A stretch of DNA of 48,886 nucleotides from an uncultured Massilimicrobiota sp. GTDB lineage: Bacteria; Bacillota_I; Bacilli_A; Erysipelotrichales; Coprobacillaceae. Below are positions 1 through 48,886 of this stretch, piece by piece. Numbering within the stretch: position 1 is the stretch's first letter; each line of letters starts with the position of its first letter. The notes under the pieces were generated by a model. That model worked only from the letters and a program-made list of their open reading frames with translations. It was not told the DNA's origin and did not search any database. The stretch spans positions 1-48,886 of the forward strand of contig CALUZM010000011.1 in the NCBI GenBank assembly GCA_944325245.1, written 5' to 3'. The translations under genes were made by a program, and so were the position numbers.

Positions 1-36
1 GGGCTTCAGCCTTGGCTCTGGGAGCAGGGCTTGCCC
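1..36. repeat. GC-rich palindromic repeat at the left window end
   Basis: This stretch is far richer in GC than its surroundings. Outer arms GGGC (1-4) and GCCC (33-36) enclose an inner stem GCTC (15-18) / GAGC (22-25). The right end of the window (48852-48886) shows the same plan of outer GGGC/GCCC arms and an inner GC stem, though not the same sequence. This suggests an interspersed repeat family that ended the assembly. No coding is seen. The identity of the family is not known from the sequence alone. Confidence 0.45.
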
Positions 37-43
37 GCACAAG

Positions 44-67
44 AAAAACCACCAGCTAAGCTGGTGG
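44..67 (-). terminator. Rho-independent terminator on the minus strand (hairpin before bofA)
   Basis: A perfect 8-bp stem CCACCAGC (49-56) / GCTGGTGG (60-67) has a 3-nt loop. Read on the minus strand it is followed by TTTTT (48-44), the usual terminator form. On the plus strand the 3' arm holds the only purine-rich stretch upstream of the bofA start, so it could instead, or also, mask that ribosome site. No minus-strand gene lies to its right, so it may belong to the terminal repeat. Confidence 0.5.
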
Positions 68-77
68 ATATTTATTA

Positions 78-257
78 ATGAAGATAACACGTATTTTTAC
101 AAGATTGCTTTTAGCAACACTATCTATTTTTATTTTTAATCATTTTTATAGTTTGACACATATTCAACTATCATTAAATATCTTTAATATTGTTATCATT
201 TCTTTATTTGATATTTTTGGCTTTATTTTATGTATTATCCTTAATATTGTCCTCTAA
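78..257 (+). CDS. bofA: BofA-family pro-sigma-K processing inhibitor (59 aa)
   Basis: The ATG at 78 opens a 59-residue frame ending in TAA at 255-257. The product is almost entirely hydrophobic: a first membrane segment at residues 7-20, an FNHF stretch near 20-23, then LSLNIFNIV and a second segment rich in Ile, Leu and Phe with a Gly near 48. This matches the small BofA family, in which an N-terminal segment is followed by an Asn-containing loop and a C-terminal hydrophobic hairpin. In Bacillus, BofA holds the SpoIVFB protease inactive in the outer forespore membrane. Position supports the call, since recR-bofA-tmk-holB is a common Firmicute order. The ribosome site is weak (GGTGG at 63-67, inside the hairpin). 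The call rests on order and hydropathy, not on a profile hit. Confidence 0.6.
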   Translation: MKITRIFTRLLLATLSIFIFNHFYSLTHIQLSLNIFNIVIISLFDIFGFILCIILNIVL

Positions 258-328
258 TATAATCAAGAAATAAAACTTTATCTTTGCATTAAATTTTTAT
301 ATAATAGAGAATGAAATGAGGTGTTAAA

Positions 329-952
329 ATGTCTGGTATTTTTATTACTTTTGAAGGTGGAGAAGGTAGTGGTAAGACAACAATTGCTGCCATGATTAAA
401 GAACATTTAACAAGGGAAGGGTATCAAGTCACTTTAACAAGAGAGCCTGGCGGAGTAGAAATTGCTGAAAAAATTCGTGATATTATTCACAATGTTGATT
501 ATACAAACATGGATTGTAAAACTGAAGCATTACTTTATGCTGCAAGTCGAAGACAGCATCTTGTTGAAAAAGTGATTCCAGCTTTAGAAAGTGGGCATAT
601 TGTTATTTGTGATAGATATCTTGATAGTTCAATGGTTTATCAAGGAATAGCAAGAGGCATTGGTGTTGATGAAGTCTATCAAATGAATTTATTTGCGACT
701 GAAAACATTTTGCCAAAACGTACTATCTTTTTTGATATCTTACCAGAGGATGGTTTGAAGAGAGTTTATGCGAATAAAGATCGAGAAGTCAATAGATTGG
801 ATTTAGAAAATATTGATTTTCATCGTAAAGTTTATAATGGCTATTTATCTTTATGTGATAAATTTCCTGATCGTATTGTGAAAATTGATGCATCATTAAC
901 TATTGATCAAGTCTTTTCACAGGTTTTGTCAAAAATTAAAGAGATATTATGA
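329..952 (+). CDS. tmk: Thymidylate kinase
   Basis: Phosphorylates dTMP to dTDP in dTTP synthesis, in the cytoplasm. The P-loop FEGGEGSGKTT is at residues 8-18, TREPGG at 37-42, and the DRY motif (substrate-binding Asp-Arg) at 95-97 in ICDRYLDSSMVYQG. The 207 residues match the usual 200-215. The ATG at 329 follows GAGGTG at the correct distance. The stop overlaps the holB start by 4 bases (ATGA), implying translational coupling. The tmk-holB order is conserved across Firmicutes. Nothing unusual is seen. Confidence 0.97.
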   Translation: MSGIFITFEGGEGSGKTTIAAMIKEHLTREGYQVTLTREPGGVEIAEKIRDIIHNVDYTNMDCKTEALLYAASRRQHLVEKVIPALESGHIVICDRYLDSSMVYQGIARGIGVDEVYQMNLFATENILPKRTIFFDILPEDGLKRVYANKDREVNRLDLENIDFHRKVYNGYLSLCDKFPDRIVKIDASLTIDQVFSQVLSKIKEIL

Positions 953-1902
953 GATATAAAGATTTACTGAAACAGGAACAGCCTATTTTATATCAAATTC
1001 TCTTACAAAGCTTTAAGAATCAAAAAATACCTCATGCTTTTTTATTGGTTGGTAAAAATGCAAGACAATCTGCTCATTTTATCGCAAAGAGTTTGATTTG
1101 TGAAAATGATATTCTAGCATGTGATCAATGTAATGAATGTAGACGTATAGATGAACACAATTATGGAGATTTTATTTATTTGAATGGTCATGATGAAACC
1201 ATTAAAAAGAATAATATTGAATATATTCAAGAACAATTTTCTAAATCTTCATTAGAAGGTAAAGCAAAAATTTATTTAATGGAAAATATTGAAAATTCTA
1301 CAGTTGAAGCTATGAATAGTCTTCTTAAAATGTTAGAAGAACCAACTGAAGGTGTTTTTGCTATTTTTACTTGTCAAAATTTAAATCGTGTTTTACCTAC
1401 AATTCAGTCAAGATGTCAGATCATTCAACTTTTACCTGGGTCTCAAAAATTATTGAGAGAAGAATTAAAAAAAGCAGATATTGCTGAGGATGATGTTAAT
1501 GTTCTCTCAGAATTATTTACTGATTATGATGAGTGTAAAAGTTATATTGATTCTGAGGATTTTGACAAATTAAAAAATGAAGTTTATCATTTTGTTGATG
1601 ATTTATACTTTCATAGAGAAAATCTTATTATTGATGTTCAAACTCACTTATTAAAAGATTTTAAGGATAAAGACTCTATTCAATTTTTTCTGAATATGTT
1701 AGTATTGGCATTGAGAGATTTGTTTCACGTGAAACATTTTATGAATCTTACATATCCATCTTTTAAGAGTTTATATGAAAGAATTGATGATCAGGAAGAA
1801 AATATTATTAATAAAATTAATTTAATTCTTGAGACAGAATATTTATTAAGTACGAATGCTAATGTTATGCTACTCATGGATAGTATGATGTATAGAATAT
1901 AG
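949..1902 (+). CDS. holB: DNA polymerase III subunit delta'
   Basis: Clamp-loader subunit delta', part of the AAA+ pentamer that loads the beta clamp. As usual for delta', the Walker A site is degenerate (VGKNARQS, residues 34-41), so it does not hydrolyse ATP. A zinc-module-like cysteine set sits at 51, 58, 61 and 64. The SRC motif that supplies the arginine finger to the neighbouring subunit is at 154-156 (TIQSRC). Length 317 is normal. It overlaps tmk by 4 bases. The coding sequence contains a perfect parS site (1721-1736) encoding part of LFHVKHF. Confidence 0.93.
   Translation: MRYKDLLKQEQPILYQILLQSFKNQKIPHAFLLVGKNARQSAHFIAKSLICENDILACDQCNECRRIDEHNYGDFIYLNGHDETIKKNNIEYIQEQFSKSSLEGKAKIYLMENIENSTVEAMNSLLKMLEEPTEGVFAIFTCQNLNRVLPTIQSRCQIIQLLPGSQKLLREELKKADIAEDDVNVLSELFTDYDECKSYIDSEDFDKLKNEVYHFVDDLYFHRENLIIDVQTHLLKDFKDKDSIQFFLNMLVLALRDLFHVKHFMNLTYPSFKSLYERIDDQEENIINKINLILETEYLLSTNANVMLLMDSMMYRI
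1721..1736. promoter_or_regulatory. parS chromosome-partitioning site (ParB/Spo0J binding)
   Basis: TGTTTCACGTGAAACA is a perfect 16-bp palindrome. It is identical to the consensus parS sequence bound by Spo0J/ParB in Bacillus and most other bacteria. It lies inside holB without disturbing the frame. parS sites cluster near oriC, which fits the surrounding gene block. No parA or parB gene is in the window. Confidence 0.9.
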
Positions 1903-1915
1903 AAAGGAGAATAAT

Positions 1916-2746
1916 ATGGAGGAAAAGTTAGCTCTGATACGTTTTAATAATGTTGGAAAATCCTATTATTTTTCTACTGATTTAGAACTTTATAAAGGAG
2001 CTAGAGTCGTTGTAGAAACAATAAGAGGACTTGAACTTGGTGAATTGGTATCAGATTTAAAAGATATTTCAGAATTTAATCTTGATACTGAATTAAAAAG
2101 AATCAAAAGATCAGCTAATCGTGCAGATATAGAATTATATGCTTATAATCAGGCTAAAGCAGAAAAATCTTTAGAAATATGTAAAGAAATAGTGAAACAA
2201 TACAAATTAGATATGCATCTGGTAAGTTGTGAATATACTTTAGATGCATCAAAAGTTATCTTTATGTATACATCAGAAACTAGAGTTGATTTTAGAGAAT
2301 TATTAAAAGAGCTTGCAAGTGTCTTTAAATGTCGTATTGAATTAAGACAAATTGGGCCACGTGATAAATCGAAGATTGTAGGAGGATTAGGCTCTTGTGG
2401 ACTACCACTGTGCTGTTCATCTTTTTTAGGTGAATTTGATGGTGTTTCAATTAATATGGCAAAAAATCAAATGCTAGCCATTAATATCGATAAAATTTCA
2501 GGAGCTTGCGGTCGCTTGCTATGTTGTTTGAAATATGAAGATGATACATATACGAAAGAAAAACAAAGATTTCCTAAGATTGGTTCTAGAGTGAAGTATG
2601 ACAATAAAATTGTAAAAGTAACAGGATTGAATGTTATTAGTGATTTGGTTAAGATTGAACATGATGGAAATATTTCATTTGTTCCATTAAGCGAAATTAA
2701 GATATTACCACCAAAGGATCATAAACATGAATCAAGAAGTCGTTAA
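1916..2746 (+). CDS. ricT: PSP1-domain protein RicT (YaaT)
   Basis: The PSP1 domain spans about residues 60-210 and contains the family stretch IELRQIGPRD at 141-150. Paired cysteine clusters follow: CGLPLCC at 161-167 and CGRLLCC at 198-204. In Bacillus, RicT forms the Ric (Y) complex with RicA and RicF. That complex carries iron-sulfur clusters and affects RNase Y-dependent mRNA maturation and entry into sporulation. The Cys groups are the expected cluster ligands. A good ribosome site, AAAGGAG, precedes the ATG. The 276 residues are close to the Bacillus protein. It lies between holB and yabB as in Bacillus. RicA and RicF are not in the window. Confidence 0.92.
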   Translation: MEEKLALIRFNNVGKSYYFSTDLELYKGARVVVETIRGLELGELVSDLKDISEFNLDTELKRIKRSANRADIELYAYNQAKAEKSLEICKEIVKQYKLDMHLVSCEYTLDASKVIFMYTSETRVDFRELLKELASVFKCRIELRQIGPRDKSKIVGGLGSCGLPLCCSSFLGEFDGVSINMAKNQMLAINIDKISGACGRLLCCLKYEDDTYTKEKQRFPKIGSRVKYDNKIVKVTGLNVISDLVKIEHDGNISFVPLSEIKILPPKDHKHESRSR

Positions 2747-3461
2747 TTATTTATTGGCTTATAAAAACATGAAAATTATCCAAAGAAAAGACATGTTTAA
2801 CTTTTCTTTGGATACTGTTTTATTAGCACATTTTTGTACAATTAATAAGGATCTAGATGAGATTGTTGATTTTGGTACTAATAATGCAGCCATTCCTCTT
2901 TTATTAAGTCGTAGAACAGATAAGAAAATCAAAGGTATTGAAATTCAAGAAGAGGCTGTTACTCTTGCAAATAAAAATGTTGCATTAAATCACTTAGAGA
3001 ATCAAATAGAAATTATTCACGCAGATATTAAAAATTATGTTGAAGATGCGAAAAAGGTTAAATTAGTGGTTTGTAATCCTCCATTTTTTAAAGTGGATGA
3101 AAGAAGTCATCTTAATGATAATGAATATCTGAAAATTGCCCGTCATGAGATTAAAATCAATTTAGAAGAGATTATTCAGTGTGCTTCCAAAATCCTTGAT
3201 AACAAAGGTCGTTTTGCGATGGTACATAGACCTGATCGTTTTATTGAAATTGTTAATATGATGCAGAAGTATGATATAGAACCTAAACGTGTTCGTTTTG
3301 TTTATCCTAAAATGGGTAAAGAGTCTCATATATTTTTAATAGAAGGTATGTATAAAGGAAATAAAGGTTTAAAAATTGAGTCACCATTGTATGCACATAA
3401 TGACGATGGCAGCTATAGTCAGGAAGTCAGAAAAATGTTTGGAGAAGATATTTATGAATAG
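2727..3461 (+). CDS. yabB: tRNA1(Val) (adenine-37-N6)-methyltransferase family protein
   Basis: A class I SAM-dependent methyltransferase. The SAM-binding strand-loop IVDFGTNNAAIPLLL lies near residues 46-60 and the catalytic NPPF motif of N6-adenine methylases at 117-120. This family (TrmN6/YfiC/YabB) modifies A37 of tRNA-Val or a related RNA. In Firmicutes it sits between ricT and rsmI, as here. The start overlaps the end of ricT by 20 bases and is preceded by AAAGGA. The exact RNA target is inferred from the family only. The usual GTG-rich SAM loop reads TNNAA here, a mild departure. Confidence 0.85.
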   Translation: MNQEVVNYLLAYKNMKIIQRKDMFNFSLDTVLLAHFCTINKDLDEIVDFGTNNAAIPLLLSRRTDKKIKGIEIQEEAVTLANKNVALNHLENQIEIIHADIKNYVEDAKKVKLVVCNPPFFKVDERSHLNDNEYLKIARHEIKINLEEIIQCASKILDNKGRFAMVHRPDRFIEIVNMMQKYDIEPKRVRFVYPKMGKESHIFLIEGMYKGNKGLKIESPLYAHNDDGSYSQEVRKMFGEDIYE

Positions 3462-4305
3462 ACAAAAGAGTTTTGAAAATCAGTTACCAACCCTTTATAT
3501 TGTTGCAACACCGATTGGAAATTTAAGTGAAATGACTTATCGAGCAGTTGAAATTTTAAAAAGTGTTGATTATATTGCTGCTGAAGATACTCGTAATACA
3601 ATAAAACTACTGAATCATTTCGAAATATCAACAAAATTAGTATCGCATCATGAGCATAATCTTTCCATTGCCATTCCAAAGATCATACAGGATTTAAAAG
3701 ATGGTTGTCAAATAGCTTTGGTTAGTGATGCAGGTTATCCGGCTATTAGTGATCCTGGATATGAACTTGTCAAAGAAGTTATTAAAGAAGGAATGAATGT
3801 TGTTCCAATCTCAGGTGCTAATGCTTGTCTCGATGCGTTGGTTGTTTCAGGGATTGCTCCACAACCATTTACATTTTATGGTTTCTTAGATAGAAATGAT
3901 AAAAAGAAGAAGAAAGAACTTGAAAACTTAAAAAACAAGCAAGAAACTATTATATTTTATGAAGCACCACATCGTATTAAAAAGACTCTTAAATTAATGT
4001 TAGATGTTTTTGGTAATAGAAACATTGCTCTTTGTCGAGAACTCACAAAGAAGCATGAAGAAATCAATAGGGGAACCATAGCAGAAATTCTTGATGTTGT
4101 TGATGATATGAAAGGTGAAATGGTTCTTGTTGTTGAAGGTGGTCAAGAGGAAATAAGTGATGAGATAACTTTTAATCAAACTATTGAAGAACATGTGGAA
4201 GAATATATCCAAATGGGAATGACAACTAAAGACGCTATTAAGGAAGTTGCAAAAGTTAGAAAATTATCTAAAAATCAAGTATATAATGAATATCATAAAA
4301 AATGA
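3454..4305 (+). CDS. rsmI: 16S rRNA (cytidine-1402-2'-O)-methyltransferase
   Basis: Tetrapyrrole-methylase fold enzyme that 2'-O-methylates C1402 in the ribosomal decoding centre. Signature stretches are YIVATPIGNLSEMTYRA (from residue 15), AAEDTR (42-47) and SDAGYPAISDPG. The C-terminus has a helix-turn-helix-like tail (TTKDAIKEVAKVR). The ATG at 3454 is chosen because GGAGA lies just upstream and homology begins at once. A longer in-frame start at 3376 would bury the gene inside yabB. It overlaps the yabB stop by 8 bases and is the last gene of the unit, followed by a terminator. Confidence 0.95.
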   Translation: MNRQKSFENQLPTLYIVATPIGNLSEMTYRAVEILKSVDYIAAEDTRNTIKLLNHFEISTKLVSHHEHNLSIAIPKIIQDLKDGCQIALVSDAGYPAISDPGYELVKEVIKEGMNVVPISGANACLDALVVSGIAPQPFTFYGFLDRNDKKKKKELENLKNKQETIIFYEAPHRIKKTLKLMLDVFGNRNIALCRELTKKHEEINRGTIAEILDVVDDMKGEMVLVVEGGQEEISDEITFNQTIEEHVEEYIQMGMTTKDAIKEVAKVRKLSKNQVYNEYHKK

Positions 4306-4328
4306 ATATAGAAATATATTCTTTTTTT
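4304..4328 (+). terminator. Rho-independent terminator after rsmI
   Basis: GAATATA (4304-4310), a GAAA tetraloop, TATATTC (4315-4321), then seven T. The 5' arm begins inside the rsmI stop codon. It closes the bofA-rsmI unit. Confidence 0.75.
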
Positions 4329-4368
4329 ATATTTTAGCGTATAATACCCTTATAAAGGAGGAAGACAT

Positions 4369-5292
4369 ATGATATATACAATAACATTTAATCCATCTAT
4401 AGACTATATGGTTGAAGTTGAAGATTTTCAATTAGGAGAAGTCAATAGAACTTCTCATGAATATATACTGCCTGGAGGAAAGGGGGTTAATGTTTCTGTT
4501 GTTCTTAATAATCTAGGTATACAAAATATTGCAATGGGATTTATTGCTGGATTTACAGGACAGGAAATTAAAAGAAGAATTGAAGAAAAAAATATTAAGA
4601 CAGATTTTATTGATGTTCATAATGGGTTTTCTAGAATCAATTTTAAAATGAAAAGCCGTGAAGAATCAGAAGTTAATGGTAATGGACCAGTGATTAGTGA
4701 AGATGATATTCAATTATTATTAAAAAAGTTAGATAGTTTAAAGAAAGATGATATTTTGATTCTTTCTGGAAGTATACCAAAATGTGTATCTAATGATATC
4801 TATGCTCATATCATGAAATATCTAAAGGATAAAGGTATCCATATCGTTGTAGATGCCACTGGAGATTTGCTAATGAATGTATTAGAATATAAACCATTTT
4901 TAATTAAACCTAATAATCATGAACTATCCGAAATGTTTCACGTGAAACTTTCTGAGTTAAAAGATATTGTAAAATATGCGAAAAAGCTTCAAGAAAAAGG
5001 AGCTCAAAATGTACTTATCTCAATGGCAGGAGACGGAGCAATATTTATTTGTGAAAATGGCAAAGTTTATCATTGTCAGGCACCAAAAGGAACAGTGCAA
5101 AATTCAGTAGGAGCAGGAGATTCAATGGTTGCTGGCTTTGTTGCTGGTTATGAAAAAACACATGATTATATACAGGCATTTAAAACAGGTGTCGCAACAG
5201 GAAGTGCAAGTGCATTTTCAAAAGATTTAGCTACAAAAGAAGAAGTAGAAGCACTATTAGAAAATATACAAGAGGTTGAATATGAATATTAA
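4369..5292 (+). CDS. fruK: 1-phosphofructokinase
   Basis: PfkB-family sugar kinase that converts fructose-1-phosphate, delivered by FruA, into fructose-1,6-bisphosphate. The N-terminal NPSIDYMVEVEDF and GGKGVNVS motifs bind the sugar phosphate. The C-terminal GAGDSMVAGF (about residues 247-256) carries the catalytic Asp and the anion hole. A strong AAAGGAGG precedes the ATG. The downstream PTS gene overlaps by 11 bases, so the two are coupled. Tagatose-6-phosphate kinase (LacC) is a close relative, but the fructose PTS partner favours FruK. No fruR regulator lies in front. The gene contains the second parS site. Confidence 0.92.
   Translation: MIYTITFNPSIDYMVEVEDFQLGEVNRTSHEYILPGGKGVNVSVVLNNLGIQNIAMGFIAGFTGQEIKRRIEEKNIKTDFIDVHNGFSRINFKMKSREESEVNGNGPVISEDDIQLLLKKLDSLKKDDILILSGSIPKCVSNDIYAHIMKYLKDKGIHIVVDATGDLLMNVLEYKPFLIKPNNHELSEMFHVKLSELKDIVKYAKKLQEKGAQNVLISMAGDGAIFICENGKVYHCQAPKGTVQNSVGAGDSMVAGFVAGYEKTHDYIQAFKTGVATGSASAFSKDLATKEEVEALLENIQEVEYEY
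4934..4949. promoter_or_regulatory. Second parS site, inside fruK
   Basis: TGTTTCACGTGAAACT matches the 16-bp parS consensus at 15 positions, differing only at the last base. It lies in frame within fruK, 3.2 kb from the first site. Two such sites in 5 kb are very unlikely by chance in a window of this composition and mark the origin-proximal region. Confidence 0.82.
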
Positions 5293-7096
5293 AGATTTAT
5301 TAAAAGAAGATAGTATTATATTAGATTCTCATGCCCAGAATAAGAATGAAGTTATTTCAGAAATGGTAACAAGACATTTTGAATGTGGACATATTAAAGA
5401 TAAATCCATTTATGAAAAAGCTATTCTAGAAAGAGAATCTCTCTCATCTACAGGAGTTGGAAATGCAATTGCCATTCCACATGCACAAAGTCAAACAGTA
5501 AATTATCCATCGTTAGTGGCATTGGTACATCAACAAGGTATTGACTATGATTCCTTAGATCAGAAACCAGCACATCTTTTCTTTATGATTGCTGTTCCTG
5601 AAAATGGTGGATCACAACATTTAGAAATCCTTGCCCAGCTTTGCCAAATGCTTATGAATGAAGAACTGGTTCAACAACTTATTCATTCCAAAAATCAGAA
5701 GGATTTTATAAATATATTATTTCAGAAATTTAATCAAAAAGAAGAAGTTGAAGAAAAAGAAAAGCAACTGGATATCGTTGCAGTTACCGCTTGCCCAACA
5801 GGCATAGCACATACATATATGGCAGAAAAAGCACTTATTGATAAAGCTAAAGAAATGGGAATATCCATTAAAGTAGAAACAAATGGGGCAAAGGGGATTG
5901 ATCATCAATTAACTCCAAAAGATATCGAAGAGGCAAAATGTGTTATTGTAGCAGCAGATAAAAAAGTAGAAATGAAAAGATTTCATCATAAATATTTAAT
6001 TCAAGCTCCTGTCATAGAAGCTATTGATCATACAGAGGAACTTTTGAATAAGGCTATGAAACAAGAAGCTCATATATATGAGGGGGAACAGAGCGAATAC
6101 CAAGTCCAAAATGAAAATGGTATTAGAAAAATATATCGACATTTAATGAATGGAATATCCCAAATCATTCCTATATTAATGATATCTGGAATTCTTATGA
6201 GTCTTGTACCATACCTACAAAGTTGGGATTTTGATAGTGAGTATACAACATTGATTTATTACATTGCAACTTTTGCAATTAATATTGCTATACCAATTAT
6301 GAGTGCATTTATTGCAGATAGTATTGGTGATAGACCAGCTTTTATTGTAGCTCTTGTTTCAAGTATATTTTTAATTAATATAGGTGGTAATGTTATAGAG
6401 GGGATTCTCTTAGGATTTTTTGTTGGTTATTTTATTTTAGCCTTAACACTTTTGTTTTCCCATCTACCTAAAGATTTACAGAATTTAACACCCCATCTGT
6501 TTTTACCAATTATCGGTACATTAACAGCATGTGCGTTGATTTATTTATGTGCACCATTTTTTGTTGACTATATCACACTCTTCAATCAAGAATCAACAAC
6601 AGTAATCCTTATTATCATAGGAGCTATTTTAGGAACGATGATGTCTGTTGATTTTGGTGGACCAGTAAATAAAACGGCTTATACTATTGGTATTATTGGA
6701 ATCTTTGTTGGAAGATATGATTGGATGTCAGCAGTTATGATTGCAGGTATGATGCCACCATTAGTGATATGGTTGACTATGTTAATAACGAAAATATTTA
6801 ATAATGAAGAAAGAAAGAATAAATGGAGTTGCTTATTAAAAGGTTTATGTTTTGTGAGTGAAGAAGCTATTCCATATGTCAAAAAATATAAATCATTACT
6901 TTATTATCCATGTATCATAAGCTCGGCTATTGCAGGAGCATTAGCTATGTATTTCCAATGTGGTCAGGCATTTCCTCATGGAGGAATATGGACATTATTA
7001 TTGATTAATAACCCATTGTACTTTTTAATAAGTTTAATTATTGCATTGATTATAGGAACAACTTTAATTGTTGTTGTAAGAAAGTTTCAGAAATGA
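5282..7096 (+). CDS. fruA: Fructose-specific PTS enzyme IIABC
   Basis: Imports fructose and phosphorylates it at C1. Three domains are in order. The EIIA type-2 domain spans about residues 1-145, with phospho-accepting His67 in IAIPHAQS. EIIB spans about 158-255, with Cys171 in VTACPTGIAHTYMA. The membrane EIIC spans about 275-604, with 8-10 hydrophobic segments. The ATG at 5282 lies 6 bases after AGAGG; a TTG six bases upstream is less likely. At 604 residues it is slightly shorter than Bacillus FruA (about 635). It overlaps fruK and is followed by a terminator. Confidence 0.93.
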   Translation: MNIKDLLKEDSIILDSHAQNKNEVISEMVTRHFECGHIKDKSIYEKAILERESLSSTGVGNAIAIPHAQSQTVNYPSLVALVHQQGIDYDSLDQKPAHLFFMIAVPENGGSQHLEILAQLCQMLMNEELVQQLIHSKNQKDFINILFQKFNQKEEVEEKEKQLDIVAVTACPTGIAHTYMAEKALIDKAKEMGISIKVETNGAKGIDHQLTPKDIEEAKCVIVAADKKVEMKRFHHKYLIQAPVIEAIDHTEELLNKAMKQEAHIYEGEQSEYQVQNENGIRKIYRHLMNGISQIIPILMISGILMSLVPYLQSWDFDSEYTTLIYYIATFAINIAIPIMSAFIADSIGDRPAFIVALVSSIFLINIGGNVIEGILLGFFVGYFILALTLLFSHLPKDLQNLTPHLFLPIIGTLTACALIYLCAPFFVDYITLFNQESTTVILIIIGAILGTMMSVDFGGPVNKTAYTIGIIGIFVGRYDWMSAVMIAGMMPPLVIWLTMLITKIFNNEERKNKWSCLLKGLCFVSEEAIPYVKKYKSLLYYPCIISSAIAGALAMYFQCGQAFPHGGIWTLLLINNPLYFLISLIIALIIGTTLIVVVRKFQK

Positions 7097-7106
7097 AACT
7101 TTTTTT
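7081..7106 (+). terminator. Terminator after fruA
   Basis: Perfect stem AAAGTTTCA (7081-7089) / TGAAACTTT (7094-7102) with a GAAA loop and a T run to 7106. The fruA stop codon TGA (7094-7096) lies in the 3' arm, so the hairpin begins within the coding region. Confidence 0.85.
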
Positions 7107-7149
7107 GTATAAAATAATGAAATGATAACATACTAAATATGGTGATTGG

Positions 7150-8106
7150 ATGAAAGAAAAGAGAAAGGTAACACTGATTGGTACAGGCTTTGTTGGCATG
7201 AGTATGGCCTATTCATTAATGAATACAGGTGGTATAGATGAACTGATTTTGATTGATCAGGATGAAATGAAAGCCCAAGGAGAAGCGATGGATTTAAATG
7301 ATGGATTACCTTATAGTTTTCATAAAATGAAGATTAAAGCAGGTAGTTATAAAGATTGTAAGGATTCTGATATCATTGTTATTTGTGCAGGAGCTAATCA
7401 AAAAGAAGGACAGACACGTTTAGATTTAGTTAAAATAAATACACATATTATGCAAGAAATAGCAATGAATATTAAAAAAAGTGGATTTGATGGAATTGTT
7501 ATAGTTGCCAGCAATCCAGTTGATATACTTAGTTATACAGTATATAAGATATTAGGAAGTTCACCCCAAAAAGTGATTGGAACAGGAACATTATTGGATA
7601 GTGCGAGAATGCGTTATTTATTAAGTGAATATTTGAATGTATCCAGCAATAACATTTCTGCATATATGTTAGGAGAACATGGTGATTCAACTTTTATATC
7701 TTGGTTAAATACGTATGTGGGTTGTAAATCAATTATTGAATATATTGAAGAAAATGATTTAGATATGCATGATTTAAATGATATATATTTAGATGTTAGA
7801 GATGCAGCATATAAAATTATTGAAAGAAAAAGAGCAACTTATTATGGAATAGGGGTAGCGCTGAATAAACTTATTCAAACCATTTTCAATGATTCACATG
7901 AAATACTCTGTGTCAGTGCTTATCTCAATTCAAAATATAAGAAAAATGATATTTTTATGGGTGTTCCCTGTATTATTGGAAGAAATGGAATAGAAGATAT
8001 TATAGAGCTTCAATTGAATGAAGTAGATGAAGCAAAGTTTGCTAAAAGTTATTCTATTTTAAGGAATATTAAAAGAGAAGTCAAAAAAGATTTAGGTCTT
8101 GTGTAA
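7150..8106 (+). CDS. ldh: L-lactate dehydrogenase
   Basis: Reduces pyruvate to L-lactate with NADH, regenerating NAD+ in fermentation. The NAD-binding Rossmann start is VTLIGTGFVGMSMA. The active-site loop ANQKEGQTRLDL has Gln where malate dehydrogenases have Arg, which favours lactate. The catalytic His lies in GEHGDSTFISW near residue 177. Length 318 is typical. The ribosome site is weak (GGTGATT). Placement after fruA fits sugar fermentation, but the terminator between them argues for separate transcription. An L-2-hydroxyisocaproate dehydrogenase-like specificity cannot be excluded. Confidence 0.9.
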   Translation: MKEKRKVTLIGTGFVGMSMAYSLMNTGGIDELILIDQDEMKAQGEAMDLNDGLPYSFHKMKIKAGSYKDCKDSDIIVICAGANQKEGQTRLDLVKINTHIMQEIAMNIKKSGFDGIVIVASNPVDILSYTVYKILGSSPQKVIGTGTLLDSARMRYLLSEYLNVSSNNISAYMLGEHGDSTFISWLNTYVGCKSIIEYIEENDLDMHDLNDIYLDVRDAAYKIIERKRATYYGIGVALNKLIQTIFNDSHEILCVSAYLNSKYKKNDIFMGVPCIIGRNGIEDIIELQLNEVDEAKFAKSYSILRNIKREVKKDLGLV

Positions 8107-8119
8107 TGACCTAAATCTT
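8081..8119. terminator. Convergent terminator between ldh and the NlpC/P60 gene
   Basis: A 12-bp perfect stem AAGATTTAGGTC (8087-8098) / GACCTAAATCTT (8108-8119) with a 9-nt loop containing the ldh stop. On the minus strand it is followed by TTTTTT, a strong terminator for the hydrolase gene. On the plus strand the T run is short. Confidence 0.8.
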
Positions 8120-8121
8120 CT

Positions 8122-9309
8122 TTAGTAAAGTCTTCTATAATTATAAACATATCTTTCCCAATATCCAGATAATGGAGCTGTTTTGACACATTGATCAGCA
8201 TATTGACCAACAGTACCTGAACCTTGTCCAGAAGCATGAACAAAACTTCCTCCACCAATATAAATACCTATATGAGATACGCCACTTCCATAACTAAAAG
8301 TAATAACATCTCCTGGTTGTAATTGTGAACGAGAAATAGCTTGACCACTACCAGCATAGCCAGCAGCTGTTGTACGACCTAAACTCACACCTGCTTGGTT
8401 ATAAGCCCAATATACTAAACCAGAGCAGTCAAAATAATTAGGACCATTTGCACCCCACCAATAACGACATCCAAGTCTCGTTAAAGCTTTTTGAGCAATG
8501 GCATTACCAACTGATGAATCACCTGGAACATATGATCCACCACCGCCACCACCACTAGGAGCACGAGATATCAATTCTGTTAAAGCAGCATCAATTTTCT
8601 TTTGGGCAGAAGAAACTTCTTTTGCTTCCTTCTGATTACTTTTAATTTTTTCTTCTTGAGCTGTTTTTAATTCAAGATATTTTTCTTGTAAAGCTTCTTG
8701 TGATTTCTTTTGTGCCTGTAAATTTTCTCTAGCTGTTTGAAGAGATTTTTTTTGTGTATCTAAATTTTCTTTTTGAGCTGTTAAATCTTCAACCAATTCT
8801 TTTTCATATGAAGTAATATCATTGACACTACCTACACGAGAGAAGAATGTTGAGAAATCTTCAGAACCAAATAAGAAATCAAGAATCCAATTAGAGTTAT
8901 ATGTCGTTTGCATAGCATATAAACGTTCTCTCATCAGTTCTTCTTTTTCTTTAATATCTTCTTGTATTTGAGAAATTGATTCAAGCATATAATCAATTTC
9001 TTTATTTTTTTCATCTATTTGTGTATTTAAATTTTCAATCTTCTTTGAAACTTCTTCTAGATTATCATTTGTTTGACCTAATTCTTCTTGAGTATCTTTA
9101 ATTTCATCTTTTAAATCTTGATTTTTTTCTTTTAAGTATTTGTTGAACTCCTGACAAACTTTTTTATCAGAATTTGATAAATCAGAAGAACAAAGTTTTA
9201 TATACTCATCTTCTTTACCTTCAAAATCAGTCGCATGAACATCAATAGGTGAGAGGCTCATGGCAAAGACTGAACAAAATGTCAAAAGAGTTAAACCTAA
9301 TTTCTTCAT
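8122..9309 (-). CDS. Secreted coiled-coil NlpC/P60 peptidoglycan hydrolase (CwlO/PcsB-like)
   Basis: Predicted secreted cell-wall endopeptidase cleaving the peptide stem. A signal peptide covers residues 1-26, ending VHA. A long Gln/Glu/Lys-rich coiled coil (about 45-245) is interrupted by a hydrophobic hinge at about 138-165 (WILDFLFGSEDF). A Gly-rich linker (252-258) leads to the NlpC/P60 domain (268-390), with Cys295 in FDCSGLVYWAY and His346 in SHIGIYIGGG. The coiled coil plus hinge is the arrangement of CwlO and PcsB, which FtsEX activates at the membrane, so similar control is inferred. The ribosome site AGAGGTGATT precedes the ATG. No ftsEX is in the window. Confidence 0.88.
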   Translation of the reverse strand: MKKLGLTLLTFCSVFAMSLSPIDVHATDFEGKEDEYIKLCSSDLSNSDKKVCQEFNKYLKEKNQDLKDEIKDTQEELGQTNDNLEEVSKKIENLNTQIDEKNKEIDYMLESISQIQEDIKEKEELMRERLYAMQTTYNSNWILDFLFGSEDFSTFFSRVGSVNDITSYEKELVEDLTAQKENLDTQKKSLQTARENLQAQKKSQEALQEKYLELKTAQEEKIKSNQKEAKEVSSAQKKIDAALTELISRAPSGGGGGGSYVPGDSSVGNAIAQKALTRLGCRYWWGANGPNYFDCSGLVYWAYNQAGVSLGRTTAAGYAGSGQAISRSQLQPGDVITFSYGSGVSHIGIYIGGGSFVHASGQGSGTVGQYADQCVKTAPLSGYWERYVYNYRRLY

Positions 9310-9502
9310 TCAATCACCTCTGTAAACAACATTATAACACAAAAAGAAGAGAAAAAAATACCAAATCATAGAAATATGGGGGATATGAGAGGTAAGACAT
9401 GTTTTGAAAAAGTAAGCATATAATAGAAAGTCTTCAATGACTATGGCAAATGTGGAGTCATTTTCTTTAAATAGACATATTGTATTTTGAGGAGGTGAGT
9501 CA

Positions 9503-10519
9503 ATGGTTAAAGATGGTATTGATGTTTCACAATATCAAGGAGAGATTAACTGGGAACTTGTTAAAAATCATATAGACTTTGCGATATTAAGATGCGGTTT
9601 TGGACAAGATATTCCAGGACAAGATGATCCTACTTTTAAACGTAATGCAGATGAATGTACAAGATTAGGTATACCATTTGGTGTTTATCTTTATTCATAT
9701 GCTACAGATGAACGTGCAGCTTTATCAGAAGCCAGACATGTGATGAGACTTGTTAAAGATTATCAGATGGCCTATCCAGTTTATCTAGATTTAGAAGATC
9801 CACGTATTGGTAGATTAACAAATGATCAAATCGAAAGAAATGCCAGGATTTGGGCAGATGAACTTGTAAGAAACAATTATTTCCCAGGATTTTATGCTTC
9901 TTATTATTGGTGGACAACCAAATTAACTGGTCCAACATTCAAAAGATATACAAGATGGGTTGCACGTTATGCTGAAGAATTGGGTGCTGAAGGATTTGAC
10001 ATGTGGCAATATACAGGCCATGGCTTTGTTGAAGGAATTAATGCTCCAGTAGATAGAAACTATGCCTATAGAGATTTCCCAACAGAAATTAAAGCAGGAG
10101 GTTATAATAATTTTTCACTTGAAACAACGCCTGAAACACCACAAGACAATTATCAGATAGGAGATCATGTCACATTTGATCATGTTTTTATCTCTTCAGA
10201 AAGCAGTGTTCCACTTATTCCTTATATGAATCATGGAACAATTACAAGAATTATACCAGATGCAAGAAATCCATATTTAATTGGAAATGGTCTTGGATGG
10301 GTCAATAACGAAAGTATTACAGGAACTTTAAGATATTTGTCACATCCAACATATCGTGGTGATTCTCTTGTAGATGCATTGAATCATATAGGGGTTGATT
10401 CAACATTTGAATCAAGAAAGAATTTAGCATTAAAAAATGGTATTAATGATTATACAGGAAGTGCTAGGCAGAATCTTGAATTATTACAACTTCTTAAAGA
10501 TGGTCGTTTAAAAAGTTAG
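9503..10519 (+). CDS. GH25 lysozyme with SH3-like and C-terminal wall-binding modules
   Basis: N-acetylmuramidase of glycoside hydrolase family 25. The catalytic domain (about 1-195) starts DGIDVSQYQGEINW with Asp7, has Asp96 and Glu98 in YPVYLDLEDP, and ends near MWQYTGHG. An SH3-like stretch follows (about 205-270). The C-terminal unit (about 283-335, GDSLVDALNHIGVDS to GSARQNLELLQLLK) resembles wall-binding tails of phage lysins. There is no signal peptide, so export by lysis, a holin or a non-classical route must be assumed. A strong GGAGGTGAG precedes the ATG. It is divergent from the NlpC/P60 gene. Confidence 0.88.
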   Translation: MVKDGIDVSQYQGEINWELVKNHIDFAILRCGFGQDIPGQDDPTFKRNADECTRLGIPFGVYLYSYATDERAALSEARHVMRLVKDYQMAYPVYLDLEDPRIGRLTNDQIERNARIWADELVRNNYFPGFYASYYWWTTKLTGPTFKRYTRWVARYAEELGAEGFDMWQYTGHGFVEGINAPVDRNYAYRDFPTEIKAGGYNNFSLETTPETPQDNYQIGDHVTFDHVFISSESSVPLIPYMNHGTITRIIPDARNPYLIGNGLGWVNNESITGTLRYLSHPTYRGDSLVDALNHIGVDSTFESRKNLALKNGINDYTGSARQNLELLQLLKDGRLKS

Positions 10520-10545
10520 AGTATTGCATTTTTGCAATACTCTTT
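10518..10545 (+). terminator. Terminator after the GH25 gene
   Basis: AGAGTATTGC (10518-10527) / GCAATACTCT (10534-10543) with a 6-nt loop. The stem begins in the stop codon. The T run is short. Confidence 0.65.
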
Positions 10546-10555
10546 CAATATTGTA

Positions 10556-10584
10556 TTGTATTCATGTTTATACAATAGTATAAT
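10556..10584 (+). promoter_or_regulatory. Sigma-A-type promoter for the yitT-like gene
   Basis: -35 TTGTAT (10556-10561), a 17-bp spacer and -10 TATAAT (10579-10584). The expected start of transcription near 10591 rules out the upstream in-frame ATG at 10587 as the translation start. Confidence 0.65.
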
Positions 10585-10604
10585 ATATGCGGCTGAGGGG
10601 GATA

Positions 10605-11492
10605 ATGTCTATGGTTTATGCAAAAACAAAAAATGAGAAAGAATGGAAAAAGCATATTACATCATTTATATGTGTTTTGATTGCGTCATTAATTATGTCT
10701 ATTAATATCAAATCCTTTGTAAGAGCAGGGGATTTAATTCCTGGGGGATTTACAGGTTTATCATTATTAATTCAACGAGCATGTATAGTTTTTTTACATT
10801 TCAATTTACCTTATTCAATCATTAATATTTCATTAAACGCATTACCAGCTTTTATCGGTTTTAAAATGATTGGTAAGAAATTTACAAGTTACTCTGTATT
10901 AATGATTGTTTTAAATTCATTTTTAGTTGATTTAATACCAGTAACTCCTATTACATATGATCCATTACTTGTTTCTGTATTTGGTGGAATTTTAAATGGA
11001 ATAGCAATTGTTATTGCTTTATATGGAAAAGCTTCAAGTGGTGGTACTGATTTTATTGCTGTTTATTTATCCAATAAATTAAAACAACCATCTTGGAATT
11101 TTGTATTTGGTATCAATGTTGTGATATTAACAGTAGGAGGATTCTTATTTGGATTTGAAGCAGCTATGTATTCTATTATTTTCCAATTTGTATCAACACA
11201 AGTCATTGAAAGATTACATCGTAGAGATCAACAGGCAACGTTATTGATTATAACTGATGAAGGTGAAATGATTGGAGAAAAACTTTTAGAATATACTCAT
11301 CATGGAGCTACACAATTTGAAGGAAAAGGATGTTATTTAAAAGAAAATAAAACAATGTTATATACTGTTGTGGGAGCTGATGAAGTGAAAGATGTTGTCC
11401 ATATGATCAAGAACTTAGATCCGCATGTTTTTATTAATATTATTAACTCTAATGGTGTGACAGGTAATTTTTATCAAGAACCTATTGAATAA
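10605..11492 (+). CDS. YitT-family membrane protein (DUF161 plus DUF2179)
   Basis: Integral membrane protein of unknown function. Five to six hydrophobic segments fill residues 20-200. A GGFTGLSLLIQR loop follows the first, and KASSGGTDFIAVYL, a family hallmark, lies near 142-155. The soluble C-terminal DUF2179 domain (about 215-295) includes the GATQFEGKGCY stretch. The start at 10605 is preceded by GAGGGGG and lies downstream of the predicted promoter. Proposed anion or small-molecule transport is not established for the family. It appears monocistronic, with its own promoter and terminator. Confidence 0.85.
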   Translation: MSMVYAKTKNEKEWKKHITSFICVLIASLIMSINIKSFVRAGDLIPGGFTGLSLLIQRACIVFLHFNLPYSIINISLNALPAFIGFKMIGKKFTSYSVLMIVLNSFLVDLIPVTPITYDPLLVSVFGGILNGIAIVIALYGKASSGGTDFIAVYLSNKLKQPSWNFVFGINVVILTVGGFLFGFEAAMYSIIFQFVSTQVIERLHRRDQQATLLIITDEGEMIGEKLLEYTHHGATQFEGKGCYLKENKTMLYTVVGADEVKDVVHMIKNLDPHVFINIINSNGVTGNFYQEPIE

Positions 11493-11503
11493 TTATTCAT
11501 ATG

Positions 11504-11540
11504 AGTGGATATACAGTTGATTATTGTATACCACTTTTTA
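11504..11540 (+). terminator. Terminator after the yitT-like gene
   Basis: AGTGG (11504-11508) and TATACA pair with TGTATA and CCACT (11531-11535), with one bulged A, followed by TTTTTA. Confidence 0.6.
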
Positions 11541-11567
11541 TATTGTTAATGTATGATATATCTTCAT

Positions 11568-11603
11568 AAAAAAAGAATAACAGAAGAGTCTTTCTGTTAC
11601 TCT
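11568..11603 (-). terminator. Terminator of the hcp/hemerythrin unit
   Basis: Read on the minus strand, AGAGTAACAGAA and TTCTGTTATTCT form a stem with a single mismatch, followed by seven T (11574-11568). It lies about 45 bases after the hemerythrin stop. Confidence 0.7.
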
Positions 11604-11649
11604 TATTCATTATATTTAACTTTCTCTTTCACATTAATGTGTCAGTACA

Positions 11650-12147
11650 TCAAATTTCATTTGATAAAAATTGTGTATCTTCCTGTTTCATCTGTTCAAA
11701 GATTTCCTTTGATAATTGTCTTAAAGCAAAAGGATAGACGACATTATTTTCTTTTTCTATATGCCTTCTAAGTAAATCACAATAAGCATAACCCAAACCA
11801 ATGATACTTAATTTGATTTGAGGAGAAGGTGTGGAAAAATAATTATGAATACATTTTTCTAGTTCTTGGACATAATATCTTGCAAGATTATGTTCTACGA
11901 GCATACCATGTCTAATTAACTTTTGTGCAGGTAAACCAAGATGTTCTTCCATATATTTAAATAAAATTTTCTCTTCTCTTTGATGATGTCTGCAGTCTGC
12001 ATATTCATGTATAAATTGAATATGTCCTAGAAAGTTATTTTTATCAAAGATATTATCTTCCATAAGATTAAGAATATCTTTTTCAAATGTGTCTAAAAAT
12101 ATAAGTATTTGATTATGTTCTTCTGTTAATCGATCAATAATTGACAT
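11650..12147 (-). CDS. Hemerythrin-domain (HHE) protein
   Basis: Predicted diiron four-helix bundle of 165 residues that binds O2 or NO, or helps repair iron centres. Ligand candidates are His11, His47, His54/His55 with Glu58/Glu59, His86, and the RRHIEKENNVVYP stretch near 130-140. HHE proteins of this type include YtfE/ScdA/DnrN, which repair nitrosatively damaged iron-sulfur proteins, but the N-terminal ScdA domain is absent here. A DUF1858-like domain is instead fused to Hcp in the same operon. The ribosome site GGAGG lies within the last codons of the preceding (interrupted) gene. It is the last gene of the unit. Confidence 0.85.
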   Translation of the reverse strand: MSIIDRLTEEHNQILIFLDTFEKDILNLMEDNIFDKNNFLGHIQFIHEYADCRHHQREEKILFKYMEEHLGLPAQKLIRHGMLVEHNLARYYVQELEKCIHNYFSTPSPQIKLSIIGLGYAYCDLLRRHIEKENNVVYPFALRQLSKEIFEQMKQEDTQFLSNEI

Positions 12148-12148
12148 A

Positions 12149-12712
12149 TTAATCCTCCATTTTTAATAAATATTGAGTTTTGGTTAAAGGTATTAAAACA
12201 ATATGAGATTGAGATAAATAACCTTGAATCCATGATTCTCTTAATGCTTGAAGTGTTTCAAAAGAAAGAGAAGTAGAGTGAACATTTGGATTATATTCAA
12301 AAAGAACTTGATCATTTTCCTACATTAGAATATCTATTCCCTGATCACAAGGCATACCATCTAGTAAATAAGAATTCATATTTTGAAATGCTTCAATAGC
12401 ATTTTTATGAGGAGAACTTTCTTGTTTTCCTAATTGAAAATAGATAGTTTTAACTTGTTCTAGTGTATGACAAGTAAAGACTTCATTTAAAATAAGAGTA
12501 TTTCTATGTTCTACATCTTGAATAAGATTATTTAATGAGTAATGTATATGATTCAAATCAATGATTTGGTCTAGTGGTTGATTATAGGGAATCAAAGATA
12601 AACAGTTGGGATTATTGATTTGATAAGTATCAATGAGCGCATCATTGATTTTTTGTAAGTATTGAATTTTATGATATAACCAATAATGAATATGACTTAA
12701 AAATGCACTCAT
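12149..12712 (-). pseudogene. Unrecognised small gene interrupted by an in-frame amber codon
   Basis: From ATG 12712 (GGGGA upstream; the hcp stop is one base before it) the frame runs 130 codons to TAG at 12322-12320. It then continues in the same frame for 56 codons (ENDQVLFEYNPN to LLKMED) to TAA at 12151-12149. That TAA lies one base before the hemerythrin ATG, and the last codons contain its ribosome site. This tight spacing on both sides suggests the original product was about 187 residues. The N-terminus SAFLSHIHYWLYHKI is rich in His and aromatics. I do not recognise the family. TAG is a normal stop elsewhere (holB, potA), so recoding is unlikely. Nonsense mutation or sequencing error are the main options. 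A 130-residue product may still be made. Confidence 0.65.
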
Positions 12713-12713
12713 A

Positions 12714-14540
12714 TTATTCCCCATTATTTAATCTTTCTAATATAGTTTCTACATCCACACCATGAACAAAACATGCTTCTTCAAGCGATTCAGTTTGAGA
12801 AGCAGGACAACCTAAACATCCAAATCCTGCTTCTATGAGAATTTGCGCTGCATTTGGATTTGATTGTAAAACTTCTGAAACAATCATATTTTTTGAATAC
12901 ATATTTGATGATAATTCTGGATAAAATAATTTCATATCACTTTCCACATCTTGTATACCACTTATTTGGAAATGTTCAACTAAGAAGTCTATAATACGTG
13001 GTGATAAAAATGCAGGTAATGTAGGTCCTAAATGTATATTTTTTACTCCTAAAGAAAGTAATGCAAGTAAGACAATAACTGCTTTTTGTTCATACCAGGC
13101 AATATTATAAACAATTGGTAAATCATTAATGTCTTCTAATCCTAATACTTCTTTTAGTTTTAAAGCAATAAGTGCAAGAGAATATGAGTCATTACATTGA
13201 CCAGCATCTAAAACTCTTGGGATACCATGAATCTCTCCTAAATTGAGTTTGTTATATTTATATTTGGCACAACCAGCTGTTAAAATCACAGAATCTTGTG
13301 GCAATGATTTCGCAAAGTCTTCATAGTATTGACGAGATTTCATTCTTCCATCACATCCCGCCATAACAACAAATTTCTTAATATCACCAGATTGAATAGC
13401 GTCAACAATTTTATCAGCTAATGATAAAACTTGTTCATGTGCAAATCCACCAATAATATGTCCAGTTTCAATTTCAGTAGGCGCTTGACATTTTTTAGCA
13501 TGTTTAATCAAAGCACTAAAATCCTTTATACCATCTTCATTGATTGGAATATGCTTACATCCCTCAAAACCAACAGCTCCAGTTGTATAGATACGATCTT
13601 TGTAGCTGGCTTTTGGTGGCACTAAACAGTTTGTTGTGAGTAAAATAGGCCCATTAAAAGATTCAAATTCTTCTTTTTGTTTCCACCATGCATTTCCATA
13701 ATTTCCAACAAAATGATCATATTGTTTGAAAAATGGATAATAATGAGCAGGTAACATTTCACTATGTGTATAAACATCAATATGTGTTCCTTTTGTCTGT
13801 TCTAATAATATTTCAAGATCTTTTAAATCATGTCCTGAGACAAGAATCCCTGGATTATTTCTAACACCAATATTGACTTCAGTCATTTCAGGGTGTCCAT
13901 AAGTAGAAGTGTTTGCTTCATCTAATAAAGCCATCACTTTTACACCATATTCTCCTGTTTTCATAACCAATGGGATTAATTGATCAAGAGTCAAATCTTT
14001 TTGTAATTCATTGAGCATATCCTGCATAAAGATATCAATCTCTTCATTATATGTATGCAATGCATTAGCGTGCTTATTATAAGCAGCCATTCCTTTAAGA
14101 CCATATGTTATGAGTTCTTTTAAACTTCTTATATCTTCATTTTGCGTTGATAAAACACCTATTTGCGAAATTCTATCATTAAAATTTTCTCCATTCCACA
14201 AGGCACTTTCAGATAAATGATTTTTCTCTTCTATCTGATTTAAATATTCATTTTTAACTTGAATAGTTTTATGAATTTGCTCTGTAATCATCTGATCATC
14301 AAAATTTGCATTTGTAATCGTGATAAATAAATTAAAGCTTATCATTTGATTTGTTTCACATAAAACTTCTATTCCTTCTTTTCTAGCTTGCATTAAAACA
14401 CTTGCGAGACCTTTGGTCACATCAATTAATAAATCCTGTAAATTAGCAGTCTTAGCACTTTTTCCACAAACACCTACTTGTGTACAAGCTACATTTCCTG
14501 CAGTTTCCTGACACTGAAAACAATACATTTTATTTTCCAT
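12714..14540 (-). CDS. hcp: Hybrid cluster protein (hydroxylamine/NO reductase) fused to a CxxC redox domain
   Basis: Cytoplasmic hybrid-cluster protein of the prismane family, which reduces NO or hydroxylamine and takes part in protein S-nitrosylation. The N-terminal cluster cysteines are Cys7, 10, 19 and 25, followed by the cluster-binding core (for example GCDGR and GCAKYKYN). Ordinary Hcp is about 540-550 residues. This one has 608, with about 65 extra at the C-terminus ending in a DUF1858-type, hybrid-cluster-associated redox-disulfide domain (Cys575-Leu-Gly-Cys578, [12 protein letters not shown]). That domain is often a separate neighbour gene. AGGAGG precedes the ATG. The cupin gene is 10 bases upstream, and the interrupted gene and hemerythrin are downstream. 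Confidence 0.93.
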
Positions 14541-14550
14541 AAAAAACCTC

Positions 14551-14883
14551 CTAAAAAATAACAGTTAAAAACATTTTCATATTTTCTAATGCATACACAG
14601 CATGTGGATGTAATGCTGGCATAACAATAGATTCACCTGTTTTTAAAATATAATCTGTATCATCAATCGTAATACGTGCTTTTCCTTCTAATACAGTTAA
14701 TAAAGCGTCACCCTCTGATTGATGTGTAGATATCATTTCATCTTTATCAAAGCCAAATAAAGTTAAAGAAACATTTTCATTTTGACTTAACGTACGACTT
14801 AGAACTTGTCCTTCATATATATCTATCATATCTTTGAGTTCAATAACTTCCTTAGCATCTATGTTTTTCATTTTTGATAACAT
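14551..14883 (-). CDS. Small cupin-domain protein
   Basis: A 110-residue single-domain cupin, probably binding a metal or small ligand. Cupin motif 1 contains [18 protein letters not shown] (about residues 50-67) and motif 2 [12 protein letters not shown] (about 88-99), with His and Glu placed as metal ligands. It is the first gene of the minus-strand unit with hcp and hemerythrin, and it is divergent from the Crp/Fnr regulator. GGAGG precedes the ATG. A sensing or protective role in the same stress response is inferred from position only. Confidence 0.8.
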
Positions 14884-14912
14884 ATTTCTTTCCTCCTTGA
14901 ATTTTCTAGCAC

Positions 14913-14954
14913 ATTATAATATATTATCTAAAACAAATATGTTGTTTTAACAAC
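14913..14954. promoter_or_regulatory. Divergent promoter and operator region between cupin-hcp and the Crp/Fnr gene
   Basis: In the 84-bp divergent gap, ATTATAAT (14913-14920) supplies a TATAAT on each strand. Two overlapping inverted repeats follow: AAAACAA (14930-14936) / TTGTTTT (14942-14948), and GTTGTT (14941-14946) / AACAAC (14949-14954). Dyads of TTGT type suit a Crp/Fnr-family dimer, so the neighbouring regulator probably binds here. Spacer lengths do not clearly fix one -35 box on either strand. Confidence 0.45.
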
Positions 14955-14967
14955 GAAGGGAGTATAT

Positions 14968-15624
14968 ATGAATTTCAGTATTATAAAAAATAATCCTCTA
15001 TTTAGAGGAATTGCAGAACATGAAATTGAAAAATTATTAAATTGTTTAAATAGTTATAAAAAAGAATACAAGAAGAATCAAACCATTGTACGAAGTGGTG
15101 AAAAAATACAAAATATAGGTATTCTCTTAAAAGGAGAAGCTCATATAGTCAAGAGTGATTATTGGGGAAATCAAACGATAATTGCTCATCTTTATGAGGG
15201 AGAAGTCTTTGGTGAAGCTTATGCCTGTGTCAGTCAAAATGAGATGGGGGTCAATGTTATTGCAATTCAAGATTGTGAAGTTCTTTTCTTAAATGTTTCG
15301 CATATTATAAAGATTTGTCCTTGTTCATGTGAATATCATCATATTCTTTTGCAGAATTTAATTGAGATGATTGCAAAGAAAAACATATTACTCAATCATA
15401 AACTTTCATTACTTTCAAAGAAAACAATCAGAGAAAAAGTTCTCTCTTATTTATCTCAACAAGCCATTCAACATGGTTCTAAAATATTTGATATTCCTTA
15501 CAATAGACAGCAATTAGCCGACTATCTAGGGGTAGATAGAAGTGCTTTAAGTGCTGAATTAAGCAGAATGCAAAAAGAAGGTATTTTATCATACTATAAA
15601 AATACCTTTAAATTACAACAATAA
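14968..15624 (+). CDS. Crp/Fnr-family transcriptional regulator (HcpR-like)
   Basis: Predicted regulator of the divergent cupin-hcp-hemerythrin unit. A cyclic-nucleotide-type beta-roll (about residues 10-125) contains LKGEAHIVKSDYWGNQTI and HLYEGEVFGEAYACV. A long helix is followed by a winged helix (about 150-215) whose recognition stretch is NRQQLADYLGVDRSALSAEL. There is no N-terminal Fnr cysteine set; cysteines occur at ICPCSCEYH near residues 113-119 and could hold a cluster or haem ligand. HcpR and DnrD members respond to NO. The effector is not shown by the sequence. GAAGGGAG precedes the ATG. Confidence 0.85.
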   Translation: MNFSIIKNNPLFRGIAEHEIEKLLNCLNSYKKEYKKNQTIVRSGEKIQNIGILLKGEAHIVKSDYWGNQTIIAHLYEGEVFGEAYACVSQNEMGVNVIAIQDCEVLFLNVSHIIKICPCSCEYHHILLQNLIEMIAKKNILLNHKLSLLSKKTIREKVLSYLSQQAIQHGSKIFDIPYNRQQLADYLGVDRSALSAELSRMQKEGILSYYKNTFKLQQ

Positions 15625-15691
15625 TATTCAAGTTTTTGGTAGTAATACGAATACGATGAAAAAAAATATTTTTTATCAATAACTATTTAGA

Positions 15692-16198
15692 TTAATAGGT
15701 TTGTAAATATTCGTTGAGGAAGTAAGTGAATATTTCAATATGCAATTGTTCATCTTCGATAATACGCTGTATTATCTTTTGAATTTGAAAATCTTGAATA
15801 CAAAGAATCTGTTGTTGATAAATGTCTATTGTATTTTGTTCCTGTATGATTGCATTTTCTAGTAATGATTGAATTTGACAGGGATAAACATTATATCCTG
15901 GTGACCAATATTGCAGATAGCCTTGTTGATAATCCCATAATCTCGGATCTAATCCTAAGGCATAGATTAAATGTGCAAATATATCTAAATGATACATTTC
16001 TACAATACTAATTTTTTCCATGGCCTCAGATAGTTTAGGCCATACTTTTTTTAAAATAATATGATTATAAAAATAAAGACTGACAGCACCCATTTCAGAG
16101 TGTAATCCTCCAAGATTAGATAAAAGAATTCTTCCATATTGTTGATTTTCCTGAATATTTTCTATTTTAGGATAAGGTTTATTGATATTATATTTCAT
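15692..16198 (-). CDS. Ferritin-like diiron protein (manganese-catalase/CotJC-like)
   Basis: A 168-residue four-helix ferritin-like protein with the expected metal ligands in order: Glu35, Glu67 and His70 (EMYH), Glu120, Glu150 and His153 (EDEQLH). The segment LSNLGGLHSEMGAVSLYFY recalls the manganese-catalase and spore-coat CotJC group, but the chain is shorter. Detoxification of peroxide or oxygen is plausible. Start: GGAGG lies at the ideal distance from ATG 16198, so the upstream in-frame ATG at 16213, which contains that GGAGG, is rejected. It lies tail-to-tail with the Crp/Fnr gene. Confidence 0.75.
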   Translation of the reverse strand: MKYNINKPYPKIENIQENQQYGRILLSNLGGLHSEMGAVSLYFYNHIILKKVWPKLSEAMEKISIVEMYHLDIFAHLIYALGLDPRLWDYQQGYLQYWSPGYNVYPCQIQSLLENAIIQEQNTIDIYQQQILCIQDFQIQKIIQRIIEDEQLHIEIFTYFLNEYLQTY

Positions 16199-16242
16199 AA
16201 AAAGAGCCTCCATAATTCTACTGTATGAAGGCTAGTTAAAAT

Positions 16243-16746
16243 TTATTCAATGATTTTTTCAAAAGCAATACGAGGAGCACCACTTGAAAGTGTGATTTGA
16301 CCACATTTTACAAAATGATGTTTTTTTAAAAAACGTTGCATTGATAAATTATCTTCATGGGTATCAATACGAATACTATGAATACCTTTTTCATAACATT
16401 TCGAAATAGCAAATTCTAGAAGATGATGAGCGATATTTTGTCCTTTGTGATTTTCATCAACAACAATTCTATGAATCACAGCATAAGGCTGATCATTTGT
16501 TAACCATTGTCCCTGAATAACATGATAGCTGGGATCTTTTTCTATCGCAAAATACATTGTTCCCATAATATCTTGATCACAAATCACATAACTTGCTTTT
16601 TTCTGAATATCTTCAATAATATTATCAGAAATAGGATATCCATCTTGCCATTGATCAATGTGTGCTTCTTTAAAATAATGTTGAGCCTGATGAATTAAAT
16701 TCATAATAGAATCAACATCTTGAAGTTGTGATTTTCTAATTTTCAT
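16243..16746 (-). CDS. GNAT-family N-acetyltransferase
   Basis: A 167-residue Gcn5-related acetyltransferase. The acetyl-CoA motif A is HRIVVDENHKGQNIAHHLLE (about residues 91-110). Motif B contains IRIDTHEDNLSMQRFLKKHH, typical of small GNATs acting on amines or protein N-termini. The substrate is unknown. Its start overlaps the end of the next gene upstream by 4 bases, so the two GNATs are translated as a pair. Confidence 0.88.
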   Translation of the reverse strand: MKIRKSQLQDVDSIMNLIHQAQHYFKEAHIDQWQDGYPISDNIIEDIQKKASYVICDQDIMGTMYFAIEKDPSYHVIQGQWLTNDQPYAVIHRIVVDENHKGQNIAHHLLEFAISKCYEKGIHSIRIDTHEDNLSMQRFLKKHHFVKCGQITLSSGAPRIAFEKIIE

Positions 16747-17243
16747 CTTTGTCTCCTTAAACTATAAATAATAACATCATGGTATTGAAAATTTTTATAG
16801 GCATGTTCTTTTAAGTAGCCTTCCTCTTGAAAATGATTCCATTCTAAAACTTTACATGAGGCAATGTTGTCTTTAAAGACTTCAGCATAGATTTTATGAA
16901 TAGAATAGCATTGAAAAATATGCTGACAAAACAATTGTACAGATCTTTTCATAATTCCTCTATGAGCATATTGAGGATTGATCCAATAACCTAATTCACA
17001 ATTTTTAACATAGATATCATTTTGTAAAGTCCCACCAATACAGCCGATACAAATCCCATCAACGACAATGCCAAAGTCGATACCATGATGTTCGAGTGAA
17101 TGAGTTATAAAAGACATAGCGTGATCAAGTGTATAAGGATAGGGAAAGCTGTTTCTTAAATAAGTCCCAATACTTTTTTCATTCGCATGATAAGCTAATT
17201 GGCAGGGATCAATCTGATCAAGAGTTTTCAATTCGATAATCAT
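16743..17243 (-). CDS. GNAT-family N-acetyltransferase (RimJ/RimL-like)
   Basis: A 166-residue acetyltransferase of the RimJ/RimL type. Features are the N-terminal RNSFPYPYTLDHAMSFI, the strand ELGYWINPQYAHRGIMKRSV carrying the CoA-binding turn, and NIASCKVLEWNHFQEEGYLK, the usual NxxSxxLxxxxGF-like end. Members acetylate ribosomal protein N-termini or small amines; the substrate is not known here. It sits 8 bases after the aldo/keto reductase stop and probably shares its transcript. Confidence 0.88.
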   Translation of the reverse strand: MIIELKTLDQIDPCQLAYHANEKSIGTYLRNSFPYPYTLDHAMSFITHSLEHHGIDFGIVVDGICIGCIGGTLQNDIYVKNCELGYWINPQYAHRGIMKRSVQLFCQHIFQCYSIHKIYAEVFKDNIASCKVLEWNHFQEEGYLKEHAYKNFQYHDVIIYSLRRQR

Positions 17244-17251
17244 AAATTCTC

Positions 17252-18172
17252 CTATGGAAGAGGCTTATCACTTGCAAGATATAAATCGTACCATTGTTGA
17301 CGTGTAAGTTGGATATCACAGGCTTCAACCATTTCTTTTAAATGAACAGGAGAAGTCGTTCCCATGATAGGTTGCATACATGCAGGATGACGAAGTAACC
17401 ATGCAATCGCAATAGCACTCTTTGTTACATGATATTCATGGGCTAAATCATCCATGACTTTGTTTAGTTTTGCATATTGTGGATGATCAATAAAACATCC
17501 TTCTTCCCATGAAGCCTGTACAACACTCCAAGGTTGAATCGTTATATCATGGAGACGACAATAATCTAAGACACCACCATCTTTATCCTGAGCCCAGGCT
17601 TTTTTCATGTTCATGTTTAATCCAGAATCAATCATTACAGAATGAACAATAGAAAGCTGTAACTGATTAATAATAATAGGATGTTGAGTATATTTTTGTA
17701 ATAATTCAATTTGTAATGGCGTATGATTAGAAACACCAAAATATTTAACTTTTCCTTCATGATATAATTGATCAAATGCTTCCGCAACCTCCTTAGGATC
17801 ACATAATGCATCTGGGCGATGTAATAGTAAGATATCAACATAATTAGTATTTAAACGTTGTAAAGAAGCATTCACACTTTGTAAGATATGTTCTTTTGAA
17901 AAATCATAACGTTTCCCAGGAACAATCCCACATTTTGTTTGAATAATCATTTTTTGACGATAGTCAGGATGTGCCTTTAAGACTTCTCCAAAAATGGCTT
18001 CTGATTGACCACCACCATAAATATCAGCATGGTCAAAAAAGTTAATTCCATTATCTAACGCTGTTTGTACAAGTTCTTCAACTTGTTGAAAACTTTTATC
18101 AGCAATACGCATGCATCCTAAAGCAAGACGAGATGCTTTTAAATTTGTTTTAGGTATTTGAAAATATTCCAT
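17252..18172 (-). CDS. Aldo/keto reductase (YdhF-like)
   Basis: NADPH-dependent oxidoreductase with a TIM barrel, 306 residues. FFDHADIYGGGQSE carries the catalytic Asp and Tyr near residues 47-52. The catalytic His lies in DILLLHRPD, with a Lys in the preceding strand (IIQTKCG). The C-terminal stretch AIAIAWLLRHPACMQPIMGTT binds the cofactor phosphate. The physiological substrate is unknown. It is first in the minus-strand unit with the two GNATs. GGAGGAAAC precedes the ATG. Confidence 0.9.
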   Translation of the reverse strand: MEYFQIPKTNLKASRLALGCMRIADKSFQQVEELVQTALDNGINFFDHADIYGGGQSEAIFGEVLKAHPDYRQKMIIQTKCGIVPGKRYDFSKEHILQSVNASLQRLNTNYVDILLLHRPDALCDPKEVAEAFDQLYHEGKVKYFGVSNHTPLQIELLQKYTQHPIIINQLQLSIVHSVMIDSGLNMNMKKAWAQDKDGGVLDYCRLHDITIQPWSVVQASWEEGCFIDHPQYAKLNKVMDDLAHEYHVTKSAIAIAWLLRHPACMQPIMGTTSPVHLKEMVEACDIQLTRQQWYDLYLASDKPLP

Positions 18173-18240
18173 AATTTGTTTCCTCCTGTTGTTATTATAT
18201 AAAATAATGATTATAATGTAAAAGAAAAAGAGGTGGAGGA

Positions 18241-18447
18241 ATGGTTTATCACATTGTCAATATTGTTGTTTATATTGTTTCCATTGCATTTGCAATGGTT
18301 GGTCTGAGCTGTTTTCGTTTTGATCAGTATGTGAGAAAAAATAAGGAAAGAGAATTTCACATATTTTTTATTGTGGCTTCAGTTGCATTAGGATATTTAT
18401 TTGCTTCTTTTATCTTGGCGTTTGGAAATTTAAGTTTTCAATTCTAA
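18241..18447 (+). CDS. DUF1146 (YwzB-like) small membrane protein
   Basis: A 68-residue protein with two hydrophobic segments (about 5-24 and 40-60) joined by the polar FRFDQYVRKNKEREFH stretch and ending GYLFASFILAFG. This matches the DUF1146 family (Bacillus YwzB), whose function is unknown. In Bacillus ywzB lies just upstream of murAA-spoIID-spoIIQ. Here it is directly upstream of spoIID with murAA absent. GGTGGAGG precedes the ATG. Confidence 0.8.
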   Translation: MVYHIVNIVVYIVSIAFAMVGLSCFRFDQYVRKNKEREFHIFFIVASVALGYLFASFILAFGNLSFQF

Positions 18448-18472
18448 ATGGGAAGTTGTTGCATATATATCA

Positions 18473-19375
18473 ATGATGAAGAAAATATATGCAAAACTTC
18501 TTTTTATATTGTCTTTGATATTAGTGATAGGATGTTTTCATTATCAGGATGCATTGACATGGTTAGAGTCACAATATCAGGTTGATCATAAAGAAAAGAA
18601 AGTCAGTATCCAAACAGAAGATCAGGTTTTATCTATTCCTTTGGAAGAATATTTGATAGGTGTTATTGCCGGGGAAATGCCAGTGAGTTTTGAAAAGGAG
18701 GCGTTAAAGGCACAGGCAGTTGCCAGTCGAACATTTGTATTGTCAAGGAATTTAAAAGTGGATAACACAACACAATCACAGGTCTATTTAACTGAAAATG
18801 AAATGAAGGAAAACTGGGGAGAACAATATGAAAAAAATAGAAAAAAGATAGAGGAAGCAATTTCTGAAACGAAAGGGGAAGTGATGACTTATCAGGGAGA
18901 ATATATATCGGCATTGTTTTTTTCTAGCAGCAATGGGAAAACTGTCAATAGTGAAGATTATTTTACAGGAGAAGTTGCTTATCTTAAATCGGTGGATAGT
19001 CATTGGGATACGACAATTGATCCACATAATATGAGAGAAAAAACATTTACAAAGGAACAGTTGGCCGATATATTTCAAGTTTCACCAGAACATATAGAAG
19101 TGACATCTTATACATCCAGTGGCTATGTAGAAAAAGTTATGATTAATCAAAAAACGTATACAGGAAGAGAAATGAGAGAAAAACTCTCTTTAGCTTCTTC
19201 ATGTTTTGAAATCAAATTCTCATCAAAAGGATATACTTTTATTACAAAAGGTAATGGTCATGGAGTGGGAATGAGTCAATATGGAGCGCAAGCCATGGCT
19301 TTAGAAAATAAAAATTATCAGGATATTTTACATCATTATTATCAAAATATTCAAATTGAAAGTATAGACTCTTAA
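18473..19375 (+). CDS. spoIID: Stage II sporulation protein D
   Basis: Lytic transglycosylase of the DMP complex (SpoIID-SpoIIM-SpoIIP) that thins septal peptidoglycan during engulfment. An N-terminal membrane anchor (about residues 7-23) is followed by LEEYLIGVIAGEMPVSFEKEALKAQAVASRT, the family core with its catalytic Glu near 66. The C-terminus has GNGHGVGMSQYGAQAMA. Length 300 is typical. The start is uncertain: ATG at 18473 and 18476 are adjacent and neither has a good ribosome site. It is followed by spoIIQ. Confidence 0.93.
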   Translation: MMKKIYAKLLFILSLILVIGCFHYQDALTWLESQYQVDHKEKKVSIQTEDQVLSIPLEEYLIGVIAGEMPVSFEKEALKAQAVASRTFVLSRNLKVDNTTQSQVYLTENEMKENWGEQYEKNRKKIEEAISETKGEVMTYQGEYISALFFSSSNGKTVNSEDYFTGEVAYLKSVDSHWDTTIDPHNMREKTFTKEQLADIFQVSPEHIEVTSYTSSGYVEKVMINQKTYTGREMREKLSLASSCFEIKFSSKGYTFITKGNGHGVGMSQYGAQAMALENKNYQDILHHYYQNIQIESIDS

Positions 19376-19406
19376 CTTTTGTTCATACTTAAGTTGAGGT
19401 GAAAAC

Positions 19407-20039
19407 ATGAAGAAAAGATCATTTCATTATAAGAAGATACTTGGTATTTCATTAGCTTTAGCTTTGTTTTTAGGAGGAATTGGTATTGTTCAAAATATTT
19501 TAGATGAGCATACAAAAGATTTTGAAGATGAAACAGTTGTAAAAGTAGATGAAAATCAAAACAAAGACACAACAGAAGAAAAAACAATTGAAACATTAAA
19601 ATCTCCTGTTAAAGATGGGATTGGGATTGTCAGATATTATTATGATAAAGATGATGATGCATCGAAGCAAGAACAATCACTTATTTTATTTGAAGATGTT
19701 TACCGTCCTAATCAAGGTGTTGATTATGCAAATAAAAATGAAGCATTTGATGTTATGGCAGCTATCAGTGGAACTGTAACAAAAAAGACCAATGACCCTG
19801 TTTTAGGTTGGGTTGTAACAATTACAAACAGTGATAAGATTTCTACAACTTATGAATCATTATCTGAAGTGTCAGTGGAATTGAACCAGGATGTCAAACA
19901 AGGAGATACTATAGGAAAAAGTGGAGAAAATGTTTATGAAGCAGATTTGAAGAATCATTTACATTTTATTCTACAAAAAGACGATCAATTATATAATCCA
20001 GAAAAGTATATTGGACAGACTCTTGATACAATCAAGTAG
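19407..20039 (+). CDS. spoIIQ: SpoIIQ-like M23 (LytM) domain protein, probably non-catalytic
   Basis: Forespore membrane protein that pairs with SpoIIIAH to form the engulfment zipper and feeding-tube channel. A short cytoplasmic tail and one membrane segment (about residues 11-28) precede an acidic linker and an M23 domain (about 85-205). The second zinc motif HLH is intact near 190-192 (KNHLHFIL). The first motif reads NQGVD where active LytM enzymes have HxxxD, so a zinc ligand is lost. This suggests a structural role, as in Bacillus SpoIIQ. The context after spoIID supports the name. A strong terminator follows. Confidence 0.85.
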   Translation: MKKRSFHYKKILGISLALALFLGGIGIVQNILDEHTKDFEDETVVKVDENQNKDTTEEKTIETLKSPVKDGIGIVRYYYDKDDDASKQEQSLILFEDVYRPNQGVDYANKNEAFDVMAAISGTVTKKTNDPVLGWVVTITNSDKISTTYESLSEVSVELNQDVKQGDTIGKSGENVYEADLKNHLHFILQKDDQLYNPEKYIGQTLDTIK

Positions 20040-20041
20040 CT

Positions 20042-20074
20042 AAATTTAGATTCTCAGGAATCTAAATTTTTTTT
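20042..20074 (+). terminator. Terminator after spoIIQ
   Basis: Perfect 12-bp stem AAATTTAGATTC (20042-20053) / GAATCTAAATTT (20058-20069) with a TCAG loop and a further T run. Confidence 0.9.
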
Positions 20075-20176
20075 AAAATATTCACATAAATTTCATAGAT
20101 AAGTCGTAATATAATTGAAGATGAAACGGGGTTGAAAAAAAGATAAAATTTATGTAGGTATAGTGATAATTTTTTC

Positions 20177-20204
20177 TTGTAATTAATATGAAAAATGATA
20201 CAAT
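20177..20204 (+). promoter_or_regulatory. Promoter of mbl
   Basis: -35 TTGTAA (20177-20182), a 16-bp spacer and -10 TACAAT (20199-20204), 26 bases before the ATG and its AGGAGG. Confidence 0.55.
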
Positions 20205-20230
20205 AGAAATGCTTATAGGAGGAATGTTCA

Positions 20231-21220
20231 ATGAAATTATCAAAGGAAATTGGTATTGACTTAGGAACAGCTAACATTCTTATTTATGTCAAAGGTGAAG
20301 GAATTGTTGTTAATGAACCTTCTGTTGTAACTATCAATACTGAAACAAATAAACCTATCGCTGTAGGAGAAGAAGCAAGAGATATGCTTGGAAAAACTCC
20401 AGGTAAATTTCAAGCCATTCGTCCTCTTAAAGATGGGGTTATCGCAGATTTTCAAATTACTGAAATATTATTAACTCATTTTATTAATAAACTAAACTTA
20501 AAAGGTGTTTTCTCAAGACCAACAATCTTAATTTGCTGTCCATCAAATATTACTTCTATTGAAAAAAGTGCTATTCAGGATGTTGCTTTAAGATGTGGTG
20601 CGAAAAGAGTTTATATTGAAGAAGAACCAAAAGTTGCAGCGATTGGTGCTGGATTAGATATTTCTAAACCATCAGGAAATATGGTTGTTGATATTGGTGG
20701 GGGAACAACTGATATTGCAGTTCTTTCATTAGGAGATATCGTAACAAGCACATCTTTAAAGATTGCTGGTGACAAAATGGATGCTGAATTAATTAAATAT
20801 GTAAAAGATAAATATAAATTATTAATCGGAGATCGTACTGCAGAAGAAATTAAAATGACAATTGGTAGTGCTTATGAAGCAGATCCAAAAGATGTCATGG
20901 ATGTAAGAGGAAGAGATTTAGTGACTGGATTACCTCATACAATTCAATTAAATGCTCAAGAAACACAAGAAGCTTTAGAAGAATGTTGTATGACAATCTT
21001 ACGTTCTACAAAACAAGTTCTTGAACAAACACCACCTGAACTTTCAGCAGATATCGTCAACAAAGGTATTTTCTTAACTGGTGGAGGAGCTTTACTTCAT
21101 AACTTAGATAAATTCTTAGAAGAAGGATTAGGAGTTCCTGTCTTTGTTGCAGAAAATGCATTAGACTGCGTTGCTGAAGGATGCGGTGTCATGTTAGAAA
21201 ACACACAATATTTACAATAG
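20231..21220 (+). CDS. mbl: MreB-family cell-shape protein (Mbl)
   Basis: Actin-like ATPase that guides lateral cell-wall synthesis as membrane-bound filaments. Phosphate-1 motif IGIDLGTANILIYVKG is at residues 7-22 and phosphate-2 VDIGGGTTDIAVLS near 153-166. The adenosine motif is GIFLTGGGALL near 277-287. Length 329 is typical. Mbl is preferred over MreB because of position after spoIID-spoIIQ, as in Bacillus, and because no mreCD follows. The usual intervening spoIIID is missing; the 190-bp gap contains only a terminator and the promoter. Confidence 0.92.
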   Translation: MKLSKEIGIDLGTANILIYVKGEGIVVNEPSVVTINTETNKPIAVGEEARDMLGKTPGKFQAIRPLKDGVIADFQITEILLTHFINKLNLKGVFSRPTILICCPSNITSIEKSAIQDVALRCGAKRVYIEEEPKVAAIGAGLDISKPSGNMVVDIGGGTTDIAVLSLGDIVTSTSLKIAGDKMDAELIKYVKDKYKLLIGDRTAEEIKMTIGSAYEADPKDVMDVRGRDLVTGLPHTIQLNAQETQEALEECCMTILRSTKQVLEQTPPELSADIVNKGIFLTGGGALLHNLDKFLEEGLGVPVFVAENALDCVAEGCGVMLENTQYLQ

Positions 21221-21233
21221 TTTAAAGAAGTGT

Positions 21234-21255
21234 CATCATTTGATGATGCTTTTTT
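21234..21255 (+). terminator. Terminator after mbl
   Basis: CATCAT (21234-21239) / ATGATG (21243-21248) with a 3-nt loop, followed by C and six T. Confidence 0.7.
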
Positions 21256-21320
21256 CTTTATCTGTAAAAAAATAGATTTTTGATATGATTTTGTTAGAAT
21301 AGATGACAGAGGTGATAAAA

Positions 21321-22100
21321 GTGGGAAAGAAGAAATATTTTTTCTTTGATATTGATGGAACATTAGCTGTAGGAACACCAGGAGATCAATATGTTCCTGA
21401 ATCAGCGAAAAGAACAATTAAAGAATTAGAAGCAAATGGACATTTTGTTGCTATTGCGACGGGTAGAAGTTATGCTATGGCAGTCAATCATATGAAAGAG
21501 CTTGGTTTTAAGAATATGGTTAGTGATGGGGGAAATGGAATTACTATTAATGAAAAGCTCATTGAAATTAAGCCTTTAGATTATGATAAGTGCATAGCTT
21601 TAATTGATGAGTGTAAAGAAAAAGGATTTATCTGGGCTATATCTCCAGATAACGAAACAAGACGTCTGGCACCAGATAATCGTTTCTATGATTTTACACA
21701 TGATATTTATATGGATACAGTTGTTGAAGAAGGACTTGATCCAAGAAACTATGATCAAATATACAAAGTTTATATTGCCTGTTATGCACCAGATGAACAA
21801 AAATTAGAAACATTAAAGGAACTTCCTTGGTGTCGTTTTCATAAAGAATATTTATTTGTAGAACCGGGTGATAAATCAGTAGGTATTAAAGCAATTGTTG
21901 ATTATTTTGGTGGAGATTATCAAGATGTTGTTGTTTTTGGTGATGAAAAGAATGATTTGAGTATGTTTAGTGATAAATGGACTTCTATTGCGATGGGAAA
22001 TGCAATTAATGAATTAAAGGCAAAAGCAACATATGTGACTGATGATGCAGATAAAGATGGAATTTATAAAGCTTGTCAGCATTTTGGATGGGTGGATTAA
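21321..22100 (+). CDS. Cof-type HAD-IIB phosphatase (first of tandem pair)
   Basis: Haloacid-dehalogenase phosphatase, probably acting on sugar phosphates or flavin precursors. Motif I FFFDIDGTLAVG carries the nucleophile Asp and acid/base Asp. Motif II is IATGRS. Motif III/IV is FGDEKNDLSMF near residues 207-217. A type IIB cap lies between. The GTG at 21321 is chosen because AGAGGTGA lies directly upstream; the ATG at 21303 would sit before that ribosome site. The next gene begins at the base after its stop codon, so they form one transcript. Confidence 0.87.
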   Translation: MGKKKYFFFDIDGTLAVGTPGDQYVPESAKRTIKELEANGHFVAIATGRSYAMAVNHMKELGFKNMVSDGGNGITINEKLIEIKPLDYDKCIALIDECKEKGFIWAISPDNETRRLAPDNRFYDFTHDIYMDTVVEEGLDPRNYDQIYKVYIACYAPDEQKLETLKELPWCRFHKEYLFVEPGDKSVGIKAIVDYFGGDYQDVVVFGDEKNDLSMFSDKWTSIAMGNAINELKAKATYVTDDADKDGIYKACQHFGWVD

Positions 22101-22889
22101 ATGGAAAGAAAAATTATATTTTTTGATATTGATGGAACACTGTTTTGTCCAGAGTTTGGTCGTATCACTGATGAAGTAAAAAATGCCATTAAATCAGTTC
22201 AAAAACAAGGACACTTATGTTTTATTGCAAGTGGGAGACCATATGGATATATTGCAGAAAATGTGAAAGAAATAGGCTTTGATGGATATGTTTTAGCTAA
22301 TGGGGCTAATGTGAAGTATCAGAATCAGGATTTGAAAGTCAGATGCATGGATTCTCAAAAAGTGAAAGAATTATGTCATAAGCTCAAAGAGAAAAATATT
22401 GAATATGTTTTACAAACTCCAAAACTTTGTTATATGAGTCAGAATAATCAATGCTTACTTGATTTTTATTCTCATTGTAATATAGATTTCCATAATTTCT
22501 GTTTTGAATATCAAGAAGATGATATTGCTCAAAAGACAGTTAAGATGGAAGTATGGGCCAAAACTCAACAAGAATTAGATGATGCGATATCATGTTTTCA
22601 TCCATTTTCCTATGAATTACATCCAGACAATCATAGTTTAGAAATCTATTCCAATGAAGTTTCTAAAGCAACCGGAATATTAGATGTCTTAAAGGAACTT
22701 CATATTGAATTAGAAAATAGTTATTGCTTTGGAGACGGTCCTAATGATATAGAAATGTTTGAGACAGTAGGTCATCCTATCGCAATGGGAAATGCAATTG
22801 ACGATATCAAACAAAGAGCAGAAATCATCTGCCCAACTGTACAGGACAACGGAGTTGCGATACAATTAAAAAAGATGTTTATCATTTAA
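22101..22889 (+). CDS. Cof-type HAD-IIB phosphatase (second of tandem pair)
   Basis: Paralogue of the preceding gene with the same order of motifs: FFDIDGTLF near residue 7, IASGRP near 42, and FGDGPNDIEMF near 210-220. Length is 262. The cap domain differs from the first copy, so substrates may differ. The start follows the previous stop with no spacer, implying coupled translation. A terminator follows directly. Confidence 0.87.
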   Translation: MERKIIFFDIDGTLFCPEFGRITDEVKNAIKSVQKQGHLCFIASGRPYGYIAENVKEIGFDGYVLANGANVKYQNQDLKVRCMDSQKVKELCHKLKEKNIEYVLQTPKLCYMSQNNQCLLDFYSHCNIDFHNFCFEYQEDDIAQKTVKMEVWAKTQQELDDAISCFHPFSYELHPDNHSLEIYSNEVSKATGILDVLKELHIELENSYCFGDGPNDIEMFETVGHPIAMGNAIDDIKQRAEIICPTVQDNGVAIQLKKMFII

Positions 22890-22915
22890 AAAACTAGCAT
22901 AAAAGCTAGTTTTTT
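22888..22915 (+). terminator. Terminator after the HAD pair
   Basis: ACTAGC (22893-22898) / GCTAGT (22905-22910) with flanking A and T runs and a 6-nt loop. The A run on the left could also serve the minus-strand gene. Confidence 0.75.
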
Positions 22916-22954
22916 GTTATGACTTATTTTTGTGTTGTTTATAATAATAAAAGG

Positions 22955-23152
22955 CTACATAAATAATATGGCAGCAAACATAAAAAGTAAAGATAGACTT
23001 GCAATAAGTAAAGCATAGTTAAATCCTGTTTTTTGTTGAACTTCATTTCTAATACCAAAAGCTAATGAAAACACAAAGAGAAAAGGCAAAATAAACCAGG
23101 TAAGATATATCAATGTATGAAAGCCATCAGTTTGAAAGAGTTCACTAAACAT
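22955..23152 (-). CDS. Small two-helix membrane protein, unknown function
   Basis: A 65-residue protein with two clear membrane segments (about 15-36 and 46-65) and a short charged loop, IRNEVQQKTGFN. I do not recognise a family. The start at 23152 follows AGGA at 9 bases and overlaps the end of the thioesterase gene by 8 bases, the coupling pattern used throughout this window. That overlap is the main reason to treat it as real. A longer start at 23167 is possible. Confidence 0.55.
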   Translation of the reverse strand: MFSELFQTDGFHTLIYLTWFILPFLFVFSLAFGIRNEVQQKTGFNYALLIASLSLLFMFAAILFM

Positions 23153-23567
23153 TACTTGTATCCTCATTAAGCAGTTGAATAAGAAGTTGATCCAGTTCAG
23201 GCAAAGCTCTTTTTAAAATAATAGGTCTACCATTTTGATTTAGAAAACAATGTAAACTTTTCCCAATAGCGACAATGTCATCATTGACTTTCATAGTATA
23301 TTCGATTTCAAGGCGTGTTCCTTTATATGCTGAAACTTTTGTTTCAATATTTATAAGATCAGGAAAAGTTGTGCTTTTTTTGTAATCACATTGAATGCCT
23401 ATAACAGGTGAACTCACACCTAATTCTTCCATCTTATCATAGCCAAAACCAATTTTGTTTAAGAAGTCAATTCTCGCTTCTTCCATAAAACGAATGTAAT
23501 TAGAATGATGTGTAATTTGCATTTTATCTGTTTCATAATATTGGACTTGATGTTGATATGTATGCAT
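23145..23567 (-). CDS. Acyl-CoA thioesterase of the 4-hydroxybenzoyl-CoA (hot-dog) family
   Basis: Hot-dog fold thioesterase of 140 residues, YbgC/4HBT type. The N-terminal QVQYYETDKMQITHHSNYIR contains the catalytic Asp and the conserved His-x-x-Tyr of this group, followed by FMEEARIDFLNKIGFGY. It hydrolyses short or aromatic acyl-CoA; the true substrate is unknown. AGGGGAGA precedes the ATG. It is first of two genes and divergent from the XRE regulator. Confidence 0.88.
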   Translation of the reverse strand: MHTYQHQVQYYETDKMQITHHSNYIRFMEEARIDFLNKIGFGYDKMEELGVSSPVIGIQCDYKKSTTFPDLINIETKVSAYKGTRLEIEYTMKVNDDIVAIGKSLHCFLNQNGRPIILKRALPELDQLLIQLLNEDTSNV

Positions 23568-23684
23568 ATTAAAATCTCCCCTTTATAAACCATATTATAG
23601 CAAGACTGATACTCACATTCAAATATGTTTAATGAGAGAAGTTTAATATTTATGAACTTTATTTTAAAAATATGAAATTTATTG

Positions 23685-23712
23685 TTGCATTAGGGGTAGA
23701 AATATGTATAAT
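23685..23712 (+). promoter_or_regulatory. Promoter of the XRE-cupin/potABCD operon
   Basis: -35 TTGCAT (23685-23690), a 16-bp spacer and -10 TATAAT (23707-23712), 56 bases before the start codon. The leader between them may hold an operator, but no clear dyad is seen. Confidence 0.5.
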
Positions 23713-23768
23713 AAAGTTGTTTGATTTTTAGAATTTAAAGTTTAGTATAGTGACATGGAGGAAACAAT

Positions 23769-24302
23769 ATGGACATTGGAAAGAAATTAAAAGATTTACG
23801 TATTAAAAATGACTTAACCTTGGAAGAACTAGCTTCAAGAAGTGAGTTAACAAAAGGATTTCTTTCTCAAGTTGAAAGAAATCTAACCAGTCCAAGTATC
23901 TCTACACTAGAGGATTTATTAGAGGCACTGGGCACCAATCTTTCAGAGTTTTTTCAATCCGATCAGGAAGAGAAAATTGTTTTTCATACACAAGATTTCT
24001 TTGTAGATGAAAAAGATGAATATACGATAGAATGGGTTATTCCTAATGCTCAAAAAAATGAAATGGAACCAATTCTTTTAACGATTCATGGGCATGAAAA
24101 GAGTAGAGAAATGGAATGTCATAATGGTGAAGAATTTGGTTATATTTTAAAAGGAAATGTCACTTTAGTTCGTGGAAATAAAAAATATAGATTAAAAGCC
24201 AAAGAAACATTTTATATGGATGGCAAAGAAAGTCATTATTTTATCAATAATGGGTCTAGTGATGCCAAGATATTGTGGGTGACAACACCACCAATGTTTT
24301 AA
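23769..24302 (+). CDS. XRE-family regulator with C-terminal cupin domain (PuuR-like)
   Basis: A 177-residue regulator. The helix-turn-helix (about 1-60) contains [23 protein letters not shown], split by the family turn, and [16 protein letters not shown]. The cupin domain (about 105-175) contains [14 protein letters not shown] and [11 protein letters not shown]. PuuR-type regulators sense polyamines through the cupin. Its place as first gene before potABCD supports polyamine-responsive control of uptake. The gap to potA is 17 bases. GGAGG precedes the ATG. Confidence 0.88.
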
Positions 24303-24319
24303 AAGAAGGGAGTATGAAA

Positions 24320-25897
24320 ATGGAACAGAAGAAATTAATACAATTTCGTAATATAGTGAAAGAATTTGATGGACAAATTGTTTTAAAAGGTGTCAATCTT
24401 GATATTTATGAAAATGAGTTTGTCACTTTACTGGGACCAAGTGGTTGTGGAAAGACAACATTGCTGAGAATTTTAGGTGGCTTTCTAGATGCTACTGAGG
24501 GAGAAGTTATTTTTGATGGAGAAGAAATCAGTAAAGTTCCTCCACATAAAAGAGAGTTAAATACTGTTTTTCAAAAATATGCTCTTTTCCCACATATGAG
24601 TGTTTATCAAAATATTGCCTTTGGATTAAAAATTAAGAAAATGAGTAAAGACGTTATTGAACAAAAAGTTATGAAAATGTTAAAGCTCATTGGTTTAGAA
24701 GGATTTGAAAATAAAAACGTTACACTTCTTTCAGGGGGACAACAACAACGTGTAGCGATTGCTAGAGCACTTGTTAATGAACCTAAGGTTTTATTATTGG
24801 ATGAACCACTTGGAGCATTGGATTTAAAATTAAGAAAAGAAATGCAATATGAATTAAAGAGAATTCAACAGGAAGTTGGAATTACATTTATTTTTGTTAC
24901 TCATGACCAGGAAGAAGCTTTGACTATGTCAGATAAGATTGTGGTTATGAAAGATGGGGAAATTCAACAAGTTGGGACACCTCAGGAAATCTACAATGAA
25001 CCAGAAAATAGATATGTCGCAAACTTCATTGGAGAAAGTAATATTATTCCAGCTGTTATGTTAGAAGATTATAAAGTGAAATTTGATGATATTGTTTTTG
25101 ATTGTGTAGATTTTGGATTTAAGGATAAACAACCAGTTGATGTTGTAATTCGTCCAGAAGATATTGATATTGTGGATGTACAAAATGGAAAAATGACAGG
25201 AGAAGTCTTAAGTGTTCTTTTTAAAGGTGTTCATTATGAAGTGATGGTTGAAACTGTTCCTGGAACAAGTGTAACAGTGAATATGCATGTCATCAGAAAT
25301 CGTGATGTGACATCTGAAAATGGAAAAGAAAAAATCAGTGCCAATGATTTCTATGTCGATATTGAAGATGTCAAATCATTAGATGATGCTGAAATTATTG
25401 CGCGTGCTGATGCACAGGCATGGAATCCTGAAACAGATGATTATATTTCTATCAGTAAGATTGATTATGATTTAAAAGAAGAAATTGGTGAATATGCAGT
25501 GACATTCTCGACTTCAAGTGGAACATCAGTAGAACGTAAGATCATTGTTGTGAATCAACCTGTTGTGAAGAATGAAAGAGCGAATGAAGGGGTTATGGCA
25601 TTCAATTTCTTTAAGACAGTTGATGAACTTGATGAATCTGTAGCATTAGATACAGATTTAAAAACATGGGCAAATGCTCAAGGATGGAAATTGAATGATG
25701 AAGATGAATCTGTAGATATTTATGTAGATTATGATTTTGATCCTGAACATATTGAAGAAGGAACATATAAAGTCACTTTCTCAACAGAAGGTAGAGAATT
25801 AAAGATTCATACAACAGATTATGTGGAAGAAGGTAAAGAGGTCGGTTTAACATTCTTCCCTGAAGATATTCATGTCATGGAAAAGATGGGGTTCTAG
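24320..25897 (+). CDS. potA: Spermidine/putrescine ABC transporter ATPase with a repeated insertion in its TOBE domain
   Basis: Energises polyamine uptake by PotBC. Walker [10 protein letters not shown] is near residues 38-47, signature LSGGQQQR near 136, and Walker [12 protein letters not shown] near 157. The TOBE domain begins near 292 ([17 protein letters not shown]) and resumes near 489 ([15 protein letters not shown]) to the end. Between lie about 165 extra residues: two tandem modules (about 338-412 and 425-496) with the shared pattern ADAQAW/ANAQGW followed by [18 protein letters not shown], like small bacterial Ig-type folds. Usual PotA has 350-380 residues; this has 525. ATG 24320 fits AAGGGAG; the ATG at 24314 is too close to it. 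Confidence 0.92.
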
Positions 25898-25898
25898 A

Positions 25899-26741
25899 AT
25901 GAAACGTTTTTCACAATTAGCATGCCCCTATATGATATGGGTTATCTTAATGATTTTATTACCAATGTTATTAATTCTTTTCTATTCATTAACAACAAGT
26001 GGAAATGACATCATTAACTTTACATTTACTTTGGATCATTTTAAAAAGTTTTTTACCGACCCAGACTTTTTACTTGTCTTATGGCGTTCATTAACAATCG
26101 CTGTTAAAACAACAATAATCTGTGTTATTTTAGGTTATCCAGTTGCTTATTTTATTGCAAGAAGCAGTGATCGTGTTCGTAATATTCTTGTTTTAGCTAT
26201 CACTTTACCAATGTGGATTAATATGTTAGTCAGAACATATGCCTGGATAGGAATTCTTTCTGATGGGGGTATAGCTCAAACAATTTTAGGTTTCTTTGGA
26301 TTTAAAGATGTAGAGTTGTTATATACAGAAGGTTCTGTATTGCTTGGAATGGTTTATAACTTTATTCCATTTATGATTCTACAAATCAATACATCTTTAT
26401 GTAAGATGGATAAATCATTATTAGAAGCCAGTGCTGATTTAGGGGCGAACAGAGTTCAGACATTCTTACGTGTCACTTTGCCATTATCTTTATCAGGAGT
26501 TGTCAGTGGAATAACACTTGTCTTTTTACCAGCAGTGAGTTCATTCTTTATTCCTAAACTTCTTGGTGGAGGACAGTTCTTCTTAATTGGTAACGTGATT
26601 GAAAATCAATTTATTACAGTTGGAGAATGGAACTTTGGTAGTGCAATCTCTATGATTATGGCAGTCATTATGATGATTTGTATGTATGCAATTAGAAAAA
26701 TTGATGAACGTAATAGTGGAGGAGGGAATCAGGAATCATGA
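25899..26741 (+). CDS. potB: Spermidine/putrescine ABC transporter permease PotB
   Basis: Membrane permease, 280 residues, with six predicted membrane segments. The EAA loop that docks on PotA reads LEASADLGANRVQTFLRVTLP near residues 177-197. The start at 25899, one base after the potA stop, is preceded by GATGGGG inside potA. An in-frame ATG at 25872 would add nine polar residues and is less likely. It pairs with PotC and overlaps it by 4 bases. Confidence 0.93.
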   Translation: MKRFSQLACPYMIWVILMILLPMLLILFYSLTTSGNDIINFTFTLDHFKKFFTDPDFLLVLWRSLTIAVKTTIICVILGYPVAYFIARSSDRVRNILVLAITLPMWINMLVRTYAWIGILSDGGIAQTILGFFGFKDVELLYTEGSVLLGMVYNFIPFMILQINTSLCKMDKSLLEASADLGANRVQTFLRVTLPLSLSGVVSGITLVFLPAVSSFFIPKLLGGGQFFLIGNVIENQFITVGEWNFGSAISMIMAVIMMICMYAIRKIDERNSGGGNQES

Positions 26742-27544
26742 AAAAAGATAAGAGAATTATTGGTAAAATTTTAATGGTTCTGATGATTTTATTCTTCTAT
26801 TTACCAATTGTATTTATGGTTATCTTCTCTTTTAATGAAAGTAAATCATTAACACATTTTACTGGTTTTAGTTTAAACTGGTATGAAAAACTCTTCCAAA
26901 ATAGAGATATGATGGAATCATTATATGTCACAATTACAGTTGCTGTGATTGCTACAATTGTATCGACAATAGTAGGAACAATTAGTGCCATTGGTTTATC
27001 AAAATCAAGCAAGATTGTTAAAAAAGTCATGATGCAGTTAAATGATTTTCCAATTATGAATCCAGAAATTGTGACAGCTATTGGATTGATGTTACTATTT
27101 ATTACATTTCATATAGAACGTGGTTTTATGACAATGTTACTTGCTCATATTACATTCTGTATACCTTATGTTATTTTAAGTGTGATGCCTAAGATACGTT
27201 CACTAGATCCAAATCTATCTGATGCGGCAATGGATTTAGGAGCAACACCATGGCAAGCCTTAACAAAAGTTTTAGTGCCACAAATTATGCCTGGTATTGT
27301 ATCAGGAGCCTTAATTGCCTTTACAATGTCATTTGATGATTTTATCATTTCATATTTTGTAACAGGGGGAGGGGTTAAAAACTTAAGTATCATGGTTTAT
27401 ACAATGAGTAAAAGAGTTAACCCAACAATCAATGCAATATCTACGCTTGTCGTAGTATTGATAACGGTAGTCTTAGTGATTATCAATGTAGTACCACTAA
27501 TTAAAGCAAGAAGGGAGAAAAAAGATGAAAAAGTTATTAACTAG
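26738..27544 (+). CDS. potC: Spermidine/putrescine ABC transporter permease PotC
   Basis: Second permease, 268 residues, with six membrane segments. The EAA motif is DAAMDLGATPWQALTKVLVP near residues 161-180. The N-terminus FYLPIVFMVIFSFNES is typical of PotC. It overlaps potB by 4 bases and potD by 20 bases, so potB, potC and potD are translationally coupled. No unusual feature is seen. Confidence 0.93.
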   Translation: MKKDKRIIGKILMVLMILFFYLPIVFMVIFSFNESKSLTHFTGFSLNWYEKLFQNRDMMESLYVTITVAVIATIVSTIVGTISAIGLSKSSKIVKKVMMQLNDFPIMNPEIVTAIGLMLLFITFHIERGFMTMLLAHITFCIPYVILSVMPKIRSLDPNLSDAAMDLGATPWQALTKVLVPQIMPGIVSGALIAFTMSFDDFIISYFVTGGGVKNLSIMVYTMSKRVNPTINAISTLVVVLITVVLVIINVVPLIKARREKKDEKVIN

Positions 27545-28604
27545 TTTATTAGCGGTTGCAACAATGTTTACTTTAACAGCGTGTGGAGGGGATTCAAATG
27601 CAGATAAGCCATATGCTGGACAAGAATTACACCTTTATAACTGGGGAGAATACATGGGTGAAAACTTTATCTCTGGTTTTGAAGATCTCACAGGAGCAAC
27701 TGTTGTTGTGGATTATTTTGATTCAAATGAAGCTATGTATATCAAAGTGGCAAATGGAGAACCATATGATATCTTAGTTCCAAGTGATTATATGATTGAA
27801 AGATTAATTCAGGAAGATCTTGTTCAAAAATTAGATCAAGATAAGATTACATGTATGGATGAACTTGTTGATGCTGTCAAAGGTTTACCATATGATCCAA
27901 ACAATGATTATTCAATTCCTTATTTCTGGGGAACAGTAGGAATTGTTTATGATAAAACAAAGGTGAGTGAAGCTGACTTAGAAAAAGAAGGATACAATAT
28001 TTTCTTAGATACTAAATACAAAGGAGATATTTATCTATATGATTCTGAACGTGATTCATTCATGATGGCATTAAAAGCTTTAGGATATTCAATGAATACA
28101 AAAGATGAAAAAGAATTAGAAGAAGCTTATAACTGGTTAGTGAAATGTGTTGAAACAATGGAACCAGAAATTGTCACTGATGAAATTATTGATAACATGG
28201 CTCAAGGTAGAAAAGCTTTAGGATTGATTTATTCTGGAGATGCTGCTTATGTTATGAGTGAAAATGAAAACATGGGATTCTATATGCCTGAAACAGGAAC
28301 AAACTTATGGAGTGATGCTATGGTTATTCCTAAGAATGCTGAAAATGTAGAATTAGCTCATGAATTCATTAATTATGCTTCTAGTTATGATGCAGCTATG
28401 GATAACTCAAGCTTTGTAGGATATACTTCTGCTAATCAGGAAGTTATGGATGAACTTGCCAATGGTGATTTCAAAGGAATCAATGCTTATGTACCTAGAA
28501 CTGGAAATGATAAAGATGAAGTTTTTGAATACGATGAAACAACACGTAAAATCATTTCTGATTATTTCAGTAAAGTTAAAATTGCCGCTTCCAATGCTCA
28601 ATAA
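27525..28604 (+). CDS. potD: Spermidine/putrescine-binding lipoprotein PotD
   Basis: Extracytoplasmic solute-binding lipoprotein, 359 residues. The lipobox LTAC places the lipidated Cys at residue 20. The mature start LHLYNWGEYMGENFISGFE is the PotD/PotF signature, and acidic and aromatic residues of the polyamine pocket follow (for example YDILVPSDYMIERL and PYFWGTVGIVYD). AAGGGAG precedes the ATG within potC. It ends the operon; a terminator follows. Confidence 0.95.
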   Translation: MKKLLTSLLAVATMFTLTACGGDSNADKPYAGQELHLYNWGEYMGENFISGFEDLTGATVVVDYFDSNEAMYIKVANGEPYDILVPSDYMIERLIQEDLVQKLDQDKITCMDELVDAVKGLPYDPNNDYSIPYFWGTVGIVYDKTKVSEADLEKEGYNIFLDTKYKGDIYLYDSERDSFMMALKALGYSMNTKDEKELEEAYNWLVKCVETMEPEIVTDEIIDNMAQGRKALGLIYSGDAAYVMSENENMGFYMPETGTNLWSDAMVIPKNAENVELAHEFINYASSYDAAMDNSSFVGYTSANQEVMDELANGDFKGINAYVPRTGNDKDEVFEYDETTRKIISDYFSKVKIAASNAQ

Positions 28605-28612
28605 AAAATAAT

Positions 28613-28645
28613 GAGAAGGTTGATATATATCAATCTTCTTTTTTT
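28613..28645 (+). terminator. Terminator after potD
   Basis: AGAAGGTTGAT and ATCAATCTTCT pair, with one G-T wobble, around an ATAT loop, followed by six more T. Confidence 0.85.
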
Positions 28646-28669
28646 CAAATAAATGGTAAATAAAAAGAA

Positions 28670-28698
28670 ATGACGATAAGGTGAGGACATGATATAAT
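28670..28698 (+). promoter_or_regulatory. Promoter of the DHFR-like/PH/nuclease gene group
   Basis: -35 ATGACG (28670-28675), a 17-bp spacer and -10 TATAAT (28693-28698), 23 bases before the start codon. Confidence 0.5.
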
Positions 28699-28720
28699 TT
28701 GAATACATTGAGGTGAGTTA

Positions 28721-29260
28721 ATGAGAAAAGTGATTTTATTTATTGCTATGAGCTTAGATGGATATATAGCTGATCAACATGGAAATGTAGACTGGCTAGC
28801 AGGACAAGATATAGATAAAGAAAATATAGATACCTATTCAGAATTCATTCAAAATATAGATACAGTGATTATGGGATGGAAAACCTATCATCAAATTGTT
28901 ACAGAATTATCACCAGATCAGTGGGTTTATCCTCATTTAAAAAGTTATATTGTGACGCATCATCCAAAGCATTCTACATCGCATATTATCTTTACTCAAG
29001 AAAATCCACAGGATCTTGTTTCACATTTGAAACAGGATGATGGAAAAGATATCTGGATTTGTGGTGGTGCTCAAATCATTCAGTCACTGCTGAAAAATCA
29101 TTTGATTGATGAGTATCATATCACTGTGATACCAACACTTTTAGGTTCAGGAATCAGATTATTTCAAGACAATAATTTGACCATACCTCTTGAATTAATG
29201 AATTATCGTGAAAATAATGGGATGATGAAATTAATTTATATACCAAGAAAGGAATGTTAA
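28721..29260 (+). CDS. Dihydrofolate-reductase-like (RibD C-terminal domain) protein
   Basis: A 179-residue NADPH-dependent reductase of the RibD C-terminal/DHFR-like family (YwjB/YyaP group). The start VILFIAMSLDGYIAD is the family signature. It is followed by VIMGWKTYHQIV, the cofactor stretch IWICGGAQIIQSLL near residues 110-123, and YHITVIPTLLGSGIRLF. True folate or riboflavin function is not implied, since many members are uncharacterised. AGGTGAG precedes the ATG. The next gene begins one base after its stop. Confidence 0.87.
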   Translation: MRKVILFIAMSLDGYIADQHGNVDWLAGQDIDKENIDTYSEFIQNIDTVIMGWKTYHQIVTELSPDQWVYPHLKSYIVTHHPKHSTSHIIFTQENPQDLVSHLKQDDGKDIWICGGAQIIQSLLKNHLIDEYHITVIPTLLGSGIRLFQDNNLTIPLELMNYRENNGMMKLIYIPRKEC

Positions 29261-29261
29261 T

Positions 29262-29783
29262 ATGGATGATATGATTCAATATGATTTTTGTAAACCTTAT
29301 ATTACTCAGGATGAATATATATTGTGGAAAGGAAAACCAGAAAAAGGACATTTGATAACTGGTGGAGATATGATTATGATGATTTTTGGAATTTTTTGGT
29401 TATCATTTTGTTTCTTTTTTGAATATTCAATCATCCAAAGTCAATCATCGTTATTTTTTATACTTTGGGGAATTCCTTTTATATTGGTCGGTTTATATCT
29501 TGTCTTTGGGAGATTAATTCAAAAGATATATTTAAGAAATAAAATATTTTATGTGATTACAAATAAAAAGATTATGATTAAACATGGAAATAAGATAGAA
29601 ATGTATGATGGAAGTCAATTACCACCTATGGAAATTCATATTCACAAAAATGGAAATGGAACAATCTTATTTAGTGAAACTGTTTATACGAGAAGAGGAA
29701 GAAATTATCATACATATTTCATGTTGGAGAATTTGTCAGATGTAGCACAGGCTCAAAATGCAATTGATATGATGGATAAATAA
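29262..29783 (+). CDS. PH-domain-like membrane protein, unknown function
   Basis: A 173-residue protein. A polar start containing EYILWKGKPEKG is typical of bacterial PH-like proteins. Two membrane segments (about 40-55 and 65-85) are followed by a beta-rich domain (about 95-170) with YVITNKKIMIKHG, the usual bPH2-type core. No function is known for the family. GAAAGGA precedes the ATG. It probably shares a transcript with the reductase before it and the nuclease 20 bases after it. Confidence 0.7.
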   Translation: MDDMIQYDFCKPYITQDEYILWKGKPEKGHLITGGDMIMMIFGIFWLSFCFFFEYSIIQSQSSLFFILWGIPFILVGLYLVFGRLIQKIYLRNKIFYVITNKKIMIKHGNKIEMYDGSQLPPMEIHIHKNGNGTILFSETVYTRRGRNYHTYFMLENLSDVAQAQNAIDMMDK

Positions 29784-29803
29784 AAATGTATTGAGGTGTA
29801 GAC

Positions 29804-30514
29804 ATGAGAAGAAGATATAAAAAAAGAAAGACATATAAAAAGAGAATGTGGAAGTTGTTTGTAGCTTGTATCATAGCGATAGGTGGATATATTGGTGTTG
29901 AATATCATCAGCAGACATATAGTGCCATTGATATTGAAGATATTCCAGAATATAGTGGAGAAGCCTATGTTGTGATTAATGATAATGTGCCTTATTTTGA
30001 TGAAAATGATTTAACGACAGAAACATTTGAAAAATATAGTCCTCTAGATTTTTTAGGAAGATGTGGTGTGGCTTTTGCGAATGTTTCAGAAGACACAATG
30101 CCAACAAAAGAAAGAGAAAGTATTGGTATGATTAAACCATCAGGATGGCAAATTAAAAAATATGATTTTGTTGATGGAAAATACTTATATAATCGTTGTC
30201 ATTTAATAGGGTATCAGTTAACAGGTGAAAATGCGAATGAGGAAAATCTCATTACAGGGACAAGATATCTGAATACAGAAGGGATGTTACCTTTTGAAAA
30301 CGAAGTAGCAGACTATATCAAAGATACAGGAAATCATGTTTTATATCGTGTAACACCTATTTTTGAAGGAGATAATCTTGTCGCAAAAGGTGTATTAATG
30401 GAAGCTATGTCAGTTGAAGATCAGGGATTAGATATTGAATTTAATGTTTTTGTTTATAATGTTCAGCCAGGTGTGATTATTGATTATGCGACAGGGGATA
30501 GTCAGCGTAGTTAA
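29804..30514 (+). CDS. Membrane-anchored DNA/RNA non-specific endonuclease
   Basis: Extracellular nuclease of the beta-beta-alpha-metal family, 236 residues. A very basic N-terminus (RRRYKKRKTYKKR) and one membrane segment (about 17-31) make it a type II membrane protein facing outward. The catalytic stretch YNRCHLIGYQLTGENANEEN (from about residue 127) carries the general-base His near 133. ITGTRYLNTEGM supplies the metal-binding Asn near 156. Streptococcal EndA belongs to a related group. Nutrient scavenging or DNA uptake are possible roles; no competence genes are nearby. GAGGTG precedes the ATG. Confidence 0.87.
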   Translation: MRRRYKKRKTYKKRMWKLFVACIIAIGGYIGVEYHQQTYSAIDIEDIPEYSGEAYVVINDNVPYFDENDLTTETFEKYSPLDFLGRCGVAFANVSEDTMPTKERESIGMIKPSGWQIKKYDFVDGKYLYNRCHLIGYQLTGENANEENLITGTRYLNTEGMLPFENEVADYIKDTGNHVLYRVTPIFEGDNLVAKGVLMEAMSVEDQGLDIEFNVFVYNVQPGVIIDYATGDSQRS

Positions 30515-30527
30515 ACGCCTGGCTTTC

Positions 30528-30785
30528 TTATTGAAGAAAAGATTCTTTGTATTTATAAAAGAGGACAATTCCTGATAGAAGCGTCGTAACTCCATTAGAT
30601 ATAATGATAGTTAAGTCATTAAGAATAAAACCATAAATTGTCCATAATATAACACCTAATACAAAAATGATATACATCCCTAAAGAAATGCCAGACACAT
30701 CTCTTGTTTTTAAAACTTGTAGTACTTGAGGTATAAATGAAATTGTTGTTAGTAATGCACCAATAGGTCCAATTAATTGAATCAT
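30528..30785 (-). CDS. SemiSWEET/PQ-loop family sugar transporter
   Basis: An 85-residue, three-helix protein (about 4-22, 37-56, 61-80). It has the PQ motif FIPQVLQVLKTRDVSGIS and then GMYIIFVLGVILWTIYGF, characteristic of bacterial SemiSWEETs. These dimerise to form a sugar pathway across the membrane, and sugar specificity cannot be read from the sequence. GAAAGGATG precedes the ATG. It is monocistronic and convergent with the nuclease gene. Confidence 0.85.
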   Translation of the reverse strand: MIQLIGPIGALLTTISFIPQVLQVLKTRDVSGISLGMYIIFVLGVILWTIYGFILNDLTIIISNGVTTLLSGIVLFYKYKESFLQ

Positions 30786-30866
30786 ATGTAATCATCCTTT
30801 CTTTTGATTTATATGTATTATAAGAAAAGGTGGAGCTAAAGAAAAGACAATATAAAAATAATAAAA

Positions 30867-30914
30867 CAGCGTCACATCTTTTTTGATAAAGAAGCTTTTT
30901 AAGATGTAACGCTG
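30867..30914 (-). terminator. Terminator after the RpiR gene
   Basis: CAGCGTCACATCTT (30867-30880) and AAGATGTAACGCTG (30901-30914) pair with one mismatch across a 20-nt loop. On the minus strand TTTTATTATTTTT follows. Confidence 0.7.
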
Positions 30915-30918
30915 TAAA

Positions 30919-31740
30919 CTAATATTCATAAAGCTGATCATGAATTTGATATAATTTAATAGCTGTATCATAATTATTTTTAATAATGATGGAAATGATA
31001 ATATCAAAAAGATATGAAACAGAAGTGTGAAAAAGAGAATCTCCTAACTCCGTAATATTTTCTTTATAACTACATAACAAACAGACATCAGAATTTTCAG
31101 CTAATAAAGACTTTTCATTACCTGTCATTAAAATAACAAAATGACCTTTCATCCTTAAGTTTCTAATGGCTTTGAGTATATTTTTATTTTGACCCATTCT
31201 AGAAATCACAATAATAACAGAATGAGGAATGAGAAACTCATATAATAATATTTTATCTATAGACTGATAGACATGAGAGATTTTACCTGCCTGCATTATA
31301 TGATGAGAAATGTATTCTCCAATTGATGCATTTGCATCAATTGCAAAAATATCAACCTGATTGACTTTTTCCAAAGCAGTCTGTATTTTTTCTAAATCAT
31401 GAATAGAGAGATTATTTTTGGTTTCTAAAAGAACTTTTTCATGTAAAGAAGAGACCTTATTGACTGAAGAGATCAGACTTTCACTATCACTGACCTCAAT
31501 CTCCTGAAAACCACTTTCTTTAAGGTCGGATAATAAATGAATTTTGAAATCATTAAATCCCTGATAACCCAGTTTTTTAACAAAACGCACAATCACTGTA
31601 GCACTTGTATAAGTCTCACTAGCCAATTGTCTTGTTGTCATCTGTAGAACCTGTTCACAATGATTTAAGATATAATCAGCAATTTGTGATTCTCTTTCTG
31701 TAAAATGCTCTTTTTGTTGTAATTTTCTTATCAGTTTCAT
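30919..31740 (-). CDS. RpiR-family transcriptional regulator
   Basis: A 273-residue sugar-phosphate-responsive regulator. An N-terminal helix-turn-helix (about 1-75) contains TTRQLASETYTSATVIVRFV and KKLGYQGFNDFKIHLL. A SIS domain (about 105-245) contains VDIFAIDANASIGEYISHH and VISRMGQNKNILKAI. Likely targets are carbohydrate genes such as the 6-phospho-beta-glucosidase at 32681 or the MupG-like gene at 36058; MurR regulators of muropeptide salvage belong to this family. It is divergent from the AIM24 gene. Confidence 0.88.
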   Translation of the reverse strand: MKLIRKLQQKEHFTERESQIADYILNHCEQVLQMTTRQLASETYTSATVIVRFVKKLGYQGFNDFKIHLLSDLKESGFQEIEVSDSESLISSVNKVSSLHEKVLLETKNNLSIHDLEKIQTALEKVNQVDIFAIDANASIGEYISHHIMQAGKISHVYQSIDKILLYEFLIPHSVIIVISRMGQNKNILKAIRNLRMKGHFVILMTGNEKSLLAENSDVCLLCSYKENITELGDSLFHTSVSYLFDIIISIIIKNNYDTAIKLYQIHDQLYEY

Positions 31741-31843
31741 TCTATCACCATAATTATTTTAACATATTAAAACTTTTTCATCATTATGATAAATGAATCA
31801 ATAAAAATAATTCATGATATAATGGAGAAAAGGAGGAATACAA

Positions 31844-32617
31844 ATGTTTAAAATTTCTAATTTTACAAATAATAATGATGTTCAAATCATTGAACGAAAA
31901 GGTTCCTTTCAAGTTATTGAATATCAAAGAGATTTAAGTGTTATGCCTAATCATGCACAGACTGCTTATTTTTGTAGTGAAATGAATATTCGCAAAAGAC
32001 AAGTTATCTGTGATATTTCTCAGGCTAATGTTGTTGTTCAAGCGGGGGCTATGCAATGGATGGTTGGTAATGTCTATGCCACAACAGGATTAAAAGGTGT
32101 AGGAGATTTGTTATCGAAAGCAGTCAGAGGAAAAGTAACAGGAGAAACAGCTATTAAGCCAGAATATACAGGTGAGGGTATTCTTGTATTAGAACCAACA
32201 TATAAACATATTCTTTTAATTGATTTAAATGAATGGAATCACTCGATAGTCTTAGATGATGGTTTGTTTCTAGCATGTGAAGCGAGTCTGAAACATAAGG
32301 CAGTTATGCGTTCTAATTTATCATCTGCAGTTGCTGGAAATGAAGGACTGTTTAATTTAGGAATTGAAGGTTCAGGTATTGTTTGCTTGGAATCTGTATG
32401 TCCAAAAGAAGAATTGATCGAAGTAACATTAGAAGATGATGTCTTAAAAATTGATGGTAATATGGCCATAGCATGGAGTGGAAGTTTGGAATTTAAAGTA
32501 GAACGTTCAGGGAAGACCTTAGCGGGTTCAGCTGCCTCTGGAGAAGGCTTGGTCAACGTTTATCGTGGAACTGGTAAAGTTCTAATTGCGCCTATTGATG
32601 GATCAAATCATTCATAA
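31844..32617 (+). CDS. AIM24-family protein
   Basis: A 257-residue beta-rich protein of the AIM24/TIGR00266-like family. Glycine-rich repeated strands occur, for example VVVQAGAMQWMVGNVYATTG and SLEFKVERSGKTLAGSAASG. The function is unknown in bacteria; the mitochondrial homologue supports inner-membrane organisation. There is no signal peptide or membrane segment. An extended -10, TGATATAAT (TATAAT at 31818-31823), lies 20 bases before the ATG and AAGGAGG is present. ATGAAT/ATTCAT arms in the divergent gap could bind the RpiR protein. Confidence 0.8.
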   Translation: MFKISNFTNNNDVQIIERKGSFQVIEYQRDLSVMPNHAQTAYFCSEMNIRKRQVICDISQANVVVQAGAMQWMVGNVYATTGLKGVGDLLSKAVRGKVTGETAIKPEYTGEGILVLEPTYKHILLIDLNEWNHSIVLDDGLFLACEASLKHKAVMRSNLSSAVAGNEGLFNLGIEGSGIVCLESVCPKEELIEVTLEDDVLKIDGNMAIAWSGSLEFKVERSGKTLAGSAASGEGLVNVYRGTGKVLIAPIDGSNHS

Positions 32618-32620
32618 GAT

Positions 32621-32651
32621 AAAAAAAGATTTTCATGTGAAAATCTTTTTT
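32621..32651. terminator. Bidirectional terminator between AIM24 and the GH1 gene
   Basis: AAAAAAAGATTTTC / GAAAATCTTTTTT with an ATGT loop. It has an A run on one side and a T run on the other, so it works on both strands for these convergent genes. Confidence 0.9.
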
Positions 32652-32680
32652 ACATTTATAGGATATCAATTGAAAATGAT

Positions 32681-34159
<1,479 letters not shown>

Positions 34160-34389
34160 TCATGTTTCATTTCGTCAGTCAATAAATAAACAATAAATGA
34201 AAAAAAAGACTCTAAAATGATTACTATTTTATGATTTTTTAGATTTATCTTTTTGTCAGACTCTCATGTTTTTATGTCAGTTTATTTACCTTTATTATAA
34301 AGATATCTAAAAATTTTTATAATTTCTCATTGTAAAAACTTTATATCTTATTATCTACACTTTATCAATTCATCATATTTATATCTTAT

Positions 34390-35742
34390 TTATCTTATCT
34401 CCATATTATTTTTATCTTTTAAGAATCTTTTTAAAAAGAATGCTAAAAAGTATGGAAAAGTATAGAAATAACCATTAAATCCTATATTCTTATTAGCAAA
34501 CTTAATTCCATAATGGATATCTGAATATTTCTGATTCTTTATCAATTTATTAAGTGATGTTGTAGCCTGATCATTTGCTTTTACTTCGATTGGAATAAGA
34601 GAGTTTCTATCTCTTATCATAAAGTCCATTTCAATGGTACTTTTCTCATTTTTATAGAAATAAAGTTTATATCCTTGTTTAACAAGCATTTCTGATATGA
34701 TATTTTCATATAATGCCCCTTTATACGTGTTAAAATTCTTATTGTAACGAAGGTCTTCCTGAACTTCCTCATCAAGAGATCCTATCAATAATCCCGTATC
34801 ACCAAAATACAATTTATAGTTATCTGGATTATAATTTCCTTTCAATGGTAACTCTGGAAGTTCCATACAATAACAAACATTCACAATACCAGCGTTAGAT
34901 AGCCAATCTACAATTCCTACATAATCTCTATTTCTTGCATTTTTCTTTATCTTTGAAATCTTAAATTTTTTATTCTCACTTCCTAAAAATACAGGAATTT
35001 TTCTATAGACATCCAAGATTTTTCCTTTATCTAATCCACCTGCATATTTTGTGATATCCTCTTCATAATCTAATAAAAGCTGTTTTTGTAATTGAAGTGT
35101 TCCACTATAGTTCTTTTGCGTTACAAAGGTAAAAACGACCTTTGGCATACCCCCTAATACCATGTACTCTCTGAAGTTTTCTAAAAGAATCTGATATTCC
35201 AATGTTGTTAATGGTTGAACATTCAGCATTTTCTGATAGAAGCTTTCTATCTGTTCATCATTATAACCTTTTGCCCATAAAAATTCTTCAAAATCTAAAG
35301 AATACATTTCGTAATCTTGTTTATATCCAACACTGTTTGATTCTATTTCCTGATAGTTGATTCCCATTAGTGAACCAGAACAAATAACATCATATCGACC
35401 ATCTATTAGAAAAGATTTTAAACTTGTTGCACAGTTAATACAGTCCTGTATTTCATCAAAGAAAAACAATGTTTCATTTTCAATGAATCGAAATTCAGGA
35501 TTAATGAGAGAAATATTTTTTATGATTGTATCCACATCAAAACCATCATTAAATATAGTTTTGTATTGCTTTTGAAGAATAAAATTAATTTCAATGATTG
35601 ACTCATAATGATTTTTAGCAAAGTGCTCTATAGCCTCAGTTTTACCTATTTGGCGAGCTCCTTTTATAATCAAAGGATATCTATTTTCACTTTTTTTCCA
35701 ATCCTCAAGCACCTTATCAACTTTACGTTTAAGTCTTTCCAT
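34390..35742 (-). CDS. AAA-family ATPase with DUF4143 domain
   Basis: A 450-residue cytoplasmic protein of the AAA_14-DUF4143 group. Walker A GARQIGKT is at residues 28-35 and Walker B FFFDEIQD at 93-100. A sensor-like CSGSLMG follows near 125. The C-terminal DUF4143 domain (about 200-410) contains a PIEVKAN stretch like the core of restriction-type nucleases. Function is unknown; members are frequent and variable among gut Firmicutes. The gene stands alone between AT-rich gaps of 260 and 315 bp without clear operon partners, which fits a horizontally acquired unit. Confidence 0.82.
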   Translation of the reverse strand: MERLKRKVDKVLEDWKKSENRYPLIIKGARQIGKTEAIEHFAKNHYESIIEINFILQKQYKTIFNDGFDVDTIIKNISLINPEFRFIENETLFFFDEIQDCINCATSLKSFLIDGRYDVICSGSLMGINYQEIESNSVGYKQDYEMYSLDFEEFLWAKGYNDEQIESFYQKMLNVQPLTTLEYQILLENFREYMVLGGMPKVVFTFVTQKNYSGTLQLQKQLLLDYEEDITKYAGGLDKGKILDVYRKIPVFLGSENKKFKISKIKKNARNRDYVGIVDWLSNAGIVNVCYCMELPELPLKGNYNPDNYKLYFGDTGLLIGSLDEEVQEDLRYNKNFNTYKGALYENIISEMLVKQGYKLYFYKNEKSTIEMDFMIRDRNSLIPIEVKANDQATTSLNKLIKNQKYSDIHYGIKFANKNIGFNGYFYTFPYFLAFFLKRFLKDKNNMEIR

Positions 35743-36057
35743 ATTATCACCACACTTTAACTATATATATTTTATCACAAAATTCCAAAAGTATTCAAAT
35801 ATATTAAACACTTTTTTCTTAACTAAATTTTATGTTTTTTCACATTTTTTTATATCTATTAAATATCTTACACATTTTTCCTAAAATATAAAACATAGAA
35901 TTATAATGCAGTTTTTTTGAGAAATTCTATAATAATATCATTAGCTATTTTTGAAATATGTAGAAAGTCAAACGAGTTCATTTTTATCTTGTTATATATC
36001 AAAGATAGTATACAAAAAAGAATCATAATTTCAAAATCATGATTCTTTTATCATCAA
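35743..36057. other. 315-bp AT-rich intergenic region
   Basis: No open frame worth calling and no RNA gene is seen. The right part holds the terminator of the MupG-like gene. The left part holds the leader of the DUF4143 ATPase, with weak AT-rich promoter-like stretches that cannot be resolved. Confidence 0.6.
36016..36049 (-). terminator. Terminator after the MupG-like gene
   Basis: AAAAGAATCAT (36016-36026) / ATGATTCTTTT (36039-36049). On the minus strand the T run follows. Confidence 0.85.
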
Positions 36058-37209
36058 TTATTTTAAAATTTTAAAATGATGCCCTGGTTTAATGAAATCA
36101 AGTAACATTAATTCTTCAGGTTTAACAGTCGCAACTAAATTACGTTCACCATCATTTGGAATTTCAGTTAAAACGATTTCAAGTTCACCACGATAATGAG
36201 CCAAGTTATCATTAACGATTAAAACATCTCCACGTGTAAAGACTTTTTTACCTGGATCTCTATATGGAATAGATTGAGATTCAACTTTCATGTTAGCAGA
36301 TTGTCCCATAGTTCCATCTTGAACACTCTTTTTAGCTTTGAACCAAACACGAGGTGATGAAGAACGTAACATAAATGAAGAATGATCATAACGATCCCAA
36401 TGAGGTGCGAAATCATACATGATTTCTTTCTCGTTTTGAGTAATACCTACAGCTTCATCAACTTTAATTTCAATAGCTTGCATATTAACTTTAGACAATG
36501 CTTCTAATTCTTCATCAGTAGCAGGGTAGTTACCAATTAAGATATCATCTACATCACCAGTTGCTAACATATAACGAGCTTGTAAATCAATTGGTAAACC
36601 ACGCATAATTTCAACAGTTGGTAAACCACAGAAGACTTGCCATGGTCCAATTGTATGTTCATTGTTACTAGAAACAAATGCAGCAGTATGTAAGTTTAAT
36701 TCTTTCCAATAACGGTTAAAGTCCATAAATAAATCAAAATCTAAACCTGTATAACGTTCAGGGAAGAAGTTATGACACATTGTGATTTGATCTTTATTTC
36801 CACCATTATTAATTAAAAGTTCTACTCCCATATCCATACTTGCATTAAATTCAATTTTAATATTGTATGGATTACGTGTTAATTGAATATCACCTTGAGT
36901 CCCAAAGTTACCATCCATTCTAATAATATCTAATCCCAAATCTGCGAATGGTTTTAAGTTATCTGGTGTAGCTCCAATTAACTCAAATACTTGTGGATTT
37001 GTATCAGCTGCAACTTCAAATCCTAATTCATGAGCCTTTTTCATAAAATCTTTAAACGTTACAAGATAACTTTCTCTTTCTTCATCTGGAATAGATAAGA
37101 AACATGTGAAAATTCTGCTGAAACCAAGTTTGGCAGCTTTTTCCATATAAGTGTATACCTCTTCCATAGGTGTTTTATCAGGGTATACAGAAATACCTAA
37201 TTTATGCAT
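36058..37209 (-). CDS. mupG: DUF871 / MupG-family 6-phospho-N-acetylmuramidase
   Basis: A 383-residue TIM-barrel protein with a C-terminal small beta domain. The start KLGISVYPDKTPMEEVYTYM and the segments FTCFLSIPDE, LDIIRMDGNFG and MCHNFFPERYTGLD are typical of DUF871. In Staphylococcus, MupG cleaves MurNAc-6-phosphate-GlcNAc during wall recycling and sits with murQ, murP and the RpiR-type murR. Here an RpiR gene and a 6-phospho-glycosidase lie within 6 kb, but no murQ or PTS is present. Some DUF871 proteins may act on other phospho-disaccharides. GGAGG precedes the ATG. Confidence 0.78.
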   Translation of the reverse strand: MHKLGISVYPDKTPMEEVYTYMEKAAKLGFSRIFTCFLSIPDEERESYLVTFKDFMKKAHELGFEVAADTNPQVFELIGATPDNLKPFADLGLDIIRMDGNFGTQGDIQLTRNPYNIKIEFNASMDMGVELLINNGGNKDQITMCHNFFPERYTGLDFDLFMDFNRYWKELNLHTAAFVSSNNEHTIGPWQVFCGLPTVEIMRGLPIDLQARYMLATGDVDDILIGNYPATDEELEALSKVNMQAIEIKVDEAVGITQNEKEIMYDFAPHWDRYDHSSFMLRSSSPRVWFKAKKSVQDGTMGQSANMKVESQSIPYRDPGKKVFTRGDVLIVNDNLAHYRGELEIVLTEIPNDGERNLVATVKPEELMLLDFIKPGHHFKILK

Positions 37210-37864
37210 TTTCGTTTTCCTCCTTATGTTTTCATTATAACATCTTTATGAATAGACTTTAAGCAAAAAAAGAAGATAAATAAAGACATATATTTTTAAT
37301 ATCAATAATTTCTTTTATGATAGGAATAAGATGAAGTAAAGCAATAATGATATATATGGATATATAAATAAAGAAAGTTGTTTGTGAATGAAACTTATCA
37401 AATGTGTTTTTAAAAGAATATCATAATGATCATATCATTTCTCATTCTTTTTAAATGGATAAGCTTAGATTTGTTATCAGTATAGAGTTCATATTTTTCT
37501 TCTGTAGATTCACTTTTAAAATAATACGCATGACCTTTTCTTAAAAACATTGAGACATTGTTGGCTTAGTTGAGTTGAATATAATCCAACATGACATTGA
37601 TGTTCTATGGAGATAAATTGATTTTTATTAAAGTTGATGTGTTTAAATAATATAAGAATTATAGATAATATAGTTTTTTGTATAAATATGGTGTTATAAT
37701 AAACGGACACCAAATGTATTTTTAATGAATAATAAATAAGATTTATCCCTAATAATACTGAGATTTAAATATAAAATCATGGAAATATATACTGTCAGGA
37801 CTTCGCAAATTCACATATTTATGATATAACAAAAGATATAGATTGGAAGAAAGGAGCAATGAGC
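37210..37864. other. 655-bp intergenic region with possible gene relics
   Basis: No intact gene is seen. The left part is the leader of the MupG-like gene. On the minus strand, 37410-37550 encodes 46 residues of protein-like composition (GHAYYFKSESTEEKYELYTD). An adjoining reading in another frame to 37713 looks similar, as if a small gene had been frameshifted. The right part is the leader of the TagO-like gene, ending in AAAGGAG. I see no riboswitch in it. Confidence 0.4.
37410..37550 (-). pseudogene. Possible remnant of a small gene, unrecognised
   Basis: A 46-codon frame (ATG at 37550, TAA at 37412-37410) encodes a polar, balanced sequence with many Lys, Glu, Ser and Tyr. This differs from the Ile/Asn/Lys/Phe noise that AT-rich DNA gives here. 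There is no ribosome site. Upstream coding continues in a different frame. It is probably the degraded C-terminus of a gene; no family is recognised. Confidence 0.3.
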
Positions 37865-39559
37865 ATGAGTTTAGAAATATGTTTATCGTTTGTTGTTACA
37901 TTCATATTAAGCTTAATTCTTGTTCCAATGGTGGGGAAAGTTTCAAAAAAACTTGGCATTATTGCTCATACAAATAAACGAACAATACATAAAGGGATTA
38001 TTGCGAGAACTGGTGGTTATGCGATTTATATGAGTTTCTTAATTGGAACAACCATCTTTTTAAAAACCGATACACAAATTAATGCCATATTAATAGGTGG
38101 GTTTATTATTTTTATAACTGGTTTTTATGATGATATTCATGATTTATCGCCAAAGTTAAAAATGCTTGGTCAAGTCATTGCAGCATTAGTTGTCATTATC
38201 TATGGAGATATTGTTTTAAAAGGTTTTAGTATTCCCTTTTTACCAGATTCGGTTTCTTATGTTTTAGCTATTATTATTACTATTTTATGGATTGTCGGTA
38301 TCAGTAATGCGATTAATCTGATTGATGGATTAGATGGATTGTGTGCAGGTATTTCTATTATTGTTTTAGTTACCATTTCTTTAACATCATTAACATATGG
38401 ACGTACTGATATATCTTCTTTATCGTTGCTTTTAGCTGGAGCAATTGGTGGCTTTCTGGTTTATAATTTCCATCCTGCATCTATTTTTTTAGGTGATTGT
38501 GGAGCTTTATTTATTGGTTTTATGATTGCAGTCATCTCCTTGTTAGGATTTGGTTATAAGAGCTCATCATTCTTTACTTTAGGTGCACCTATTGTGGTCT
38601 TGATGGTGCCTATCATGGATACATTTATTGCGATTATAAGACGTAAAGTCCATCATAAAAGCTTTAGTGAAGCTGATCGTAATCACCTTCATCATAAATT
38701 AATGTTTTCATTAGAACTTGGACAAACAAAAAGTGTTTTAATCCTATATGCTGTTACAGTTTTATTTTCATTATGTTCATATCTCTATCTGTTTGATAGA
38801 ATTGCTGCAACTATTGTGTTTATTACATTAATGATTTTATTTGAACTTTTTGTAGAAGCGACCAATATGATTGATCGTAAGTACAAACCACTTTTAACGA
38901 TTCTTAATATTTTTATTAAAAGTGAATATTTACCATCAATTAAGGATACAAAACCATATCAGAGAATTATCCAAAAAGCAAAGAAAAAATATGCGATTAT
39001 TCTGATTCTTGTGATAGGTATTGTTTTCTCTATGGTCTTTGTTTTAAACAATGATGAAAAAGAAGAGACTCAAACTCCAGTTACAATTGAATATGTTGAA
39101 TCCAGTAATGAAACAAAACTGATGAGTGATATTTATAATCAACTTGTAACAGCAATCAATCGTGGAGATAAAACAGCTGAAAGACAGTTGGTAGCTGCAT
39201 ATTTTGTAAGTGATTATTATACTTTATCTAATAAAGAAGATGGAGAGATTGGCGGTATTGATTACTTTTATGCTGATAAAAAAGATGACTTTACAGCATA
39301 TGCACAAAATGAATATTACAAGAATGTCAGTCAGTTAAAAACTTTACCGGAAGTTATCCGCTATGATATTCTTTCTAATGTGGAATCACATAAGGCATTG
39401 GCAGGATTAGAGGATTATACTTATTATGATATAGAGGTTCAAATCACTTTTAAAGAAGAAAATCCTATATTAAAGAGCCTCCAATATACAACAACAGTTA
39501 CTTTGATAGAAAAAAATCAAAAGTTTAGTGTAGTTGCGATGGAGGAATATAATGGATAA
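37865..39559 (+). CDS. MraY-family polyprenyl-phosphate GlcNAc-1-phosphate transferase (TagO/WecA-like) with extracytoplasmic C-terminal domain
   Basis: Starts wall teichoic acid or other surface glycan synthesis by moving GlcNAc-1-phosphate onto undecaprenyl phosphate. The multi-pass catalytic part (about 1-340) has GFYDDIHDLSPK near 83, NLIDGLDGLCAG near 151, FLGDCGALFIGF near 207 and the His-rich AEADRNHLHHK-like loop near 270. After it come one more membrane segment (about 378-393) and about 170 residues outside the membrane (398-564) with no recognised domain. Ordinary TagO is about 350 residues. ATG 37865 fits AAAGGAG; ATG 37859 is too close. crcB overlaps by 8 bases. Confidence 0.88.
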   Translation: MSLEICLSFVVTFILSLILVPMVGKVSKKLGIIAHTNKRTIHKGIIARTGGYAIYMSFLIGTTIFLKTDTQINAILIGGFIIFITGFYDDIHDLSPKLKMLGQVIAALVVIIYGDIVLKGFSIPFLPDSVSYVLAIIITILWIVGISNAINLIDGLDGLCAGISIIVLVTISLTSLTYGRTDISSLSLLLAGAIGGFLVYNFHPASIFLGDCGALFIGFMIAVISLLGFGYKSSSFFTLGAPIVVLMVPIMDTFIAIIRRKVHHKSFSEADRNHLHHKLMFSLELGQTKSVLILYAVTVLFSLCSYLYLFDRIAATIVFITLMILFELFVEATNMIDRKYKPLLTILNIFIKSEYLPSIKDTKPYQRIIQKAKKKYAIILILVIGIVFSMVFVLNNDEKEETQTPVTIEYVESSNETKLMSDIYNQLVTAINRGDKTAERQLVAAYFVSDYYTLSNKEDGEIGGIDYFYADKKDDFTAYAQNEYYKNVSQLKTLPEVIRYDILSNVESHKALAGLEDYTYYDIEVQITFKEENPILKSLQYTTTVTLIEKNQKFSVVAMEEYNG

Positions 39560-39908
39560 ATTCTTATGGGTTGGACTTGGAGGAGCACTTGGAGCTATAT
39601 TGCGATATGGAATCAGTCTCATTCCTTTGAAGAGTCATTTTCCTATATTAACACTCATAACAAATATCTTAGGTGCATTTATGATTGGAATCGTTGTTGG
39701 TATATTTTCGAAAGATCGTATATCACCCTCAATGAATTTATTTTTAAAAACAGGAGTCTGTGGAGGATTTACAACATTTTCTACATTTTCTCTAGAAACT
39801 TTGACACTTTTAGAAGATGGTTTTTATCTTTTAGCTATATTATATGCATTGATTAGTGTCATTGGATGTATAATTGGAGTATATTTAGGAAAAATAATAG
39901 TGAAATAG
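39552..39908 (+). CDS. crcB: Fluoride ion channel CrcB (Fluc)
   Basis: Dimeric channel exporting F-, 118 residues with four membrane segments. Motifs are GGALGAILRYGIS near residue 7, the conserved Asn in TNILGAFMIG near 40, and the GGFTTFSTFS phenylalanine/serine track near 72-81. Only one copy is seen, so it would act as a homodimer. The ATG at 39552 is 6 bases after GGAGG within the TagO-like gene, giving coupled translation. No fluoride riboswitch is seen before the operon. A short terminator follows. Confidence 0.92.
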   Translation: MDKFLWVGLGGALGAILRYGISLIPLKSHFPILTLITNILGAFMIGIVVGIFSKDRISPSMNLFLKTGVCGGFTTFSTFSLETLTLLEDGFYLLAILYALISVIGCIIGVYLGKIIVK

Positions 39909-39932
39909 AGGCATGTCATTGTGCTTCTTTTT
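39908..39932 (+). terminator. Terminator after crcB
   Basis: GAGGCAT (39908-39914) / GTGCTTC (39921-39927) with two G-T pairs, then TTTTT. Confidence 0.65.
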
Positions 39933-39985
39933 CTTTATTATCACTGCAGAATGGTATATAATGAGAGCGTAAAAGTTTATGAATT

Positions 39986-40207
39986 TGTTGGTTGGGAATA
40001 GAAATATTTCATGAAAATGGAAGCAGGTGTGAATCCTGAGCTGTCCCGCAGCCGTGAAAGGGAGTCAATGCAATATAGCCACTGGGTAACTGGGAAGGAG
40101 CAAAGACGATGAACTTGAGCCGGAATACATGCCAACATCTTGGAATACACTTTACGGAGTATAAAGTCGTTCTAGTTTCAATTCTAGGGCAGAGATGTCC
40201 TATTTTT
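39986..40207 (+). promoter_or_regulatory. Cobalamin riboswitch with intrinsic-terminator expression platform
   Basis: The closing P1 stem pairs TGTTGG (39986-39991) with CCAACA (40132-40137). Inside lie the B12-box-type elements AAGCAGGTGTGAATCCTG (40021-40038), CTGTCCCGCAGCCGTGAAAG, GCCACTGGGTAACTGGGAAG and AGCCGGAATACATGCC. Downstream are ACTTTA/TAAAGT and CTAG/CTAG alternatives. A terminator stem AGGGCA (40186-40191) / TGTCCT (40196-40201) with a GAGA loop and five T follows. Corrinoid binding should promote the terminator and switch off the three genes after it. A -10 TATAAT is at 39957-39962 with an indistinct -35. Confidence 0.93.
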
Positions 40208-40230
40208 GTCTAGAGAAAGAGGAGGACAAA

Positions 40231-41331
40231 ATGAAGAAAATTTTTACAAGTTTATTATTAATGACAGTGATGATTTTAGGTCAAATCGCACCTACATCAG
40301 CACTCAGCTATGATGAAAGTTATGCAGCAGCAAAGAACTTTTATTCACAAAAAGCAGAATTTGCAAGTTTTGGAGAAGTGCTTGCCTATGAAGCTATTGG
40401 TTTGGAATCTGATGATAAGGAGATTGACCAATTGCTGGCAAGTGATTATGCTTCAGAAATAGCACAAGCAGTGATTACATTAACATTACATGGAGATGAT
40501 CCAAGAAACTATCAAGGAACAAACTATGTTGAAATGTTAGAAAACTGTGTACAGGAAAATGGTGCTTTTGATAAGCAAAATACATCTACATATGCGAACT
40601 ATCAAGTTTATGGTGTTTATGCATTATATGTTGTCAATTCACCAAAATTAACTTTAGCAGCTGATTATCTAGCAAGCTTAATCGATGAAAATGGTGCTTT
40701 TGGTTCAAATTATGGACCAAGTTTAGATATTACGGGATGGGTCATTGAATCTTTAGCTTTAGTAGATTCACAGAAATATCAAGAAACAATTCAAAAATCC
40801 ATTGCTTATATCCAATCAACACAAGATGGACAGGCAGGATATCAAGATAGTTATAGTGGTGTCAATGTCAATACACAAGCTTCAGTATTATCAGGTTTGT
40901 TAACGGCAGATGCACAAGGTGTAAAAGATGGAACATATAATCAGGGAGAATATAATCCATATGATATTTTATTAAATTATCAAAATGACAATGGAAGTTT
41001 CTGGTATAGTGCAAAAGGTGAAGTTAATGATTGGGCAACTATGCAGGGAATTCAGACAGTTGGATATTATTATAATGGTTCAGTCTATGCAAAAGCACAT
41101 CAGCAGTATGCTGAATTGGTGAAAACAACACAACAAAGCCAGGAAACAACAAAACCTGTTGAAGGAAAACCACAACAGACAACTGAAGTGAAAAAAGAAG
41201 AACAGCCAAAAGAAACATCAAAGAAAGCTGATGTTGTGCAAACAGATGATACTTCATGGATTTTAGGATATGGTTTATTGTTTGTTGTGAGTGGCCTGGT
41301 TTTATTGAAAGGAAGAAAAATATTTGAATAA
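40231..41331 (+). CDS. Secreted, membrane-anchored alpha/alpha-barrel protein, likely corrinoid-binding (intrinsic-factor-like barrel)
   Basis: A 366-residue surface protein. A signal peptide (about 1-25, ending PTSALS) is followed by a helical-repeat barrel (about 30-290) of the prenyltransferase/terpene-cyclase toroid type. Repeats include SLDITGWVIESLAL, NVNTQASVLSGLL and DWATMQGIQTVGYYYNG. A Gln/Thr/Lys/Glu-rich linker (292-340) and a C-terminal membrane anchor (343-361, tail KGRKIFE) complete it. No clear LPxTG motif is present. The same fold forms the first domain of intrinsic factor and transcobalamin. Riboswitch control and neighbours point to corrinoid capture. ATG 40231 follows GAGGAGG. 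Function is inferred. Confidence 0.8.
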   Translation: MKKIFTSLLLMTVMILGQIAPTSALSYDESYAAAKNFYSQKAEFASFGEVLAYEAIGLESDDKEIDQLLASDYASEIAQAVITLTLHGDDPRNYQGTNYVEMLENCVQENGAFDKQNTSTYANYQVYGVYALYVVNSPKLTLAADYLASLIDENGAFGSNYGPSLDITGWVIESLALVDSQKYQETIQKSIAYIQSTQDGQAGYQDSYSGVNVNTQASVLSGLLTADAQGVKDGTYNQGEYNPYDILLNYQNDNGSFWYSAKGEVNDWATMQGIQTVGYYYNGSVYAKAHQQYAELVKTTQQSQETTKPVEGKPQQTTEVKKEEQPKETSKKADVVQTDDTSWILGYGLLFVVSGLVLLKGRKIFE

Positions 41332-42010
41332 AACAAAGAAGTATACAATTATATTCGTCGTTGTATGTTTTTTGATTATTGGAGGCTTTAGCCTTTATCA
41401 TGCTTTGTTTGCAGCACCAACACAGACAACACCTGTGACCTTAAGTGAAACTCAGCCACAGCAACAAGAAGAAACAAAACAACAAGAAGATACAACAGAG
41501 AATCAATCTACAGAAACTAAAAAAGAGAGTACTGCTTCAAAAGATAATTCATCAACACAAAAACAGCAATCATCATCAACAAAACAGTCCTCATCACAAC
41601 AGCCCTCATCTTCACAATCACAGTCTACATCAACAAATGAAACACAAAAAACACAGGAAGTCGAAGAAGAGGAAGTTGAAGAACCAACAGATGAAATGGT
41701 GGAATCTGTTTATGTGAAGATTACAGGTGTTGATGGCGTGATTGCAAGTGATTATGTTGAGTTTGATGAAGGAATGAGTGCATTTGATGCTTTAAAAGTT
41801 TTAACAGATAATTATGAAATATCTTTAAAATCAAGTGGTTTGAGGCAAACTGTTTATGTAAAAGCGATTAATGGTCTTTCAGAATTTGATTATGGTGGGA
41901 GGTCTGGATGGAAATATCGTGTGAATGGAACATATCCAAGTGTAGGAGCAGGTGCCTATACCCTCAAAAATGGTGATCAACTTGAGTGGATTTATTCACA
42001 AAATGGATAA
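41324..42010 (+). CDS. Membrane-anchored DUF4430 protein, likely second half of a corrinoid-capture pair
   Basis: A 228-residue protein starting at TTG 41324 (AAAGGAAG upstream). A membrane anchor (about 6-24) is followed by a long low-complexity stalk of Gln, Ser, Thr and Glu (about 30-128) that would span the wall. A DUF4430 domain fills 131-228 (VYVKITGVDGVIAS, FDALKVLTDNYEI, GGRSGWKYRVNGTYPSVGAG). DUF4430 is the C-terminal domain of animal intrinsic factor and transcobalamin, where it closes over the corrin ring. Here it is a separate protein beside its barrel partner. It overlaps both neighbours by 8 bases. Confidence 0.85.
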   Translation: MNKTKKYTIIFVVVCFLIIGGFSLYHALFAAPTQTTPVTLSETQPQQQEETKQQEDTTENQSTETKKESTASKDNSSTQKQQSSSTKQSSSQQPSSSQSQSTSTNETQKTQEVEEEEVEEPTDEMVESVYVKITGVDGVIASDYVEFDEGMSAFDALKVLTDNYEISLKSSGLRQTVYVKAINGLSEFDYGGRSGWKYRVNGTYPSVGAGAYTLKNGDQLEWIYSQNG

Positions 42011-42521
42011 AGTTAAGGAAATCAGTTTAATAGGGATATTGGCTGCAGTTAATATTGCATCTCGTATAGCGCTGCAGTCATTACCTAATATCAAACCCGT
42101 CACATCGATTATTATCATTTCTGTCATGCTTTTTGGTTTAGGCTTTGGCATTAAGCTGACACTTGTGACAACACTTGTATCGAATATGTATTTAGGTATG
42201 GGTATTTGGACTTTTTTTCAAATATTGGCCTGGATTGTGATTTGTTTGTTGACACAATGTTTAATGGATTTTTTTAAGAGAATACATAAACAACCCCATC
42301 TTCTTGTGATGGCAGTATTTGCTTTTTTGATGGGTTACATATTTGGGTTTATTGTCTCTTTAGATAAATTAATGATTGGTGGACCCTCTTTATTTATTGT
42401 TTATTATTTATCTGGTCTATTATTTGATACTTTTCATGCGGTAGGAAATTTCTTTTTTTATCTTGTTGCAGCTCCAATTCTTATGAAAATTTTTATGAAA
42501 AATAAAAGTATTGTAATTTGA
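42003..42521 (+). CDS. ECF transporter S component, predicted cobalamin/corrinoid-specific
   Basis: A 172-residue integral membrane protein with five to six hydrophobic segments. The N-terminal EISLIGILAAVNIASRIALQ is typical of S components that dock on EcfT through small residues. Similar S components (CbrT-like) import cobalamin. The riboswitch upstream and the two surface proteins argue for a corrinoid substrate. The shared EcfA/EcfA'/EcfT module is not in the window, as usual for group II ECF systems. The start at 42003 overlaps the DUF4430 stop by 8 bases. Confidence 0.82.
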   Translation: MDKVKEISLIGILAAVNIASRIALQSLPNIKPVTSIIIISVMLFGLGFGIKLTLVTTLVSNMYLGMGIWTFFQILAWIVICLLTQCLMDFFKRIHKQPHLLVMAVFAFLMGYIFGFIVSLDKLMIGGPSLFIVYYLSGLLFDTFHAVGNFFFYLVAAPILMKIFMKNKSIVI

Positions 42522-42539
42522 TGTTCATTATGCTATGAT
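42511..42539 (+). promoter_or_regulatory. Promoter of secG-rnr-smpB
   Basis: -35 TTGTAA (42511-42516), a 17-bp spacer and -10 TATGAT (42534-42539). The -35 lies in the last codons of the ECF gene, so the housekeeping genes escape riboswitch control. Confidence 0.5.
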
Positions 42540-42577
42540 ATCTGTGCTAATGTATAAAAAGAAAAGGAGGTACGACA

Positions 42578-42799
42578 ATGATTTTAAATATTTTATTGAT
42601 TCTTGTTTCAATTGCTCTTATTGTTGTATGCCTATTACAAAGTGGAAAATCTGATGGTGTTGTGAATGCTTTGACTGGTCAAAGCTCAAACCTATTTGCT
42701 CATCAAAAAGAAAGAGGAGCTGATTTGGTTTTAACACGTATAACTGTTGGACTTGCAATTGCATTTTTTGTTCTTGCAATCGTAATTAGAATGGGTTAA
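42578..42799 (+). CDS. secG: Preprotein translocase subunit SecG
   Basis: A 73-residue two-helix subunit of the SecYEG channel. Hydrophobic segments (about 2-20 and 50-71) flank the conserved loop LLQSGKSDGVVNALTGQSSN. The secG-rnr-smpB-ssrA order is common in Firmicutes. AAAGGAGG precedes the ATG. Confidence 0.93.
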   Translation: MILNILLILVSIALIVVCLLQSGKSDGVVNALTGQSSNLFAHQKERGADLVLTRITVGLAIAFFVLAIVIRMG

Positions 42800-42804
42800 T
42801 CAGT

Positions 42805-42830
42805 AGGGCACTTTGAGGTGTCCTCTTTTT
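42805..42830 (+). terminator. Terminator or attenuator between secG and rnr
   Basis: AGGGCAC (42805-42811) / GTGTCCT (42818-42824) with one wobble pair, then CTTTTT. It lies only 30 bases before rnr, so some read-through is likely needed for rnr-smpB. Confidence 0.65.
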
Positions 42831-42859
42831 ATTAATAGAATAAATAGGAGGTGATAAAG

Positions 42860-45064
42860 TTGAAAGAAGAGATATTGGAACTGTTGGCTGATCAAACATA
42901 TACAAGAAGAAAGATTCAGGAGTTAGCTGAACATTTTCATATGACAGAAACACAGGATTATGTTTCATTTATTAAGTTAATTAATGAAATGGAAGATGAA
43001 GGATTAATTATAAGAAGTCGTATCAATGATTATTATTTAATTAATCAACTTCAATACTACAAAGGTGTTTTAGAATTAAATAAACGTGGTTTTGGTTTTG
43101 TGAAGGTTGATGAAGATAGAGAATTTTATATTCATGATTCTAATATGAAAGATGCACTTCATAATGATACAGTCTTAATAGAAAAAATCAAATCTCGTGG
43201 ACAACGTGAAGAAGGGCGTGTTGTACGTGTTTTAAAGCGTGGTAAACTTCGTTATGTTGGAGAAGTCAAACGTGGAAGAAAAGACTATCTTGTCAAAGCA
43301 GATGACCAAAAATTTGATAAACCAATTATTGTTGATGCAGCACATATGCATGGAGCTATGCCTGGGCATAAGGTTGTTGTAGAAATTAAGACTTTTAAAC
43401 CACAAATTAAAGGTGATATTGTTAAAATTATAGGACATCGTAATGATCCTGGTATAGATATTTTATCAATTGTTCATGCCCATGATGTGGATATAGAATT
43501 TCCTAAAGAAGTCTATGAGCAGATAGAAAATATATCGGATGAAATTGATCCAAGTGATATTGAAAATCGTGTAGATTTAAGAAGTGAGCTGATTGTCACA
43601 ATTGATGGTGATGATGCTAAGGATTTAGATGATGCAATTTCTTTAAAGAAATTAGATAATGGACATTATCAGCTAGGAGTTCATATTGCTGATGTTTCTT
43701 ATTATGTGACAGAAGGTTCACCTTTAGATAAGGAAGCGATTAAAAGAGGAACATCTATTTATCTGGTTGATCGTGTTATTCCTATGTTACCACATAAATT
43801 ATCTAATGGAATATGTTCATTAAATCCCAATACGGATCGATATACAATCAGTTGTATTATGGAAATCAATAAGCAGGGTGAAGTTGTCAATCATGATATT
43901 TTACCGACAGTGATTCATTCTTCTTATCGTATGACATATAATAATGTGAATAAGATTTTAGATGGTGATCAAAAATTACAGCAGGAATATGCGCCAGCTG
44001 TGCCGCTGTTCTTTTTAATGCAGGAATTAGCCACATTATTAAGAAAAGTCAGAGATGAACGTGGAGCTATAGATTTTGATGTTGATGAAGCCAAGGTTCT
44101 TGTTGATAAACAAGGAAAACCAACGGATGTTGTTTTAAGAAAACGAGGAGCTTCTGATAAAATTATTGAAGAGTTTATGTTGAAAGCCAATGAAACAGTA
44201 GCTCAACATTTTAAATGGATGGATTTGCCATTTATCTATCGTGTTCATGAACAGCCAAAGATTAAGAAATTACAACAATTTGTGAATATTGTAAAACCAT
44301 TAGGATATACGATTAAAGGATCTCTAGAACATGTTTATCCAAATGAATTAAATGCCATTATTCATGCGTCTAAGGGAACAGATGAGCACGTGATTGTTTC
44401 AACATTATTATTAAGATGTATGCAAAAAGCAAGATATGATGCACAATGCTTAGGACATTTTGGTTTAGCAGATGAATATTATACACATTTTACTTCACCA
44501 ATACGTCGTTATCCTGATTTATTAGGACATCGTTTAATTAGAACATTCTTATTTAAGCAGGACTATAAACAGACAGCTCATTTTGAAGAAGTGATTCCAG
44601 AATTAGCAGAGCAATCATCATATCGTGAGAGAGAAGCTATTGATATTGAAAGAGAAGTTACAGATATGAAGATGGCTGAGTATATGTCTGAACATATTGG
44701 GGAAGAATTTGAAGGTATGATTTCTTCTATTACTTCTTTTGGTTTCTTTGTTGAACTTCCAAATACTATTGATGGTTTGGTACATATCACAGATTTAACA
44801 GATGATTATTATCATTATGATGAAAAACAAATGATTCTCGTTGGTGAAAGAACAGGAAGAATCTTTAAATTATCTGATAAAGTGAAAGTTAGAGTTGTAG
44901 CCTGTGATAAAAAAGAAAGAACAATTGATTTTGAAGTTGTTGGAATGGAATCAAGAAAAAAGAAATCAAAAATTGTGAAAATAAATGATAGAAAAGTAAA
45001 GACAAAACGTACAAAAAAGGGTAAAATAAATAAGTCTCATAGAAAGATGAGAAGACGTAAATAG
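42860..45064 (+). CDS. rnr: Ribonuclease R
   Basis: Processive 3'-5' exoribonuclease that degrades structured RNA and works with tmRNA-SmpB on stalled mRNAs. A winged-helix start (about 1-60) and two cold-shock-type domains (about 65-220) precede the RNB domain. RNB carries the metal-binding [15 protein letters not shown] near residues 249-263 and [16 protein letters not shown] near 545. An S1 domain (about 620-705) and a Lys/Arg-rich tail follow. Length is 734. The TTG at 42860 is chosen because the GTG at 42851 is itself part of the AGGAGGTG ribosome site. Confidence 0.95.
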
Positions 45065-45080
45065 AAAGGAAGTGATATGC

Positions 45081-45527
45081 ATGAAAGTTGTCACTCAAAA
45101 TAAAAAAGCATTTCATGATTACTTTATTTTAGATACTTATGAAGCTGGAATTGAGTTAAAAGGGACAGAAATTAAATCAGTACGTCTTGGACATGTCAAT
45201 TTAAAAGATGCTTTTATTCGTTTTAAGAATAATGAAGCTTTTATTGAAAACATGCATATCGCTCCTTATGAACAAGGAAATATCTTTAATCATCAACCAC
45301 TTCGTAATAGAAAGCTATTGCTTCATAAAAAGCAAATTAAAAAGCTACAAAGAGAAGTGAAAGAAAATGGTTTAACAGTAGTCCCTACAAAATTATATTT
45401 TAATACTTCTAAATTAAAAGTAGAGATTGCTTTAGCAAGAGGTAAGAAATTATATGATAAACGTCAGGATCTTAAAGCTAAAGATGCAAAAAGAGACATG
45501 GAAAGAGCATTAAAAAATGCTTACTAA
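45081..45527 (+). CDS. smpB: SsrA-binding protein SmpB
   Basis: A 148-residue beta-barrel that binds the tRNA-like part of tmRNA and brings it to stalled ribosomes. The start [20 protein letters not shown] and the stretch [16 protein letters not shown] are diagnostic. The C-terminal basic tail ([11 protein letters not shown]-like, here [20 protein letters not shown]) enters the mRNA channel. ATG 45081 fits AAAGGAAG; the GTG at 45072 overlaps it. Its stop is one base from the 5' end of ssrA. Confidence 0.97.
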
Positions 45528-45528
45528 T

Positions 45529-45883
45529 GGGGGCGTCTTGGATTCGACAGGGGTCAGTTTGAATGGAATGGCAGCCGTGGGCATACGTTAATTGCAAACA
45601 AAAAATATCTGGAAACAGACAACAATTATCTTTCGCTTGCTAGTCGACGTTAGACTTTAGCGAATATCAGCCTATAGCATACCTATGGCTATAGAACTGG
45701 TAACATATCTAATAGGTTAAGGGTATAAAGATTCTGGATTTATACCACGAAAATGTACAGAATCGCTAAGTGAAAGACTGCTTGTGGATCATAGCTTAGT
45801 TAAATTCATTCGACAAGATAAGCTGTAGAAGTTTCATATGGGACGGCTTTTGGACAGGGGTTCGATTCCCCTCGCCTCCACCA
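45529..45883 (+). ncRNA. ssrA: tmRNA (transfer-messenger RNA)
   Basis: Rescues stalled ribosomes and tags the nascent chain. The acceptor stem pairs GGGGGCG (45529-45535) with CGCCTCC before A and CCA (end 45883). The 5' CTTGGATTCGACAGGGG and the 3' T-arm GGGTTCGATTCCCC are conserved, and pseudoknot sequence lies between. The resume codon GCA (45594-45596) follows TTAATT. The frame then gives the tag ANKKYLETDNNYLSLASRR and stops at TAG 45651-45653, inside a TTCGCT/AGCGAA stem as expected for helix 5. The tag is longer than most and lacks the usual Ala-Ala end. Length is 355 nt. Confidence 0.96.
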
Positions 45884-45907
45884 AATTTAATGTGCAATGT
45901 GGATGTT

Positions 45908-45948
45908 ATCAAAATTATGCTGATATAATCAACATAATTTTGATTTTT
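45908..45948 (+). terminator. Terminator of ssrA
   Basis: Perfect 12-bp stem ATCAAAATTATG (45908-45919) / CATAATTTTGAT (45933-45944) with a 13-nt loop and a T run. Confidence 0.85.
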
Positions 45949-45958
45949 ATCCATTTTT

Positions 45959-46030
45959 AAAAAAGTCTATTTACCGTGGATATCACCTTAAAATACAAGG
46001 ATGTCATGCACTATAAATAGACCTTTTTTT
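45959..46030. repeat. 72-nt inverted repeat with outer A/T tracts
   Basis: AAAAAAGTCTATTT at the left pairs with AAATAGAC, a bulged C and seven T at the right. Inner GTG/CAC and CCTT/AAGG pairs extend the stem towards an AAAATAC loop. It may be a bidirectional terminator left by a lost gene, or a small MITE-like element. No direct repeats flank it clearly. Confidence 0.45.
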
Positions 46031-46372
46031 GTACAGTTCGTGCGTTCTGTATGTCATATATTTTATGGGAAAATTTAAGATTATGTAGACAATTCATACT
46101 TTTTATGATGATAATACTATGAAGAGAAGAAGGCAATATCATCTCAACAAAGCAGTGAATAAGCATTGTTTCGCCTAAAATTGTGATATGCAGCATTTTT
46201 AGAAAAAACGCGAAATAGAATAACCTATACAATATGTTTAAGTAGTGTAAAAAATGTAGAAGGAATGTAAAAATAACATAAAAAACTAATATATCTATAT
46301 ATTTCAATTCCATTTTCATAAAAATAGGGTGTTTTGCATATGTGGGTTAAAGAAGCAACATCGTTTCATATC

Positions 46373-46399
46373 ACAGTAGAGGGCAACGCCCACTGTTTT
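46373..46399. repeat. GC-rich hairpin near the ABC ATPase breakpoint
   Basis: ACAGT-aga-GGGC (46373-46384), an AAC loop, then GCCC-ACTGT (46388-46396) and TTT. It is terminator-like and stands out by GC content. It recalls the GGGC/GCCC cores at both window ends, though arm sequences differ. Confidence 0.4.
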
Positions 46400-46439
46400 C
46401 AAGGAATCGGAAGAAATAAAATAGCGTCGTCATAACAGG

Positions 46440-46976
46440 CCGAGTGCCATTGATGCCAAATTAAGACGTGAACTTCAAGAAAAAATCAAACGTGTTCAAA
46501 AAGAATTAAAAATTACAACTGTCTTTGTCACACATGATCAGGATGAAGCTATGATTATGTCTGATAAAATTCATTTGATGAATAATGGTGTAATAGAACA
46601 AAGTGGCAATCCAGTCCAATTATATACACATCCAGTATCTAAGTTTGCTGCAGAATTTATTGGACATTATAATATTTTAGATAGCGATCAATTAAAGACT
46701 CTTTTACCATTTAAGAAATTTAATAATAGATATTATGCGATTCGACCTGAAACCCTTCTTATTCAAAGTGAACCTATTCAAGATGAGACAATGTATGTGT
46801 TTGAAGCTGTTGTAGATAATTATATTTCTAGAGGAAATGTCTTGAGATATACATTACGTTGTCAAGATGTGACTTTTAAATCAGAAGTCTTATTTAGAAG
46901 TTTCACATTGTTTGATGAAGGACAGAAAGTCTATGTTGGCATTGAACCACATAATATTCTTGCAATTAGAGATTAA
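46440..46976 (+). pseudogene. 5'-truncated ABC transporter ATPase (MalK/UgpC/PotA type)
   Basis: Open coding runs in frame from about 46440 and enters the family at PSAIDAKLRREL, just after where Walker B would be. It continues through TTVFVTHDQDEAMIMSDKI, the H-loop, and a C-terminal TOBE-like part (YYAIRPETLLIQ, GIEPHNILAI). Walker A, the Q-loop and the signature are missing, about 150 residues, and an in-frame stop lies at 46422-46424. The ATG at 46551 could start only a 141-residue fragment without catalytic parts. It is read as a remnant of a deletion or rearrangement. No permease genes remain nearby. An imperfect hairpin at about 46986-47018 may be its old terminator. Confidence 0.85.
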
Positions 46977-47080
46977 ATAATAATAGGACTGTTTAATCAT
47001 ATGGATTAAAGAGTCTTTTCTCTTTTTCATATATATGTTAATAAAAATAAGTTATAATGAACGATAGAGGAAGTGATAAA

Positions 47081-47905
47081 ATGATCAAACAGAATTTACA
47101 TACACATTCTCTTTATTGTGATGGAAAAAACACAATCGAAGAGATGATACAGGAAGCTATTTCAAAAGGATTTACAATTCTTGGTTTTTCTGGACATGGA
47201 AATTGTCGACATATTGATGACTATTCTATGGACGAAGAGAATACTCAAAAATATATTCATGATGTTTTAGAAGCAAAAGAAAAATATCGTGATCAAATTC
47301 AAATTTTTTTAGGTATTGAACAAGATGTTTTAGGAGAACGTTTTGAAAAACATCATCCTTATGATTATATTATCGGAAGTGTTCATTTTGTAAAAACAGG
47401 GAATCGCTATTTGCCAGTTGATCAAAGTGCTGACATAACAAGAAAAATTGTGGATTATTATGGTAGCTTTTTAAATTATGCTAAGAGTTATTATGAAGAA
47501 GTGAAAAAGATAGTGAATATGGATGAAGTCGATATCGTAGGTCATATTGACTTACTTACAAAATTTAATGAAAATGAAGAATTTATTTCATTTGAACAAA
47601 GCGAATATTTAAAGTTAGCTTATGAATGTATAGATTTATTAATACCTAAAAAGAAAATATTTGAAGTGAATACTGGTGCGATCGCAAGAGGACAAAGAAA
47701 AACGCCTTATCCTCATCGTACTTTACTTGAATATATTTATCAGCATGGTGGTAAGATTTGTTTAAATAGTGATTGCCACAATAAAGAGATGCTAGATTGT
47801 TATTACCAAGAAGCTTTAGATTTGATTCAAAGTTGTGGTTTTCAATCTATGATGGTCTTGACTGAGCAGGGATTTGTTGAAAAAGATATACAGGAATTTT
47901 TATAA
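47081..47905 (+). CDS. PHP-domain phosphatase, histidinol-phosphatase (HisJ/HisK) family, first of pair
   Basis: Metal-dependent phosphoesterase, 274 residues. The metal-binding start NLHTHSLYCDGK gives His-x-His. FSGHGN follows near residue 39, IIGSVHFV near 100, IVGHIDLLTKF near 158 and NSDCHNKEM near 228, completing the PHP ligand set. HisJ-type members hydrolyse histidinol phosphate. No other his genes are present, so other phosphorylated substrates are equally possible. The ATG at 47081 follows GAGGAAGTG. It precedes a paralogue by 24 bases. Confidence 0.85.
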   Translation: MIKQNLHTHSLYCDGKNTIEEMIQEAISKGFTILGFSGHGNCRHIDDYSMDEENTQKYIHDVLEAKEKYRDQIQIFLGIEQDVLGERFEKHHPYDYIIGSVHFVKTGNRYLPVDQSADITRKIVDYYGSFLNYAKSYYEEVKKIVNMDEVDIVGHIDLLTKFNENEEFISFEQSEYLKLAYECIDLLIPKKKIFEVNTGAIARGQRKTPYPHRTLLEYIYQHGGKICLNSDCHNKEMLDCYYQEALDLIQSCGFQSMMVLTEQGFVEKDIQEFL

Positions 47906-47929
47906 AAAGAAAGATTTGGAGAAAAGAAA

Positions 47930-48709
47930 ATGAAACAAGATTTTAATATTCATACGCATACAACACGTTGTCATCATGCGGTAGGAAGAGATGAACAGTA
48001 TATTTTATCGGCAATAGAAGCAGGGATGAAAACAATTGGTTTTAGTGAGCATATGGCATATCCCCATATCGAAATACCAAAAGAGCGTATGTATAATCAA
48101 GATATTGATGAATATTTAAAGACGATGTATCAACTCAAAGATCAATATAAAGATCAGATTGAAGTTTTAGTTGGATTTGAAATAGAATACTATGAAAATC
48201 AGAAAGATTATTTATTAGAAATGAGAAAACATTGTGATTATATGATTGTAGGACAACATTTTCGCTATTTTGATGGTTATAATTATGATTATTTCAATAA
48301 TGATGAAGATGTCTTGATATATGCTCATCAAATTGAACGAGCTTTGGAAGTTGGTTTGACAAGATACATTGCGCATCCAGATTTCTTTATGCTAGGAAGA
48401 AGACAATGGACCCCAGCATGTGATCAAGCATCGCAAATGATAGTAGAGGCAGCTAAAAAATATAATGCCGTTTTAGAAATCAATTTAAATGGCATTAGAT
48501 ATGGAAAACTCTACTATCATGATGGAATGGCATATGCTTATCCACATCCTCAATTCTTTAAACATGTCACAAAAGATAATAAAGTTTGTTTTGGATATGA
48601 TGCTCATCATCCAACAACTCTATTAGAACATCAACGCATAGATATATGTCTGGATATTTTAAAAGATTATGAATTTACTTTTTTAGAAGATATTCATGAA
48701 ATATTATGA
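47930..48709 (+). CDS. PHP-domain phosphatase, histidinol-phosphatase family, second of pair
   Basis: A 259-residue paralogue of the preceding gene. It has the ligand motifs NIHTHTTRCHHA (residues 6-17), FSEHMAYP near 40, MIVGQHF near 105, YIAHPDFFM near 146 and GYDAHHPTTLL near 224. The extra His residues after the first motif and the short length distinguish it from the first copy. The substrate is unknown. GGAGAAAAG precedes the ATG. A terminator follows. Confidence 0.85.
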   Translation: MKQDFNIHTHTTRCHHAVGRDEQYILSAIEAGMKTIGFSEHMAYPHIEIPKERMYNQDIDEYLKTMYQLKDQYKDQIEVLVGFEIEYYENQKDYLLEMRKHCDYMIVGQHFRYFDGYNYDYFNNDEDVLIYAHQIERALEVGLTRYIAHPDFFMLGRRQWTPACDQASQMIVEAAKKYNAVLEINLNGIRYGKLYYHDGMAYAYPHPQFFKHVTKDNKVCFGYDAHHPTTLLEHQRIDICLDILKDYEFTFLEDIHEIL

Positions 48710-48733
48710 GAAGTCAAATGAGGCTTCTTTTTT
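48710..48733 (+). terminator. Terminator after the PHP pair
   Basis: GAAGTC (48710-48715) / GGCTTC (48722-48727) with one wobble pair, a 6-nt loop and six T. Confidence 0.75.
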
Positions 48734-48818
48734 ATATCGCGGTTATCATTGAGTATATCTATTTTCAGTCCAACAGTTTTTATTCATTGTATTGTTTAAT
48801 CTTTCATGTTTTATAATA

Positions 48819-48849
48819 AGTAAAAAGTATCCAGTGAATACTTTTTACT
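48819..48849. repeat. Perfect 12-bp inverted repeat near the right end
   Basis: AGTAAAAAGTAT (48819-48830) and ATACTTTTTACT (48838-48849) flank a 7-nt loop, CCAGTGA. It directly abuts the GC-rich palindrome that ends the window. There is no T run, so a terminator is less likely than a repeat-element end. Confidence 0.55.
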
Positions 48850-48851
48850 CT

Positions 48852-48886
48852 TGGGCATTTCCCCGCTGCTTGCGGCGTAGTGCCCA
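48852..48886. repeat. GC-rich palindromic repeat at the right window end
   Basis: Outer arms TGGGCA (48852-48857) and TGCCCA (48881-48886) enclose an inner stem CCGC (48863-48866) / GCGG (48872-48875). The window stops exactly at the end of the outer arm. It has the same plan and nearly the same length as the left-end element (1-36). Confidence 0.5.

Follow-up and report, generated by a model that had tools for sequence, protein, structure and literature searches.

A cobalamin riboswitch operon of a Massilimicrobiota-like gut bacterium with a candidate surface capture system for ECF-CbrT

Does a gut bacterium catch vitamin B12 with a divided counterpart of the animal carrier proteins? The question is raised by an operon in a 48,886-nucleotide window (the whole stretch of DNA analysed; contig CALUZM010000011.1, assembly GCA_944325245.1) of an uncultured Massilimicrobiota sp. 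Animal intrinsic factor, transcobalamin and haptocorrin consist of an alpha/alpha toroid plus a beta-grasp domain on one chain, whereas this operon encodes a toroid and a DUF4430 domain, in the same order as in the carriers, on two chains with two anchors. A sequence-only reading had proposed that the two form a split intrinsic-factor-like pair feeding an ECF transporter. A 2019 survey regards it as an open problem to identify, in many gut genomes, the systems that transport B12 (PMC6593275). The operon comprises the following features:

39972..40150, + strand, cobalamin riboswitch aptamer (RF00174, full length of the model)
40185..40212, + strand, intrinsic terminator, riboswitch expression platform (7-bp stem, 4-nt loop, T run)
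40231..41331, + strand, gene 1, secreted alpha/alpha toroid protein (366 aa, signal peptide, probable C-terminal sorting signal)
40303..41124, + strand, alpha/alpha toroid domain of gene 1 (region aligned and modelled)
41239..41319, + strand, probable sortase-B-type sorting signal of gene 1 (VVQTDD, hydrophobic stretch, RK tail)
41324..42010, + strand, gene 2, membrane-anchored DUF4430 protein (TTG start, 228 aa)
41777..41998, + strand, DUF4430 (transcobalamin-type beta-grasp) domain (PF14478)
42003..42521, + strand, gene 3, predicted ECF S component of the CbrT (vitamin B12) family (phmmer and profile homology)

Riboswitch control and the predicted importer

The aptamer matches the RF00174 covariance model at 39972-40150 with 92.9 bits (gathering score 31.5, E=7e-22) and is the sole RF00174 match in the 2.47-Mb genome. 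It is followed by a TAGGGCA-GAGA-TGTCCTA stem-loop and TTTTTGTC (40185-40212). A terminator hairpin is located 5' of the first gene in most relatives inspected, where the bases differ and the pairing is kept, as in the stem variants TAGGACG/CGTCCTA in G027, AACTGGG/CCCAGTT in G016 and TAGGA/TCCTA in G033. The region 40125-40225 folded alone was not superior to shuffled sequences, and support for the terminator is therefore comparative. Riboswitch and terminator had both been called beforehand, and the covariance match and the compensated pairing bear this out. B12-riboswitch control of the three-gene operon is strongly supported as a prediction from sequence. The previously noted overlaps between adjacent genes are both exactly 8 bases long. 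Genes 1 and 3 start with ATG and the DUF4430 gene with TTG, and its orthologues retain the MNKTKKYT start.

Gene 3, previously described only as S-component-like, shares 56 of 156 aligned residues (36%) with chain A of 6FNP, a solved vitamin B12 S component (phmmer E=7.1e-25), and a profile search gives E=2.4e-30. This homology strongly supports its place among the vitamin B12 (CbrT) ECF S components, and transport itself is predicted. ECF-CbrT has been demonstrated to transport cobalamin and cobinamide (PMC5997447, in excerpt). The genome encodes a complete EcfA1-EcfA2-EcfT module on another contig (C33) and a further set on a second one (C70). A BtuC-type permease (FecCD, PF01032) was identified in 13 of 14 control genomes and nowhere in this one, and BtuFCD import was rejected on this ground. 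Lactobacillus delbrueckii likewise combines ECF-CbrT (PDB 6FNP) and a shared ECF module with the lack of BtuC. Its gene order differs (nrdJ-cbrS-cbrT-pduO), and the available excerpt of that study mentions neither a riboswitch nor an extracellular capture protein (PMC5997447).

The B12 users identified in the genome are one MetH and one B12-radical-SAM protein. Neither of the B12 synthesis markers CbiC and CobS was found in the genome, and the host apparently cannot make vitamin B12; that it needs B12 for MetH yet lacks BtuC is strongly supported by its gene content. The same machinery could have as its main ligand another corrinoid, cobinamide or another cobamide, instead of cobalamin, as CbrT also takes cobinamide (PMC5997447, in excerpt) and several corrinoids are sensed by cobalamin riboswitches (PMC9600662, in excerpt). 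However, CobS is needed to complete cobinamide, so complete cobamides would be more useful to a host that lacks it, and MetH is present; we consider a main ligand other than cobalamin quite improbable.

The two surface proteins

Gene 2 encodes an N-terminal membrane segment followed by a low-complexity stalk of about 95 aa and a DUF4430 domain (PF14478, 71.4 bits, cut-off 23.8), an architecture that had been recognised correctly from the translation. Profile matches of the domain include haptocorrin (8e-4) and 3u7z (1.7e-6). In Foldseek searches with its AlphaFold2 model, the best 19 PDB matches were all transcobalamin, haptocorrin, intrinsic factor or 3u7z (E=2e-5 to 4e-4), and the next fold followed at 1e-2. 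TM scores by query against the animal carrier proteins were 0.71-0.78. After helix H33-43 the model contains strands E48-51 and E58-62, which may correspond to the beta-hairpin insert that Burroughs et al. (2007) place behind the helix. Taken from sequence and model, it is strongly supported that gene 2 bears a transcobalamin-type beta domain.

The fold match to cobalamin-binding carriers that the sequence-only reading predicted thus holds for DUF4430 but not specifically for the toroid. Gene 1 scores 25.7 bits against PF00432, slightly below the cut-off of 26.5, and its toroid is modelled by AlphaFold2 as an all-helical, toroid-type domain (pLDDT 92.8, pTM 0.91). The best solved matches in Foldseek are terpene cyclases and prenyltransferases, and transcobalamin is absent among the top 50 (cyclases, prenyltransferases and other toroids). 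Profile searches with the toroid gave no sequence match to transcobalamin toroids, and phmmer searches of the PDB with the toroid and DUF4430 proteins, each as a single sequence, gave no match. The toroid therefore appears from its model to have the right general fold for a transcobalamin-type alpha half without being specifically transcobalamin-like among solved folds. Catalytic features of prenyltransferases or terpene cyclases were not found: the DxDD motif is absent from all 24 toroids compared, and as candidates for zinc ligands the Cys and His columns are each conserved in at most 15 of the 24.

The C-terminus of gene 1 reads VVQTDD-hydrophobic-KGRK. TIGR03656 and TIGR03063 give weak matches there, the latter with 16.6 bits, below its cut-off of 18.15, and TIGR03063 scores above the cut-off (20.4 bits) in a congeneric orthologue (L059). 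The sole sortase of the genome belongs to class B (TIGR03064, 166 bits). Gene 1 had been described as a secreted helical barrel with a C-terminal membrane anchor; signal peptide and model agree with the secreted toroid, but the sequence of the anchor is probably that of a sortase-B sorting signal and not of a plain membrane anchor. In the SrtB/IsdC heme relay of Gram-positive bacteria, a wall-embedded sortase-B substrate passes a tetrapyrrole to a membrane importer. The candidate sortase-B-type signal on the wall partner resembles this system; unlike there, no NEAT domain was found here and the importer is of the ECF and not the FecCD-type ABC class.

Linkage, partner exchange and fusions in relatives

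A narrow toroid alignment search retrieved 8 related loci. With a domain-limited toroid HMM, on which all partner counts are based, a toroid was identified at 25 of 39 DUF4430 loci of the family, a beta-propeller at 7 of 39 and a divergent helical partner in place of the toroid at two (G015 and G016). The order toroid-DUF4430-S is conserved across many genera of the family. A DUF4430 system adjoins 27 of the 28 cobalamin riboswitches in the family (in G004 inferred across a contig break). A recognisable riboswitch is missing at 12 of the 39 family loci, including relaxed-threshold rescans of most. Among 51 DUF4430 sites in Bacilli outside the family, 37 have an RF00174 match on the same strand no more than 5 kb upstream (expected by random placement, about 0.2%). 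At 24 of the 51 sites, an S component of the CbrT family is encoded alongside. The possibility that unrelated surface genes adjoin by chance, which the weak toroid Pfam score alone would allow, is contradicted by the 8-base overlaps, the conserved order, the fusions described below and the riboswitch linkage, and can practically be discounted.

In some relatives, the operon has a dedicated EcfT gene and two EcfA genes inserted between those for DUF4430 and the S component. A metH-toroid-DUF4430-S operon (G009) and a metF-metH-toroid cluster (L105) were also found. DUF4430 and CbrT form the most constant adjacent pair, and the third partner varies. DUF4430 and S occur without a toroid in G006 (with riboswitch), G017 and G035:C101, the last within a corrinoid methyltransferase cluster. 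These pairs and the loci with a propeller instead show that the toroid can be dispensed with. BtuG is likewise a beta-propeller. The propellers of the relatives, however, match those of the PQQ/BamB type; their PDB matches include no BtuG entry, and a BtuG-type identity is unsupported by sequence.

The toroid-less pairs, together with the lack of a specific transcobalamin match, would fit DUF4430 and CbrT being the whole capture and uptake unit, with the toroid or propeller having another role, for instance stripping corrinoid from other binding proteins, docking to a B12-binding protein of host or microbial origin, or binding wall glycan. Such a separate role seems unlikely, as the genes for toroid and DUF4430 share an 8-base overlap and a common riboswitch, fused DUF4430-toroid chains exist and the toroids lack the enzymatic motifs sought above.

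In other Bacilli, DUF4430 is fused to a toroid in one lipoprotein encoded next to CbrT, and all 13 of 13 aligned fusions have a riboswitch 55-121 nt upstream. The gene 1 toroid is homologous to the toroid half of these chains (hhalign E=1e-15), whose profiles did not reach transcobalamin toroids either. Their order, DUF4430-toroid, is the reverse of that in the animal carriers. The occurrence of single-chain fusions in riboswitch-CbrT operons supports the idea of a split version here. A second short separate gene follows the fused chains and is DUF4430-like in several.

This additional gene, the sortase-type signal on the outer partner and the constant DUF4430-CbrT pair with its variable third partner are also consistent with an Isd-like relay instead of a clamp, in which a wall toroid (or propeller) and the membrane DUF4430 would each bind corrinoid and pass it from wall to membrane to CbrT. 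The exchange of toroid for propeller is equally compatible with a relay and with a clamp, and the beta domain of transcobalamin can bind cobalamin by itself (PMC5599065). On the other hand, natural fusions and animal carriers show that one ligand can be shared by both domain types (PMC1796856, in excerpt), and the alpha and beta domains of human transcobalamin, expressed apart, assemble only with cobalamin present (PMC5599065). We regard a relay as possible but doubtful.

A proposed surface capture route for vitamin B12

The general idea of such a system is already published. Burroughs et al. (2007) predicted that SLBB/DUF4430 proteins of low-GC Gram-positive bacteria scavenge B12 (SLBB, soluble-ligand-binding beta-grasp; DUF4430 corresponds to their transcobalamin-like clade) and that animal transcobalamin and intrinsic factor derived from them. 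In their account, many of these proteins are fusions in which an alpha/alpha toroid precedes or follows the SLBB domain, one is a fusion with a beta-propeller, and the neighbouring genes include CbiO/CbiQ and in some cases another SLBB gene (PMC1796856). The three-gene system falls within this prediction. It differs in that toroid and DUF4430 are encoded by two overlapping genes, that import would be through CbrT and a shared ECF module, and that the toroid protein has a probable sortase-type signal. Riboswitches do not occur in that paper, nor is an S component named in the available part of it (PMC1796856). Within the library searched, the literature on bacterial DUF4430, SLBB or intrinsic-factor-like proteins contained this prediction and no experiment.

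We propose, with a probability of roughly 0.78, that the operon serves B12 acquisition, as a riboswitch-controlled surface capture system feeding CbrT. When corrinoid is scarce, the riboswitch would permit read-through of the terminator, and the toroid, probably attached to the wall by the single class B sortase, would be produced together with the membrane-tethered transcobalamin-type beta domain on its long stalk and the CbrT S component. Either by itself or jointly with the toroid, the beta domain would capture cobalamin outside the membrane and hand it over to CbrT, for which the shared EcfA-EcfA'-EcfT module, encoded at another site, would supply the power. The imported cargo would serve MetH. 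By analogy, the chemistry is most likely as in human transcobalamin, where two separate domains close over one corrinoid. Delivery would be to an ECF transporter, unlike the endocytic receptor of the animal carriers. Surface capture ahead of a transporter would also resemble Bacteroides BtuG, a lipoprotein of an outer-membrane system unlike the one here (PMC6143338, in excerpt).

As to the split intrinsic-factor-like pair itself, the riboswitch, the beta domain, CbrT and the fusions agree with it, but the toroid is not closest to transcobalamin. More tentatively, and at slightly less than even odds, Bacilli may possess a modular extracellular B12-capture layer for ECF-CbrT with a constant transcobalamin-type beta domain and an exchangeable toroid or propeller lid, separate or fused. 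The split pair would then close over one cobalamin between wall and membrane as a two-anchor intrinsic factor, and would be an extant relative of whatever gave rise to the animal carriers.

The operon brings regulation, capture proteins and importer together in a compact testable case. ECF transporters are as a rule described as lacking a separate binding protein, and here they would gain an extracellular partner for capture. Since a B12-switched operon here combines two surface proteins, one of them like half of the human carriers, with a known type of B12 importer, the host probably captures the vitamin on its surface in much the way that animals do in the gut. As split and fused toroid/beta forms both persist in B12 operons, they may provide living relatives in which the origin of intrinsic factor and transcobalamin can be tested.

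Genomic context and B12 economy

The genome (2.47 Mb, 97% complete) encodes MetH, a B12-radical-SAM protein and an EcfA1-EcfA2-EcfT set. No FecCD permease, and therefore no BtuC, was found in the genome, nor were CbiC and CobS. Because of this combination of present and absent genes, the organism is apparently auxotrophic for B12 and dependent on the uptake of complete cobamides, most probably via CbrT, the vitamin B12 S component. The genome's only cobalamin riboswitch lies in the window (48,886 bases, contig C11) and heads the following operon:

39972-40150, + strand: cobalamin riboswitch (RF00174, 92.9 bits)
40185-40212: terminator hairpin with T run
40231-41331: gene 1, predicted secreted toroid
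41324-42010: gene 2, DUF4430 protein
42003-42521: gene 3, ECF S component

The riboswitch, the terminator and the two 8-base overlaps between the genes agree with the sequence-only reading. The hairpin is present in most relatives, with differing bases and conserved pairing. Directly adjoining the operon downstream are the ordinary genes secG, rnr, smpB and ssrA (tmRNA, RF00023; 42578-45883). A TagO/MraY-like glycosyltransferase (PF00953) with an additional membrane segment is encoded at 37859-39559, and its C-terminal domain of ~170 residues is explained by no Pfam family.

Identities of the three proteins

Gene 3, previously described as S-component-like, matches Pfam weakly and is assigned by homology as an ECF S component. 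Its single real phmmer match in the PDB is 6FNP chain A (E=7e-25, 56/156 identical residues), which a profile of 33 members also retrieves (E=2.4e-30). 6FNP is ECF-CbrT of Lactobacillus delbrueckii, for which ATP-dependent import of cobalamin and cobinamide was shown (PMC5997447). Gene 2 carries, as first described, a DUF4430 domain (71 bits) on a membrane-anchored low-complexity stalk, with an N-terminal membrane segment followed by ~95 Gln/Ser/Thr/Glu-rich residues. The domain resembles the animal B12 carriers in both profile and fold: searching with a profile built from 35 relatives retrieves 3u7z, an uncharacterised protein (2e-6), as well as haptocorrin (8e-4) and transcobalamin-2 (0.026), and the best 19 Foldseek matches of the AlphaFold2 model (pLDDT 91.5) are all transcobalamin, haptocorrin, intrinsic factor or 3u7z (E 2e-5 to 4e-4), the following fold being SUMO (1e-2).

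The secreted helical barrel proposed for gene 1 is borne out by the predicted structure, an alpha/alpha toroid (pLDDT 92.8, pTM 0.91). Its likeness to animal transcobalamin is limited to the general fold type; the nearest solved structures are squalene-hopene cyclase, drimenyl diphosphate cyclase and prenyltransferase beta subunits, whereas transcobalamin is absent from the Foldseek top 50 and was not recovered by the toroid profile search. The toroid lacks signs of cyclase- or prenyltransferase-type activity, since neither the cyclase DxDD motif nor a strongly conserved Cys or His column was found. Rather than the plain membrane anchor first assumed, its C-terminus appears more like a sortase signal: TIGR03063 scores below cut-off in the window protein and above it in a congeneric orthologue, and another relative passes the LPXTG model. 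The genome's only sortase is class B.

Conservation in the Coprobacillaceae

Close relatives by toroid similarity belong to Massilimicrobiota, Longibaculum and Stoquefichus, which places the window in this group. DUF4430 occurs in 38 of 43 family genomes, nearly always as a single copy, and 27 of these contain the 28 cobalamin riboswitches found, all but one of which (27/28, with G004 inferred across a contig break) lie upstream of a DUF4430 system. The exception, on contig C26 of genome G024 (L080:4963-5689), directly precedes a lone distant S component; the same genome has a short DUF4430 gene with a separate riboswitch on another contig. Recognisable riboswitches were missing at 12 family loci, most of them rescanned; one of the 12, in G009, reads metH-toroid-DUF4430-S. 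Locus L105 reads metF-metH-toroid.

In one of the two operon plans identified, which is that of the window, the order is toroid-DUF4430-S; in the second it is DUF4430-EcfT-EcfA(double)-S-partner, with either a toroid or a PQQ/BamB-type beta-propeller as partner. The 39 DUF4430 loci comprise 25 with a toroid, seven with a propeller, two with a divergent helical protein and five with none (one at a contig break). At L064, L075, L076, L079, L090, L097 and L098, such a propeller stands in for the toroid in the second plan. Several of these proteins carry a Gram-positive anchor motif, and the L075 chain has in addition an N-terminal segment resembling a DUF4430 domain. The helical proteins (L071:2380-3672 and L072:5076-6350, in G015 and G016), encoded between riboswitch and DUF4430 gene, were missed by the toroid and propeller profiles; by eye, they resemble very divergent toroids with a similar sorting signal. 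A short DUF4430 and S-component pair without a riboswitch (L091:177-5221, contig C101 of G035) lies in a corrinoid methyltransferase cluster (URO-D, RACo activator, DUF1638) and possibly serves another corrinoid or substrate.

Probable corrinoid capture across the phylum

The expected association of DUF4430 with B12 riboswitches and S components extends beyond the family. In a phylum sample of 344 genomes, 37 of 51 out-of-family DUF4430 sites follow a same-strand cobalamin riboswitch at a distance of no more than 5 kb (~0.2% for random placement), and a CbrT-family S component adjoins 24 of the 51. One 344-aa protein (L140:1058-2092, contig C61 of G223) has three tandem DUF4430 domains; its gene has a cobalamin riboswitch ~240 nt upstream and no S component nearby. 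In several families, DUF4430 and toroid are fused into a single lipoprotein; another short gene (often DUF4430-like) and CbrT come next. The best evidence that the window's two proteins work together comes from these fused chains, as their halves match the split proteins (hhalign; toroid E=1e-15, DUF4430 2e-8) and the riboswitch precedes the fused gene by 55-121 nt in 13/13 aligned cases.

Computation established the regulatory element, the identities of the domains and of the importer, the need for B12 in the genome and the conserved linkage, and capture and import of corrinoids is the probable general explanation for the operon (roughly 0.8). Both the toroid, probably fixed to the wall, and the membrane-tethered beta domain would bind the corrinoid, which the beta domain would then pass to CbrT; DUF4430-CbrT is the most constant gene pair among relatives. 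By analogy, toroid and beta domain may hold the corrinoid jointly, for which human transcobalamin offers a direct precedent: its separately expressed alpha and beta domains join only upon cobalamin addition (PMC5599065). The beta domain also binds cobalamin on its own (PMC5599065). Alternatively, each protein might bind separately and hand the cargo on, as suggested by the exchange of toroid for propeller in some relatives, the toroid-less DUF4430-S pairs and the additional short gene adjoining fused chains.

The transcobalamin-like clade was defined by Burroughs, Balaji, Iyer and Aravind in 2007 (PMC1796856), whose account describes bacterial fusions to the toroid in both orders and, once, to a beta-propeller, along with second, paralogous genes and neighbouring CbiO/CbiQ, predicts B12 scavenging for the bacterial members and proposes that animal carriers were acquired from such bacteria. 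No experiment on the bacterial clade was found in the literature searched. The window system falls within that prediction. To the 2007 prediction, our analysis adds that a cobalamin riboswitch is the usual regulator and that the S component is CbrT, together with a fully split, two-anchor form, a probable sortase-B-type signal on the toroid and systematic partner swapping.
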